From the NCBI RefSeq assembly GCF_004137085.1, contig NZ_QYBC01000009.1, positions 124,001 through 188,000 on the forward strand: a stretch of DNA of 64,000 bases, given 5' to 3'. Position numbers and translations under genes: made by a program. The notes under the pieces were generated by a model, which was given only the letters and a program-made list of their open reading frames with translations, was not told the DNA's origin and searched no databases. This stretch comes from Lichenibacterium ramalinae. GTDB lineage: Bacteria; Pseudomonadota; Alphaproteobacteria; Rhizobiales; Beijerinckiaceae. Positions 1-64,000 of the stretch are shown here, in pieces (within the stretch, counting starts at the first letter, position 1; each line of letters begins with the position of its first letter).

Positions 1-2202
1 GCGGCGGCGCTGGGCCTGTCCACGGCGGCCGGGCCGACCGGGGCCGGCGTCAAGGTCGGCATCATCTCCGACAGCTTCGACGCCCTCGGCACCGCGGCGG
101 CCGACGAAGCCGACGGTGCCCTGCCGACGAGCGTCGCGGTGCTGTCCGACAACACGGGGGGACGCGACGAGGGGCGGGCCATGGCGGAGGTCGCCCACGG
201 CGTGGCGCCCGGCGCCGGCATCCTCTTCAGCGCCGCCGACGGCACCGTGGCGGGCCTCGCCGCCAGCATCGCCGGCCTGCAGGCGGCGGGCTGCACGGTG
301 ATCTGCGACGACGTCACCTTTCCCCTGGAGCCGTTCTTCCAGATGGGCGACGCCGCCGAGACGGCGATCTCGACCTTCACGGCCGCGGGCGGCGTCTACC
401 TCACGGCCGCCTCCAACGCCGGGCCCGACAGCGACGACGAGGCCGCGTTCTCGGGCATCGCCGCGACGCTGCCCGGCATCGGCGCCGTCACGGCCATGAA
501 CTTCGGCACCGCCGCCGCCCCGCGCACGGCCGAGACGCTGACGTTGACGGCGGGCCGGCTCACCTCGATCGACTTGCAATGGGCGCAGCCCTGGGCGTCG
601 ATCGACGGGACGGGAGCCACCTACAGCCTCGCCGTCGCGGTCTACGACCCCTCGGGCCAGCTCGTGAAGAGCTTCGCCGACGATGCCGTCGGGAGAGACC
701 CCGTTCAGGCCGGCAGCTTCACGCCCTCGGTCAGCGGCGCCTACACGGTGTCGATCTACGTCGACGGCGGCACCGATCCCGGCGGCACCTTCAAGATCGT
801 GGCCAACAACAACGCCGCCTCGGCCGCCGCCTTCGCCGGGGCGACCGGCAGCGGCTCGGTCTTCGGCCACAACATGGACCCTCGGGCCATCACGGTCGGC
901 GCCGTCGATGCCGCCGACACGCCGGCCTACGGCGGCACGCCCAAGTCCGAGCCCTTCGGCGCGGAAGGCCCCGGCGAGGAGCTCTTCGGCGACACCGGCA
1001 CCCCGCTGGCCAGCGCCAAGGCGCTCGCCGCCGTCGACGTCAGCGGGCCCGACGGGCTCCGCACCAGCCTGCCGGGATCGGACCTGAACCCCTTCTACGG
1101 GACGTCCTGCGCGACCCCGGCCGTGGCGGGCGTGGTGGCGCTGATGAAACAGGCCAACCCGTCCCTCGACGCGGGCGAGATCAAGACATTCCTCACCGCC
1201 TCGGCGCTGCCCTTCGGCACCGCCGCCCAGTCGGGCGCCGGCCTCGTGCAGGCCCCCGGCGCCCTGGCGCTGGCGCGGGGCAGCAACGCGGGCCTGACGG
1301 GCGACCTCTTCGGCGACGGCCGTTCGGCGGTGCTGTGGCAGGCCGGCGCGGGCGGTTCGCTCGCGGCGTCCGAACTCACGGCGGGCGGGACCACGCGCCT
1401 CCAGACCGTGTCGGGCCCCGCCGGCAAGGGCTGGACGGCGGTGGCGACCGGCGACTTCTCCGGCGTGCCGGGCCAGTCCGGCATCCTGTGGCGCAACGCC
1501 GACGGGCGCCTGGCGACCCAGGACACGGCGGGCGGCACGGCCGGGGTGAGCGTGACGGCGCAGACCGCCCTCGGCAACCCCGGCACCGCCTGGAGCGTCG
1601 CCGGTGTGGGCGATTTCGCCGGCGACGGCACGAGCGACATCGTGATCGACGATGCCAAGACCGGCCAGGCCGCCATCGTCAGCCCGGGGGCGAACGGCGC
1701 CGACACCCGCACCGCGCTCGCCGGGCCCGGCGCGGGCTGGACGGTGGCGGGCGTCGGCGACATCGGCGGCGACGGCCGCTCCGACATCCTGTGGACCGAC
1801 CCGAGCGGCGACCTCGCGGCCTGGATCATGGACGGCACCTCGGTAGCCTCCGAACTGCAGCTGTCCGGCACGCCCGGCGCGGGCTGGTCGGTGGTGGGCG
1901 TCGGCGACCTCACGGGCGACGCCAAGGCCGACGTCCTGCTCCAGAATGTCGCGACGGGCGCGCTCGACCTCCTCGCCATGACGGGTGCGGGCGTGACGTC
2001 GCAGACCAACCTGACGGGTGGCCCGGGGGCCGGATGGACCGCCGTGGGCGTGGGGGAGTTCGACGGTTCGGGCCGCGACGGCATCCTCTTCGCCGATGCC
2101 GCCACGGGCGGTGCCACGGTCGCGGCCGTGAGCCACGGCGGGATCGTGCACCAGCACGCCATCACCAGCCCCGGCGCCGGCTACACGCCCTCCGTGGCGT
2201 GA
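1..2202 (+). CDS. Subtilase-like secreted protease with FG-GAP/VCBS-type propeller, 5' truncated
   Basis: The reading frame is open from base 1, so the true start and any signal peptide lie outside the window. The first half is an S8/S53-type peptidase domain: an Asp motif (GIISDSFD), a DEGRAMAEVAHG segment where subtilisins carry the catalytic His, and the Ser motif GTSCATP with typical following helix. About 300 C-terminal residues are six or so repeats of the form GW-x-VxGVGDxxGDGxxDIL, which match FG-GAP/VCBS propeller blades. Likely an exported protease or adhesin-like surface protein. The apparent Glu in place of His suggests a sedolisin-like triad or altered activity; this is inference. 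Convergent with selO. Confidence 0.8.
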   Translation, partial: AAALGLSTAAGPTGAGVKVGIISDSFDALGTAAADEADGALPTSVAVLSDNTGGRDEGRAMAEVAHGVAPGAGILFSAADGTVAGLAASIAGLQAAGCTVICDDVTFPLEPFFQMGDAAETAISTFTAAGGVYLTAASNAGPDSDDEAAFSGIAATLPGIGAVTAMNFGTAAAPRTAETLTLTAGRLTSIDLQWAQPWASIDGTGATYSLAVAVYDPSGQLVKSFADDAVGRDPVQAGSFTPSVSGAYTVSIYVDGGTDPGGTFKIVANNNAASAAAFAGATGSGSVFGHNMDPRAITVGAVDAADTPAYGGTPKSEPFGAEGPGEELFGDTGTPLASAKALAAVDVSGPDGLRTSLPGSDLNPFYGTSCATPAVAGVVALMKQANPSLDAGEIKTFLTASALPFGTAAQSGAGLVQAPGALALARGSNAGLTGDLFGDGRSAVLWQAGAGGSLAASELTAGGTTRLQTVSGPAGKGWTAVATGDFSGVPGQSGILWRNADGRLATQDTAGGTAGVSVTAQTALGNPGTAWSVAGVGDFAGDGTSDIVIDDAKTGQAAIVSPGANGADTRTALAGPGAGWTVAGVGDIGGDGRSDILWTDPSGDLAAWIMDGTSVASELQLSGTPGAGWSVVGVGDLTGDAKADVLLQNVATGALDLLAMTGAGVTSQTNLTGGPGAGWTAVGVGEFDGSGRDGILFADAATGGATVAAVSHGGIVHQHAITSPGAGYTPSVA

Positions 2203-2299
2203 CGCGGGGCCGGCGGCTCCCCAGCTCGGGACCGACCAGGCCCGGCCGCCGGACTTGCCGGCCGACCTTTCGTCTGACTTGCCGGATCCGGGAGCCCCG

Positions 2300-3775
2300 T
2301 CAGGTGCCGCAGAACGTGCGGTAGCCGCTCGTGTCGAAGGACGGCGGTTCGGCCAGGGCCGGATCGGCAGGCTCGTCGTAGGGGCGGGCCAGGGCGGCGC
2401 CGAGGCGCTCGAAGGGCGCGAAGTCGTCGCGCTCGATGGCCGCCGCGATCGCCTCCTCGACGCGGTGGTTGCGGGGCACGAGCGCGGGGTTGACGGCGCG
2501 CATGGCGGCGCGCCGGGCTTCGCCCTCGCCCGGCTCGTCGGCCAGCCGGGCCCGCCAGGACCCCGCCCAGCCGTCGTAGGCCGTGGGGTCGATGAAGAGG
2601 TCGCGGACATCCTGGTCCCGCGCGGGGTCGGCGGCGGCGTCGCCCAGGCGCCGGAACGTCAGGGTGAAGTCGGCCCGGCCGGCCGCCATGCGGTCGAGCA
2701 GGTCCTGCAGCAGCGCGCCGTCGCCATCCCGCGCCTGCGCCAGGCCGAGCTTGCGGCGGAAGCCGTCGAGATGGGCGGCGTGGAACAGCGGGGAGAACCC
2801 GGCCAGGATCTCCCGCCCCCGCTCCAGGCCGGCGTCCTCGGTGTCGCCGAGCAGCGGCAGCAGGCATTCGGTCAGGCGCGCGAGGTTCCACTGCGCGATG
2901 CCGGGCTGGTTGCGGTAGGCGTAGCGGCCGCCGCGGTCGATGGAGCTGAACACCGTGGCGGGGTCGTAGCTGTCCACGAAGGCGCAGGGGCCGTAGTCGA
3001 TGGTTTCGCCCGAGACCGCCATGTTGTCGGTGTTCATGACGCCGTGGATGAAGCCCACTTGCATCCACCGCGCCACCAGCGCGGCCTGCCGGGCCACCAC
3101 GCCGGCGAGGAAGGCCGCGTAGGGCGCGGCGGCCCGCGCGGCCTCGGGGTCGTGCCGGGCGATGGCGTGGTCGGCGAGCTGGCGCACCGCCTCCGTGTCG
3201 CCCCGGGCGGCGAAGAACTGGAAAGTGCCGACGCGGATGTGGCTCGACGCCACCCGCGCCAGGACGGCGCCCGGGAGTTCCGTCTCGCGATACACGGTCT
3301 CGCCCGTGGCGACGGCCGCCAGGGCGCGCGTGGTCGGGATGCCGAGGGCCGCCATGGCCTCGCTGACGAGATATTCCCGCAGCACCGGGCCGAGGGCGGC
3401 GCGCCCGTCGCCCGAGCGCGAGAAGGGCGTGCGGCCCGAACCCTTGAGCTGGATGTCGCGGCGCAGGCCGTCGCGGCCGATCACCTCGCCGAGCAGGATC
3501 GCCCGCCCGTCGCCGAGCTGCGGCGAGAAACCGCCGAACTGGTGCCCGGCATAGGCGGTCGCGATGGGGTCGGCGCCGGGGGGGACGGCCTGGCCCGACA
3601 GGACCGCGACCCCTTCGGGCGCCTCCAGCGCGTCGGGGTCGAGCCCCAGCGCTTCCGCCAGCGGGCGGTTGAGCCGGATCAGCCGCGGCGCGACGGCGCT
3701 CGACGGCCGCACGCGGCTGAAGAAGGCGCCGGGCAGCCGGGCGTAGGAATTGTCGAACGCGATGTGGACCGTCAT
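2300..3775 (-). CDS. selO: Protein adenylyltransferase SelO (YdiU family)
   Basis: The 491-residue protein is close to the family's usual 480-490. It shows SelO hallmarks: [19 protein letters not shown] near residue 90, the [13 protein letters not shown] segment, and HGVMNTDNM followed by [12 protein letters not shown] in the pseudokinase active site. SelO proteins transfer AMP from ATP to Ser/Thr/Tyr of target proteins, with a role in redox stress. The ATG at 3775 is chosen because AGGAGG lies about 8 nt upstream; the open frame runs much further but the extension is antisense to the next gene. No C-terminal selenocysteine signal is seen; it ends FCGT. Confidence 0.93.
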
Positions 3776-4003
3776 CGGCGGTCTCCTCCTGTTGCGGGGC
3801 GGCGCCGGCCACGGCCGGCCTGCGGAGCCCCGACCGCCGCCCCCGCGGCCCCTCCCATCGAAGGTCGGCACGGTCCGGGCCGGTTCAAGGTCTCGGGCCG
3901 TACCGACGCGGGATCTCCGGCGATGCCGCGACGGCCGGCGTTGCATCGCCTGCCGGGCCGGGGCACGATGCCGGCGAAAGCGGGCCCGCCAACCGGAGGC
4001 ACG

Positions 4004-5329
4004 ATGAGCCGGACACGCCAACTGCGCCTCGGCGCCTTCATGCGCCCGGTCAGCATCCACACGGGCGCGTGGCGCTATCCCGGTGCCTACCCGGATGCGA
4101 ACTTCAACTTCGCCCACATCAAGCGTTTCGCCCAAAGGCTGGAAGCGGCGAAGTTCGACGCCTTCTTCATGGCGGACCACCTCGCCGTGCTCAACCTGCC
4201 GATGGCGGCGCTGAAACGCAGCCACACGGTGACGTCCTTCGAGCCTTTCACGCTGCTGTCGGCGCTCGCCGCCGTGACGGAGCGCATCGGCCTCGTGGCG
4301 ACGGCCTCCACGAGCTTCGAGGCGCCCTATCACGTGGCGCGGCGCTTCGCCTCGCTCGACCACATCAGCGGCGGCCGGGCGGGCTGGAACATCGTCACCA
4401 CCGCCAACCCGGATGCCGCGCTGAACTTCGGGCAGGACGAGCAGATGGACCACGGCGCCCGCTACGTCCGGGCGCGCGAGTTCTTCGACGTCGTCACGGG
4501 GCTGTGGGACAGCTTCGCCGACGATGCCTTCGTGCGCGACGTCGAGAGCGGCGTCTACGTCGACCTCGAGCGCATGCACGTGCTCGACCATCGCGGGCCG
4601 AACCTGTCGGTGCGGGGGCCGCTGAACATCGCGCGGCCGGTCCAGGGCTGGCCCGTCGTGGTGCAGGCCGGCTCCTCCGAGCCCGGCCGCCAGCTCGCCG
4701 CCGAGACCGCCGAGGTCGTCTTCTCCGCCGAAGCCTCGCCCGAGGCGGCCCGGGCCTTCTACGCCGACGTGAAGGGCCGCATGGCGCGGCTCGGCCGCGA
4801 CCCCGACCACCTGAAGATCCTGCCGGCGGCCTTCGTGGTGCTGGGAGATTCGGTCGCCGAGGCCGAGGCCAAGCGGGCCCGGCTCGACGCGCTCGTCCAC
4901 TACGACAGCGGCATCGGCTCGCTCAGCGGCATGCTCGGCACGGACGTGTCGGGCTTCGACCCGGACGGCCCCTTGCCCGACATCCCCGAAACCAACGCCA
5001 GCAAGAGCGGACGCGCCCGCATGGTCGCGCTGGCCCGGGCCGAGAACCTGTCCATCCGCCAGCTCGCCCAGAAGGCCGGCAGCTACGCCGGGCTCGCCTT
5101 CGTGGGCACGCCCGCCTCGGTCGCCGACGGCATGGAGGACTGGCTCGACTCCCGCGCCTGCGACGGGTTCAACATCATGGTGCCGACCCTGCCGGAGGGG
5201 CTCGACGACGTCGTGGACCGGCTGGTCCCCGAACTGCAGCGGCGCGGCCTGTTCCGCCGCGACTATGCCGGGACGACGCTGCGCGACCACCTCGGCCTGC
5301 CGCGCCCGCCGAACCGCTTCTTCGCCTGA
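4004..5329 (+). CDS. FMN-dependent NtaA/SnaA/DszA-type monooxygenase
   Basis: A 441-residue bacterial-luciferase-fold (LLM class) protein. The N-terminus ([19 protein letters not shown]), the [10 protein letters not shown] segment and [15 protein letters not shown] are typical of the NtaA/SnaA/DszA/DmoA group, which use FMNH2 supplied by a partner reductase to oxygenate chelators, sulfur compounds or related xenobiotics. The substrate cannot be told from sequence, and no flavin reductase lies beside it. The ATG at 4004 has GGAGG 6 nt upstream. It is divergent from selO across about 230 bp and precedes an aldo/keto reductase on the same strand. Confidence 0.9.
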
Positions 5330-5510
5330 GGCCGGCCGCATGGTCCCGGCCCCGGCGGGGCGGGGCCCCCCTGTGGCTCGCCCGCTTCCCCCGGCATGAC
5401 GGTCCGATGCCGTCATTGTGCGCCATCGCGCACGACCCGTGCCGACCGACCCCCATTATCGCGCAGCGCCGCGTCGGCTAGACGGGAGGCTCCACTCAAG
5501 GGAGACCACC

Positions 5511-6392
5511 ATGGTCGACATCAGCAAGGCCGGGACCTACGCACTCGGCCATCGCAACGTTCGCCGCCTCGGCTACGGCGCCATGCAGCTCGCGGGGCCG
5601 CGCGTGTTCGGGCCGCCGAAGGACCGGGCGGGCGCGGTCGCGGTGTTGCGCGCCGCGGTCGAGAGCGGGGTCGACCACATCGACACCAGCGACTTCTACG
5701 GCCCGCACGTCACCAACGAGATCATCCGCGAAGCGCTCCACCCTTACCCCGACGACCTCGTCATCGTCACCAAGGTCGGGGCGCGCCGGGGGCCCGACGC
5801 CTCGTGGAACCCGGCCTTCTCGGCCGCGGACCTGACGGGCGCCGTGGAGGACAACCTGCGCAACCTCGGCCGCGACGTGCTGGACGTCGTGAACCTGCGC
5901 CTGATGTTCGACGTCCATGGCCCGGCGGAGGGGTCGGTGGCGGAGCCGCTCACGGCGCTCGCCGAGCTGCAGCGCCGGGGGCTCGTGCGCCACATCGGCC
6001 TCAGCAACGCCACGCACCGGCAGGTGGCGGAGGCGCGCACCCTCGCCGAGATCGCCTGCGTGCAGAACCAGTACAACCTCGCCCACCGCGGCGACGACGC
6101 CCTGGTGGCCGAACTCGCCGCGGCCGGCACCGCCTATGTGCCGTTCTTCCCGCTCGGCGGCTTCACGCCGCTGCAGTCGACGGCGCTGTCCGAGGTCGCG
6201 GGGGAACTCGGCGCCACGGCGATGCAGGTGGCGCTCGCCTGGCTGCTCCAGCGCGCGCCCAACATCCTGCTCATCCCGGGCACGTCCTCGCTGGCGCATC
6301 TGCACGAGAACCTCGCCGCCGCCGCGCTGGACCTGCCCGCGGCCGCACGGGACCGGCTCGACCGGATCGGCAGCGGGGCGCCGCCGGCCTGA
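5511..6392 (+). CDS. Aldo/keto reductase family oxidoreductase
   Basis: A 293-residue NADPH-dependent reductase of the AKR fold. The active-site Asp and Tyr are in HIDTSDFYGP, the Lys in VTKVGAR, and the cofactor-end segments HIGLSNAT and IPGTSSLAHLHEN are present. The usual catalytic His strand reads VVNLRLM, as in the E. coli YdbC-like subgroup, so the family His may be missing. The ATG at 5511 is preceded by GGGAGA. It ends 9 nt before the convergent stop of blh. Substrate unknown; a link to the upstream monooxygenase is possible but unproven. Confidence 0.88.
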   Translation: MVDISKAGTYALGHRNVRRLGYGAMQLAGPRVFGPPKDRAGAVAVLRAAVESGVDHIDTSDFYGPHVTNEIIREALHPYPDDLVIVTKVGARRGPDASWNPAFSAADLTGAVEDNLRNLGRDVLDVVNLRLMFDVHGPAEGSVAEPLTALAELQRRGLVRHIGLSNATHRQVAEARTLAEIACVQNQYNLAHRGDDALVAELAAAGTAYVPFFPLGGFTPLQSTALSEVAGELGATAMQVALAWLLQRAPNILLIPGTSSLAHLHENLAAAALDLPAAARDRLDRIGSGAPPA

Positions 6393-6401
6393 CGGAGCGC
6401 C

Positions 6402-7478
6402 TCACGCCCCCGGCGCGCGGGTCCGCCAGGCCGCGCAGGCTTCCAGCGCCATATGCGGCACCGTCAGGGCCGCGATGACCCGCAAGCTCCAGGTGACGAG
6501 CGTCTCGGTGTCGAGCAGGCCGGCGAGCCCGTCCCAGGAGGCGTAGAGCAGGGCCAGGCACACGAGCGCCGAGGGCACCACCACGGCGGCGACGAGCCGC
6601 GCGGCCGCCGCCGGCCGCGTCGGGTGATGGTCGGCGGCGAGTTCGGCCATGTGGCGGGGGGCATGGACGAGGCAGAAGTAGAGCCCGAACCCCAGCAGCG
6701 GAGGCAGCACCACGGCGGCGAGCGCGACCGCCAGGAGTTCGCCGGCGTCGCGGCCCGCGACCCGGGATCGGGCATCGCCGAGCAGGGGCGGCAGCGTCAC
6801 GAGGGCGAGCGCCACCCCCCAGGGCAGCCCCAGCGGCCAGCGCAGGGCGTCGAGCAGGTGCAGGGCGCCCCCTTCCGTCACGCCGCCCAACGCGGCCACG
6901 AAGGGCGCGACCCCGGCGGGATGGACCAGGAAGATGGGCAGCACCGGCGTCGTGGCCCGGACCGCGAAGGCGAGGGCAGGCCGGGCCGTCGCGGCCCCGG
7001 CCCGCATGTCCCCCCAGCCGAAATGCAGGCCCGAAAGGGCCAGGAAGCCGAGCAGCGTCGCGAGCGGCATCAGCGCCCAGGACGCCATGGCGAGGGCCAC
7101 GAGGGCGAGGTAGCCCGCCAGGAAGGCCGGCAGCCACCAGGCGCCCAGGCCCGGCCGCATCACGCGGTGGGCGACCACGAAGTCGGAGCTGCCGTGCGGC
7201 ACCCCGATCAGCGCGCCGCCGACCAGCAGCAGCGGGCCGCTCGCCGAGCCGAGGGCCGCGGCGGCGCCGGGCGAGGCCAGGGCCAGCAGCGCCGTGCCGG
7301 CCAGCACCGCGACTGCGGCGCCGGCGTGGGCCCGGTCGAGGCCCGGGCGCCAGGCCCTCGCCGCTATCGCCCTGGTGACCGCGGGGCGGGCGCGCCGGGG
7401 CGAGGCTGAGGAAAGGGCGGCCGAAGGGGCGGCGGTGCGCCTCGCCGGCTTCGCTGCCGCATCGGCCGCCATCGCCAT
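6402..7478 (-). CDS. blh: Brp/Blh-type beta-carotene 15,15'-dioxygenase
   Basis: A 358-residue polytopic membrane protein with the four histidine motifs expected for the iron site of Blh/Brp enzymes: GVPHGSSD (H95), LHFGWGD (H152) and HAPRHM (H272, H276), plus VPHM near the C-terminus. The family cleaves beta-carotene into two all-trans retinal molecules in the cytoplasmic membrane. It starts 2 nt after the rhodopsin stop, so the two are almost surely co-transcribed and serve one function: chromophore supply. No carotenoid synthesis genes (crtE, crtB, crtI, crtY) are in the window, so beta-carotene must be made from another locus. The first 50 residues are low-complexity Ala/Arg-rich, so the start is not certain. 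Confidence 0.9.
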   Translation of the reverse strand: MAMAADAAAKPARRTAAPSAALSSASPRRARPAVTRAIAARAWRPGLDRAHAGAAVAVLAGTALLALASPGAAAALGSASGPLLLVGGALIGVPHGSSDFVVAHRVMRPGLGAWWLPAFLAGYLALVALAMASWALMPLATLLGFLALSGLHFGWGDMRAGAATARPALAFAVRATTPVLPIFLVHPAGVAPFVAALGGVTEGGALHLLDALRWPLGLPWGVALALVTLPPLLGDARSRVAGRDAGELLAVALAAVVLPPLLGFGLYFCLVHAPRHMAELAADHHPTRPAAAARLVAAVVVPSALVCLALLYASWDGLAGLLDTETLVTWSLRVIAALTVPHMALEACAAWRTRAPGA

Positions 7479-7480
7479 CG

Positions 7481-8194
7481 TCAGGTCTGCGGCAGGGTCC
7501 GGCCGTCCCGGACCTCCCGGGAGAACTTGGCGTTGGTTTCAGCCGTCGAAAGCATGCCGTAGCCGACCTTCGACACGAGATCGAGCACCGTGAAGCAGAC
7601 GGCCGACAGGGCCGGGCTGATGATCAGCAGCCCGTCGGTGCCGAACAGGAACACCACCGGATAGAGCAGCCACAGCACCGACAGGATGGCGGCGTTGCGC
7701 GTGTAGGTGGTGGCGTTGCCGGCCTTGCGTGCTTCGGCGCGCAGTGGCCACCAGATCACCCAATAGACCGCCAGGAAGGCGCCGCAGCTCATCAGGAACC
7801 AGATCCACTTGTCGGCGCTGCTGGTGGGCGAGTAGCCCGCCTCGAGACCGGTCAGGATCATGTAGACGTCAGCGCCGATCAGGCCCAGCACCAGGCCGAG
7901 CCGCTTGCGCAGGTCGTCCATGGCGGTGAGGGCGAGGCCCGTCAGCAGCAGGGGCGTGGTGATCGACCAGTCGATGTAGCGGGCGTAGAGGAACTCGCGT
8001 CCATGATCGATCGTCACGCTGCCCTGGTTCAGCGCCATCAGCAGGTAGAGCCCGGCAGCGATCATCGGCACGATCGCGTGGATCACGCCATGGGCCTCCT
8101 CGCCGGGCGTCTTGCGACCCATCTGCGCCAGGATCAGCACGGACCCGATCGCCATTCCGACGAAACCGACCCAAAGCCACGCGTTCTCGGTCAT
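7481..8194 (-). CDS. Microbial rhodopsin, predicted light-driven proton pump (DTG motif)
   Basis: A 237-residue seven-helix retinal protein. The Schiff-base lysine is K209 in LDLVSKVGYG, with D205 matching bacteriorhodopsin D212. In helix C, ARYIDWSITTPLLLTG gives D75 (proton acceptor), T79 and G86, so the pump motif is DTG: the cytoplasmic donor position is glycine. L83 sits at the spectral tuning position and predicts green absorption. H39 in helix B aligns with bacteriorhodopsin T46, next to the donor site, and could take over the donor role (inference). The ATG at 8194 starts directly at helix A (MTENAWLWVGF). Followed by blh after 2 nt. Confidence 0.93.
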   Translation of the reverse strand: MTENAWLWVGFVGMAIGSVLILAQMGRKTPGEEAHGVIHAIVPMIAAGLYLLMALNQGSVTIDHGREFLYARYIDWSITTPLLLTGLALTAMDDLRKRLGLVLGLIGADVYMILTGLEAGYSPTSSADKWIWFLMSCGAFLAVYWVIWWPLRAEARKAGNATTYTRNAAILSVLWLLYPVVFLFGTDGLLIISPALSAVCFTVLDLVSKVGYGMLSTAETNAKFSREVRDGRTLPQT

Positions 8195-8414
8195 CTGCGT
8201 CAACACCTTCCAGACTGTGAAACCAACAGAAGGGCGAATGGCGCCGTCATGTTCCGCTCTCCCGACAGTTGAGCATGCGCTAAGTCGTCGCGCTCCTGCG
8301 ACACTGGCGCGAGCCGTCGGGCGAGAGGCGGCTCCGGACGGCCGTGGCCGCGTCTTTGCGCTGCGGCGCAGCATGGCGTATGGGGCCGGGACCGTCTCCA
8401 CATCCCGGGCTCCC

Positions 8415-10037
<1,623 letters not shown>

Positions 10038-10086
10038 GGGCGGGGCAGCGCCGGAGGAGCGGGCTGCGCGACCCCGCCCCCTCTCG

Positions 10087-11883
10087 TCAGGTCGCCTTCC
10101 ACCAGTCGGGCAGGCTCCACAGGTCGTTGTCCCAGCCGCTCGGGGGCGCGCGCAGCGCCGAAACGGCGGCCGACACCTTGGCCCGATGCAGCAGGGGCAG
10201 GACGTTGTCGGCCACGACGAGGTCGTTCATGCGGATGAACAGGGCGGCGCGCTTCACGGGATCGAGCTCCGTCGCCGCCGCCGCATAGAGCGCGTCGTAG
10301 TCGGCGTTGCGCCAGCGCGCGATGTTGCGGCCCTGCCACTTGTTGGCCTTCTGGGCGCATTCCCCGGACAGGTACTGGAGCATCCAGAACGACGGGTCCG
10401 GCTGCAGCGCATTGGCGGTGTACATCTCCATGTCGGCGTAGAAATGCGAGTAGGTGTCGGGATTGGCGGGGTCCGACGAGAAGAACACCGAACTCGTGAC
10501 GGACTTCAGCTCCATCTCGATGCCGGCCTTGGCGGCGGCCTGCTTGATGATGGCCTGGGTCTTCTGCCGCGGCGCGTTGGTCGAGGTCTGGAACACGAGC
10601 TTCAGGCGGCGGCCGTCCTTGGCGCGGATGCCGTCGGCGCCGCGGGCCCAGCCAGCCGCGTCGAGCAGCGCATTCGCCTGGGCGATGTCGAAGGCGAAGC
10701 GCGTATTGGGGGACACGAAGGGGGCCGGGCCGTTGATGACGTTGTCGGTGACGCGGCCGGTGCGCCCGTAGATGAACTGCCCCACGGCCCGGCGGTCGAT
10801 CAGCAGGTCCACGGCGCGCCGCACCGCCGGGTCCGAGAAGGCGAAGTGCCGCGTGGCGACCGAGGACCTTTCGCCGTCGACCTCCGTGTCGGGGTCGGTG
10901 GGGTTCAGCAGGATGAATTCGAGGTTGCCGCCGTAGACGAGGTCGACCCGGCCCTTGCCGCCCTCCTCGAGGCGCTTCAACACCTCGTCCTCGACCTGCA
11001 GGTTCCAGGCGAAGTCGTATTCGCCGGCCTGCAGCACCGCCCGCGCCGCCGAAACGGCGTCGCCGCCGCCCTTCACCTCGATCGTGTCGAAGAAGGGCCG
11101 GCCCGGCCGGTGGTAGGCCTCGTAGCGCGTGCCCCGCAGCATGTCGCCGGGGCGGAACTCGACGAAGCTGTAGGGACCCGTGCCGACGGGATGCAGGTTC
11201 GCCGGCGCATCCCGCGACTTGGCACCGGCATAGTCGGCGAAGAGGTGCCGCGGCAGCACGCAGCCCGGCAGGCCCACGAAGGCGTCGGCCCAGAAGGGCG
11301 TGGGCCGGGGAAAGCGGAGCCTGACCGTGAGGTCGTCGACCTTCTCGACCGTGATGTCCCGGTAGGAGCCGATCGTCGTGGCGGCGGTGGCGGGGTCCTT
11401 GGCATAGAGCCAGGTGAAGACGAGGTCGTCGGCCGTCACGGGCTGGCCGTCGTGCCAGGTGACGCCGGGCTTCAGGGTCCAGACCACGGAGCGGCCGTCG
11501 GCCGCCACGGCGCCGTTCCCCGCGGTGGGGATCGCGGCCGCCAGCACCGGCACGAGGTGGCCGTCGTCGTCCCAGGCGGCGAGGGGCTCGTAGAAGATGC
11601 GGCAGGCTTCCTGGTCCTTGGTGCCGATGGCGAAATGCGGGTTCAGCAGGGTCGGGCCCTGCCAGAACAGCAGCTTCAGCGGCCCGCCGCCGCCCGCCTT
11701 CGTGGGCTCGTAGCGGGCCGGGGCCGGGACCGGAGCCTCGGCCGCTCCGGCGCCGGCCGCCAGCATCGTGCCGGCGAGCGGCGCCGTGAGGCCGAGCGCC
11801 ACCATGCGCCGGACGAAGACGCGCCGCGACAGGCGCCCCTCCGCGACGTCGGCGACGAGGCTGCGCAGTGTCGGTTCGTCCAT
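10087..11883 (-). CDS. Tat-exported peptide/opine-type ABC transporter substrate-binding protein
   Basis: About 598 residues of the SBP_bac_5 (OppA/DppA) family: core segments VWTLKPGVTWHDGQPVTADD, VGTGPYSFVEF and the DPAVRRAVDLLIDRRAV helix are clear. The N-terminus has a twin-arginine type signal (LSRRVFVRRM, then a hydrophobic stretch ending AGAAEA), so it should be exported folded to the periplasm. The start at 11883 has AGGA about 8 nt upstream; an ATG 9 nt earlier is possible. No permease or ATPase genes are adjacent, so it is an orphan binding protein or works with a distant transporter. Convergent with the ABC-F gene. Confidence 0.88.
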   Translation of the reverse strand: MDEPTLRSLVADVAEGRLSRRVFVRRMVALGLTAPLAGTMLAAGAGAAEAPVPAPARYEPTKAGGGGPLKLLFWQGPTLLNPHFAIGTKDQEACRIFYEPLAAWDDDGHLVPVLAAAIPTAGNGAVAADGRSVVWTLKPGVTWHDGQPVTADDLVFTWLYAKDPATAATTIGSYRDITVEKVDDLTVRLRFPRPTPFWADAFVGLPGCVLPRHLFADYAGAKSRDAPANLHPVGTGPYSFVEFRPGDMLRGTRYEAYHRPGRPFFDTIEVKGGGDAVSAARAVLQAGEYDFAWNLQVEDEVLKRLEEGGKGRVDLVYGGNLEFILLNPTDPDTEVDGERSSVATRHFAFSDPAVRRAVDLLIDRRAVGQFIYGRTGRVTDNVINGPAPFVSPNTRFAFDIAQANALLDAAGWARGADGIRAKDGRRLKLVFQTSTNAPRQKTQAIIKQAAAKAGIEMELKSVTSSVFFSSDPANPDTYSHFYADMEMYTANALQPDPSFWMLQYLSGECAQKANKWQGRNIARWRNADYDALYAAAATELDPVKRAALFIRMNDLVVADNVLPLLHRAKVSAAVSALRAPPSGWDNDLWSLPDWWKAT

Positions 11884-12131
11884 CGGGTCCATCCTCGCTC
11901 GCGCGACACCGGCCGTGGCGGGCGCCGGGCGCAGGATGGGCGTGGAGCAAGGGGCGCGCCAAGTGCCGGCGCGTCACAGGCCGGCACCGCCGCGGAAAGG
12001 TGCCGGCGCCGCCGCGCCTTCCCCGCGGTGCCGGGCCCTGGTAGCTTGCGGCTCGGTCGGCGTCGCGGGTCGGGGCGGTGCCCCGCTTCGGTCGCCCGAC
12101 GCCGTCGAAACCCCCTCCACCCCGGCGGGCC

Positions 12132-13529
12132 ATGTCCTTCCTCGCCCATCCCCGCACGCTGCCCCTGCTGGTCGCCGGGGCCTTCTTCATGGAATTCCTC
12201 GACGGCACCGTGATCGCCACGGCGCTGCCCGCCATGGCCGGCGACTTCGGCCTGCGCCCCGTCGACCTGTCAGTGGGGGTTTCGGCCTACCTGTTCACGC
12301 TGGCGCTGCTGCTGCCGGCCAGCGGCTGGGCGGCGGAGCGCTTCGGGGCGCGGCGGGTGTTCATGGTCGCCGTCGCGGTCTTCACCCTGGCGTCGGCCGC
12401 TTGCGGCCTCAGCACGGGCCTGACGAGCTTCACCCTGGCGCGCGTCGTCCAGGGTGCCGGGGGCGCCCTCATGGTGCCGGTGGGGCGGCTCGCGGTGCTG
12501 CGCGCCACGCCGAAATCCGATCTCATGCGGGTCATCGCCATCCTGACCTGGCCGGCCCTGACGGCGCCGGTGGTGGCGCCGCCGCTCGGCGGCTTCATCG
12601 TCACGGTGGCGTCGTGGCGCTGGATCTTCTTCATCAACCTGCCGCTCGGCCTCATCGGCCTGTGGCTGGCCTCGCGCGTGGTGCCGCCCGAGCGCGGCGA
12701 CGGCCATCGCCGCTTCGACGCGCTGGGCTTCCTCCTCGTCGGCCTCGCCGTGCTGGCGCCGATGGCGGCCGTGGAACTCCTCGGCCGCGAGGCGGTGGAC
12801 TGGCCGGCCGTGGGCGTCGCGACCGTCGCCGCCGTCCCGCTCGCCGCCCTGGCGCTGCGCCACATCCGCCGGCACCCCGCGCCGATCGTCCGGCTCGACG
12901 GCTTCGCGGTGCCGAGCTTCGCCGTCGCCATGGCGGGGGGCTCGCTGTTCCGCGTCGCCGTGGGCGCCGTGCCCTTCCTGCTGCCCCTGCTGTTCCAGGT
13001 GGGGTTCGGCCTCGACGCCTTCCGCTCCGGCCTGCTCGTCCTGGCGCTCTTCGCCGGCAACGTCGCCATGAAGCCCATGACCAGCGCGGTCCTGCGCGGG
13101 TTCGGCTTCAAGGCCGTGATGGTCGGCGACGCCGTTCTGGCGGGCCTCGCCATCCTGTCCCTGGCGGCGCTGGCGCCCGGCACGCCGCTGCCCGTGACGC
13201 TGGTGCTGCTCGTCCTCGCCGGCATGACGCGCTCGATGGGGCTCACCACCGTCAACACCCTGGCCTTCGCCGAGGTGCCGCAGGCCGCCATGAGCGGCGC
13301 CAACACGCTGTTCAACATGTTCCAGCAGCTCGGTTTCGGTTTCGGGGTGGCGCTCGGGGCTCTGGCGCTGCGCTTCGCCGAACTCTGGCGCCCGGCCGGC
13401 GCGCTCCAGGCGACGCCGCTCGAGTTCCGAATCGCCTTCGCGCTCGTCAGCCTCGCGGCCTTCGCGGCGGCGGCCGACGCGCTTCGCCTGCCGGCCGAAG
13501 CCGGGGCCGAGGTGGCGCGGGGCTCATAG
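12132..13529 (+). CDS. MFS transporter, DHA2 (EmrB/QacA-like) family
   Basis: A 465-residue membrane protein with a DHA2 start (FFMEFLDGTVIATALPAMA), the motif-A-like loop GWAAERFGARRVF, and motif C-like LTWPALTAPVVAPPLGG. It probably exports drugs or other small molecules by proton antiport. At least 13 hydrophobic segments are visible. The ATG at 12132 begins just before the first helix; the upstream ribosome-binding site is weak and an ATG at 12078 cannot be excluded. The last codons overlap the stop of the convergent SRPBCC gene by 6 nt. Confidence 0.87.
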   Translation: MSFLAHPRTLPLLVAGAFFMEFLDGTVIATALPAMAGDFGLRPVDLSVGVSAYLFTLALLLPASGWAAERFGARRVFMVAVAVFTLASAACGLSTGLTSFTLARVVQGAGGALMVPVGRLAVLRATPKSDLMRVIAILTWPALTAPVVAPPLGGFIVTVASWRWIFFINLPLGLIGLWLASRVVPPERGDGHRRFDALGFLLVGLAVLAPMAAVELLGREAVDWPAVGVATVAAVPLAALALRHIRRHPAPIVRLDGFAVPSFAVAMAGGSLFRVAVGAVPFLLPLLFQVGFGLDAFRSGLLVLALFAGNVAMKPMTSAVLRGFGFKAVMVGDAVLAGLAILSLAALAPGTPLPVTLVLLVLAGMTRSMGLTTVNTLAFAEVPQAAMSGANTLFNMFQQLGFGFGVALGALALRFAELWRPAGALQATPLEFRIAFALVSLAAFAAAADALRLPAEAGAEVARGS

Positions 13530-14003
13530 GGTTTCGGCCAGCCGCGCCATCTGGTCGGCGCAGCGGCCCCAGCCCTGGTGGAACCCCAGGCTCTCGTGCC
13601 GCTCCCGGTCCGCCGCGCTCCAATGGCGGACCCGCACCGTGTAGCGGGTGCGGCCCTCCTCCTCCGGCGCGAAGGTGAGGATCACGGTCATGAAGGGCTT
13701 CGGCGCGGGCGTCCAGGCGTCGACGAAGGCATCGGTGAAGACCAGGCGCGCATCCGGCACGACCTCGAGGTAGACGCCGCGGCTGGGGTAGTGGGTACCG
13801 TCCGGCCCCCGCATCACGATGCGGCTGGCGCCGCCGACCCGCAGGTCGACCTCGGCCTCCGGCACCGTCCAGGGCTCGGGGGCGAACCACCGCTTGAGGA
13901 GGTCGGGCTCGGTCCAGCAGCGATAGAGGGCGGCGGGCGGCGCGTCGACGCGGCGGTGGAGCAGCAGGTCGCGGTCGTCGGCGGGCTGGGGATCGGGCGT
14001 CAT
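13524..14003 (-). CDS. SRPBCC/AHSA1-type START-like domain protein
   Basis: A 159-residue protein of the Bet_v1-like fold. It shows the AHSA1/CalC pattern: RRVDAPPAALYRCWTEPDLLKRWFAP at the start, a central RIVMRGPDG strand, and the closing WSAADRERHESLGFHQGWG helix, where AHSA1 relatives have their H..GW..... signature. These proteins bind hydrophobic ligands or assist proteins; the specific role is unknown. The ATG at 14003 has GGAG about 6 nt upstream and is preferred to the ATG 12 nt earlier. It is divergent from the merR gene across 125 bp that carries a MerR-type operator, so shared regulation is possible. Confidence 0.85.
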   Translation of the reverse strand: MTPDPQPADDRDLLLHRRVDAPPAALYRCWTEPDLLKRWFAPEPWTVPEAEVDLRVGGASRIVMRGPDGTHYPSRGVYLEVVPDARLVFTDAFVDAWTPAPKPFMTVILTFAPEEEGRTRYTVRVRHWSAADRERHESLGFHQGWGRCADQMARLAETL

Positions 14004-14067
14004 GGCGCGCTCCATCGGGCGAGGCGGCAGGATGGCAGCGCGGGACGGCAGCGTCCACCGGGCGACG

Positions 14068-14099
14068 CTTAACGTCGAGCGCGCTCGAAGTCGTAGAGG
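14068..14099 (+). promoter_or_regulatory. Candidate MerR-type operator/promoter
   Basis: A CTTAAC hexamer (14068-14073) and a TAGAGG hexamer (14094-14099) are separated by 20 bp, longer than the normal 17. The spacer contains the 14-bp perfect palindrome TCGAGCGCGCTCGA (14075-14088). This over-long spacer with a central palindrome is the classic layout of promoters activated by MerR-family regulators through DNA untwisting. The merR start codon follows 29 nt downstream, so autoregulation of the merR/CMD pair is likely. The -10 hexamer is a poor match. Confidence 0.45.
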
Positions 14100-14128
14100 A
14101 TGGGACGTCTCGACGGAACGGACAGACC

Positions 14129-14551
14129 ATGAAGATCGGCGCATTCGCGGAACGCATCGGGCTCAGCGCCCACACGATCCGCTACTACGAGCGGATCGGC
14201 CTCCTGCCACGGTGCCCGCGCGACGGGGGGCAGCGGCGGGACTACGACGCCTCGGCCCTGCCGTGGATCGCCTTCCTCACGCGGCTCCGCAGGACCGGCA
14301 TGCCGATCCGCGACATGGTGCGCTACGCCGAATGGCGAGCCGCCGGGCAGGGCACCGAAGCGGAGCGGCGCGACCTGCTGGTTCGGCACCGGGATCGGGT
14401 GCGCGCCCATGTCGTCGACCTGCAGGCCTGCCTTTCCGTCCTCGACGCCAAGATCGCCGGCTACGGCGATCCTCCACCTTCGGAGCCTCAGCATGACACC
14501 GATACCTCCCACCGACGACCGGTTCGCCCGGGGATCGCGCGCCCTGGCTGA
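14129..14551 (+). CDS. MerR family transcriptional regulator, AdhR/NmlR-like
   Basis: A 140-residue regulator. The N-terminal MerR helix-turn-helix is clear (MKIGAFAERIGLSAHTIRYY then ERIGLLP), followed by the RTGMPIRDMVRYAEW segment and a C-terminal dimerisation helix ending in DAKIAGY. The pattern of the middle region resembles the AdhR/NmlR branch that senses reactive carbonyls, but the sensor Cys of AdhR (in the helix after the wing) appears to be replaced by a non-Cys residue; the only Cys in the sensory half is in LQACLS. The final 30 or so residues overlap the next gene in another frame and may be poorly constrained. Confidence 0.9.
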   Translation: MKIGAFAERIGLSAHTIRYYERIGLLPRCPRDGGQRRDYDASALPWIAFLTRLRRTGMPIRDMVRYAEWRAAGQGTEAERRDLLVRHRDRVRAHVVDLQACLSVLDAKIAGYGDPPPSEPQHDTDTSHRRPVRPGIARPG

Positions 14552-14879
14552 GATCGACGGCCATGGCGGCGAGGCCGTGGTGGCGGCCCTCGCCGACATC
14601 GCCCCCGATTTCGCCCGCTATCTCGTCGAGTTTCCCTTCGGCGACATCTATTGCCGACCCGGCCTCGACCTCCGGATGCGGGAGATCGCCACCATCGCGG
14701 CCCTGACGGCGCTCGGCCATGCGACGCCGCAGCTCAAGGTGCACCTGCGCGCCGGCCTCAACGTCGGCCTGACCCGAGGCGAGATCGTCGAGGTGCTGAT
14801 GCAGATGGCCGTCTATGCGGGCTTTCCGGCCGCGTTGAACGGGCTCTTCGCCGCCAAGGAGGTCTTCGCCGAGGCGTGA
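14493..14879 (+). CDS. Carboxymuconolactone decarboxylase (CMD) family protein
   Basis: A 128-residue alpha-helical protein with the CMD core: LDLRMREIATIAALTALGH, KVHLRAGLNVGLTRGEIVE and VYAGFPAALNGL. There is no CxxC, so it is of the decarboxylase-like rather than AhpD peroxidase type. Its role is probably detoxification of an aldehyde or aromatic breakdown product sensed by the MerR protein. It overlaps merR by 59 nt in a different frame, with CGGAG about 8 nt before its ATG. The tight overlap indicates translational coupling. Confidence 0.85.
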   Translation: MTPIPPTDDRFARGSRALAEIDGHGGEAVVAALADIAPDFARYLVEFPFGDIYCRPGLDLRMREIATIAALTALGHATPQLKVHLRAGLNVGLTRGEIVEVLMQMAVYAGFPAALNGLFAAKEVFAEA

Positions 14880-14999
14880 GGGGCCGGGCCGGGCCGGCTC
14901 GGTCGGGTTCCGGACGGTCCTGCGCGCCGTTGCGAAGCGCCAAAGCCGCTCGGCCGCGCTCTGTTGGCGGCGGGACGGCGCCTGGGTTAGCCTCGGGTC

Positions 15000-15683
15000 A
15001 TGATCTCCGATACCGACATCGCCATCCGTCTCGCCGTCGCGGCCCTGTTCGGCAGCCTCATCGGCTTCGAGCGGGAGCGGCGGCTCTGGGCCGCCGGCAT
15101 CCGCACCCACATGCTGGTCAGCGTCGGCGCCTGCCTGCTGATGATCGTGTCGGCCTACGGCTTCGAACACGCGACGAAGATGGACCACGTCACGCTCGAT
15201 CCGTCGCGCATCGCCGCCCAGGTCGTGTCGGGCATCGGCTTCCTCGGGGCCGGCTCCATCCTGGCGCGCGGCCAGGTGGTGCGCGGCCTCACCACGGCGG
15301 CCAGCATCTGGGCGGTGGCGGCCGTGGGGCTGGCGGCGGGCGGCGGGCTGTTCTTCGCCGCCGGCCTGTCGACGGCGCTGATCCTCCTGATCCTCGTCGG
15401 CGTGAAGCCGCTGGAAGAGGCCTATCGGGCGCGGGTGCAGAGCTGCACGCTGGAGATCGAGGCCGAGCGCGAGACCGTGACGGTCGATGAGTTGAAGCAC
15501 ATCCTCGGCGTGCGCGGCGGCCAGATCAAGCGCGTCACCGTCGCGCCTCTGCCGCCCGACCTCGAACGCACCACCGTGGCGCTGACCCGGGTGTCGCGGC
15601 GCGACATCGACGCCGGGGCCGAGAAGCTCAAGGACGCGCCCGGCATCCACAAGGTCGACGTCACCAAGACGAAATCCGCCTGA
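15000..15683 (+). CDS. MgtC/SapB family membrane protein
   Basis: A 227-residue protein. The N-terminal two thirds are the MgtC hydrophobic domain with its signatures: [38 protein letters not shown]-like ([14 protein letters not shown]) and [19 protein letters not shown]. The last 80 residues form a soluble ACT-like domain. MgtC proteins help survival at low magnesium or low pH, in part by inhibiting ATP synthase. It stands alone between the CMD gene and obg, 49 nt before obg, so a shared transcript is possible. Confidence 0.9.
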
Positions 15684-15732
15684 AGCGCGATCCGCCCTCG
15701 ACCGCGGCGCCGCGAGCCCCTATCTCGGGGCC

Positions 15733-16764
15733 ATGAAATTCCTCGACGAAGCCAAGGTCTACATCCGCTCCGGCGACGGAGGCGCGGGCTGCGTCTCGTT
15801 CCGCCGTGAAAAGTTCATCGAATTCGGCGGGCCGGACGGCGGCGACGGCGGCAAGGGCGGCGACGTCGTGGTCGAATGCGTGCAGGGGCTCAACACCCTC
15901 ATCGACTACCGCTACCAGCAGCACTTCAAGGGCAAGACCGGCATGCACGGCATGGGGCAGAACCGGGCCGGCGGCAAGGGCGCCGACGCGGTGCTGAAGG
16001 TGCCGGCCGGCACCCAGATCTTCGAGGAGGACGGCGAAACGCTGTTGGCCGACCTGACGGAGGTGGGCCAGAAGATCGTGCTGTCGCGCGGCGGCAACGG
16101 CGGCTTCGGCAACGCCTATTTCACCACCTCGACCAACCGCGCGCCGCGCCACGCCAACCCCGGCCAGGAGGGCATCGAGCGCACGATCTGGCTGCGCCTC
16201 AAGCTCATCGCCGAGGCCGGCCTCGTCGGCCTGCCCAACGCCGGCAAGTCGACCTTCCTGGCGACGGTCTCGGCCGCCAAGCCCAAGATCGCCGACTATC
16301 CCTTCACCACGCTGAAGCCGGGCCTCGGCGTGGTGCGGCTCGGCGACCGCGAATTCGTGCTGGCCGACATCCCCGGCCTGATCGAGGGCGCCCACGAGGG
16401 CCTCGGCCTCGGCGACCGGTTCCTCGGCCACCTCGAGCGCTGCAACGTGCTGCTGCACCTCGTGGACGCCACGGGCGACCACGCCGGCGAAGTCTACAAG
16501 ACCATCCGGCACGAGCTCGAGGCCTATGGCGCGGGCCTGACCGAGAAGCCCGAGATCGTGGCGCTCAGCAAGGTCGACGCCGTCGACCCCGAGACGCTGA
16601 AGACCCAGATGGCCCGGCTGAAGCGCGCCGCCAAGCGCACGCCGCTGAAGCTCTCGGCCGTCGCCGGGATCGGCGTCACCGAGGCGCTCGGCAGCCTCGT
16701 GCAGGTCATCGACCAGCGCAACCGCGAGGCCGCCGCCGCCGAAGCCCCGCCCTGGCATCCCTGA
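15733..16764 (+). CDS. obg: GTPase Obg/CgtA
   Basis: A 343-residue essential ribosome-assembly GTPase. The Gly-rich Obg fold covers residues 1-158 ([40 protein letters not shown]-like). The G domain follows, with G1 [10 protein letters not shown]2 [14 protein letters not shown]3 [12 protein letters not shown] and G4 ALSKVD. The short C-terminus lacks the OCT domain, as usual in Proteobacteria. Obg acts in 50S maturation and links growth to stress responses. The usual partners rplU and rpmA are not adjacent in this window. Confidence 0.97.
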
Positions 16765-16883
16765 CGCCCGGACGGCGGCGATGCCGATCGTGGGCTGATC
16801 GAGCCGGGGCTCAGCCTGTGGTGGTGCTCGTCCGACGGGTCGACCCGGTCCGGACTGTCCCGACGCTCGCAAGAGGCGCCACC

Positions 16884-17290
16884 ATGCGCTTCGGATCCGT
16901 CTGCCTGGCTGGGGGCCCGCTGTCCTTCGCCCTCGCCGCCGCGCCCCTCGCGGGCGAACCCATCGGCCCCGCCTACGAGATGGTGCCGTCGGGCGCGCTG
17001 GCCAGGATCGGCTTCCACGATGATCCGGTCTCGCCCGCCTGCCGCTCGCTCGGGCCGGTGACCATCAACCTCGTCACGCCGCCCCGGCGTGGCGCGCTCT
17101 CGATCGCGCGGGGTACCGCTCACCGAAGTTCGACCGGCCCAGCGCCTATGCGACCGGCACAGGGGTGCCGGGCCTCCGGGTCTATGACCGCTCCGAGCCG
17201 GGCTCTACGGGGCCGGATTCCTGGGTCGTCGAACGCGTCTTCCCGACCGGCGCGGCCCGCCAGTTCAGGGCTCGCGTCTCGATCCGGTAG
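16884..17290 (+). pseudogene. Frameshifted gene for a small secreted protein
   Basis: From the ATG at 16884 the frame encodes a signal peptide (MRFGSVCLAGG, hydrophobic, AAAPLAGEP) and about 60 sensible residues up to LSIAR near 17108. After a GGGG run (17110-17113) that frame becomes nonsense, while the frame two bases along reads a convincing continuation (GYRSPKFDRPSAYATGTG to FPTGAARQFRARVSIR) ending in TAG at 17288-17290. Restoring one G would give one protein of about 135 residues. I do not recognise the family. It could be a true pseudogene or a sequencing error in the homopolymer. A fragment of the dispersed repeat lies directly downstream. Confidence 0.6.
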
Positions 17291-17306
17291 GTCGGGCGGG
17301 TTCGGG

Positions 17307-17335
17307 GCGAAGTCGCCGAAGGCCAAAGCACCCTA
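17307..17335 (+). repeat. Degraded fragment of the dispersed ~105-nt repeat
   Basis: This stretch matches the last 29 nt or so of the repeat copy at 31593-31699 with four mismatches by eye (shared core TCGCCGAAGGC, then AAAGC and CTAG). It overlaps the stop codon of the LysE gene at 17333-17335 and follows the frameshifted gene, which suggests a past rearrangement at this junction. Confidence 0.45.
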
Positions 17336-17965
17336 GACCGACAGGCGCGACGTGAGAACCTTGACGCTTGCGCCTGCGAAGATCACGGCGAACGTCGCGT
17401 CGAACCAACGGCGCAGGCGCAGATAGCAGCCTGCCACCTTGTTGTTCGAGAACAGCCAGGCATAGACGGAAAACAGGGCCGAGTTCTGCACCGCGATGGC
17501 GGCAATGACGATGGCCAGCTCGCGGTGCGACGTTGCCGGTGAAACACCGAGGGTATACAGCGACCCGAAGAAAAGGATCGGCTTTGGATTGGTGAGATGC
17601 AGCGCCAGTCCTTTGAGATAGGCGCGTGCGGGAGACGGTGCGAGGCGCGTAGAGTTGGTCATCGCCGGTCCCGCGATGGCGCTGCGGGCCGATTTGAGCG
17701 CCAGGACCAGGAGATAGGCTGCCCCGAGGTAGCGCAGCACCGCGAGAGCCCAGGCGGACGACGCCATCACGGCCGCCAGCCCGAGCGCAGCGGCGACCGA
17801 CCACGCCAGTGACCCTGTGGAAACACCGAGAGCGAGCGCGATGCCGGTTCTCCGCCCCGCTCTCATCGACGTATCGGCGATCGCCAATGTGGCGGGGCCG
17901 GGGCTGGCGCTCGCGACGAACGCCGCCGTCAGGATGAGGGGCAGGTTGATCGAGAGCGCCATCAT
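17333..17965 (-). CDS. LysE/RhtB family translocator
   Basis: A 210-residue exporter with six hydrophobic segments. The family start (LILTAAFVASASPGPATLAIA) and the ALHLTNPKPILFFGS motif mark the LysE/RhtB superfamily, which exports amino acids or related metabolites by proton antiport. By hand count one 60-nt line of the gene is about 60% GC, clearly below its neighbours, so recent acquisition is possible. The first Met pair leaves a choice between 17965 and 17962. No regulator of the LysG type is adjacent. Confidence 0.88.
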   Translation of the reverse strand: MMALSINLPLILTAAFVASASPGPATLAIADTSMRAGRRTGIALALGVSTGSLAWSVAAALGLAAVMASSAWALAVLRYLGAAYLLVLALKSARSAIAGPAMTNSTRLAPSPARAYLKGLALHLTNPKPILFFGSLYTLGVSPATSHRELAIVIAAIAVQNSALFSVYAWLFSNNKVAGCYLRLRRWFDATFAVIFAGASVKVLTSRLSV

Positions 17966-18193
17966 ATGTCACCGCGAGGACGCGCGCAGCGTAGCGCGGT
18001 TTCGCCGTCGACGCATGCGCTCCGGCTCGCGGCCGCGGCGAATCCCCCGCTCCGCCGATCGACCGACGTTCTGGCGCTGCCGGAGACCCGGATCGCCGAT
18101 CCGGCGCACTGAGCCGGCACGGCCGGGCGGCGGTCCGCTCGCCCGGCTTTCGGCAAAGGACGGGACGGCGATCTCGACGCAGCCGATACGGCT

Positions 18194-19144
18194 CTAACCC
18201 GTCGCCCGCAGCACGTCCTCGGCCAGGGCCGCGATGGCGGCGCGCAGCTGCGCGGGGTCGCGCTTGTCCGGCGCCGGCGAGCCCCCGTCTTGTCCGGCCG
18301 CCAGCGCCGCATGGGCGCGGGCGGCGTTGGCGGCACGGCGCTCGGCGGAGCGCGCCTGTTCCGACATGAAGGCGAGCTCGGCCTTCAGGGCCTCGACCTC
18401 GTGGGCATGGTCCGCACCCGGCATCGCGACCGTGCGCTCCCGCGCTGCCGCGGCGTCCCGCTCGGCCCCGGCCTCGCGCCGCGTCGCCTCCGCCTCGCGC
18501 CGCGCCGTCTCCGCATCGCGCCGCGCCGTCTCTGCTTCGTCTCGTGCCGCCTCCGTCTCGCGCCGCGCCGCCGCGAGGGCGCGGTCGAGGTCCTCGTTGC
18601 GGGTTTCGAGGCCGACGCGCCGTGTGTCCAGCGCGGCGAGGCTGCCACGGGCGCGGTCGAGGTCGTGGCGCAGCCCGTCCCGTTCCGCCCCCAGCGTGGC
18701 CAGCGCTTCCAGGCGCCGCTCGGCCAGGGCGCCGAGCCCCTGCAGCACGACAGCCTCGGCGCCGCTCTCGGCCCAGAGGCCGGCGACGTCGCGGCGAAGC
18801 CCGTCCCGCTCCGCTTCCAGCGCCGCCACCGCCACCTGGGCGCGGGCCGCCTCGGCGTCGAGGGCGAGGATGCGGCTTTCGCGCCGCGCCGCCTCGATCC
18901 GCAGGGCGGCGACGGCGGCCTCGGCCCGCTCCGACCGCTGCTCGGTGCGGCGTAGCTCCACAGCGTGGGCGGCCCGCAGGTGGTCGCGGTCGGCGGCGAT
19001 CTCTCCGGGCGACAGCGGCACCAGCCGCGCCAGGCGCTCCTCCGACAGGCGCAGCGCGCGGTTCCACACCGCCGGCAGCGCGGCGAGGGCCAGGAGCCCG
19101 GCCACGAGGAGGCCGAGCGTGAAGATCAGCAGGTCGAGGATCAC
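18194..19144 (-). CDS. Membrane-anchored coiled-coil protein, function unknown
   Basis: A 316-residue protein. One N-terminal transmembrane helix (LLIFTLGLLVAGLLALAALP) is followed by about 230 residues of Arg/Glu/Ala-rich coiled coil. Residues around 190-235 contain consecutive heptads of the type EAETARR, DAETARR, EAEATRR, encoded by 21-nt DNA repeats. The C-terminus (AIAALAEDVLRATG) is a short amphipathic helix. The topology suggests a structural or scaffolding role at the cytoplasmic membrane. I do not recognise a named family. It ends 34 nt after eipA on the same strand's downstream side, so the two may be one transcript. Confidence 0.75.
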   Translation of the reverse strand: MILDLLIFTLGLLVAGLLALAALPAVWNRALRLSEERLARLVPLSPGEIAADRDHLRAAHAVELRRTEQRSERAEAAVAALRIEAARRESRILALDAEAARAQVAVAALEAERDGLRRDVAGLWAESGAEAVVLQGLGALAERRLEALATLGAERDGLRHDLDRARGSLAALDTRRVGLETRNEDLDRALAAARRETEAARDEAETARRDAETARREAEATRREAGAERDAAAARERTVAMPGADHAHEVEALKAELAFMSEQARSAERRAANAARAHAALAAGQDGGSPAPDKRDPAQLRAAIAALAEDVLRATG

Positions 19145-19178
19145 GCGGCGTCGTCCGCTCCGGGCTGCGGCCGCCCCG

Positions 19179-19748
19179 TCAGAAGGGGTTCCACGTCGGG
19201 CGCGGCGTGAACTTGAGATAGGACAGCGCGACGCCGAGCCTCGCCCCGACGCCCGAGCGGATCGGCACCACGACGATGCGCTCGTTGGTGAGGGCGGTGA
19301 AGCCGAAGCCCCCCACCACGTAGGCGGAGCCGTCGACGCCGCCGAAGCGCTGGAAGATCGCCTGCGTGGAGGGCAGGCCGTAGACCAGCATCATGGTGCG
19401 GTCGCCGTTGGCGCCGGCGTCGAAGCCGATCGACGGGCCTTCCCAGTAGACCTTCTGGTCCCCGGCATTGCGGGTGTACATCAGCCCCTCGCCGTAGCGC
19501 AGGCCGCCGATGAAGGCGCCGCCGGCCTCCTGGCCGAGGACGTAGCCGTTGGGCTGGCCGAAGCGCCGGGCCGCCTCCTCGATGCTGAGCGCGAGGCCGC
19601 GCGACACGGAGCCGAAGAAGTGGTGGCCCTTGTCGACGAGGTCCTCGGTCGAGAACCGGTCGGGCGCGCCCTGGGCCCGGGCCGATCCGGCGAAGCTCAG
19701 CAGACCGGCGAGGCCGGCCAGGACGGACCTCCGCGAACATTCCACCAT
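19179..19748 (-). CDS. eipA: DUF1134/EipA-family periplasmic protein
   Basis: A 189-residue protein with a signal peptide that includes a Tat-like pair (CSRRSVLAGLAGLLSFAGSARAQG). The mature domain carries DUF1134 features: HHFFGSVSRGLALSIEEAARRFG, GGAFIGGLRYGEG and YWEGPSIGFDAGANGDRTMMLVYGL. In Brucella the DUF1134 protein EipA is a small beta-barrel periplasmic protein needed for cell envelope integrity, and the family is typical of Alphaproteobacteria. The symbol is given by family membership. Its neighbour downstream is the membrane coiled-coil protein, which fits an envelope role. Confidence 0.8.
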   Translation of the reverse strand: MVECSRRSVLAGLAGLLSFAGSARAQGAPDRFSTEDLVDKGHHFFGSVSRGLALSIEEAARRFGQPNGYVLGQEAGGAFIGGLRYGEGLMYTRNAGDQKVYWEGPSIGFDAGANGDRTMMLVYGLPSTQAIFQRFGGVDGSAYVVGGFGFTALTNERIVVVPIRSGVGARLGVALSYLKFTPRPTWNPF

Positions 19749-19849
19749 GGGTCAACGCCTCGCGTCCAGGGCCGCGCCCCCATCGGGCATGGCGGTCCGC
19801 GGCCCTGCATCATGCCGCGATTCGCCCTCCCGAATAGGGCGGGATCGTG

Positions 19850-19887
19850 TCGGGCGCGTGGCGCCCGCGTCGGGCGCGTGGCGCCCG
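19850..19887. repeat. Two tandem copies of an 18-nt hairpin sequence
   Basis: TCGGGCGCGTGGCGCCCG occurs at 19850-19867 and again at 19870-19887. Each copy contains the perfect small hairpin GGGCGC-GTG-GCGCCC. The second ends at the base before the stop codon of the small secreted-protein gene, so on the minus strand the pair could act as its terminator, though no T-run follows. A further hairpin (CGCCCT/AGGGCG) lies just to the left. Confidence 0.5.
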
Positions 19888-20100
19888 TCAGTGCACCGAG
19901 CCGTTGTCGTGCAGCTTGTCGAGGGCATGGGCCTGGGTGGTGTCGGCCGGCGGGGCCGCGTGGCCGGTGGGCGCCGACGCCGCCTCGGGGTCGCCGCCCG
20001 CGCGGTTGCTGTGCCTGATGGACACCGCCATCGCCGGCATGGCGGCGGTGGCGAGGAGGCCGAACGCCAAAGCGGCGGGGATGATCTTGAAGCGCGTCAT
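19888..20100 (-). CDS. Small secreted protein, unknown function
   Basis: Seventy residues. The first 25 (MTRFKIIPAALAFGLLATAA then MPAMA) form a textbook Sec signal peptide with an AxA cleavage site, leaving a mature peptide of about 45 hydrophilic residues with HAAPPADTTQAHALDKLHD. A GGAAGAA ribosome-binding site lies 5 nt before the ATG. No family is recognised. The signal peptide and ribosome site are the main reasons to accept the gene. Confidence 0.6.
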   Translation of the reverse strand: MTRFKIIPAALAFGLLATAAMPAMAVSIRHSNRAGGDPEAASAPTGHAAPPADTTQAHALDKLHDNGSVH

Positions 20101-20211
20101 GGGGTTCTTCCGTGTTGTCGTGAGCTCTCGCTAAGCGGGCATCCGGGCGAAAGCTGGGCCGTCCCGCCCGCGGCGGCGCGCCCGACGGCCGCGCTCCCGC
20201 GGGCCCGCGGC

Positions 20212-20463
20212 TCAATAGTGGGGCGGCGGCGCGTCGGGCGCGTCGGGCAGGCGCCGCTCCGCATCCGCCAGCCGTTCGACCAGGAGGCCGAGCTGGCGCT
20301 GCAGCGCCCCCACGGCCGTCCACTGCGCCGTCACGGCGGCGTCGAGGTCCTCGATCACCCGCTCCTGCTCGGCCAGCCGCATCTCCAAGGCGTCGATCCG
20401 GTGGGTGTCGTTCCGTTCAGCGTCGTTCCGTTCAGCGTCGTTCCGTTCAGCGTCTTGGGTCAT
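20212..20463 (-). CDS. slyX: SlyX family protein
   Basis: An 83-residue coiled-coil protein matching SlyX: IDALEMRLAEQERVIEDLD then LVERLADAERR and a C-terminus PDAPPPHY, which is the usual P-PPHY ending of the family. SlyX function is not established. The N-terminus is extended by three in-frame DAERN units made by a 15-nt tandem repeat, which ordinary SlyX proteins lack. Confidence 0.85.
   Translation of the reverse strand: MTQDAERNDAERNDAERNDTHRIDALEMRLAEQERVIEDLDAAVTAQWTAVGALQRQLGLLVERLADAERRLPDAPDAPPPHY
20407..20451. repeat. Three perfect 15-nt tandem repeats inside slyX
   Basis: The unit GTCGTTCCGTTCAGC is repeated three times without mismatch at 20407-20421, 20422-20436 and 20437-20451. 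It lies in the 5' end of slyX (minus strand) and encodes DAERN three times. Perfect identity implies recent expansion by slippage; the unit length keeps the frame. Confidence 0.9.
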
Positions 20464-20634
20464 GCTCGGCTCCTGCGCGGGGAGCCGACCGGTTAGCCCG
20501 GGCGCGGCCCCGGCGGAAGCGGCCCGGTCGGCCCCGACCCGCGAACCGAGCGCATGCCATTGACGGGCGCCGCGTCCCCATGCGGTAGGATGGCGCTACG
20601 TCCGGTCCGCCCGGCGTCGCCGGAGCTCGTCGCC

Positions 20635-23784
<3,150 letters not shown>

Positions 23785-24306
23785 CGCCGGCCCGACCGGC
23801 CCCGAACCCGCTGGCTCGCGTCGGGCTTGAGCGCGTCCCGAAACGGAGCCTCGTTGCAACCTGTGCTTCCGATGGGGCGAAGCGGCCCCGGCGACCGGGC
23901 CAACGGCTGAGCAGATCTCGCTCAGACAGCCGTCCGGTGGCGGCCCGTCGCGCCTCCGCGCCTGGCGAACGGGCGCCGGGGGCCTCGTCCGGCCCGGGAG
24001 GCCGTCACGCGTTTCCGCTTGCTTCTGAACCCGCCATCCTCGACAAGACCCCCGTTCATCACGGCTCGCCCGTCCATTCGCGGCGGCGAGCGCCGTGCCC
24101 GAAACCCCGGGCCGATCGCCGACAGCCCGGAGGCGGTGTCGGGCGATGGGTTGGACAGCATGGTCGATTTGCCGCGTTCGGTGGTCGGCTGTCCTCGAGA
24201 TGAGCCGTTCCGCCCCGCGGTCGAGCAAATTTCGTTCACCCGCGGTGGTTGATTTCACGCGGATGCTCGGGTTAGTTTCCGCAGGCCTTGACACAGGGGA
24301 TTGCCG
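23785..24306. other. 522-bp gap without a supported gene
   Basis: Between the hybrid kinase and the Crp/Fnr gene. Open frames here are short and lack both ribosome sites and family features. The region is less GC-rich towards its right end (from about 24200), where promoter elements for the Crp/Fnr gene are expected. I found no convincing hairpin terminator, tRNA or FNR-type palindrome. Confidence 0.5.
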
Positions 24307-25053
24307 ATGATGAACGCCCTGCTGCGCAAGCTGGAACGATTCGAAACCCTCACCCGCGGCGAACGCGACGCCGTCGAGCAGCTTTGCGCCGGTGCCGTGC
24401 ATCATCGCGGCGACGAGCAGGTCGGCCAGGCCGGCACGATCCCGATCCTGCTGCACGGCTTCGCCTATCGGTTCAAGCTGCTGTCCGACGGCCGGCGGCA
24501 GATCCACGGGCTCTTCGTGTCGGGCGACCTGTGCCGCCACATCTACGGTCACCTGGCGGGGCAGGGCGAGTGCGGGGTCCGCACGCTGACGCCCTCGCTC
24601 GTGGCGTCCGTCCAGGTCACGACGCTTCTGGCCGTGATGGAGGAGCATCCCCGCATCGCCAAGGCCCTGTGGGCCAACACTGTGGCGGACGACGCCCTGC
24701 TGCGGGAATGGGTGGTGAGCCTGGGACGCCGCACCGCCTACGAGCGCATGGCGCATCTCTTCTGCGAAGTCTTCCTGCGCCTGCGGGCCGTGGGCCAGGC
24801 CGAGGGCGAGTCCTGCGACCTGCCGCTGACCCAGATGGACCTCGGAGACCTCATGGGCCTGTCCACCGTCCACGTGAACCGGGTGCTCCAGCAGCTGCGT
24901 CGCGACGGGCTGATCGCCCTCAAGGGCTCGCAGCTGACCATCCGCGACGTGGGCGTGCTCAGCCGGGCGGCCGACCTCGACCCGTCCTATCTCGGTCTCG
25001 ACACCCTGCCGAGCTCCGGCCGCACCGGCACGGCCCGCGCCCAGATCGCCTGA
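24307..25053 (+). CDS. Crp/Fnr family transcriptional regulator
   Basis: A 248-residue regulator: a cyclic-nucleotide-binding-type beta roll (LLHGFAYRFKLLSDGRRQI then HGLFVSGDLC), a long dimer helix, and a winged helix-turn-helix with QMDLGDLMGLSTVHVNRVLQ as the recognition region. The four-Cys [4Fe-4S] pattern of FNR is absent from the N-terminus, and the Arg/Ser pair of true Crp is not seen, so the signal is unknown. The ATG at 24307 has AGGGGA 6 nt upstream; a TTG at 24301 is also in frame. Many alphaproteobacteria carry several paralogues of this type. Confidence 0.9.
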   Translation: MMNALLRKLERFETLTRGERDAVEQLCAGAVHHRGDEQVGQAGTIPILLHGFAYRFKLLSDGRRQIHGLFVSGDLCRHIYGHLAGQGECGVRTLTPSLVASVQVTTLLAVMEEHPRIAKALWANTVADDALLREWVVSLGRRTAYERMAHLFCEVFLRLRAVGQAEGESCDLPLTQMDLGDLMGLSTVHVNRVLQQLRRDGLIALKGSQLTIRDVGVLSRAADLDPSYLGLDTLPSSGRTGTARAQIA

Positions 25054-25280
25054 CGGCGCGCCGCGAACCTGCCGCCGCGGTTGACAGGTGCGCGCCGGGC
25101 CGGTAACCAGCCGCCTTCACCTGCGCGGCCTCGCGCCCCGCGGGTTGAAACTGCCTGGGGCCGCAAGGGTCCCGGCGACGCACCCGCGGCCGTTCCCAAT
25201 CACCGGTGAGCTGCCTGTCGGCCTGGCCCCACGGCCCGGCGAAGGAGGGCGCGTTCCTCACCTTGTGAAAAGAGGACGCG

Positions 25281-25898
25281 ATGACCAAGCGCTTACAGTC
25301 CAAGTACAAGATCGACCGCCGCCTCGGCCAGAACATCTGGGGCCGCCCGAAGAGCCCGGTCAACCGCCGTGAATACGGCCCCGGCCAGCACGGCCAGCGC
25401 CGCAAGGGCAAGCCGACCGACTTCGGCACCCAGCTGAAGGCGAAGCAGAAGCTCAAGGGTTATTACGGCAACATCTCCGAGAAGCAGTTCCGGAAGTACT
25501 ATGCCGAGGCGATCCGCCTGAAGGGCGACTCGTCCCAGAACCTCGTCGGCCTGCTCGAGCGCCGCCTCGACATGGTGGTGTACCGCTGCAAGTTCGTGGC
25601 GACGATCTTCGCCGCCCGCCAGTTCGTCAACCACGGCCACATCCGGGTGAACGGCAAGCGCGTCAACATCGCCTCCTACCTCGTGAAGGTCGGCGACAAG
25701 ATCGAAGTGAAGGAATCGTCCCGCGAACTCGCCTTCGTGATCGAGGCGGGCCAGCTCGGCGAGCGTGACGTGCCGGATTATTTCGAGCACGACGATGGCA
25801 AGAAGGCCGCCGTCATGACCCGGGTGCCGGGCCTCACCGAGGTCCCCTATCCGGTCCACATGGAACCGAACCTCGTCATCGAGTTCTATTCGCGCTGA
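25281..25898 (+). CDS. rpsD: 30S ribosomal protein S4
   Basis: A 205-residue S4 of normal length. It has the N-terminal segment of zinc-free S4 ([20 protein letters not shown]) with no CxxC cluster, the [10 protein letters not shown] helix, and the S4 RNA-binding domain [11 protein letters not shown] through [22 protein letters not shown]. It binds 16S rRNA early in 30S assembly. As in many alphaproteobacteria it is separate from the alpha operon. An AGAGGA ribosome site precedes the ATG, and a strong terminator follows 28 nt after the stop. Confidence 0.98.
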
Positions 25899-25926
25899 TC
25901 CCGGCCTTCCGGACCGCAGCACGATG

Positions 25927-25952
25927 AAAGGCCGCCTCCGGGCGGCCTTTTT
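25927..25952 (+). terminator. Rho-independent terminator after rpsD
   Basis: AAAGGCCGCC (25927-25936), loop TCCG, then GGCGGCCTTT (25941-25950) and further T. A 10-bp perfect stem followed by T residues, 28 nt after the rpsD stop. Confidence 0.9.
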
Positions 25953-26228
25953 CGTGGCGCGGCGCCCGCTTCCCCGTCCCTGCAGCGGACGGCGCCTGTC
26001 CGCCCAGGCGACAGCCTGCCGGCCATGCCGCCGCCTCCGCCGAGGAGCCTCGCCGGGTTGAGATCTGGCATGCCGGCTGCAATGCGGCCCTCGATCGCGG
26101 TTGATGCCGGATGGAGAGCTCATGCGCCGAACGACGTCCCCCCTATTCCGCCCGGCGCCGCCGGCCCGCCTTGCCGGGAGCCATGGCGTTGGCTCGGGCC
26201 CCGCCGGCGGGACGGCGGGGGCGGGACG
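25953..26228. other. Gap between the rpsD terminator and the metallophosphoesterase
   Basis: The reading frame of the metallophosphoesterase stays open through most of this stretch, but the residues it would encode are Pro/Arg-rich and unlike a protein domain, so I treat it as leader. A promoter for the downstream gene should lie here; I cannot point to specific hexamers. Confidence 0.4.
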
Positions 26229-27380
26229 GTGAGCCGGACGGAGGGGTCCGCTGCGGCGGGACGGGACGGGCCGGTGGCCTTCGCCCACATCGGCGACCTG
26301 CACCTCACCGACGCCAAGCAGCGCAACTTCACGGATTTCCTCGCCATCGTGGCGCAGATCGAGATCCAATGCGCGGCCGCGATCGATTTCGTGGTCCTGC
26401 CCGGCGACAATGCCGACAACGGCCTGCCGGGCCAGTATGCGCTGGCGGCGACGGCGCTGAAGATGCTGAGCGTGCCGGTCCACGTCATCCCGGGCGACCA
26501 CGACATGGAGCAGGGCGGGCTGGCCAACTTCTACGCGGTGCTGAAGGCCGAGCCCTTGCCCCGCGCCGTCACGGTGCGGGGGGCCCGCTGCCTGTTCCTC
26601 GACATCAGCGGGCCGGGCTCGGGCGGCCCGGATTTCCGCCTGGGCCAGGACCAGGCCGCCTGGCTCGAAGCCGAACTGGCGGCCGCGCGCCGCGCGGACG
26701 CGCCCGCCCTCGTCTTCACCCACACCTATCCCGAGGACCTGCAGGGCGAGGGCGAGGGCGCCGCCATGACCCGGCTCCTCGCCGACCACGACGTCGCGCT
26801 CGTCGACATGGGCCACACCCACTACAACGAGCTCGCCAACGACGGCCGCACGATCTTCGCCGCCACGCGCTCCACCGGGCAGATCGAGGAAGGGCCCGTC
26901 GGCTATTCGATCGCCACGCTCGACGGCGGGGTGGTGAGCTGGCGCTTCAAGGCGCTCGACGACGCCTTCCCCTTCGTCGTCGTCACGGCGCCGGCCGACC
27001 ACCGGCTGATGCGGGGGCAGGACCAGCGCGTGTCGGGCCGCTGCACGGTCCGGGCGCTGGTCTTCGGCGCCTGCGCGCTGGCGCGCGTCGCCTGCCGGAG
27101 CGAGGACGGCGCCTGGGTGGCCATGGCGCTGGGCGACGACGGACGGGCCTGGTCGGCCGAGATCGACGTCCCGGGCGACCGGCTGGTGACGATCGAGGTC
27201 GAGGCCGTCGACGTCCAGGGCCGGCCCGGCCTCCATGCCGTCCGGGCGGCCGGTCCCGGCTACGCGCCCCCGGCCCGGGTGGGTCGGGGCAGCGACGCCG
27301 ATGCCGTGGGGTCCTGGCCGGAAAACGGCATCTTCGGCACCCAGCTCGGCCCCAACCGCAACGGCGCCTCGTCGTCCTGA
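26229..27380 (+). CDS. Calcineurin-like metallophosphoesterase
   Basis: A 383-residue protein with the full set of metallophosphoesterase motifs: GDLHLTD, LPGDNADNG, IPGDHDME (usual GNHD/E replaced by GDHD), VFTHTYPED and MGHTHYNEL. The arrangement is that of class III phosphodiesterases such as CpdA and related phosphatases, so the substrate may be a cyclic nucleotide or phosphoester. The C-terminal 130 residues look like a beta-sandwich domain. GTG at 26229 is preferred because the domain starts 17 residues later; a start at 26025 would add only Pro/Arg-rich sequence. The ArsB-like gene follows 40 nt downstream. Confidence 0.85.
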   Translation: MSRTEGSAAAGRDGPVAFAHIGDLHLTDAKQRNFTDFLAIVAQIEIQCAAAIDFVVLPGDNADNGLPGQYALAATALKMLSVPVHVIPGDHDMEQGGLANFYAVLKAEPLPRAVTVRGARCLFLDISGPGSGGPDFRLGQDQAAWLEAELAAARRADAPALVFTHTYPEDLQGEGEGAAMTRLLADHDVALVDMGHTHYNELANDGRTIFAATRSTGQIEEGPVGYSIATLDGGVVSWRFKALDDAFPFVVVTAPADHRLMRGQDQRVSGRCTVRALVFGACALARVACRSEDGAWVAMALGDDGRAWSAEIDVPGDRLVTIEVEAVDVQGRPGLHAVRAAGPGYAPPARVGRGSDADAVGSWPENGIFGTQLGPNRNGASSS

Positions 27381-27420
27381 CGCCCGCTCCCCATCGTCCC
27401 ACACCGCCGAGACCCATCAC

Positions 27421-28680
27421 GTGACGCAGATACAGATGTGGACCTGGGGCATCGCCGCCCTGGCCACCGCCGGAGTCATCATCCGGCCCTTCGGCTGGCC
27501 CGAGTTCATCTGGGCGGTGGCCGGCGCCGCGCTGCTCGTCGTGGCGGGGCTGCTGCCCTGGCACGACGCCCTGGCCGGCATCGGCAAGGGCACGGACGTG
27601 TACCTGTTCCTCACCGGCATGATGCTCCTGTCGGAGATCGCCCGCGAGGAGGGCCTCTTCGACTGGCTGGCGGCGCTGGCGACCAAGCGCGCCAACGGGT
27701 CGCCCCAGAAGCTGTTCCTGCTGATCTACCTCGTCGGCACCGTCGTGACGGCGTTCCTGTCCAACGACGCGGCCGCCGTGGTGCTGACGCCGGCGGTCGC
27801 CGCCGCCGTCAAGACCGCCAAGGCCAAGGACCCGCTGCCCTATCTCTTCATCTGCGCCTTCATCGCCAACGCGGCCTCCTTCGTGCTGCCGATCTCGAAC
27901 CCTGCCAACCTCGTGATCTACGGCGCGCACATGCCGCCGCTGCTCGAATGGCTGCCGCGGTTCGCCATCCCCTCGGTCCTGTCGATCGCCGCCACCTATG
28001 CGGTGCTGCGCCTGACGCAGAACGGGATGCTGAAGGCGGACGCGATCGAGACCGAGGTCGACGTCCCGGAGCTCAAGGGGACCGGCAAGCTCGCCGGGGC
28101 CGGCATCGTGCTGACGGCCGTCGCCCTCCTGGTCTCCTCGGCCTTCGACATCCAGCTCGGCCTGCCGACGGCGGTCTGCGGCATCGCCACGGCGGCGATC
28201 GTCCTGGTCGTCAAGCGCGCCAACCCCTGGTCCACCGTGAAGGGCATCTCCTGGGCGGTGCTGCCGCTGGTGGCGGGGCTGTTCGTGATGGTCGAGGCCC
28301 TCGACAAGACGGGCCTCATCCGCATGATCGCGGACGCGCTGCACCGGGCCGCGCAGGCCTCCGCCGTTGAGACGGCCTGGGGGGCGGGCGTGCTCATCGC
28401 CTTCCTGTGCAACATCCTGAACAACCTGCCGGCGGGCCTCATCGCGGGCAGCGCCGTGCAGGGCGCGCACGTGTCCGACCAGGTGACGAGCGCCATCCTG
28501 ATCGGCGTCGACCTCGGCCCGAACCTGTCGGTCACGGGATCCCTCGCCACCATCCTGTGGCTGACCGCGCTGAAGCGCGAAGGCGTGAGCGTCGGCGCCG
28601 GCCAGTTCCTCAAACTCGGCGTCCTCGTCATGCCGCCGGCGCTGCTCCTCGCCATCGCCGGCCTCGTCCTCCTCCACTGA
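27421..28680 (+). CDS. ArsB/NhaD-type ion transporter superfamily protein
   Basis: A 419-residue membrane protein with about 11 hydrophobic segments. FLSNDAAAVVLTPAV in the first half and FLCNILNNLPAGLI in the second are the paired half-helix motifs of the ion transporter superfamily, closest to ArsB arsenite pumps (usual length about 429). No arsR, arsC or arsA is near, so arsenite export is not proven; another anion could be carried. The GTG at 27421 gives a full first segment; ATG at 27436 is the alternative. It lies between the metallophosphoesterase and a DUF606 transporter on the same strand. Confidence 0.82.
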   Translation: MTQIQMWTWGIAALATAGVIIRPFGWPEFIWAVAGAALLVVAGLLPWHDALAGIGKGTDVYLFLTGMMLLSEIAREEGLFDWLAALATKRANGSPQKLFLLIYLVGTVVTAFLSNDAAAVVLTPAVAAAVKTAKAKDPLPYLFICAFIANAASFVLPISNPANLVIYGAHMPPLLEWLPRFAIPSVLSIAATYAVLRLTQNGMLKADAIETEVDVPELKGTGKLAGAGIVLTAVALLVSSAFDIQLGLPTAVCGIATAAIVLVVKRANPWSTVKGISWAVLPLVAGLFVMVEALDKTGLIRMIADALHRAAQASAVETAWGAGVLIAFLCNILNNLPAGLIAGSAVQGAHVSDQVTSAILIGVDLGPNLSVTGSLATILWLTALKREGVSVGAGQFLKLGVLVMPPALLLAIAGLVLLH

Positions 28681-28765
28681 GCGGGCGCCGGCGCCCCTCC
28701 GGGGGGCGCGCGCCCCAGGCCCCGGCCCGTCGCGATCGCGGGCCCCATCCACGAGCGACCCCCCA

Positions 28766-29686
28766 ATGACAGCCGTGCTCCTCTATCCCTTCATCATCGT
28801 CGCGGGCCTGCTGCAGGCGCTCGGCAATTCCATGAACGCCCAGCTCCGCGCGAGGCTGGTCAACCCGTGGCTGACCGCGACGGTCTCGTTCCTGCCCATC
28901 GTCTTCGTCTTCACCGCGCTGTTCTTCCTGATGCCGACCCCGCTGCCCACCCTGGCCACGCTCGGCCAGATGCCCTGGTACGCTCCCCTGGGCGGCATCG
29001 CCGGCGCCGTGGCGGTGTTCGGCGGCCTGGCCTTCGTCGACAAGGTCGGCGCCGGCCCGTTCAACGGCCTGACCATCACGGGCAACATCATCACGTCGCT
29101 GGCCCTCGACGCCTTCGGCCTCTTCGGCCTGCCGGGGTCGGGGTTCAAGCTGGTGCCGTGGATCGGCGGCCTGCTCATGGTCGGCGGCGTCGTCCTCATC
29201 GCCCGCACGAGCGGCAACGAGGGCGGGAAGGACGAGGGGCTCGCCGGAAAGCTGCTCTACCCCTTCATCCTCGTGGCGGGAGCCCTGCAGGCGCTCGGCG
29301 TGGTGTGGAACGCCCAGCTCCACCATGCCCTCGTCAATCCCTGGCTGGCCGCGACCGTCTCGTTCCTGCCCGTCGTCTTCGTCTTCGCCATGATGCTGTT
29401 CGTCCGGCCGAGCCCCCTGCCGGACCGGGACGGGGTCGCCAAGGTGCGGTGGTGGATGCCGCTCGCCGGCATCGCCGGGGCGGTCGCGGTGTTCGGCGGC
29501 CTGCTGTTCGTCGACAAGGTCGGTGCCGGTGCCTTCAACGGCCTGCTCATCACCGCCAACCTGCTCACCTCCATCGCGCTCGACCACTTCGGTCTGCTCG
29601 ACATGAAGACGGTGAAGGCCGGGCCGGAGCGCCTGGGCGGGGCGGCCGTGATGGTGGTCGGCATCGTGCTGATCTCGATCTTCTGA
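28766..29686 (+). CDS. Duplicated DUF606 (YdcZ/DMT superfamily) transporter
   Basis: A 306-residue protein made of two DUF606 units, each with about five hydrophobic helices: residues 1-145 and 160-306. Both halves contain LLYPFI-VAG-LQALG, LVNPWL-ATVSFLP-VFVF, GGIAGAVAVFGGL (first half) or AGIAGAVAVFGGL (second half), then FVDKVGAG-FNGL-IT-N. Single-unit members are about 150 residues and may act as dimers; a fused duplication would make the dimer covalent. The substrate is unknown. The start at 28766 is an ATG directly before the first helix. Confidence 0.88.
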   Translation: MTAVLLYPFIIVAGLLQALGNSMNAQLRARLVNPWLTATVSFLPIVFVFTALFFLMPTPLPTLATLGQMPWYAPLGGIAGAVAVFGGLAFVDKVGAGPFNGLTITGNIITSLALDAFGLFGLPGSGFKLVPWIGGLLMVGGVVLIARTSGNEGGKDEGLAGKLLYPFILVAGALQALGVVWNAQLHHALVNPWLAATVSFLPVVFVFAMMLFVRPSPLPDRDGVAKVRWWMPLAGIAGAVAVFGGLLFVDKVGAGAFNGLLITANLLTSIALDHFGLLDMKTVKAGPERLGGAAVMVVGIVLISIF

Positions 29687-29789
29687 CGGCGCGTGGGCCG
29701 GGCCTCTGCCGGGGCGGTCCGGGCCGCGCCGATGGTCCCACGCGGGTCCTGCCGTCGCCGTCCCGCGCCGGTTTCCAGGCCCGAACCCG

Positions 29790-30995
29790 TCAGGCGGGCT
29801 CTTCGGCGAAGGTGTAGACGTCGAGCGGCCGGCCGACGCCGCGCAGCGGATAGGCGCCGAGCGGCTTCAGGGCCGCGGCGCAGCGGGCCTTGGCGACGAA
29901 GGCGCCGGAGAACAGCGCCTTGGAGCCGATCTCCTTCGTCAAGGTCTCGAGCCGCGACGCGACGTTGACGGCGGGGCCGATCACGGTGAAGTCGAGCCGG
30001 GTGCGCGAGCCGATGTTGCCGTACATCACGTCCCCGTAATTGACCCCGACGCCGTAGCCCAGGGCGCCCCGGCCCTCGGCCACCCGGCGCTGGTTCAGCG
30101 CCGCCATGGAACGGCAGATGTCCGCCACCGCGCCCACGGCGCTGGCGGCATCGTCGGGGAAGATGGCGAGGAGCCCGTCGCCCATGAACTTCAGGATCTC
30201 GCCGCCGTGCCGCTCGATCGGGTCGGACAGGGCGTCGAAATAGTCGTTGAGCAGCGCGATGACGTCGTCGCGCGGCCACAGGTCGGAGATGGTGGTGAAG
30301 TCCCGCAGGTCCACGATGACGATGGCGGCCTCCACCGTGAAGCCGCTGCCGCGCCGCGTGGCGCCGGCCAGGATGGCTTCGCCGGCATGCGGGCCCACGT
30401 AAGTGTCGAGCAAGGTGCGGGCCAGCCGGTTCTTCAGCCGCACGTCCGTGACGCCGGCGAGGACCGGCAGGAGATCGGCCAGCAGCCCCACATCCTCGTC
30501 GGCGAACCCGCCCGGCCGGTCCGTCGCGAAGGTGATGAAGTGGCGCTTGCCGAGCGTGAACTCGAAGGGCCAGGCCACGTAGTCGGTGATGCCCTCGCGG
30601 CGGAGTTCGCCGAACAGCGGATAGGCGTCGTCGGCCGGATCGGTCCCGTCGAGCCGGGCCCGCACCACGTCGGCCCCGGCGCGGATGGCGGCGGCGGGGC
30701 TGAAGCGGAAGGCGTCGGTTTCGCGGGTGTCGTAGTCGGAGGGGCGAAGCTCCGCCTGCGTCAGGCCGCGGCGCCACAGGACGCGGACGCCGAGCCACTG
30801 CGGGTTCTGGGTTTCGAGGAACATGGCGGCCCGGGCGACGGGCAGGCCGGAGTGCTCGAGCCGGCGGCAAAGCTCCACGAAGATGACGTCGAGGTAGCGT
30901 TCGTCCCGCGTCCCGGTGACGAGCCAGTCGAGCACGGCCGTCCGCCGCGCCGGCCAGTGGCCGGTCTCGAACGCCCCGAAGGCCTCGTAGGTCAT
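29790..30995 (-). CDS. Class III adenylate cyclase, soluble
   Basis: A 401-residue cytoplasmic protein. The C-terminal cyclase domain (from about residue 215) has the first metal-binding Asp in VIVDLRDFTTISD, the base-recognition Lys in EILKFMGDG with the second metal Asp, the adenine-specific Asp in LDFTVIG, and the transition-state Asn/Arg in VNVASRLE. These predict cAMP rather than cGMP. The N-terminal 200 residues contain no transmembrane segment and resemble the sensory half of similar rhizobial cyclases. A linker helix LLDTYVGPHAGEAILAG joins the two. Confidence 0.9.
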   Translation of the reverse strand: MTYEAFGAFETGHWPARRTAVLDWLVTGTRDERYLDVIFVELCRRLEHSGLPVARAAMFLETQNPQWLGVRVLWRRGLTQAELRPSDYDTRETDAFRFSPAAAIRAGADVVRARLDGTDPADDAYPLFGELRREGITDYVAWPFEFTLGKRHFITFATDRPGGFADEDVGLLADLLPVLAGVTDVRLKNRLARTLLDTYVGPHAGEAILAGATRRGSGFTVEAAIVIVDLRDFTTISDLWPRDDVIALLNDYFDALSDPIERHGGEILKFMGDGLLAIFPDDAASAVGAVADICRSMAALNQRRVAEGRGALGYGVGVNYGDVMYGNIGSRTRLDFTVIGPAVNVASRLETLTKEIGSKALFSGAFVAKARCAAALKPLGAYPLRGVGRPLDVYTFAEEPA

Positions 30996-31230
30996 GACGA
31001 CTGTCCCCGGCTGCGGGCACCCCGGTGCGTGCGACGTATCCTATAGCATGGGAGCGCGGAAGCGAGCCCGCCATGGGGGGCGGGCGCGGATTCACCACGC
31101 GTTCGCGCCGACCCGTTCTGCAGCGCCTGCCGACCTGGCCTGCGGCGCCTTGCCCTGCAACATTCGGGCGCGCCGGGACTTGTGGCTGGAGCGCCGCCAT
31201 TGCCGCGCGGCAGCCTACGAGGACGTCCCG

Positions 31231-31581
31231 ATGCCCCAGTTCGACGCGACCATCAAGCACATCAAGGACGGCGTTAAGGGTTATACGGTCAAGGCCGCGG
31301 TTTCCAACATCGAGGGCTGGGAAGCCACGCTCGAGAAGTCCGATTCGCCCGGCGTCAAGACGCTGGTGAAGGACCTCGAGAATCTGAAGAAGCACATCCA
31401 GGCCGAGAAGCCGAACGGCGAGCAGATCAAGAAGCTCCTGGCCAAGCTCGGCAAGGAGACGGTGACGCTGGCCGGCAAGTCCGAGGGCAAGAACGCCGAG
31501 AAGGCCAAGGCGCTCGGCGAAGCCCTGACCCACATGGTGGACGCGCCCGAGGGCGAGACGGAAGACGCCAAGGCCGAGTGA
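31231..31581 (+). CDS. Small Lys/Glu-rich helical protein, unknown
   Basis: A 116-residue soluble, highly charged and mostly helical protein (MPQFDATIKHIKDGVKGYTV, then repeated KDLENLKKH, KLLAKLGKE, AKALGEAL). GAGGA lies 7 nt before the ATG at 31231; the frame is open earlier but without coding character. I recognise no domain. It is flanked by the divergent adenylate cyclase and, 11 nt after the stop, by a copy of the dispersed repeat. Confidence 0.7.
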   Translation: MPQFDATIKHIKDGVKGYTVKAAVSNIEGWEATLEKSDSPGVKTLVKDLENLKKHIQAEKPNGEQIKKLLAKLGKETVTLAGKSEGKNAEKAKALGEALTHMVDAPEGETEDAKAE

Positions 31582-31592
31582 CCTCGGCGACC

Positions 31593-31699
31593 CTGGAGCA
31601 GTATCGGCTTTCTCCGAGTCGCCTTGGCGACTCCAAGCCGATGAAACTGCTCGCCATTCGAGAGCTGGAGCGAATTCGCCGAAGGCGAAAGCGCTCTAG
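31593..31699 (+). repeat. Dispersed ~105-nt intergenic repeat, copy A
   Basis: Nearly the same sequence as the reverse complement of 62522-62626. Shared blocks include CTCCGAGTCGCCTTGGCGAC, CTCCAAGCCGA and AGCTGGAGCGAATTCGCC, then GAAGGCGAAAGCGCT. It contains the perfect inverted repeat GAGTCGCC-TT-GGCGACTC and the shorter TTCGCC-GAA-GGCGAA, so transcripts would fold. It lies between two convergent genes. Confidence 0.85.
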
Positions 31700-31720
31700 C
31701 CTTCCCCCCCGTGATATCGC

Positions 31721-31750
31721 AAGGCCCGACGGAGCGATCCGGCGGGCCTT
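31721..31750. terminator. Inverted repeat, possible terminator of the transpeptidase gene
   Basis: AAGGCCCG (31721-31728) pairs with CGGGCCTT (31743-31750) around a 14-nt loop. It lies 7 nt past the stop of the minus-strand lipoprotein gene. There is no T-run on either side, so activity is uncertain. Confidence 0.35.
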
Positions 31751-31756
31751 GGCGCG

Positions 31757-32518
31757 TCAGGACGCCGCCGTGCAGCTCTGGCCGCCGGGGCGCGGTGCGC
31801 CATCCGGGGCGAAGACGTAGCGGTGGTCGCAGACGGCGACCTGCGGGGGGCGGGCCGCGGCCGTGAAGGCGTCGCTGCCAGTCTTCAGCATGGCCCAGAA
31901 GGGCGCGTTGGGGTCGTCGCGGTGCCGGTCGAGGTTGGCCTCCGTCATGCGGAACGGGAAGGCTTCGAGCGGGATGGCGGTCTGCCCGCCCGCGAAGGCC
32001 TCGTGGGCGAGGCCGTAGATCTCCTCGATCTGGGCGTTGGTCATGGCGTAGCAGCCGACCGAGCGGCAGCCCCCGTGCACCATGAGGGAATCCCCGGTGC
32101 GGCCGAAGGAGCGGTCGAAGGCGTTGGGATAGCCGGTGTTGAACGACAGGTATTCGCGGCTGTGCGGGTTCATCTGGTTCGGCGCCACCGTGTAGAACCC
32201 TTCCGGCGCCTGGTGGTCGCCCTCGGCCTTCTTGGGGCCGAGCCCGCCCGAGAAGCGACAGATGGAATAGGTCTTGAGCGGGCGGTAGCGGCCCTGCCGG
32301 TCCTCCTTCAGCACTTCGAGGGTCGAATCCTCCTTGGTGATGCGGATCATGATCGGGGCGCCCCGGTCCATGTCCTTGGCCGCCATCAGCGCCATCGTGT
32401 CGGGATAGACGGTGCCGATGTTGACGTGCTCGGCGAGGTCGCCGGCGCAGCCCGCCAGGGCGAGCACGGCGAAGACCAGCGGGAGCAGGCGCGGGCCGCG
32501 TGGGAAAGGGAAGCGCAT
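31757..32518 (-). CDS. YafK/DpaA-type L,D-transpeptidase-domain lipoprotein
   Basis: A 253-residue protein with a lipoprotein signal (MRFPFPRGPRLLPLVF, lipobox LAGC). The YkuD catalytic site is VHGGCRSVGCYAM, the form seen in YafK/DpaA proteins, with His in VHG and the nucleophile Cys in VGC. Upstream, ITKEDSTLEVLKEDRQGRY is the family's first strand pair. E. coli DpaA cuts Braun lipoprotein from peptidoglycan, so a peptidoglycan-bond-editing role in the periplasm is likely. The start at 32518 places the lipobox correctly; longer starts would bury it. Confidence 0.85.
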   Translation of the reverse strand: MRFPFPRGPRLLPLVFAVLALAGCAGDLAEHVNIGTVYPDTMALMAAKDMDRGAPIMIRITKEDSTLEVLKEDRQGRYRPLKTYSICRFSGGLGPKKAEGDHQAPEGFYTVAPNQMNPHSREYLSFNTGYPNAFDRSFGRTGDSLMVHGGCRSVGCYAMTNAQIEEIYGLAHEAFAGGQTAIPLEAFPFRMTEANLDRHRDDPNAPFWAMLKTGSDAFTAAARPPQVAVCDHRYVFAPDGAPRPGGQSCTAAS

Positions 32519-32661
32519 CACGGATTCGACCTGGACCTCGCCCGGAAGGGGCATCCCGCCATCCTGCCGAGGCCGGAGGGAGGGAATATGGCGCCGGCGG
32601 GCGAAGGCCGTCGCTGGATGCGACGATGGGCCGGGATGGTGAACGGAGTCTGTGCGGGGCT

Positions 32662-33063
32662 TCAAGCCTCCGAAGGGGGCGGCGCGAGCATTTCCGCCAC
32701 ACGGGCGACGAAGCGGGTGGCGTCGTCGATGAGCGTCGCCGCGGCGGTGTCACGGACGATCGCATCGGGGTCGATCGAGTAGTCGGCCAATTCCTTATAT
32801 CGATAGGCGTCGGGCAATGTGCGCCAAAGCTCTCGATCCCCCGGATCGCCGTCCATGGTGACCCGCGAGAAGGTGGCGTGCACACCGCGATGGGTTTTCG
32901 CGATGCGCCCGGTCCGCTCGACGATCAGAGCTTCCGCGGCATGGAATGCCGCATAATAGGCGGACCGCGCCGCCTGTCCATGGAGACCCAGGCTGGCGAT
33001 CAGCCGCGCTTCATCGATGTCGCGTCGAGCCCTGACGAGCGAGGCTTCGGCTTGCGGCGTCAC
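32662..33063 (-). CDS. HEPN domain protein of an MNT-HEPN pair
   Basis: A 133-residue all-helical protein with the HEPN core pattern RSAYYAAFHAAEALI and the following KTHRGVHATFSR helix. In MNT-HEPN modules this partner is often an RNase toxin or a nucleotide-binding partner. The RX4HXY motif of proven RNase HEPN toxins is not present here, so toxicity is doubtful. The GTG start at 33063 overlaps the stop of the nucleotidyltransferase by 4 nt (GTGA), a sign of translational coupling. Confidence 0.82.
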   Translation of the reverse strand: MTPQAEASLVRARRDIDEARLIASLGLHGQAARSAYYAAFHAAEALIVERTGRIAKTHRGVHATFSRVTMDGDPGDRELWRTLPDAYRYKELADYSIDPDAIVRDTAAATLIDDATRFVARVAEMLAPPPSEA

Positions 33064-33377
33064 AGGTCGACGCCGTCTCGACGGACTTCCGACATGAACC
33101 CCGTCCGGTCCTCGTAGGCTCCGGCGCGGAACGGCATCGCGCCGATGAGGGCGCCATCCTCGTACAGAATATCCGTCTCGATCACGGCGAGCATGCGCGA
33201 CTCCCGCCCGAAGTCGTCGAAGTCGCGCAGGAACACCGCCACGTCGTAATCGGAATCGGGGCGGTGATCGCCCCGCGCGCGCGAGCCGAACAGCACCACA
33301 CGCTCGATGCGCTCGCCGTAGGCGGCGTCGAGGGCGGCGCGGAAGCGGGTCAGGACGGGATCGTCGGTCGCGGCCAT
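33060..33377 (-). CDS. Minimal nucleotidyltransferase (MNT) of an MNT-HEPN pair
   Basis: A 105-residue polymerase-beta-superfamily nucleotidyltransferase. The active site is VVLFGSRARGDHRPDSDYDV, with the GS helix and the two metal-binding Asp residues in SDYDVAVF. In known modules the MNT neutralises the HEPN partner by adding AMP to it. The ATG at 33377 starts just before the domain; an upstream ATG at 33413 would add a non-conserved leader. It is the first gene of the pair. Confidence 0.85.
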   Translation of the reverse strand: MAATDDPVLTRFRAALDAAYGERIERVVLFGSRARGDHRPDSDYDVAVFLRDFDDFGRESRMLAVIETDILYEDGALIGAMPFRAGAYEDRTGFMSEVRRDGVDL

Positions 33378-33431
33378 GGCGGCAGGGTAGCACGGCGCAG
33401 GCGCGACCTCCACGCCCGTGGATCGTAGTCC

Positions 33432-34048
33432 TCAGCGAGGAGAGGCGGCCGCGCCGCCGGCGAGCCGCCGGTCGAACCACACCAGCCCCAACCCCGCCGC
33501 CACGAAGCCGGCGGCGATCAGCACGGCATCGACCAGCGTCGCCGCCCAGCCGATGCGGCCGACGTCGATGAACGGATAGGGGTAGATCCCGTCCGCCGCG
33601 CCGCGCCCCAGGGCATAGGCGAAGTAGAGCAGCGGCACGGCGGCCCAGGGCGCCACGTCCCGGTAGCGCAGGGCGCCGCGCCGCACCCGCATCAGCCAGA
33701 ACAGCAGGACCAGCGCCGGGGTGATGCCGTGGAGGAAGAGGTCGGCGAGCTTCTCCTGCGCGGTCTGCACCAGCGTGCCGGCGAGCAGGAGGTGGTAGAC
33801 GATCGCCACCAGCAGCGCGTTGAGCACGAGGCCGCCGAGCAGCGCCGGCGGGGCGGGGGACGGCCGGGCGGCGAGCCGCGTGAAGGCCAGCGCCACGGCG
33901 AGGTTCACCAGCACCGTGAAGTAGCGCAGCAGCACCCAGAGCGCCGCCAGGGCCGTGCCGGTGGCGCCGAGCGTCGCCCCGGCCTGGACGGCGAGGCCGA
34001 ACCAGGCCGAGGCCGCCACGAGGGCCGCGAAGGCCCGCCCGCCGCCCG

Positions 34049-34052
<4 letters not shown>
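33432..34052 (-). CDS. Pr6Pr family membrane protein
   Basis: A 206-residue protein with six predicted membrane helices. The features fit the Pr6Pr (FAR-17a/AIG1-like) family: [15 protein letters not shown] in helix 2, [15 protein letters not shown], and YFAYALGRG with [11 protein letters not shown]. Function in bacteria is unknown. The likely start is TTG at 34052, which overlaps the ureC stop as TTGA; no ATG or better start occurs before the first helix. This overlap implies it is translated together with ureC. Confidence 0.78.
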
Positions 34053-35761
<1,709 letters not shown>

Positions 35762-35939
35762 GGCGGGCTCCTTCGACGGCGCGAGCTTAGAGGGAGAGCG
35801 GCGGTTTTGGAATCCGGCATTGCACCATCGGGTCCCGCGTCGCACCATCGTCATGGCCCGGCCGCAGGAACATTTCGCACCCGCATCCGTCTCCCCGGGG
35901 GCCGAGGCCCCGCGGCGGTGCGACAGGACACAGGATCCC

Positions 35940-37889
35940 ATGGCGTTCGACGGCTCCGCCCCCGACGGTCCCCAGGCGCAGGACGCGCCCGAATGGCTCG
36001 AAGCCGACGGGCTCGGCGGCTACGCGTCGGGCGCCGCCGACGGGGTGCGGACGCGGCGCTACCATGCGCTGCTGCTGACGGCGACGACGCCCCCCACCCA
36101 CCGGTTCGTGCTGGTCAACGGCGTCGAGGCCGTGGTCGAGACGGGGGACGGGCGCCACGGCCTGTCGTCCCAGCGCTACCTGCCGGACGTGCTCCACCCC
36201 GACGGGGCGCGGCGCATCCTGTCCTTCCACCGCGACCCCTGGCCGACCTGGGTCTTCGGCCTGCCGGACGGGACGGAGGTCCGGCACGAGGTCTTCGTCG
36301 AGCCGCACGGCGGCGAAACCGTGCTCACCTGGCGCCGCACCGCCGGGCCGCCCGGCCCCTGTCGCCTGGAGGTCCGGCCGCTGCTCACGGGCCGGGACCA
36401 CGGCGCGCTGCACCAGGCCAACGACGTCTTCCGCTTCGATGCCGAGGCCACGGGCGGCACCGTGTCGTGGCGGCCCTATGCGGCGCTGCCGGCCGCGACG
36501 GCGCTGACCACCGGCACCTACCGGCACGACCCCGTGTGGCGGCGAAGGGTGCTCTACACGGTGGAGCGCGAGCGCGGCCTCGACCATGTCGAGGACGTGG
36601 CCTCGCCCGGCGCCTTCGCCTTCGACCTCGCCGCCGCGCCCGCCGTCATGGTGCTGCGCGCCGGCGACGGACGCTCGGGCGACGCCGCCCGCCACGCCGC
36701 CGACCTCGCCGCAACCGAGCGGGCGCGGCGCGGCGCCTTCGGGTCGGGCCTGCGCGGCGCGGCGGCCGCCTATGTGGTGGCGCGCGGGCCGGGGCGCACG
36801 GTCGTGGCGGGCTTTCCCTGGTTCACCGACTGGGGCCGCGACACGTTCATCGCCATGCGGGGCCTGCTGCTGGCCACGGGCCGCCTGGAGGAAGCCCGCG
36901 CCGTGCTGCTCGGCTGGGCGGAGGCGGTGGACGGCGGTATGCTGCCGAACCGCTTTCCCGACAGCGGCGAGGCGCCGGAGTTCAACGCCGTCGACGCCTC
37001 GCTCTGGTTCGTCGTGGCGGTGCACGACACGCTCGACGCCTGCGCGGCCGCCGGCGCGCCGGTGCCGGAGGCCGAGGCCGAACGCTGGCGGGCCGCCGCC
37101 GAGGCCATCCTGGGAAGCTACAGCGCGGGCACCCGGTTCGGCATCCGCGCCGAGGCCGACGGCCTGCTGCACGCCGGCCAGGAGGGCGTGCAGCTCACCT
37201 GGATGGACGCCATCACGGACGGCCACGTCGTGACGCCGCGCCGGGGCAAGCCCGTCGAAATCCAGGCGCTGTGGATCAACGCGCTGGAGATCGCGGCCCG
37301 GCGCTGGTCCGACGGTTGGCGGGAGCCCGCCGACCGGGCCCGGGCGGCCTTCGCGGCGCGCTTCGCCGCCCCGGCGGGCGGCCTCTACGACATCGTGGAC
37401 GTCGACGGCGCCCCGGGCGCGGTGGACGCCAGCGTCAGGCCCAACCAGGTCTTCGCGGTGGGCGGCCTGCCGTTCCCGCTGCTCGAGGGCGCGGCGGCCC
37501 GCGCCGTGGTGGACCTCGTCGAGGCCAAGCTCCTCACGCCGCTCGGCCTGCGCACCCTGTCGCCCGACGACCCCGCCTTTATCCCGCGCTATCGCGGCGA
37601 CCTCGTGCGGCGCGACGCCGCCTACCACCAGGGCACCGCCTGGCCCTGGCTGCTCGGCCCCTTCGTGCAGGCCTGGCTCCGGGTGCGGGGCGGCACGGCC
37701 GCCGCCAAGGCCGAGGCCGCCGGGCGCTTCCTGGCGCCCCTCATGCGGCACCTCGACGACAACGGCCTCGGCCACGTTTCCGAGGTCGTGGACGGCGCCG
37801 CGCCGCACCATGCCGGGGGATGCCCCTGGCAGGCCTGGTCGCTCGGCGAACTCATCCGCATCCGCCGGATGCTCGATCTCGACGTCTGA
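35940..37889 (+). CDS. Amylo-alpha-1,6-glucosidase (GDE/GH133-type debranching enzyme)
   Basis: A 649-residue protein. The N-terminal GDE_N domain starts [20 protein letters not shown] and [10 protein letters not shown]; the C-terminal (alpha/alpha)6 domain has [58 protein letters not shown] and [14 protein letters not shown]. It removes alpha-1,6 branches during glycogen breakdown in the cytoplasm. The ATG at 35940 has AGGA upstream; an in-frame ATG at about 35853 is possible. It is 13 nt before the GH63-type gene, so the two form an operon for alpha-glucan use. Confidence 0.9.
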
Positions 37890-37902
37890 AGGGGAGGTCC
37901 CG

Positions 37903-40641
37903 ATGTCCGCCACCGACCAGAGCCGGGCCGCACCCTGTTTCGCCACGGCCGAGGGCGTGCGCCTGCGCGATGCCGAGGCGGGCGGCTGGCGCCGCTGGGG
38001 CCCCTACCTCAGCGAGCGCGCCTGGGGCACGGTGCGGGAAGACTACAGCGCCGGCGGCGACGCCTGGTCCTACTTCCCGCACGACCATGCCCGCTCCCGC
38101 GCCTATCGCTGGAGCGAGGACGGCATCGCGGGCTTCTCGGACGAGCATCAGCGCTGGTGCCTCGCCGTCGCGCTGTGGAACGGCCGCGACCCTATCCTGA
38201 AGGAGCGGATGTTCGGCCTGACCAACGCCGAGGGCAACCACGGCGAGGACGTCAAGGAGCTCTGGTACTACCTCGACGGCACCCCCACCCATTCCTACAT
38301 GCGGACGCTGTACAAGTACCCGCAGGCGCCCTTCCCCTACGCCGACCTGATCGCCGAGAACGCGCGCCGCAAGCGCACCGATGCGACCGCCTTCGAATAC
38401 GAGCTCTTCGACACCGGCGTCTTTGCCGAGAACCGCTATTTCGACGTCACGACCGAATATGCCAAGCACGGCCCCGAGGACGTGCTGATGCGGGTGACGG
38501 TGGCGAACCGCGGCCCCGAGGCGGCCGAGCTCCACGTGCTGCCCCACCTGTGGGCCCGCAACACCTGGGCCTGGGAGGAGGGCCACCCGAAGCCGGTCCT
38601 CGCCCTGCAGGACGACGGCAGCGTGCTGGCGCAGCGCGTCCACGACCGGGACCGGTGCTTCACGGCCCTCGGCGAGGCCGAGTGGCTCTTCTGCGACAAC
38701 GACACCAACACCCGCCGCCTCGACGGCACGGACGCGTCCGGGTTCTTCAAGGACGGCATCAACGACCGCGTGGTCGGGGGCGACCACGGCGCCGTCAACC
38801 CCGCCGGCCAGGGCACGAAATGCGCCGCCTGGGTGCGGCTGCGCGTCGAGCCCGGCGCCGAGGCCGTGCTGCGCTTCCGCCTGGCGCCGCGCGATGCCGC
38901 CAGCCTCGACGCGGCCGGCTTCGACCGCGTCTTCGCCACCCGCATCGCGGAAGCCGATGCCTTCTACGCCGCCATCCAGGCCGATATCGCGGACGCGGAC
39001 GCGCGCCTGGTGCAGCGGCAGGCCTTCGCCGGCATGCTCTGGTCCAAGCAGTTCTACCACCTCGACGTGCGCCGCTGGCTCGCCGGCGACCCCGCCATGC
39101 CGCCTGCGCCGAAGCAGCGCCGCCACGGCCGCGACAGCGACTGGAAGCACCTCGTCAACGCCGACATCGTGTCGATGCCGGACAAGTGGGAATATCCCTG
39201 GTACGCGGCCTGGGACCTCGCCTTTCACTGCACGGTCTTCGCGCTGATCGACCCGGAATTCGCCAAGGCGCAGCTCGTGCTGCTCACCCGCGAATGGTAC
39301 ATGCACCCCAACGGCCAGCTTCCGGCCTACGAGTGGAACTTCGGCGACGTCAACCCGCCGGTCCACGGCCTCGCGGCCTGGCGCGTCTACCAGATGGACC
39401 GGGCCATGACGGGCACGGCGGACCGGGGTTTCCTGGTCCGGGTCTTCCACAAGCTGATGATCAACTTCACCTGGTGGGTGAACCGCAAGGACGTCGACGG
39501 GCGCAACATCTTCCAGGGCGGCTTCCTCGGCCTCGACAACATCGGGGTCTTCGACCGCTCGAAGCCGCTGCCGACGGGCGGCTTCATCTCGCAGGCCGAC
39601 GGCACCGCCTGGATGGCGGCCTATACGCTGAACCTCATGCAGATCGCGCTCGAACTCGCCGAGAACGACGCGGCCTACGAGGACATCGCGTCGAAGTTCT
39701 TCGAGCATTTCCTGCTCATCGCCGAGGCCATGACGGATATCGGCGACGGTCGCGACGACGACGGCGACCCGGCGCTCGGCCTGTGGGACGAGCAGGACGG
39801 CTTCTACTACGACATCCTCAACCTGCCGGACGGCAACCGCGTGCCGCTGCGCGTCCGCTCGCTCGTCGGGCTGATCCCGCTCTGCGCCGTGGCGGTGCTG
39901 GACAGCGACACGGTGAAGAAGTTCCCGGGCTTCGCCTCGCGCCTCGAATGGATGCTGACGAACCGGCCCGACCTCGCCCAGCTGGTGTCCCGCTGGGGCG
40001 AGCCCGGCAAGGACCGGCGCCTCCTGCTCTCGCTGCTGCGCCGCCACCGCATGCAGGCCCTGATGACCCGCATGATGGACGAGACGGAGTTCCTGTCCGC
40101 CTATGGGGTGCGCTCCGTGTCGAAGTTCCACGAGGCCCAGCCCTTCATCTACGACTGGGACGGCACGCGCTTCCAGGTCGACTACGAGCCGGCGGAATCC
40201 ACCACGACGCTGTTCGGCGGCAATTCCAACTGGCGCGGCCCCATCTGGATGCCCATCAACTTCGTGCTGATCGAGGCGCTCTACGAGTTCGAGAAGTTCT
40301 ACGAGGACGCCGATTTCCAGATCGAATGTCCCAAGGGGTCCGGCACCATGCTGACCCTGCCGGAGATCGGGGCTGAACTGTCGCGGCGGCTCAACGCGCT
40401 GTTCCTGCGCGGCGAGGACGGCCGGCGCCCCGTGCTGGGCGGCAACGAGACGTTCCAGACCGACCCGCATTTCCGGGACCTCGTGCCCTTCCACGAATAC
40501 TTCCACGGCGAGAACGGCGCCGGCCTCGGTGCCGCCCACCAGACCGGCTGGTCGGGCCTCGCCGCCCTCCTGCTGCAGCCGCGCCGCCGCTCCGCCGGCA
40601 CGCTCATCCCCGTCACCTCGGCCAAGGGGGACGCCCGATAA
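37903..40641 (+). CDS. GH63/MGH1-like glucosidase
   Basis: A 912-residue protein related to glycoside hydrolase family 63 (processing alpha-glucosidase I, mannosylglycerate/glucosylglycerate hydrolase group). Recognisable segments: [34 protein letters not shown] with likely catalytic Asp, [19 protein letters not shown] with the second acid, and [16 protein letters not shown]. It has no signal peptide, so it should act in the cytoplasm on an alpha-glucoside or glycogen fragment. GGGGAGG precedes the ATG. Pairing with the debranching enzyme supports glycogen or compatible-solute breakdown. Confidence 0.88.
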
Positions 40642-40762
40642 GCCCCGCCGGGCGGCGGGAGCCGGCGCGCGGCGCGACCGGACGGGGCGGCTTCGACGCT
40701 CCCCTCGACGACATGGCCCGGCGGCCGGCGCCGCGTGCACCCGGCAGGAAAGGACAACGCTC

Positions 40763-41158
40763 ATGGAGATCAGGCGCAGCGGCTCGCAGCCGTCCGGCAA
40801 GGGACCGGCCGAATGGTTCACCGGCACGGTCCGCATCGACCCGCTGAACAGCCCGCCCGAGCCCGCCCGTGTCGCCATGGCCCACGTCACCTTCGAGCCC
40901 GGCGCCCGCACGGCCTGGCACACCCATCCGTTCGGCCAGACCCTCATCGTGACGTCGGGCTTCGGCCGGGTGCAGCGAGAGGGCGGCCCGGTCGAGGAGA
41001 TCCGGCCGGGCGACGTGGTGTGGTTCGAGCCGGGCGAGAAACATTGGCACGGCGCCTCGGGCACGACGGCCATGAGCCACATCGCCGTCCAGGAGAAGCG
41101 GGACGGCTCCCCCGTCGACTGGATGGAGCAGGTCACGGAAGAGCAATATCGGGGTTGA
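40763..41158 (+). CDS. Cupin domain protein, hydroxynitrile-lyase-like
   Basis: A 131-residue single cupin. Metal ligands are visible: [15 protein letters not shown] in motif 1 and PGEKHWHGA in motif 2. The whole pattern ([10 protein letters not shown] near the start, [17 protein letters not shown] at the end) matches manganese cupins such as the GtHNL-type (R)-hydroxynitrile lyases and related decarboxylase-associated cupins. The true substrate is unknown. AGGAAAGGA lies upstream of the ATG. It precedes the aldehyde oxidoreductase operon by 85 nt and might process a related aldehyde or cyanohydrin. Confidence 0.85.
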
Positions 41159-41243
41159 CGGCGATGCCGCGGCCGCTCGGGGCGAGGTTCGCCTTCCCGA
41201 AGCTCTTTGGAACCTCTATAAATCAGACAACGGAGGCGCTGCC

Positions 41244-41759
41244 ATGAGCATATCCATCACCCTGACCATCAACGGGACGCGACGGGAGATCGCCCTCGAC
41301 GACCCCCGCGTCACGTTGCTCGACCTGCTTCGCGAACGGCTCGACCTCACCGGCACCAAGAAGGGGTGCGACCGCGGCCAGTGCGGCGCCTGCACGGTGC
41401 TGGTCGACGGCCGGCGGGTGAATGCCTGCCTGGCGCTGGCCGTCAGCCACGACGGTTCCGACGTCCTCACCATCGAGGGCCTGTCCGAGGGAGACCGGCT
41501 GCATCCCGTGCAGGCCGCCTTCATCGACCACGACGGCTTCCAGTGCGGCTTCTGCACGCCGGGCCAGATCATGAGCGCCGTCGGCCTCATCCGCGAGGCC
41601 CAGGCCGGCAACGACCCCGAGCGCATCCGCGAGGCCATGAGCGGCAACCTGTGCCGCTGCGGCGCCTATGCGGGCATCACCGAGGCGGTGCTCGACGCCC
41701 AGGCCCGCCTGGCGGGCGAGTCCCGCACCGCGGGCGACAGCCAGGAGAAGGCCGCGTGA
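41244..41759 (+). CDS. paoA: Aldehyde oxidoreductase, 2Fe-2S subunit (PaoA-like)
   Basis: A 171-residue protein with both clusters of the xanthine oxidase family: plant-type CDRGQCGACTVLVDG and the helical CGFCTPGQ / CRCGAYAGI. It passes electrons from the molybdenum cofactor to FAD. E. coli PaoA carries a Tat signal, but here the protein begins directly with MSISITLTINGTRRE, so the enzyme should be cytoplasmic. It overlaps the next gene by 4 nt (GTGA). An AT-rich patch with TATAAA at 41217-41222 may be the operon promoter. Confidence 0.93.
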   Translation: MSISITLTINGTRREIALDDPRVTLLDLLRERLDLTGTKKGCDRGQCGACTVLVDGRRVNACLALAVSHDGSDVLTIEGLSEGDRLHPVQAAFIDHDGFQCGFCTPGQIMSAVGLIREAQAGNDPERIREAMSGNLCRCGAYAGITEAVLDAQARLAGESRTAGDSQEKAA

Positions 41760-42814
41760 AGCGCTTCGACTACATCCGCGCCGGGAGCCCGGCCGAGGCC
41801 GTCGCGGCGGGCGCCGCCGACGGCACCGTCTTCCTCGCCGGCGGCACCAACCTCCTCGACCTCATGAAGGGCAACGTCCTGCGCCCCGACCGGCTCGTGG
41901 ACGTGACGAAGCTGCCGGGCCTCGACCGCATCGAGCGGCGGCCCGACGGCTCCACCCGCATCGGCGCGCTGGTGCGCAACGGCGACCTCGCCCATGACGC
42001 GGGCTTCGCCCGGGCCTATCCGGCGGTCGCCGAGGCACTGCTGTCCGGCGCCTCGGCGCAGCTCCGCAATGCCGCCACGACGGCCGGCAACCTGCTGCAG
42101 CGCACGCGCTGCCCCTACTTCACCGATACGGCCAGCGCCTGCAACAAGCGCGAGCCCGGCTCGGGCTGCGACGCGCTCGGCGGCGAAACCCGGCTGCACG
42201 CCATCCTCGGCTGGGACTCGTCCTGCATCGCCGTCAACCCGTCCGACTTCTGCGTGCCGCTGGCGGCGCTCGACGCCGTGGTGGAGATCGAGGGCGCGGG
42301 CGGGGTGCGCAGCGTGCCGCTGGTGGACTTCCACCGCCTGCCGGAGGGCGAGCCCTGGCGCGAAACGCTGCTGGAGCCCGGCGACCTCATCACCGGCGTG
42401 GTGCTGCCGGCCGAGGCGGCGGGCTTCGCCGCCAACAGCCGCTACCTCAAGGTCCGCGACCGCACCTCCTACGCCTTCGCGGTCGTGTCGGCCGCGGCGG
42501 CCCTGAAGCTCGACGGCGAGCGCATCGTCGACGCGCGCCTCGCCTTCGGCGGCGTCGCCCTCAAGCCCTGGCGCGCCCGCAAGGCCGAGGCCGTCCTGGC
42601 CGGCCAGCCCGCCACGCCCGAGACGTTCCGCCGCGCGGCAGAGGCGGCCCTGGCGGATGCCAAGCCGTCCGGCGACAATGCCTACAAGATCGAACTCGCC
42701 CGGCGCATCGCCGTGCGGGCCCTCACGCTGGCCAAGGCCGGCACGCCCGCGCGCATGCCCGCGCTGCCGGCGTCCCCCTTCGCCTCGCCGCTCGGAGTCG
42801 CCGCACATGCCTGA
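41756..42814 (+). CDS. paoB: Aldehyde oxidoreductase, FAD/4Fe-4S subunit (PaoB-like)
   Basis: A 352-residue FAD-binding subunit. FAD loops are FLAGGTNLLDLM and NAATTAGNLLQRTRC. The inserted segment from RTRCPYFTDTASACNK to GSGCDALGG holds the extra cysteines that bind a [4Fe-4S] cluster in PaoB and 4-hydroxybenzoyl-CoA-reductase-like enzymes. The C-terminal CO-dehydrogenase-type domain is complete. The GTG start at 41756 overlaps the paoA stop, and its own end overlaps paoC by 8 nt, so the three are one translationally coupled operon. Confidence 0.93.
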   Translation: MKRFDYIRAGSPAEAVAAGAADGTVFLAGGTNLLDLMKGNVLRPDRLVDVTKLPGLDRIERRPDGSTRIGALVRNGDLAHDAGFARAYPAVAEALLSGASAQLRNAATTAGNLLQRTRCPYFTDTASACNKREPGSGCDALGGETRLHAILGWDSSCIAVNPSDFCVPLAALDAVVEIEGAGGVRSVPLVDFHRLPEGEPWRETLLEPGDLITGVVLPAEAAGFAANSRYLKVRDRTSYAFAVVSAAAALKLDGERIVDARLAFGGVALKPWRARKAEAVLAGQPATPETFRRAAEAALADAKPSGDNAYKIELARRIAVRALTLAKAGTPARMPALPASPFASPLGVAAHA

Positions 42815-45068
42815 GCAGACCCACACCCGCTACGGCTCCAACATCGGCCAGCCGCTCACCCGCCGCGAAGGCCTCCTCAAGGTCACGGGCTCGGCCCGCT
42901 TCGCCGCCGACAACCACCCGGAGGGGATGCTCTACGCCGCCCTGGCCACCAGCACGATCGCCCGCGGCCGCGTCACCTTCCTCGACGTCGCGGCCGCCAA
43001 GGCCCACCCGGGCGTGGTCGACGTCATAGTGCCGGGCAACACGCCGCAGCTCGCCTTCGACCCCGACGACAAGGACAGCCCCTTCACGTTCCGCATGGAC
43101 GTGCTGCAGAACGACCGCGTCCGCTACGCCAACCAGGCCATCGCGGTGGTGATCGGCGAGACGCTGGAAGCCGCCACCGAGGGCGCCGCGCTGCTGGCGC
43201 CGCGCTACGACGTCGAGCCCGCCCGCATGGGCCTCGACGGCAACGAAACCTTCGTGCCCCCGGCCGTCGGCGTCGGCGAGCCGCCGGACATCGACAACGG
43301 CGGCGACGTGGACGCCGGGCTCGCGGGCTCGGCCAAGCGGGTCGACGCCACCTACGAGACGCCCGCCCAGTACCACAACGCCATGGAGCCCCATGCCATC
43401 GTGGCGCAGTGGGACGGCGACAAGCTCACCGTCGACACGCCCAGCCAGGCGCTGACCATGGGCCAGGGCCGCATCGCCCAGCTCTTCGGCATCGACCCCG
43501 CCAACATCCTGATCCGCTCGCCCTTCCTGGGCGGCGGCTTCGGCTCCAAGGCCTTGATGAAGGGGCCGCAGATCCTCGGCATCATGGCGGCCCGGCGGAC
43601 GGGCCGGCCCGTCAAGCTCGTGCTGCGCCGCGACCAGATGTTCGGCCCCGTCGGCCACCGGGCGCCCACGCGCCAGACGGTGCGGATGGGCACGGACGAC
43701 AGCGGCCAGATCCAGGCCATCCACCACCACAACCACACGGCGACGTCGAGCTTCGACGACTTCTTCGAGCCCGCCGCCAACCTGTCGCATACGCTCTATG
43801 CGGCGCCGGCCTTGAAGACCACGCACACGGCGGTGCGCCTCGACACCGGCACGCCGCTGTTCATGCGGGCGCCCGGCGAGGCTTCGGGCTCGATCGCGCT
43901 GGAAAGCGCCGTCGACGAGATGGCCGAAGCCTGCGGCATGGATCCGCTGGCCTTCCGGCTCAAGAACTATGCCGAGGTGGAGCCCATCTCGGGCAAGCCC
44001 TTCTCCTCCAAGAACCTGCGCGAATGCTACGAGCAGGGGGCCGCGGCCTTCGGCTGGTCGAAGCGCGCCGCGGCGCCGCGCACCATGCGCGACGAGGCGG
44101 GGCTCCTGGTCGGCTGGGGCATGGGCACCGCCACGTTCCCGGCGCTGATCTTCGCCGCCGATGCCCGCGCCACGCTGAAGGCGGATGGTACCGGCCTCGT
44201 CGAGATCGGCGCCCAGGACATGGGGCAGGGCGCCTGGACGGCGCTGGCGCAGATCGCCGCCGACGGACTCGGGCTCGACATCGACCAGGTCGAGTTCCGC
44301 ATGGGCAGCTCGGACCTGCCGAACGGCGGCATCGCGGGCGGCTCCGGCCACACCGCCACGGCCGGCAACGCCATCCACGCGGCGGGCGGCGACGTCATCG
44401 CCAAGCTGGCGCGCCTCGCCACCGACGACCAGCGCTCGCCGCTGTTCGGCGCCGGCAATGCCGGCGTGGTAGCGCGGGACGGCCGCCTCGTGCGGCGCGA
44501 CGACGAGAGCCGCGGCGAAAGCTACGCCGACATCCTGGCCCGGGCCGGCCTGCCCGCGCTCGAGGGCCAGGGCAGTGCGGGCGCCGACCAGGATGCCCAG
44601 AAGCGCTATGCCATGCATGCCCACGGCGCCGTCTTCGCCGAGGTGAAGGTCGACCCCGAGCTCGGCCAGATCCGCTGCACGCGCCTCGTCGGCGCCTTCG
44701 CGGCCGGCCGTGTCATCAACCCGCGTCTGGTGCGCAGCCAGTATTTCGGCGGCATGATCTGGGGGGTGAGCTTCGCCCTGCACGAGGAGGCCGTCATGGA
44801 CCACCGCTCGGGCCGGCCGCTCAACGCCAACCTCGGCGAGTACCATGTGCCGGTGAATGCCGACATCCCGTCGCTCGAGGCCATCCTGGTCGACGAGAAG
44901 GACAGCATCATCAACGCCCTCGGCGTGAAGGGCGTGGGCGAGATCGGCATCACCGGCACGGCCGGCGCCATCGCCAACGCCGTCTACCACGCGACCGGCG
45001 TTCGGGTGCGCCAGGCCCCGATCCGGCTGGAGCGGCTGCTCGGCGACCTGCCGCTCGCCGCCGAATGA
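42807..45068 (+). CDS. paoC: Aldehyde oxidoreductase, molybdopterin subunit (PaoC-like)
   Basis: A 753-residue catalytic subunit that binds molybdenum cytosine dinucleotide cofactor. Typical segments: GQPLTRREGLLKVTGSARFA, SPFLGGGFGSKALMKG, MRAPGEASGS, QDMGQGAWTALAQIAADGLG and the catalytic Glu in GVKGVGEIGITGTAGA near the C-terminus. It oxidises aldehydes to acids. The XdhC/PaoD-type maturation factor usually found next door is not in the window. A GC hairpin follows the stop. Confidence 0.94.
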   Translation: MPEQTHTRYGSNIGQPLTRREGLLKVTGSARFAADNHPEGMLYAALATSTIARGRVTFLDVAAAKAHPGVVDVIVPGNTPQLAFDPDDKDSPFTFRMDVLQNDRVRYANQAIAVVIGETLEAATEGAALLAPRYDVEPARMGLDGNETFVPPAVGVGEPPDIDNGGDVDAGLAGSAKRVDATYETPAQYHNAMEPHAIVAQWDGDKLTVDTPSQALTMGQGRIAQLFGIDPANILIRSPFLGGGFGSKALMKGPQILGIMAARRTGRPVKLVLRRDQMFGPVGHRAPTRQTVRMGTDDSGQIQAIHHHNHTATSSFDDFFEPAANLSHTLYAAPALKTTHTAVRLDTGTPLFMRAPGEASGSIALESAVDEMAEACGMDPLAFRLKNYAEVEPISGKPFSSKNLRECYEQGAAAFGWSKRAAAPRTMRDEAGLLVGWGMGTATFPALIFAADARATLKADGTGLVEIGAQDMGQGAWTALAQIAADGLGLDIDQVEFRMGSSDLPNGGIAGGSGHTATAGNAIHAAGGDVIAKLARLATDDQRSPLFGAGNAGVVARDGRLVRRDDESRGESYADILARAGLPALEGQGSAGADQDAQKRYAMHAHGAVFAEVKVDPELGQIRCTRLVGAFAAGRVINPRLVRSQYFGGMIWGVSFALHEEAVMDHRSGRPLNANLGEYHVPVNADIPSLEAILVDEKDSIINALGVKGVGEIGITGTAGAIANAVYHATGVRVRQAPIRLERLLGDLPLAAE

Positions 45069-45071
45069 TGC

Positions 45072-45103
45072 CGCCGCCCGGGGGACGATCCCTCCGGGCG
45101 GCG
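45072..45103 (+). terminator. GC hairpin after paoC
   Basis: CGCCGCCCGG (45072-45081) and CCGGGCGGCG (45094-45103) form a perfect 10-bp stem with a 12-nt loop, starting 4 nt after the paoC stop. No T-run follows, so it may slow rather than end transcription. Confidence 0.55.
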
Positions 45104-45268
45104 TCTCCAAGCAGCGCCGGCCCCCGGCGCGCCGGATTGCCCGGCATTCGACCGATCCGCGAAGTCCCGCCTTGACGATACCCGACGATCGGCCGCGGCG
45201 CGCAACCTTCCGGTAGGGAGCCGCGCCTGATCCTGTCCCCGCACGGGCGGAAGTGCGGAGGTCACCGG

Positions 45269-45862
45269 ATGGGGTTCGTCAGGTTGGCGGTCGGCAGCGC
45301 CGTCGTGGCGTTGCTGGCGGCGCATCAATTGTCCGCCATGGCGCCGGCGCAGCGCGGCGCGCTCTGGGCCGGCGTGCTGGGTGCGGTCGGGACGGTGAAT
45401 CCCGGGAGCGGCGCCGCGGCCGCGCCTTCGGCACCGCCGGTGGCCCCCGTCGCCGCGTCTGCCGCCGCGCCCGCCGCCCCACCGGCCTTCGGCGGCGAGG
45501 AAACGATCGCGCCCGACAGGCTCGGCCAGTTCCAGACCACGATCGAGGTCGACGGGCAGCGCCTTCCCGCCATGGTGGACACCGGCGCGTCCTATCTGGC
45601 GCTGCCCGCCGAGGCCGCCGACAGGCTCGGCATCCGCCCGCTCCCCGCCGACTTCAACATCCCGGTCAGCACCGCCAACGGGCGCGCTCTCGTGGCCAAG
45701 GTCAACCTGCCCTCGGTGCGGCTCGGCGGCATCGAGGTCCGCGACGTGACGGCGCTGGTCAGCGGCCGGGGGCAGCTCGGCCAGGCGCTGATCGGCATGA
45801 GCTTCCTGTCGCGCCTGTCGAGCGTCAGGATGGACCACGGCCGGCTGCTGCTCGCCCGGTGA
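45269..45862 (+). CDS. Retropepsin-like aspartic protease, TIGR02281 type
   Basis: A 197-residue membrane-anchored protein. An N-terminal hydrophobic helix (LAVGSAVVALLAAHQL) and an Ala/Pro-rich linker precede a single retropepsin domain with the catalytic DTGAS motif (MVDTGASYLALP) and the closing LIGMSFLSRLSSV strand, as in the TIGR02281 clan-AA family of Proteobacteria. Single-domain members work as dimers. The substrate is unknown. It stands alone, convergent with the membrane protein gene. Confidence 0.88.
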   Translation: MGFVRLAVGSAVVALLAAHQLSAMAPAQRGALWAGVLGAVGTVNPGSGAAAAPSAPPVAPVAASAAAPAAPPAFGGEETIAPDRLGQFQTTIEVDGQRLPAMVDTGASYLALPAEAADRLGIRPLPADFNIPVSTANGRALVAKVNLPSVRLGGIEVRDVTALVSGRGQLGQALIGMSFLSRLSSVRMDHGRLLLAR

Positions 45863-45889
45863 ACGGCACCGCAGCGCGGTGCGGCCGGC

Positions 45890-47167
45890 TCACACCGCCG
45901 CGCGCCGGCGCATCGCGTCGAAGTCCTGCGGCTTTCGGCCGGCATCCGGAATGGGCCACAGTCGCCGCGCCTCGTCGCCGAGCGACCGCGACACCTGATT
46001 GAAGATCTGCCGCAGCCGGTGGACATGCGGGTTGTCGAGGCGGAAGCGGATGTCGGCCTTCAGGGTGGCGAGGTTCGGCGCCGCTCCTCCGGCCGGCGGC
46101 GGGGGGTGATGCTGCCACAATATGGCGCCCACGGCGCCGATCAGCGCGTCGTCCCGGCAGGCCGGGTCGAGCAACACCCGTTCGAGGTCGAAGATCGTCC
46201 GGATGCCCAGCGTCCACAGCTGCTGCAGCGCCATGGGGCCGACCGAGGCGCAGAGCTGCGCCTGGGCCACCCAATCCATGATCTGGTAGACGCCGTAGGG
46301 CGTCTCGACGAAGAGCATCAGCGGGTTGGCGGCGGCGAGGTTCTGCACGGTCCCGATGTGATAATCGTCGAGGCGGCTGCGGGTCTCGGAATCGATCCCG
46401 TCGATGACTTCGAGAGGCGTCGACGTGAAGGCCTCGAACAGGCCGGTCGCTTCGCGCTTGTAGAGGCGCAGCCGCGACCAGCGCAGCACGGTCCGCACCG
46501 CGACATCGGGGAAGTAGCCGGCCGCGAAGGCCGCCACGAGCACCACCGGAAAGGCGGCGGGTCCCTCGACGTCGAAGGGGAGACCCACGGCCTGGCCGAG
46601 GCGGAAGACCCCGAAGACCAGGAGGGGAGCGCTGACCACCGAGAAGCACAGGTTGACGAAGGCTCCCAGCATGGAGAAGGGGCTGAGGTCGAAGTTGTTG
46701 ATCGCCTGGCGGAAGGCGCGCAGCGTGAACAGCGCCGCGCCCGCGTAGGCAGCCAGCAGCACCCAGCCGAAGAGCGGCAAGTCGGCGTGGTCGCCGAGCC
46801 AGGGCACCGACGCCCCGACCGGCTGGTGGAAGGCCACGTGCAGCACCATCGCCAGCGTGAGGGCGTTCAGCGCCGAACACAGCAGGACGAAGGGGATGGC
46901 GCTCAGCAGCCAATGATGGCGCAGGAAGTCCGGCCGCCCTCGGCCGCCGCCGGGCCCGGGGTCGCGGTCGACCGAATACTTGTACTTCACGAACTCGAAG
47001 GACGGGATGATGGTGTCGCCTCCGCTCTTCGACGTGTCGAAGACGAACTTGAGGTCTTCGACGATCCCCTGGCGGTGACGCTTGGTCGACTCGCGCGTGA
47101 CCACGAAGATGGCGGGGATCAGGGCGGCGGTGCCGCAGGATACGACCAGGATCAGCAACGGCAGCAT
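45890..47167 (-). CDS. Polytopic membrane protein, unknown
   Basis: A 425-residue protein. An N-terminal helix (MLPLLILVVSCGTAALIPAI) is followed by a 60-residue charged loop, then about four hydrophobic segments between residues 85 and 230, and a C-terminal cytoplasmic region of about 190 residues. The latter contains IDGIDSETRSRLDDYHIGTV QNLAAANP-like helix-hairpin-helix spacing, resembling a small helical binding fold. No named family recognised. The start at 47167 has GAGGT 6 nt upstream. An AT-rich stretch near 47235-47265 on the plus side may hold its promoter. Confidence 0.72.
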   Translation of the reverse strand: MLPLLILVVSCGTAALIPAIFVVTRESTKRHRQGIVEDLKFVFDTSKSGGDTIIPSFEFVKYKYSVDRDPGPGGGRGRPDFLRHHWLLSAIPFVLLCSALNALTLAMVLHVAFHQPVGASVPWLGDHADLPLFGWVLLAAYAGAALFTLRAFRQAINNFDLSPFSMLGAFVNLCFSVVSAPLLVFGVFRLGQAVGLPFDVEGPAAFPVVLVAAFAAGYFPDVAVRTVLRWSRLRLYKREATGLFEAFTSTPLEVIDGIDSETRSRLDDYHIGTVQNLAAANPLMLFVETPYGVYQIMDWVAQAQLCASVGPMALQQLWTLGIRTIFDLERVLLDPACRDDALIGAVGAILWQHHPPPPAGGAAPNLATLKADIRFRLDNPHVHRLRQIFNQVSRSLGDEARRLWPIPDAGRKPQDFDAMRRRAAV

Positions 47168-47374
47168 CGCAGACCTCGCGTGATCGATGCGCGACTCACC
47201 CCGCCCGCGGCGGCCAAGACGCGACTTCAGGTATATTAATGATCGGATGCGCTCTGTAAAGTTGTGAAAAACCGGCGCGAGGCGGGCTTCGGCGGGGCTC
47301 CGGTGCCGGTCGCCGCATGCTGCCATTTCGGCGGCCCGCGCGTTGCGCTCCGACAGGACAACAGGAGCTGGACG

Positions 47375-47650
47375 ATGGCCGATATGGTGTGGGACTCGCC
47401 CGCCGTGGTGCGTTGGAGCCCCGAGATGACGACCGAACAGATTGGGGTGTCGGGGGACGCTGCCGAGACGCGCAGCTTTCCCGACCTGCGCGCGGCGCTG
47501 AACTTCGTCATGGAGGAGCTGGAGCCGACCCCGCGCATGAACGTCGGGGTGTATCCCGAGCGGGGCAGCGCGCTGATCAACCTCGCCTATATCGAGCAGG
47601 CCTACCGCACGCACCCCATGCCGGACGGCGAACCCGGCGGGGCCGCCTGA
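47375..47650 (+). CDS. Small conserved-looking protein, unknown
   Basis: A 91-residue soluble protein (MADMVWDSPAVVRWSPEMTT, then RSFPDLRAALNFVMEELEP). AGGAG lies 8 nt before the ATG. The pattern of strands and one helix, and clean coding bias, support a real gene, but no family is recognised. It is divergent from the membrane protein gene. Confidence 0.7.
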   Translation: MADMVWDSPAVVRWSPEMTTEQIGVSGDAAETRSFPDLRAALNFVMEELEPTPRMNVGVYPERGSALINLAYIEQAYRTHPMPDGEPGGAA

Positions 47651-47835
47651 CTGGCCCTCCGCCGGGACGGAGGAGGGGGCGAGGTGACGAGGTTTCGCGC
47701 CGGCCCGCCCCGCGCTCGGGCGCGGTTCCGGCAGGAGCGGACGGCCTACCGCGACGATGCCGGCGCGGAACCTCGGACCGTTCGGCGCGAGTTGGCCGGG
47801 CGAGTCGATTCTAAGCCGGTGAGGCAGATTTCCGC

Positions 47836-48864
47836 ATGTCCGACAGCAACGACACGTCCCTTTCACGCCGTCAGATCATGGGCGGCGCCGGGCTCGGCCT
47901 GGCGGCGGTGGCGGCCAGCCTGCCGGCGGCGGCCCAGACGGCACCCGGAGCCGCGCCGGCCGCCTCCGATGCGGCAGCGCCGAAGCCGTTGCAGGACCCC
48001 ACCACCAAATATCCGCGGCCGCCCTATCCCCGGCAGTCGCAGCCCTGGCCGGGCCTGGCCGGGCAGATGGATCCCGTGCCCGACCATGGCGAGAAAAGCT
48101 ACAAGGGTTCGGGGCGCCTGGCCGGTCGCCGGGCCCTCATCACGGGCGGCGATTCCGGCATGGGGCGGGCCGCCGCCATCGCCTTCGCGCGCGAGGGCGC
48201 CGATGTCGCCATCAACTACCTGCCGGCGGAAGAGCCCGATGCCCGCGAGGTCGTGGCGCTGATCCAGGCCGCGGGGCGCAAGGCCGTGGCGCTCCCCGGA
48301 GACCTGCGGGACGCGGCCTTCTGCCGGCGCCTCGTCGACGACGCCGTGCGCCAGCTCGGCGGCCTCGACATCCTGGTGAGCAATGCCGGGCGGCAGCAGT
48401 CGCGCGCCTCCATCGCCGAACTCTCCGACGAGGACTTCGACGCGACGATGAAGACCAACATCTACGCGCCGTTCTACATCATCAAGGCGGCGCTCCCCAG
48501 CCTCAAGCCGGGTTCGGCCATCATCGCCACGACGTCCGAACAGGCCTACGATCCGTCGCCGGACCTCTACGACTATGCGCAGACCAAGGCCGCCACGATG
48601 AACTTCGTGAAATCGCTGGCCAAGCAGCTCGGCCCCAAGGGCATCCGGGTGAACGGGGTCGCGCCGGGCCCGATCTGGACGCCGCTGCAGGTGTCGGGCG
48701 GCGCTTCGGAGGGCAAGGTCATGACCTTCGGGGCGACGGCCCCGCTCGGCAGGGCCGGCCAGCCGGCGGAACTGGCCGGCATCTACGTGCGGCTCGCCGA
48801 GGACGACGGCAGCTACACGACGGGCAACATCTACGGGGCTGGCGGCGGCCAGGGCCAGCCTTGA
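47836..48864 (+). CDS. Short-chain dehydrogenase with Tat signal
   Basis: A 342-residue protein. The N-terminus is a twin-arginine signal (LSRRQIMGGAGLGLAAVAA to AAAQ), then a linker DPTTKYPRPPYPRQSQPWPG typical of YhdF/GSP39-like stress SDRs, and a complete Rossmann SDR: cofactor site ITGGDSGMGRAAAIAFA, LVSNAGRQ, catalytic Ser in IIATTSEQA, YxxxK in YDYAQTKAA, and IRVNGVAPGPIWTPL. A Tat signal on an NAD(P)-dependent enzyme would imply folding with cofactor and export to the periplasm. The true substrate is unknown. The DUF4142 gene follows 38 nt downstream. Confidence 0.88.
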   Translation: MSDSNDTSLSRRQIMGGAGLGLAAVAASLPAAAQTAPGAAPAASDAAAPKPLQDPTTKYPRPPYPRQSQPWPGLAGQMDPVPDHGEKSYKGSGRLAGRRALITGGDSGMGRAAAIAFAREGADVAINYLPAEEPDAREVVALIQAAGRKAVALPGDLRDAAFCRRLVDDAVRQLGGLDILVSNAGRQQSRASIAELSDEDFDATMKTNIYAPFYIIKAALPSLKPGSAIIATTSEQAYDPSPDLYDYAQTKAATMNFVKSLAKQLGPKGIRVNGVAPGPIWTPLQVSGGASEGKVMTFGATAPLGRAGQPAELAGIYVRLAEDDGSYTTGNIYGAGGGQGQP

Positions 48865-48902
48865 GCCGCGTCGACCGTACAGCTCCGCGAGGGACCTTGA
48901 GG

Positions 48903-49424
48903 ATGGCGAAGACCGGATTGTGGGCAATGGCGGCGCTGGCCGTGGTGGCCGGCGGGAGCGGGGCCTCGGCGCAGACGCCGGTCCCGCCCTCGCCGAAGGA
49001 CTTCGTCCTGGCGACGGCGCAGACCGACCGGTACGAGATCATGGCGGCGAGCGTCGCGTCGGCGCAGGCCCAGGACCCGCGCGTGCGCTCGCTGGCCCAG
49101 CAGCTCCTCGGCGATCACACGCGCGCCCGCGACGCGCTGCGCCAGGCCGCCGTGGCGGCCGGCCTGCCGGCGCCGCCGGACGGCATGTCGAGCGACGAGG
49201 CGAGCCTGCTCGCCGGCCTCCAGGGCCTGCGGGGACGGGATTTCGACCGGGCCTACGCGCGCCAGCAGGTGCTGGTGCACACCCAGGCCGTCGCGGTCGC
49301 CGACAGCTTCGCGGCGGCGGGAGCGGACCCGACCCTGCGCAAGGCCGCGCAGGCCGAGCTCCCGACCCTGCGCGATCACCTCAAGGCCGCGCAGCAGCTG
49401 CGTGCCGATCTCGGCGGTCCCTGA
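48903..49424 (+). CDS. DUF4142 domain secreted protein
   Basis: A 173-residue protein with a signal peptide (MAKTGLWAMAALAVVAGGSG, ASA) and a helical bundle in the DUF4142 pattern: FVLATAQTDRYEIMAASVA, RVRSLAQQLLGDHTRARDAL and AQAELPTLRDHLKAAQQLR. Such ferritin-like-fold proteins sit in the periplasm; their function is not defined. An in-frame TTG at 48861 would overlap the SDR stop but would spoil the signal peptide, so ATG at 48903 is preferred. Probably co-transcribed with the SDR gene. Confidence 0.83.
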   Translation: MAKTGLWAMAALAVVAGGSGASAQTPVPPSPKDFVLATAQTDRYEIMAASVASAQAQDPRVRSLAQQLLGDHTRARDALRQAAVAAGLPAPPDGMSSDEASLLAGLQGLRGRDFDRAYARQQVLVHTQAVAVADSFAAAGADPTLRKAAQAELPTLRDHLKAAQQLRADLGGP

Positions 49425-49619
49425 TCGGGCCTCTCCCTGGCGCGGCGTCGACGCGCGGCAGCGGGGCCGGGGTTGGGGGACATCCTGCCGCGTGGCTCCT
49501 ATAGGCCGGGCCGCCGTCGCGGGAACCCGCAACGGGTCTGCGGATTGCGATCGCACCTGGGCCTGTCACGCCAGGCTTGGCCGCGATCGGGATCGCCGGT
49601 CCTGTCGCGGCGCATCGGG

Positions 49620-50210
49620 GTGCGGAACGGCCCGTCGTCGGAGGCCGATGTCAGGAGACGGGCCAGGGGATATGACGCTTACGGTGACGCCGCCGACGGA
49701 TACGGATATGCGGCCTATGGCCCGCCGCTATACTTTCGGGGTGGTGACCTCGACGCCACGCAGGGCCTGAGCGGCCCCGGCTCGACAGCCTATGACCAGC
49801 AGGGGCCCTATTCTAGCTACGCTGCCGAGAGCGACCGCGGCGGCATCTTCGAGCGGCAGACCACGCTGTATGCCGACAAGGTCACATCGTCCACCAGCTA
49901 TCATTATGCCGACTCGGATTACGCGTATTCCAGCTATGGCCGGACGACCTCCTACGAGGCGCCGTCGTTCGGCTTTCCGGCGGAAGGCGGGTCTCCACTG
50001 TCCGAGATTGATTCGAACAGCATTCGGACGGAAACGTTCGACGGAGACAGCGCGCACCTGTCTTCATACGCGACCACCTACTACGCCTACACCGATGGAA
50101 CCTACAAGCAATCGTTCGAGACCTTCGTCCACGACTATGTCGGCGGGCAGTTGCAGGCCGATACGGATGTCGGGAGTGATTTCACGGTCACCGGCTATCG
50201 CCAGGGCTGA
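49620..50210 (+). CDS. Tyrosine-rich orphan protein of atypical composition
   Basis: A 196-residue ORF in which I count 23 tyrosines (about 12%), with many Ser, Thr, Asp and Gly: GYDAYGDAADGYGYAAYG, then SSTSYHYADSDYAYSSYG and SSYATTYYAYTDGTYK. There is no Met after the start, no Cys, no signal peptide and no hydrophobic helix. GTG at 49620 is the best start, and a TTG at 49473 is the alternative. Two 60-nt lines counted by hand are 53% and 58% GC, far below the window. It could be a disordered surface, film or adhesin-like protein, or imported DNA. Function unknown. Confidence 0.55.
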   Translation: MRNGPSSEADVRRRARGYDAYGDAADGYGYAAYGPPLYFRGGDLDATQGLSGPGSTAYDQQGPYSSYAAESDRGGIFERQTTLYADKVTSSTSYHYADSDYAYSSYGRTTSYEAPSFGFPAEGGSPLSEIDSNSIRTETFDGDSAHLSSYATTYYAYTDGTYKQSFETFVHDYVGGQLQADTDVGSDFTVTGYRQG

Positions 50211-50389
50211 ACCCCGATCGGACCCAAGGGAGGCCCCGTTCAGGTGAAGCCATGGTCGAGCGCGATCGACACCACGGTGCCGGCCGTGACGGTCGGGCCG
50301 GTGAACACAGCGGCGCCGCGGCGGACGACGACGACGAGACATGACGGCGGACCGGCCGGCGCCCCCGTTGTCCCCGCCTTCGGCGCCCC

Positions 50390-51406
50390 TCAGCGCCAGC
50401 CGAGGGCGGGGGCGACGTGCTTCAGGATGCTGTCGATGACGTGGATGTTATAGGCGACGCCGAGCTGGTTCGGCACCGTCAGCAGCAGCGTGTCGGCTTC
50501 GGCGATGGCCTCGTCGGCCGCGAGCTGCGCCACGAGCCGGTCGGGCTCGGCCGCGTAGGAACGGCCGAAGATGGCGCGCATGTCGTCGATCACGCCCACC
50601 TGGTCGCCCCCGCCGTCGCGCCCGAAATAGGCGCGGTCACGGTCGCTCACCAGGGCGAAGATCGAACGCGACACCGACACGCGCGGCTTGCGGGCATGCC
50701 CGGCCTCCGCCCAGGCCTCGCGGTAGCGGCGGATCTGCCGCGCCTGCTGGACGTGGAACGGCTCGCCGGTCTCGTCGGCCTTCAGGGTGGAGCTTTGCAG
50801 GTTCATGCCCTTGCGGGCGGCCCATACCGCCGTGGCGTCGGAGGCGGAACCCCACCAGATCCGGTCCCGCAGGGTCGGCGAATGGGGTTCGAGGCGGAGC
50901 AGGCCGGGCGGGTTCGGGAACATGGGGCGCGGGTTCGGCCGGGCGAAGCCCTCGCCGTCGAGGGCGCGCAGGAAGGTTTCGGCGTGGCGGCGCCCCATGT
51001 CGGCCTCGGTCTCGCCCGCGGCCGGCGCGTAGCCGAAGTGGCGCCAGCCGTCGATCACCTGCTCGGGGGAGCCGCGGCTGAGGCCGAGCTGCAGCCGCTC
51101 GCCGCCGATGAGGTCGGCGGCGCCGGCGTCCTCCGCCATGTAGAACGGGTTCTCGTAGCGCATGTCGATGACGGCGGTGCCGATCTCGATGCGGCTGGTC
51201 CGGGTCCCCACCGCCGCCAGCAGGGGGAACGGCGAGGCGAGCTGGCGGGCGAAGTGGTGGACGCGAAAATAGGCCCCGTCCGCGCCCAGTTCCTCGGCCG
51301 CCACGGCGAGGTCGATGGACTGCAGCAGCGTGTCGCGCGCCGTCCGAGTCGCCGATTGCGGCGACGGCGACCAATGCCCGAAGGACAGGAACCCGATCGT
51401 CTTCAT
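50390..51406 (-). CDS. LLM class flavin-dependent oxidoreductase
   Basis: A 338-residue luciferase-like protein: TIGFLSFGHWSPSP at the start, the ELGADGAYFRVHHFARQ strand/helix, and RLQLGLSRGSPEQVIDGW with the phosphate-binding region. It belongs to the MsnO8/luciferase-like group, which uses reduced flavin for monooxygenation. Substrate unknown. It is a different subfamily from the NtaA-type enzyme at 4004 and shares no operon. The ATG at 51406 begins the first strand directly. Confidence 0.87.
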   Translation of the reverse strand: MKTIGFLSFGHWSPSPQSATRTARDTLLQSIDLAVAAEELGADGAYFRVHHFARQLASPFPLLAAVGTRTSRIEIGTAVIDMRYENPFYMAEDAGAADLIGGERLQLGLSRGSPEQVIDGWRHFGYAPAAGETEADMGRRHAETFLRALDGEGFARPNPRPMFPNPPGLLRLEPHSPTLRDRIWWGSASDATAVWAARKGMNLQSSTLKADETGEPFHVQQARQIRRYREAWAEAGHARKPRVSVSRSIFALVSDRDRAYFGRDGGGDQVGVIDDMRAIFGRSYAAEPDRLVAQLAADEAIAEADTLLLTVPNQLGVAYNIHVIDSILKHVAPALGWR

Positions 51407-51584
51407 GGTGATGCCCTCCGGGCCATGGCGCCCGTGCCCCTACGCCCCGCCCGGGGCGCGGCGCCCGGGCGATGACGCCAGATAGGTCGCCCACCGGCGG
51501 CCTCGCAAGGAGGCACACGGGTGTTACCTGACCGATACCTTGGCCGGCACTTGCCCGCGCCGGGGCCGCGTCGCGGCGGCCGGC

Positions 51585-51785
51585 TCACCGCCCGGCGAGC
51601 ATCGCCGCCTGGGCCTCGACGAGCCGGCGCGCCTGGGCCTCGTAGGCGCGCCACCGCGGGCGGGGCGTGGCCGGCGGCAGCCCGTCGTCCGCGGTGCGCG
51701 AGGCGTCGGGGGCGGGGGTCGGCTTGTCGGGATCCTGGCCGTCGGCCTGGCACATGGCGCGCGCCGTCGTCTCCACCTGGTCCAA
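51585..51785 (-). CDS. Small alphaproteobacterial hypothetical protein
   Basis: A 66-residue protein from a TTG start at 51785, chosen because AGGAGG lies 5 nt upstream. The pattern VETTARAMCQADGQDPD followed by W-x-x-YEAQARRLVEAQAAM resembles small conserved proteins I associate with Hyphomicrobiales, in which a Cys-x-x-(D/S)-G-x-(D/N)-PD element precedes a Trp/Tyr-Ala-rich helix. Function unknown. The longer frame to 51923 looks non-coding. Confidence 0.6.
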   Translation of the reverse strand: MDQVETTARAMCQADGQDPDKPTPAPDASRTADDGLPPATPRPRWRAYEAQARRLVEAQAAMLAGR

Positions 51786-52016
51786 GGCTTCCTCCTGCGG
51801 AACGGCCTCGGGGAGGCCTGCCGTCGGGCAACGCGGGAAGGCGGGGTCCGGGTCGGGCCCGAAACGCCACGCCCCGGTCGGGCCGGCCGCCGCGCCCGGC
51901 AGGCTCCACCTCCGGTGGAACACCGTTCCCCTGCCGAAAGGGTTTCTCTATGGTGGCGAGCGAGGCGGACCCTCGTCGGATCCGCGCGTCACCGACGCCG
52001 ACAGGGGCAGAACCAC

Positions 52017-52520
52017 ATGCGTTTCGATCTTTCACGGTCGGTCGCCGTCGCCATGGTGCTGACGCTGGCGCCGATGGCGGCCTGGGCCAAGTCGACCACC
52101 GTCAACGGCATCACCCTCGACGTGCCGGACGGGTACAAGGTGTCCAGCAGCAAACGTGGCGTGCTGGTCAAGTCGCCGGACGACGAGGTCGACGTCTGGG
52201 TGGAAACCTTCGAGGGGGCCGATACCCAGACCCTTCTGGGCGAACACGCCGCCTATTGGGACAAGGAGAAGGTCGACCTGCACGGCAACGGCATCACGAC
52301 CACCGGCAAGTCCGGCGATGCCAACGTCTCCAACACCGATTTTCCCGATGCCACCTGGAAGGGCGACCCCACCGTCCTGCGCTATTCCGCCATCGGACCC
52401 TACGGGTCGAAGAACAAGATGGTGCTGGTGACCTACTGGGCCTCGCCCGGCGGCGACAAGGACTTCGGCGGCGCCATCCAGACGATGATCGGCGACATCG
52501 GCTTCAAGTTCGAAAAATAG
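52017..52520 (+). CDS. Secreted protein, unknown function
   Basis: A 167-residue protein with a Sec signal (MRFDLSRSVAVAMVLTLAPM, AAWA) and a mature beta-rich domain: TTVNGITLDVPDGYKVSSS, then VDVWVETFEGAD and VLVTYWASPGGDKDF. The strand order resembles small periplasmic lipoprotein-like domains of the PsbP or DUF1795 kind, but I cannot assign it. AGGGG lies upstream of the ATG. It is convergent with another secreted-protein gene and the two share a hairpin. Confidence 0.72.
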   Translation: MRFDLSRSVAVAMVLTLAPMAAWAKSTTVNGITLDVPDGYKVSSSKRGVLVKSPDDEVDVWVETFEGADTQTLLGEHAAYWDKEKVDLHGNGITTTGKSGDANVSNTDFPDATWKGDPTVLRYSAIGPYGSKNKMVLVTYWASPGGDKDFGGAIQTMIGDIGFKFEK

Positions 52521-52536
52521 ACGACGGGCGGCGCTC

Positions 52537-52559
52537 GGCCCGGCGGTCCACGCCGGGCC
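52537..52559. terminator. Hairpin between convergent secreted-protein genes
   Basis: GGCCCGGCG (52537-52545) pairs perfectly with CGCCGGGCC (52551-52559) around the loop GTCCA. It can serve both converging genes. No T-run is present on the plus strand. Confidence 0.55.
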
Positions 52560-52587
52560 TCCGGGCCGAGTCTGCGCCATCGCCGGC

Positions 52588-53022
52588 TCAGGTCTTGACG
52601 TCGAGGCCGACGATCTTCCACTCGCCGTCGGACTGGATGTATTTCAGCACGTATGCGGCGTGATAGTCGCTCGTCAGGTCGATGCTGCCCTGCAGGATGA
52701 GCATGTCGTCGTCGAGCTTGGCTTCGTTGCCCTTCAGCGGCTTGGCCACGGCCCGGCTGATGTCGACGTGGTTGTCGACGAAGCCCTTGAAGATCTCCTT
52801 GAACTTGTCGGGCGAGAACTGGTCGCGGAACGGCTTGGCGGCCTTCGCGTGCAACACCGTGTAGTTGCCCGTGAGGTTGGCGTCGTTGAAGGTCATCAGC
52901 GTCGTCTTGACGAGGACCTCCTGGTCCTCGGCCGACGGGATGCTCAGCGCGAAGGCCGACAGCGAACTCGCGATCAGCAACCCGGCCGCGACGACGACGC
53001 GTTTGAAACCGATGGACACCAT
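52588..53022 (-). CDS. Secreted NTF2-like protein, unknown function
   Basis: A 144-residue protein with a signal peptide (MVSIGFKRVVVAAGLLIASS to AFA). The mature part (VLVKTTLMTFNDANLTGNYT, KPFRDQFSPDKFKEIFKGF, DGEWKIVGLDVKT) has the helix-helix-sheet order and closing WKI-GLDV strand of NTF2/SnoaL-like or DUF4878 domains. AGAGGGG precedes the ATG. Its function is unknown. Confidence 0.72.
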   Translation of the reverse strand: MVSIGFKRVVVAAGLLIASSLSAFALSIPSAEDQEVLVKTTLMTFNDANLTGNYTVLHAKAAKPFRDQFSPDKFKEIFKGFVDNHVDISRAVAKPLKGNEAKLDDDMLILQGSIDLTSDYHAAYVLKYIQSDGEWKIVGLDVKT

Positions 53023-53374
53023 GTCGAACCCCTCTGCAGCCGAAGCGCTGGCGCCCCCGCGCCATCGCGAGGGTCCACGACCGGGCGGCACGGCAAGACC
53101 GCGGCGGCAAGACCGCGGCGGCAAGGCCGCGGCGGCAGGGGTCCGGCGAGCCGGCATGGCTGCGGGCGGCCGTCGCGGGGCGCGTTGCCGTCGCGGGCCG
53201 GGCCTGTATCGCCGCCGCTGCCGAAAACGGACGTCCCGAGCCGACCACGATCTGCCGTCGAGATTGCTGGAATCCAGGACAACCGTCAATAGTCAGGTGC
53301 CGTGGCGAAGCCCTCCGGCCGCCATCGTCGCGGGGTGCCGCCCGAGGGCGGGCCGACCGGGGGCTGGGGGCGGC
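53023..53374. other. 352-bp gap with a tandem repeat
   Basis: Between the start of the NTF2-like gene and the end of trpS, both on the minus strand. It holds the 14-nt tandem repeat at 53091-53132 and should hold the NTF2-like gene's promoter. I see no gene. Confidence 0.5.
53091..53132. repeat. Three 14-nt tandem repeats
   Basis: CGGCAAGACCGCGG at 53091-53104 and 53105-53118, then CGGCAAGGCCGCGG (one mismatch) at 53119-53132, with a partial fourth copy. Non-coding by my reading and directly upstream of a minus-strand gene start by about 70 nt. Confidence 0.85.
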
Positions 53375-54406
<1,032 letters not shown>

Positions 54407-54476
54407 GGTCTCGGCTTCGCGTCGGGTGGAGGGACGGGGGCTCGTTCCTAATCCACCGCAGCCCGGCGCGAAAGGG

Positions 54477-55091
54477 TCACGGCTTGGTGGACAGCCGCTC
54501 CAGCCGCTTCTGCATCTCCTCCATGTCGCGCTTCATGGTTTCGAGGTCGTCGGCCTTGGCGGGGGCGGCCTCGGCCGCCGCCGGGGTCGCGGCCGGCGTC
54601 AGCGCGCCCGTGAAGGGGTTGAACATGGTCAGGGCCTGCGAGAACATCAGCATGTTCTTGCGCGTCTGGTCCTCGAGCTGGTCGAACATCTGGCTGCGCA
54701 GGGGGGCGCCCGGCAGCAGCTTGGCGCCGAACGACGCCTCGATCTGTTCGCGGAAATTGTGCTGGTCGTTGGTCAGCTTGTCGAGCGTGAACTCGAGGTA
54801 GCTCGGCACCAGCATCTGCATGCTGTCGCCGTAGAAGCGGATCAGCTGCCGCAGGAAGGAGATCGGCAGCAGGCTCTGGCCGCCCTTGCCCTCCTGGTCG
54901 AAGATGATCTGCGCCAGCACCGACCGGGTGATCTCCTCGCTGGTCTTGGCGTCGAAGACGACGAAGTCTTCGCCCCGCTTCACCATGAGGGCCAGGTCCT
55001 CCAGCGTCACGTAGGTGCTGGTCTCGGTATTGTAGAGCCGACGGTTTGCATATTTTTTGACCGTCACCGGCTGTTTGGCATCCGCCGTCAT
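54477..55091 (-). CDS. phaR: Polyhydroxyalkanoate synthesis repressor PhaR
   Basis: A 204-residue regulator. The DNA-binding domain is [20 protein letters not shown] with [20 protein letters not shown]; the phasin/PHB-accumulation part follows ([14 protein letters not shown]-like [21 protein letters not shown]). A C-terminal Ala-rich linker leads to a short coiled coil. PhaR senses PHA granules and represses phasin and related genes. ATG at 55091 is preferred to GTG at 55100. It is divergent from phaA across about 270 bp, where it may bind. Confidence 0.94.
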
Positions 55092-55360
55092 CGCATCCAC
55101 CCGCTCTGTCCCGACCCGCGTCCCGTTCCGGCAAGATAGGGAGAACGCGCGGGCGGGGGAATATGAATTTGGAGGTTGCGGGCCGGCCCGGTCTTTTCCA
55201 CATAGGATGGGACACGCGGGAACGGCCGGAACGGCTGCCCTGTCCGTGAGCGAGGCCAGGCTGGCCTGCCCGGAAAAGAGGCGAAACCTGCGCGCCGCCG
55301 CCGACGCCCCTCAGGGTGCGGCGGGCGGACGTCCCTGTCCAGGAACCCCGAGGAGATCCC

Positions 55361-56542
<1,182 letters not shown>

Positions 56543-56568
56543 CCGCGTCCCGCATCGGCACCATCGGA

Positions 56569-56597
56569 CGGGCGGGGCTTCGGCTCCGCCCGCTTTC
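56569..56597 (+). terminator. Terminator after phaA
   Basis: CGGGCGGGGC, loop TTCG, GCTCCGCCCG (56569-56592) form a 10-bp stem with one G-T pair, followed by CTTTCG. It lies 26 nt after the phaA stop. Confidence 0.75.
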
Positions 56598-56626
56598 GTT
56601 CCGGCCCGCGCGACATGGCCGCGGGC

Positions 56627-56651
56627 GGAACCCGTGTCCGGCGCACCTGTT
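56627..56651 (+). promoter_or_regulatory. Candidate EcfG (general stress) promoter
   Basis: GGAAC at 56627-56631 and TGTT at 56648-56651 are separated by 16 nt. The alphaproteobacterial general stress sigma factor EcfG recognises GGAAC-N16/17-CGTT, so only one base differs. The small-protein start codon lies 38 nt downstream. Confidence 0.45.
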
Positions 56652-56688
56652 GTGCCGGCACGCAAGGTCACACGGGGAGGCTTCGGTC

Positions 56689-56922
56689 ATGGCATCAGCC
56701 GGCAAGTCGAAGGGCACCAGCCAGGAAGACAAGGTCCAGGCGCCCGACAAGCACAACACCGCCTCCAAGGGCATGGCCGAGATGACGCGCGGCGCCGGCG
56801 GCACGGGCGACCCGGAAGCGCTGGACGACGTCGACTATACCCGCCCGGCGGGCGAGGGCGACGTCGAGCGCGGCCGCTCGCACGAGGAACACAAACGGTT
56901 CGGCGACCGCAGCGATACCTGA
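56689..56922 (+). CDS. Small hydrophilic protein, possible stress protein
   Basis: A 77-residue, very polar, probably disordered protein (MASAGKSKGTSQEDKVQAPD, HNTASKGMAEMTRG, EEHKRFGDRS). GGGGAGG lies 8 nt before the ATG. The composition resembles hydrophilin-like stress proteins; no family is recognised. A candidate EcfG promoter stands upstream, and a similar small gene follows 23 nt downstream. Confidence 0.65.
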   Translation: MASAGKSKGTSQEDKVQAPDKHNTASKGMAEMTRGAGGTGDPEALDDVDYTRPAGEGDVERGRSHEEHKRFGDRSDT

Positions 56923-56945
56923 CGGCGCGACAGCAGGAGGCGAGG

Positions 56946-57176
56946 ATGAGCAAGCATATCGACGGACACCGGAAGGGCGACGAGATCGCCATCGGCGAGA
57001 TCACCGTCCAGGACGACCTCAAGCGCAACCCGGGCATCGGTCAATCGAAGGGCCTGACGGGGGCCGACCCCGAGGACATCGCGGCGGACAGCACCGCCGA
57101 GGGCGACACCGCCAACGAGGTGGATGCCCGCACGGGCGGCGTCGACCCGAAGCACATGGGCCGCACCAACCGCTGA
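56946..57176 (+). CDS. Small hydrophilic protein, second of the pair
   Basis: A 76-residue polar protein (MSKHIDGHRKGDEIAIGEIT, LKRNPGIGQSKGLTGADPED). CAGGAGG and GAGG precede its ATG. It lacks hydrophobic segments and Cys. It is not homologous by eye to its upstream partner but has the same character, and the two should be on one transcript. Function unknown. Confidence 0.65.
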   Translation: MSKHIDGHRKGDEIAIGEITVQDDLKRNPGIGQSKGLTGADPEDIAADSTAEGDTANEVDARTGGVDPKHMGRTNR

Positions 57177-57313
57177 CGGGAGGACCTCGGGGGCCGCGCG
57201 CCCGGCTTCCGTCCGCTGCCGGACGGTAACTCCCGGCGGGTTTCTCCCGTTGTCAAAGGGCCCGCCGGGTGGATCTCAGGCGGGCCCGAGACAACGGGAG
57301 GCCAGGTCCCGCG

Positions 57314-57553
57314 ATGCCACGCTATTACTTCGACGTCCACGACGGCGACCATTACAGCCGCGACGAGAGCGGCCTCTGCCTGCCGGAGGTCGGCAAGGTG
57401 TGGGAGATCGCCGTCCCCATGGTGGACGAGATCGCCAGGGCCAAGCACCAGCGGCAGCCGCCCCACACCGTTTCGGTCGTGGTCAGGGACGGGGAAGGCC
57501 GGATCGTGTATCGCAGCGACCACGTCGGCCGCCGGCAGGAAGAGACGGCCTGA
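57314..57553 (+). CDS. DUF6894 family protein
   Basis: A 79-residue protein beginning MPRYYFDVHDGDHYSRDESG, the hallmark of the small DUF6894 family, which is frequent in Hyphomicrobiales, and continuing with a helix and the strand pair HTVSVVVRDGEGRIVYR. Its function is not known. The ATG at 57314 is the family start; the longer frame from 57269 adds unrelated residues. GTAAC-N17-CGTT at 57226-57251 is a weak stress-promoter match upstream. Confidence 0.82.
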   Translation: MPRYYFDVHDGDHYSRDESGLCLPEVGKVWEIAVPMVDEIARAKHQRQPPHTVSVVVRDGEGRIVYRSDHVGRRQEETA

Positions 57554-57577
57554 GGCCGGCTTCGCCGGCCTCAGGCC
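57547..57577. terminator. Bidirectional terminator between DUF6894 gene and asd
   Basis: GGCCTGAGGCCGGC (57547-57560), loop TTC, GCCGGCCTCAGGCC (57564-57577): a perfect 14-bp stem. It includes the stop codon of the DUF6894 gene and lies 9 nt past the asd stop on the other strand. Confidence 0.75.
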
Positions 57578-57586
57578 CCGTCGCGC

Positions 57587-58621
57587 TCAGGCGGCCTTGC
57601 GCTTCGCCTGGATCAGGCCGCGGTTCACCAGCACTTCGGCGATCTGCACGGCGTTGAGGGCGGCGCCCTTGCGCAGGTTGTCGCTGACGCACCAGAAGGA
57701 CAGGCCGTTCTCCACCGTCGGGTCCTCGCGCACGCGCGAGATGTAGGTGGCGTCCTCACCGGCCGCCTCGTGCGGCGTGATGTAGCCGCCGGGCTCGTGC
57801 CGATCGATCAGCAGGCAGCCCGGCGCCTCGCGCAGGATGTCCTTCGCCTCCTCGGCCGAGATCGGATCCTCGAACTCGACGTTCACGGCTTCGGAATGGC
57901 TGATGAACACCGGCACGCGCACGCAGGTGGCGGTGAGCTTGATCTTGGGGTCGAGAATCTTCTTGGTCTCGACCACCATCTTCCACTCCTCCTTGGTCGA
58001 ACCGTCCTCCATGAAGACGTCGATCTGCGGGATGAGGTTGAAGGCGATGCGCTTCGGGAACTTCTTGGTCTCCAGCGCATCCGACACGAAGACGGCCCGC
58101 GTCTGGGTGAAGAGCTCGTCCATGCCCTCCTTGCCGGCGCCCGACACGGATTGGTAGGTCGCCACCACCACGCGCTTGATGCGGGCCTTGTCGTGCAGGG
58201 GCTTCAGCGCCACGACGAGCTGTGCCGTCGAGCAATTGGGGTTGGCGATGATGTTGAGCTTGCGGAAGCCCACGATGGCGTCGGCGTTCACCTCGGGCAC
58301 GATCAGCGGCACCTCGGCGTGCATGCGGTAGGCCGAGGAATTGTCGATGACGACGCAGCCCTGCGCGCCGATGCGCTGCGCCCATTCCTTCGAGATCTCG
58401 CCGCCCGCCGACATGAGGCAGATGTCCGTGTCGGAAAAGTCGTGCTGGTCGAGGACCTTGCACTTCAGGATCTTGTCCCCGAAGGAGATCTCGGTGCCGC
58501 GCGAGCGGTTGGAGGCCAGGGCCACGACTTCGCTGGCCGGGAAGCCGCGTTCGGCCAGGATGCCGAGTATCTCGCGGCCCACATTGCCGGTGGCGCCGAC
58601 GACGGCAACCTTGAACGCCAT
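57587..58621 (-). CDS. asd: Aspartate-semialdehyde dehydrogenase
   Basis: A 344-residue enzyme of normal length. NADP loop VAVVGATGNVGREIL, catalytic Cys in IIANPNCSTAQLV, and the substrate-binding VRVPVFISHSEAVNVEFE segment are clear. It reduces aspartyl phosphate to the semialdehyde used for lysine, diaminopimelate, methionine and threonine. GAGGAGA lies 6 nt upstream of the ATG at 58621. It ends at a strong bidirectional hairpin. Confidence 0.97.
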   Translation of the reverse strand: MAFKVAVVGATGNVGREILGILAERGFPASEVVALASNRSRGTEISFGDKILKCKVLDQHDFSDTDICLMSAGGEISKEWAQRIGAQGCVVIDNSSAYRMHAEVPLIVPEVNADAIVGFRKLNIIANPNCSTAQLVVALKPLHDKARIKRVVVATYQSVSGAGKEGMDELFTQTRAVFVSDALETKKFPKRIAFNLIPQIDVFMEDGSTKEEWKMVVETKKILDPKIKLTATCVRVPVFISHSEAVNVEFEDPISAEEAKDILREAPGCLLIDRHEPGGYITPHEAAGEDATYISRVREDPTVENGLSFWCVSDNLRKGAALNAVQIAEVLVNRGLIQAKRKAA

Positions 58622-58996
58622 GTGATCTCTCCTCGGCGGTGGGATGGCTGAAAGCCGCCCTGCATAGAGCCTCGCGTGCCGCGCCGCAATGGCGTCGAGC
58701 CACGGCACGGGCCTCCGGATGCGGGTCGACGTGGGACCTTCGGGAGCGCCCTTCTCCCCACGGGGGAGAAGCGCGACGGTCCGCGGCGCCCCGCGCGGGT
58801 TTTGTGCGGCTGCGAGATCTTCTTGCGGTGCAGAAGTAGATGCATCGCGTCCGTCCAGTGTTCATGGCGAAATCGCATGGTCTCGCGTCGATCCCATGCG
58901 GAGCCATGTCTTCTCCGACGATCCTGCCAGGATTATCTCACCATCATACAATCGAGCCTGCACCTGACAGGCTCGGGCAGGAGCAGGAGGCGGCAC
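58622..58996. other. 375-bp divergent gap with a palindromic element
   Basis: Upstream of both asd and the His-rich secreted gene. It contains the palindrome at 58751-58771 and a less GC-rich stretch at about 58890-58965 where promoters are expected. I see no gene. Confidence 0.5.
58751..58771. repeat. CTTCTCCCC palindrome, REP-like
   Basis: CTTCTCCCC (58751-58759), ACG, GGGGAGAAG (58763-58771): perfect 9-bp arms. Palindromes with this CTTCTCCCC core are, to my recollection, common between genes in Rhizobiales genomes. Only one copy was noticed in the window. Confidence 0.6.
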
Positions 58997-59437
58997 ATGC
59001 GTGCGTTGAAACTTCACGCGACTGTGGCGATGCTGGCCGGGGCGATGACGGTCGGTGGGATCGGTGCCGCGATGGCGGGCGCCGACGACGGGGGCGCCCA
59101 TGCCTTCTTCGCGATCCCGAGCCCGGGTTCGGCGACCGGGGTCGCCGCAACCGCCACGCCCGACGGGGCCTCCGGTGTCGCCGATAGCGCGGCCGAGGCA
59201 CAGCCCAGTGCCGGCGTGAGCCGGACGGTCGTGGCGGAGAGGCGCGCGTTACGGCGCCACGTCGCCGTGACGCGCCTCGCCCACTACACGGCTGCACCCC
59301 ACCGGTCCGTGCCGCATGTCGCCGTTGTGCGCCACGAGGGCCCGCATCGCGCGGTGGCGGTGGCCCATCGTGTCCCGGCGCCGGGGACGCTGCACGCCAT
59401 GCATCGCGGGCCTGAGACCGGCGGCCACCAGTCCTGA
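58997..59437 (+). CDS. Secreted His-rich protein, unknown
   Basis: A 146-residue protein with a signal peptide (MRALKLHATVAMLAGAMTVG, GIGAAMAG). The mature C-terminal half is basic and rich in His and Arg (RRHVAVTRLAHYTAAPHRSV, then HEGPHRAVAVAHRV and HAMHRG), suggesting metal binding or a disordered tail. AGGAGG is 6 nt before the ATG. No family recognised. Confidence 0.7.
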   Translation: MRALKLHATVAMLAGAMTVGGIGAAMAGADDGGAHAFFAIPSPGSATGVAATATPDGASGVADSAAEAQPSAGVSRTVVAERRALRRHVAVTRLAHYTAAPHRSVPHVAVVRHEGPHRAVAVAHRVPAPGTLHAMHRGPETGGHQS

Positions 59438-59470
59438 CGTGACTCCGCCCCGTCGGTCCGCTCCGCGGGT

Positions 59471-60553
59471 TCAGCCCGCGAAGAAGAAGGCGAGGGCGAG
59501 GAGCAGGTAGACCCCCACCAGGAGGAGTCCCTCGAACCACGTGGTCTCGCCATCGCCCGCCACCGCATTCACGATGAGCGCCGTGACGCCGATGGCGAAC
59601 AAGTCGAGCGGGTTCGAGAAGACCAGGGTCATCGGCTTGCCGATGAGGAAGGACGCCACGACCAGCAGCGGCGCCACCACCAGGGCGACCTGGATGGCGG
59701 AGCCGATGCAGATATCCATGACGAGGCCCATCCGGTCGCGGTGGGCGAAGAGCACGGCGGCGAACAGGTCGGCGGAGGTGCCGATGAGCGCCAGCACCAC
59801 GACGCCGAGGAACAGCGGCGACAGGTGCAACTGGCTCGCCGTGGCCTCGAGGGCGCCCGAGACGAGTTCGGCCTCGAAGGCCAGCACCGCCGTGCCCACC
59901 ACCATGATGCCGACCGGAACCCAGATCGACCGGCCGCGGCCCTCGGCGCCGCGTTCGGCGGCGGCTTCGGCGCTGTCGCGCGCGAAGACGTCGCGGTGGG
60001 TGACCAGCGTGTAGATCAGGTTGCCGGCATAGATGGCGAGCAGCACGGCCGACACGCCGAGGCTGAGTTGCTCGTCCGAGAACGGGATGTCGCGCCCGTC
60101 CGGATGCAGGCGCAGCACGAGGTCGAAGACGGCCGGCAGCAGCAGCGCGATCAGCACCACCACCAGCAGGCTGGACAGCAGGCCGGCGCGCTCCCGCTTG
60201 AAGGTTTGGCGGGCGCGCGTCGCGCCGCCCACCAGGATGGCGAGTCCCAGCCCGAGCAGGCCGGTGCCGATGATGGAGCCGGTGATCTGCGCCCGCACCA
60301 CGCCGGCCTGGCCGTCCGCCAGGACGAAGACGGCGAGCACCAGTTCGGCGATCGAGCCGAAGCTGACGTTGAGCAGCCCCCCGACGGCGGGACCTGCCGC
60401 TTCCGCGACGGCCTCGGTTGCCGAGGAGACGTGATAGGCCAGGACCATCACGCCGACGGCGGCGGTGACGAAGACCCACAGGGGCGAGGCCCCCCACAGG
60501 AAATGCAGTGCCGCCGAGAGCGGCACGACGATAAGGAGCAGCAGAGCGATCAT
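59471..60553 (-). CDS. CaCA-family Ca2+/H+ exchanger (Cax/ChaA type)
   Basis: A 360-residue membrane protein with about 11 helices. The two inverted alpha-repeats of the cation/Ca2+ exchangers are seen: GGLLNVSFGSIAELVLAVF in the first half and VLALIGTSADLFAAVLFA in the second, with an acidic loop between. It should export calcium using the proton gradient. ATG at 60553 begins at the first helix; an ATG at 60583 has no better ribosome site. A link to the rhodopsin proton gradient is conceivable only in general terms. Confidence 0.88.
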   Translation of the reverse strand: MIALLLLIVVPLSAALHFLWGASPLWVFVTAAVGVMVLAYHVSSATEAVAEAAGPAVGGLLNVSFGSIAELVLAVFVLADGQAGVVRAQITGSIIGTGLLGLGLAILVGGATRARQTFKRERAGLLSSLLVVVLIALLLPAVFDLVLRLHPDGRDIPFSDEQLSLGVSAVLLAIYAGNLIYTLVTHRDVFARDSAEAAAERGAEGRGRSIWVPVGIMVVGTAVLAFEAELVSGALEATASQLHLSPLFLGVVVLALIGTSADLFAAVLFAHRDRMGLVMDICIGSAIQVALVVAPLLVVASFLIGKPMTLVFSNPLDLFAIGVTALIVNAVAGDGETTWFEGLLLVGVYLLLALAFFFAG

Positions 60554-60653
60554 GGCACCGTCCGGGGGATTGCCATGTCTCAATGCCGGCGCCGCCCTCG
60601 CGTTGCCTCGGCAATGCGCACTTCGGCCGGGGGCCCGGCCGAAGGCGGTGCGG

Positions 60654-61052
60654 TCAGGCGCGCGCCAGCCGCGCCATGCCCATGTCGCGCTCGGGCCGGG
60701 CGGCCTCCATCGCGGGCATCTTGTCGCGGCCGTCCAGAGTTTCGACCTTCTTCAGCTCGTCCTGCGCTTCGCCGAGCAGGCCCCTGGCTTCGTCGAGCTG
60801 GTCCTTCAGCTCATCCGACGACCGTTTCAGGTTGTCGCGCCGGGTCACCGCGGCACGGGCGAAGGTGGGATAAGCATAATGGTTCGGATCCGAGATGCCC
60901 GAACGCTGTTCTTCCGACGCGATCTCGCGATCGAGATCGACCACCATGCGGCTGAAATCCGCGATCATGGACTCGATCTGCGTGACGCGACGGCGCCGTT
61001 CGTCGACTTGAAACCGTTTGAGGCGGATGAGGTGATCCCGCGACTTCACCAT
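60654..61052 (-). CDS. fliJ: FliJ-like flagellar export chaperone
   Basis: A 132-residue, all-helical coiled-coil protein beginning MVKSRDHLIRLKRFQVDERRRR, with QIESMIADFSRMVVDLDREI and the C-terminal half LKDQLDEARGLLGEAQDELKK. FliJ proteins stir the flagellar type III export ATPase. Location beside ctrA, divergently transcribed, matches what is often seen in Rhizobiales. No fliI or other flagellar gene is in the window. The start at 61052 excludes a non-conserved N-terminal extension. Confidence 0.75.
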   Translation of the reverse strand: MVKSRDHLIRLKRFQVDERRRRVTQIESMIADFSRMVVDLDREIASEEQRSGISDPNHYAYPTFARAAVTRRDNLKRSSDELKDQLDEARGLLGEAQDELKKVETLDGRDKMPAMEAARPERDMGMARLARA

Positions 61053-61568
61053 GCAAAACTCCAAGACGCGAGGGGCGGAAACTATGCTTCGACCCTTCAG
61101 GACCATGCCGACGCCGCGAGACACCTGGACCTTGGCGGATGGAAGTTGCTTCTTCCTTACTCCTGACGCTTGAAAGTAAGGGTAACGGGCTGCGGACCGC
61201 GATCGCGCGGCGCTAACGTCCTGTTTACCTTTTCCGTTAAGATTGCCAGATGGAGCCCACCCCGACGGTTCCCAGCCCCCGTCGTTCGGTGGGCCGCCGG
61301 CGGGGGTGGGGAGGCGGAGCGGACCGCCGACATGAGCAAGGCCGGACAGGATGACTCAGAGGGGGCCGTGGCGTGGCGGGATCGGCAGGCCGATCGACGT
61401 GGACGGATTCGAGGCAAAGCCGCGGCTTAATGAAAGTGATTCCATTAACCTTTCGGTGCTAACGATGAATGATGGCTCGGGGTTCTTAGCGGCCCTCGAC
61501 CGAGATGCCGTAACGCGCTCGGCGCGCATCATCGGCGAGGCCAACCTGGGCAGGGGTGAGGACCACAC
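61053..61568. other. 516-bp divergent regulatory gap before ctrA
   Basis: The long non-coding stretch between fliJ and ctrA. AT-richer islands lie near 61165-61250 and 61400-61490, where promoters and binding sites are expected. It contains the GANTC cluster listed separately. A CTAA-N7-TTTA sequence at 61213-61227 is a degenerate match to the CtrA box TTAA-N7-TTAA. Confidence 0.55.
61353..61442. promoter_or_regulatory. Cluster of three GANTC (CcrM methylation) sites upstream of ctrA
   Basis: GACTC at 61353, GATTC at 61406 and GATTC at 61438 fall within 90 nt, 127 to 216 nt before the ctrA start. In Caulobacter and relatives CcrM methylation of GANTC, read by GcrA, times ctrA transcription. 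Two TTAA half-sites (61427, 61445) lie in the same island but are 14 nt apart, not the 7 of a CtrA box. Confidence 0.55.
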
Positions 61569-62270
61569 ATGCGCGTTCTCCTGATCGAAGACGACAGCGC
61601 AACCGCGCAGAGCATCGAGCTGATGCTCAAGTCCGAGAATTTCAACGTCTACACGACCGACCTCGGCGAAGAGGGGATCGATCTCGGCAAACTCTACGAT
61701 TACGACATTATCCTGCTCGACCTCAACCTGCCCGACATGTCGGGCTACGAAGTGCTGAGGACGCTGCGGGTCGCCAAGGTCAAGACGCCGATCCTCATCC
61801 TGTCCGGCCTCGCCGGCATCGAGGACAAGGTGAAGGGCCTCGGCTTCGGCGCCGACGACTACCTGACGAAGCCGTTCCACAAGGACGAGCTCGTCGCCCG
61901 CATCCACGCCATCGTGCGGCGGTCGAAGGGCCATGCCCAGTCGGTCATCGCCACCGGCGACCTCATCGTCAACCTCGACCAGAAGACCGTCGAGGTCGGT
62001 GGTGCCCGCGTGCACCTGACCGGCAAGGAATACCAGATGCTGGAGCTGCTCTCGCTCCGCAAGGGCACGACCCTGACCAAGGAGATGTTCCTGAACCATC
62101 TCTACGGCGGCATGGACGAGCCCGAGCTGAAGATCATCGACGTCTTCATCTGCAAGCTTCGCAAGAAGCTCGCCAATGCCAGCCACGGACGCAACTTCAT
62201 CGAGACGGTCTGGGGCCGCGGCTACGTCCTGCGCGAGCCGAACGAGGCCGACAACCGCATCACCGCCTGA
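61569..62270 (+). CDS. ctrA: Cell cycle response regulator CtrA
   Basis: A 233-residue OmpR-family regulator. The receiver has D8/D9 and phospho-acceptor D51 ([17 protein letters not shown]), the conserved Lys in [18 protein letters not shown], and the winged-helix DNA-binding domain [19 protein letters not shown] through [11 protein letters not shown]. This is CtrA, the master regulator of cell cycle, division and motility. The C-terminus lacks the Caulobacter -AA degradation tag but ends NRITA. GAGGA lies before the ATG. A strong terminator follows. Confidence 0.97.
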
Positions 62271-62290
62271 CGCCTCCGGTCGTCACGGTC

Positions 62291-62322
62291 AAAGGCCCCG
62301 GTCCGGATGGACCGGGGCCTTT
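62291..62322 (+). terminator. Terminator after ctrA
   Basis: AAAGGCCCCGGTCC (62291-62304), loop GGAT, GGACCGGGGCCTTT (62309-62322): perfect 14-bp stem ending in T residues, 20 nt after the ctrA stop. Confidence 0.9.
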
Positions 62323-62521
62323 GTCGTTCGGGGGCATGGAGGCGAGAACCGCGACGCCGCCCCGGTCGGGGCCCGCCATCATGGGCGGCGCTCCCGAGGC
62401 GCGGTTCCTCCCGACGCGCCCTCGTCGCCCGCCCTCGCGCGCAGCGGTGCTGATCCCGGGCGAAGCCGTGGCGGTGACGGGGCGGGGGAGGGGAGGCGGG
62501 AGGGAGGACTGTCCGAACGGT

Positions 62522-62626
62522 CTACAGCGCTTTCGCCTTCGGCGAATTCGCTCCAGCTCCGGATCGAGAGCAGTGTCGTCGGCTTGGAGTCGCCAAGGCG
62601 ACTCGGAGAAGCCGATGCTGCTCTAG
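62522..62626 (-). repeat. Dispersed ~105-nt intergenic repeat, copy B
   Basis: The reverse complement aligns along its whole length with 31593-31699, with only scattered differences by eye. Shared palindromes GAGTCGCC-AA/TT-GGCGACTC and TTCGCC/GGCGAA are kept. It lies between converging ctrA and receiver genes, the same kind of setting as copy A. Confidence 0.85.
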
Positions 62627-62694
62627 AGCAGATCGCGCTCAGGTCGAGTCACCTGATCGCGAGAAAATGCTCGCAAAAACATGGCACTAGAGCT
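62627..62694. repeat. AT-richer palindromic module next to repeat copy B
   Basis: Adjoins copy B. It includes TCAGGT-CGAGTC-ACCTGA with further near-symmetric GATCGCG/TCGCGAG flanks, then an A-rich run, and is bordered by CTAGAGC-like words on both sides (62623 and 62687). It looks like a second mobile or structural element but only one copy is in the window. Confidence 0.45.
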
Positions 62695-62821
62695 GAAGTC
62701 GCGAGCCAAGGCGAGCGGCGACGGCTCTAGGCATCCCCGCGGTCGGAGGACCGTCAGGGCGATGCGGGGTCGACGACGCCGTGCGGGATGGGCTGCCAAA
62801 CCCGACGGGGCCGCGGGCCCG

Positions 62822-63187
62822 TCAGATGAGGCCGACGGCCGCCATCTTGATGCGCAGGATGTCCTTGTCGAAGGGCTTCATCATCGTGTCGTCGGCGCCG
62901 GCCTGGCGGGCCTTGGCGATATGGGCCGCGTCGTTCTCGGTGGTGCAGAACAGCACCTTGGGCTTGCTGCCCCCGGGCATGCGGCGGAGCGCCTTCAGCA
63001 CGGCATAGCCGTCCATCTCGGGCATGTTCCAGTCGAGAAGCACGCCGTCCGGCATGGCGACCGCGCAGGCGTCGAGCGCCGCCGGGCCGCTGTCCGCCTC
63101 GGCCGTCTCGAGGGAGAGGCCCTCGAGGATGCGGCGCGCCACCTTGCGGATGACGCTCGAATCGTCGACGACCAGAACGCGGGTCAT
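62822..63187 (-). CDS. Single-domain response regulator (CheY-like)
   Basis: A 121-residue receiver with no output domain: D8/D9, phospho-acceptor D52 (GVLLDWNMPEMDGYAVL), Thr in FCTTENDAAH and Lys in MMKPFDKDIL. It precedes no DNA-binding domain and is not DivK by sequence. It is encoded 37 nt downstream of the ChpT gene on the same strand, so it may receive phosphate from this phosphotransferase or a linked kinase. CheY paralogues of this type are common near cell-cycle genes in Hyphomicrobiales. Confidence 0.9.
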   Translation of the reverse strand: MTRVLVVDDSSVIRKVARRILEGLSLETAEADSGPAALDACAVAMPDGVLLDWNMPEMDGYAVLKALRRMPGGSKPKVLFCTTENDAAHIAKARQAGADDTMMKPFDKDILRIKMAAVGLI

Positions 63188-63224
63188 GGGCTGCTCCCTG
63201 GGGATCCGGGCCGCGCCGGGCCGC

Positions 63225-64000
63225 TCAAGCGGCGTTGAAGCGCGACAGGGGCGCGTCGGATGCGGCGGCGGTGCGCATCTGGTCGGCCAGGTCGAGGGCC
63301 GCGCCGGCGGCGTCGTCGAGGGCCGTGCCGGCGGCGTGGTCCAGGGCCGTGCCGGCGGCGTCGTCGAGCGTATCCTCGCCGGCCACGGCGGCTTCCGCCA
63401 CCACGGGCCGGGCTTCGATCACGATGCCCTCGGGCTCGCTGCGCACCGCCACCACCATGCCGACCTCGCGGGCCACGAGGCCGGTGAAGAAGGGCTGGAT
63501 GGCATGGGCGTCGACGTTGCCGTGCTCGGGCGTGCCGGCGAGCAACGCCGCGATGCCGGCCGGCACGCGGGCATAATTGCCCTTGGCCAGAATGCGCACC
63601 GCGGCCTCGTCGCCCTGGCCCTCGACGTCGACCGACATGGTGCCGCCGCGCGGGATGGTCCCGGCCGCGATGAGGCACAGGTTGAGGATCAGCTTGACCT
63701 TGTTCTTCGGCATGAGGATGCGCGGCGCCCGCCAGTCGAGCTTGATCTTGTCGTCGCCGAAGAGGCCCCGGGTCACCGTCTCGGCGTCGCCCGTGTCGAT
63801 GGAGGCCCCGGCCGACCCCGCCGCCCCGAACGCGAGGCGGCAGAACTGCAGCTTGGCCGACGCCATCGTGGCGCTCTTCTTCACGAGGTCGAGCGCGAAG
63901 GTCCGCATCTCCGGGTCCTTCTCCTCGTCGAGCACTTCGAGCCCGTTCACGATGGCGCCCACGGGGCTGATCACGTCGTGGCAGACGCGCGAGCACAGCA
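63225..64000 (-). CDS. chpT: ChpT-type histidine phosphotransferase, 5' truncated by window edge
   Basis: The visible 257 residues run to the window edge, so the start is missing. The phospho-His motif is LCSRVCHDVISPVGAIVNGL, in a dimerisation helix pair, followed by a degenerate ATPase-like domain (MPKNKVKLILNLCLIAAGTI, FFTGLVAREVGMVV). ChpT passes phosphate from CckA to CtrA and CpdR. Its position near ctrA supports this. The C-terminal tail has three Ala/Asp-rich repeats (AAGTALDD-like), made by a 24-nt DNA repeat and not part of the fold. Confidence 0.9.
   Translation of the reverse strand, partial: LCSRVCHDVISPVGAIVNGLEVLDEEKDPEMRTFALDLVKKSATMASAKLQFCRLAFGAAGSAGASIDTGDAETVTRGLFGDDKIKLDWRAPRILMPKNKVKLILNLCLIAAGTIPRGGTMSVDVEGQGDEAAVRILAKGNYARVPAGIAALLAGTPEHGNVDAHAIQPFFTGLVAREVGMVVAVRSEPEGIVIEARPVVAEAAVAGEDTLDDAAGTALDHAAGTALDDAAGAALDLADQMRTAAASDAPLSRFNAA
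63294..63365. repeat. Three 24-nt tandem repeats in the chpT tail
   Basis: Units at 63294-63317, 63318-63341 and 63342-63365, each close to GAGGGCCGTGCCGGCGGCGT plus CGTC, with one or two mismatches. They keep the reading frame and encode Ala/Asp/Gly/Thr-rich repeats at the protein's C-terminus. Confidence 0.85.

Follow-up and report, generated by a model that had tools for sequence, protein, structure and literature searches.

One gene in the 64,000 nt stretch of DNA analysed here (the window) probably encodes a retinal-binding rhodopsin of the DTG/DTS/DTT group that is most likely an outward proton pump, with the helix-B histidine H39 serving as the proton donor or as part of a donating complex. 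We infer the ion, the direction of transport, the donor role of H39 and the proton relay from sequence, and the label 'proton pump' is used here in the same sense. The protein is a divergent member of a donorless rhodopsin group that has already been described, i.e. the DTG group of Harris et al., in which T46 of bacteriorhodopsin (BR) is replaced by His throughout according to the report on SpaR of Sphingomonas paucimobilis (PMC10154332).

Gene, key residues and retinal supply

The rhodopsin gene lies at 7481-8194, as the earlier note had it without naming a strand, and both the open reading frame and the Pfam match place the coding sequence on the minus strand. The domain PF01036 (Bac_rhodopsin) spans residues 2-217 with an E value of 5.8e-47, so the reading frame is not due to chance, and together with the retinal lysine K209 in helix G it identifies the protein as a type 1 microbial rhodopsin. 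The opposite (plus) strand of 7481-8194 is also open, with a sequence unrelated to rhodopsin. The features of the region are as follows.

6402-7478, minus strand: blh, Brp/Blh family beta-carotene 15,15'-dioxygenase, 358 aa (TIGR03753, PF15461)
7481-8194, minus strand: rhodopsin gene, 237 aa (ATG at 8194, TGA at 7483-7481; PF01036, E 5.8e-47)
7568-7570, minus strand: codon of K209, retinal lysine (BR K216), by alignment
7937-7939, minus strand: codon of G86, which replaces the carboxylic donor (BR D96), by alignment
7970-7972, minus strand: codon of D75, Schiff-base proton acceptor position (BR D85), by alignment
8078-8080, minus strand: codon of H39, candidate donor (BR T46, SpaR H37), by alignment
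8090-8092, minus strand: codon of H35 (BR F42, SpaR H33), by alignment and counted from the ATG at 8194
8096-8101, minus strand: codons of E32 and E33, MpR-type glutamate pair, by alignment (signature from PMC10154332)
8206-8211, minus strand: GGAAGG, putative ribosome-binding site, 11 nt ahead of the ATG, spotted by eye

A sigma-70-like promoter was found nowhere in 6200-8600, where none is expected by chance either. The window's own genome has no PF01036 protein besides this rhodopsin.

The residue register was taken from an alignment to BR and to SpaR (SpaR sequence from the PDB match). The offset to both is unchanging at the positions compared from 33 to 50 and from 72 to 86, SpaR being 1 residue shorter around position 32, which is not in the relevant part of the alignment. 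The triad D75-T79-G86 named in the earlier note aligns with BR D85/T89/D96, and the equivalence of H39 with BR T46 holds as well, H39 corresponding in addition to SpaR H37. Further equivalences are D205 with BR D212 and D94 with SpaR E92, and the frame of R72, D75, T79, D205 and K209 is intact. An AlphaFold2 model built with 29 aligned sequences (mean pLDDT 93.8) has helices at residues 30-54, with H35 and H39 inside, and 70-91. In a Foldseek search with this model the top structure was 8xx8 (TM 0.91, 1.3-1.4 Å); SpaR 8anq gave a TM of 0.86 at 1.6 and 1.9 Å for chains B and C, respectively, and was followed by 6kfq and 7w74 ('DTG rhodopsin from Pseudomonas putida'). The alignment does not displace H39 from the donor cavity, which would have spoken against the proposal of the earlier note; its place at the donor site is assigned by homology to SpaR H37.

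The start of blh is found 2 nt downstream of the rhodopsin stop on the same strand, and the assignment of the enzyme rests on 150.7 bits for TIGR03753 (cut-off 95.25) and an E value of 2.2e-40 for PF15461. The own genome has one near-full-length lycopene cyclase match, of 302.8 bits and on contig 36, besides seven short ones (10 of 14 control genomes also have matches to this family), and a phytoene-synthase-type match (C36:340111-340899; one of four in the genome) lies about 1.7 kb from the lycopene cyclase match. Considering that blh is beside the rhodopsin gene and that carotenoid-type genes are present in the genome, retinal is plausibly made by the host and used by the window rhodopsin. 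With respect to dual phototrophy, the own genome is without a match to PF00124 (photosynthetic reaction centre).

This gene neighbourhood is common among the relatives. Of the 50 loci of our genome scan, 43 show a Blh-like match no more than about 300 bases from the rhodopsin, six have none and L074 has a distant one only; as in the window, blh is beside the rhodopsin gene in Pantoea and Sphingomonas relatives, whose annotated plasmids carry rhodopsin and then Brp/Blh. In Lichenibacterium minor (L078:1994-3713), blh precedes the rhodopsin gene, an order opposite to that of window positions 6402-8194. The Blh proteins of L078 and the window are 60 % identical and the rhodopsins only 47 %, which suggests that the rhodopsin was either replaced or is evolving faster than Blh.

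Upstream of the rhodopsin gene and in divergent orientation lies a gene for an ABC-F ATPase. That the protein is a photosensor with a slow photocycle, and not a pump, is highly improbable: slow cycling is possible in donorless rhodopsins, the photocycle of SpaR being reported to take about 2.3 s at pH 8 (PMC10154332), but the rhodopsin gene is flanked by blh and the ABC-F ATPase gene, and not by a transducer gene.

Place among donorless rhodopsins

With D75/T79/G86 and H39, the window protein shows the combination by which DTG/DTS donorless rhodopsins are recognized, i.e. Asp-Thr-Gly/Ser/Thr/Ala plus His at BR T46. The SpaR report (PMC10154332) describes mirror proteorhodopsins (SpaR-like) by H32+H33, S121+S199, pumping at acidic pH only and inhibition by millimolar zinc, while giving E32, E33 and D35 as a signature common to 'most' MpR-like members; MpR of Methylobacterium populi is reported there as a Li+/Na+ pump. 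In the window protein H32+H33 is half present (A34, H35), as is S121+S199 (G120, S197), and the MpR-like mark is incomplete, with E32 and E33 present and His at position 35. The protein mixes the published signatures, i.e. MpR-type E32/E33 with SpaR-type H35, neither of them being complete; its function is not readable from the signature.

SpaR resembles the window protein in having no carboxylic donor and in the pairs H39/H37, H35/H33, D94/E92 and S197/S199, but the two are 40.1 % identical, A34 and G120 of the window protein stand against H32 and S121, and E32/E33 are extra in the window protein. PspR of Pseudomonas putida (7w74; group of Harris 2015) shares DTG, His at 35 and 39 and the fold (TM 0.86), but its identity is 39.7 % and it falls among the SpaR-like rows in the tree; identity to BR is 31.5 %. 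The highest alignment identities (50.4, 50.0 and 49.8 %) all belong to Methylobacterium homologues. These MpR-like DTG/DTS rhodopsins, with 50.4 % identity at most, have E32/E33, G86 and H39 in common with the window protein, whereas its His at 35 contrasts with Asp, the commonest state at this position (30 of 49 scan loci, most Methylobacterium loci among them); MpR itself is absent from the aligned sequences. The best PDB sequence match (E 2.6e-59; 49.5 % identity, partial) is 8xx8, the 'Glycilhalorhodopsin' of Salinarimonas soli, which likewise has E32/E33 and G86, but carries Thr in place of D75 and Gln in place of both H35 and H39, its anion transport being deduced from the name only. The literature search returned no paper pairing 8XX8 or Salinarimonas soli with rhodopsin, the word glycylhalorhodopsin was absent, and rhodopsin went unmentioned in the papers on lichen bacteria that were searched.

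In a tree of 71 rows the window protein grouped with the Methylobacterium-type sequences (87/86). A second tree of 57 rows, obtained from 75 by removing the duplicates L002 and L004 and thinning at 92 %, recovered with all columns a 35-row group (90/87) made up of the window protein, L048, 8xx8, two acidobacterial and 30 Methylobacterium-type rows. Without the helix-B columns, the lines of this group and of the SpaR-like rows formed an unresolved fork, and in the tree lacking residues 30-43 and position 86 the six SpaR-like rows were a clade (100/100) with the window protein outside. Forcing the window protein together with the six SpaR-like rows was not rejected (p-AU 0.175), nor was a group of it and only the 30 Methylobacterium-type rows (p-AU 0.333). 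A firm placement in either the SpaR-like or the MpR-like clade was dropped, as these tests favour neither decisively.

These relationships bear on whether the protein could be a light-driven Na+/Li+ pump as claimed for MpR, which appears improbable. The roughly 50 % identity to Methylobacterium homologues, the agreement of E32/E33 with the MpR signature and the shared 35-row group would fit such a pump; however, the protein has His where MpR has Asp at position 35, the proton acceptor D75 is present, and the grouping itself is not firm, considering the p-AU value of the SpaR-like alternative.

Several further rhodopsins came to light among the relatives. Among six genomes of the window's genus, a lysine-bearing rhodopsin is found in the window's genome and three others. 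Two rhodopsins from genus mates are identical to those of named records: L004 has the same sequence as L078 of Lichenibacterium minor, and L002 the same as L081 from an uncultured alphaproteobacterial MAG. The window thus probably derives from Lichenibacterium or the GTDB counterpart of this genus, and from a bacterium that is probably lichen-associated. In the same genus, one genome (G003) has two rhodopsins (L003 and L012; DTT with H35/H39 and DTE), and in two genomes the sole PF01036 match is without the retinal lysine, which is replaced by Arg in L010 (G005) and Thr in L011 (G001). Two loci from Acidobacteriaceae MAGs (L052 and L074; DTS, D35, H39) are placed by the tree in the H39 clade, which is mainly alphaproteobacterial, possibly owing to gene transfer or a MAG binning error. 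Five loci from five genomes of one genus in the window's taxonomic order (L133, L134, L135, L136 and L138) contain opsin-fold frames of 370-394 aa with Phe, Leu or Arg at the retinal lysine position, a non-DTx helix-C motif in four of the five and a basic C-terminal extension that is hydrophobic at its end; L133 keeps a PF01036 match (E 9.5e-25), and all five look like lysine-less opsins. On viral contigs, one stretch matched a search pattern and no relative was encoded.

Conservation and history of H39 and H35

All 49 loci examined in the genome scan, i.e. all 50 except the partial L089 (which reads DTS with H35 and H39), fit the helix-C pattern, helix B not having been used. The carboxylate at position 86 is missing in 48 of them, replaced by Gly (29), Ser (10), Thr (6) or Ala (3), and H39 is present in 47 of these 48 donorless loci, the exception being L087, while Thr is found at 39 in the only locus that has Asp at 86. 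In a mixed set of 71 rows, thinned to 49 sequences at 90 % identity, H39 occurs in 32 of 36 donorless and in none of 13 carboxylate-bearing sequences, the latter being only the nearer part of such rhodopsins, since of 98 fetched loci besides the two window copies, the 68 within a BLAST E value of 1e-5 of the window protein were aligned and the 30 beyond it were not. The partial L089 and the lysine-less L011 were excluded from later trees and counts.

The 57-row tree from which residues 30-43 and position 86 were left out requires a single change for the carboxylate, two for H39 and nine for position 35, scored as His, acid or other. The H39 history consists of one gain and one loss, in 8xx8, and the H39 clade is supported by 96/91 without helix-B columns and position 86 and by 99/95 with all columns. 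A test of donor loss against H39, which is without statistical power because the carboxylate was lost only once, yielded one independent pair with the same H39 state, in which H35 differs in the same direction as the donor. The sole inferred H39 loss, which sits on a long branch, coincides with Thr at the D75 position, and 8xx8, if an anion pump as its name suggests, would not need a proton donor. A search for Thr-counterion relatives of 8xx8 matched nine of 397 genomes, one of them the window's own, and TTG was absent in the other eight loci. The plasmid pDAETH-2 of Deinococcus aetherius (L130:1480-2217) has a rhodopsin with a Thr counterion (TTQ by eye) and no helix-B His, which adjoins a hypothetical protein gene and not blh. 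The pattern of H39, i.e. its retention whether position 86 is Gly, Ser, Thr or Ala and its absence from the Thr-counterion relative, gives indirect support for a role in proton handling.

The actinobacterial MAG sequence L087 and the pair L095/L096, which belong to one genus, have neither the carboxylate nor H39 but keep H35, and branch immediately below the H39 clade; the window protein and all six SpaR-like rows likewise have H35. Because two donorless outgroup lineages have H35 without H39, H35 is possibly the older histidine. One may tentatively suppose a two-step origin. H35 would have appeared at the loss of the carboxylate and been able to reprotonate alone, as in L087, L095 and L096, with H39 joining afterwards as a second station; in many Methylobacterium proteins Asp would subsequently have replaced H35, and the Thr-counterion rhodopsin of Salinarimonas would have lost both histidines and the Asp counterion. 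The window protein would then have a two-histidine relay, with H35 and H39 setting its pH dependence. We regard this scheme as doubtful, since it draws on two outgroup lineages, one of them a long branch, and on position 35, a frequently changing site.

A proposed proton path and its meaning

The main point of comparison for the function of H39 is SpaR, for which the published report (PMC10154332) gives a structure at 2.8 Å with H37 within hydrogen-bond distance of S84 and a wide cavity joining the cytoplasm to both residues. The M decay of SpaR is described as nearly pH-independent at pH 4.6-6.0, while above about pH 6 it follows bulk pH, which was read as direct reprotonation; H37, of which seven substitutions were assayed in E. 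coli, was proposed as the internal donor or possibly just part of a donating group, and two possible zinc sites were named, one of them H33-H37 (PMC10154332). The suggestion of the earlier note that H39 is a substitute donor gains from the proposed role of its SpaR counterpart and from the presence of H39 in nearly all donorless relatives, but it is not specific to the window protein, as a histidine donor has already been put forward for the group, both in Harris 2015, as cited, and in the 2023 SpaR paper (PMC10154332).

For the window protein, we propose that light would move the Schiff-base proton to D75 and that, with Gly at position 86, the Schiff base would be reprotonated from the cytoplasm via a cavity lined with the helix-B histidines. 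H39 would be the immediate donor or one part of a donating complex, to which H35, with E32/E33 and perhaps D94, may relay protons. The retinal would be supplied through the adjacent blh, and the beta-carotene by genes elsewhere in the genome.

It is also conceivable, though rather unlikely, that an outward proton pump takes up protons directly, the small residue at position 86 leaving a wide hydrated cavity through which bulk water reprotonates the Schiff base, with H39 only gating or hydrating it. The authors of the PspR structure (7w74) reportedly favour such direct uptake, and L087, L095 and L096 keep the Asp, the retinal lysine and all other frame residues despite having neither donor nor H39. 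The wide cavity of SpaR and its M decay at higher pH point in the same direction, but the pH independence of this decay at low pH does not, and neither does the strong conservation of H39 over four different residues at position 86.

Donorless rhodopsins are a test case for the way in which the Schiff base of a light-driven pump regains its proton, and the sequences with H35 only (L087, L095 and L096) are a natural control for the role of H39. The window protein, which we read as a probable proton pump in which H39 would give up the proton alone or within a donating group, joins residues by which the published scheme distinguishes between proton pumps and a claimed sodium pump. Because of this mixture, an assay of the window protein would test that scheme.
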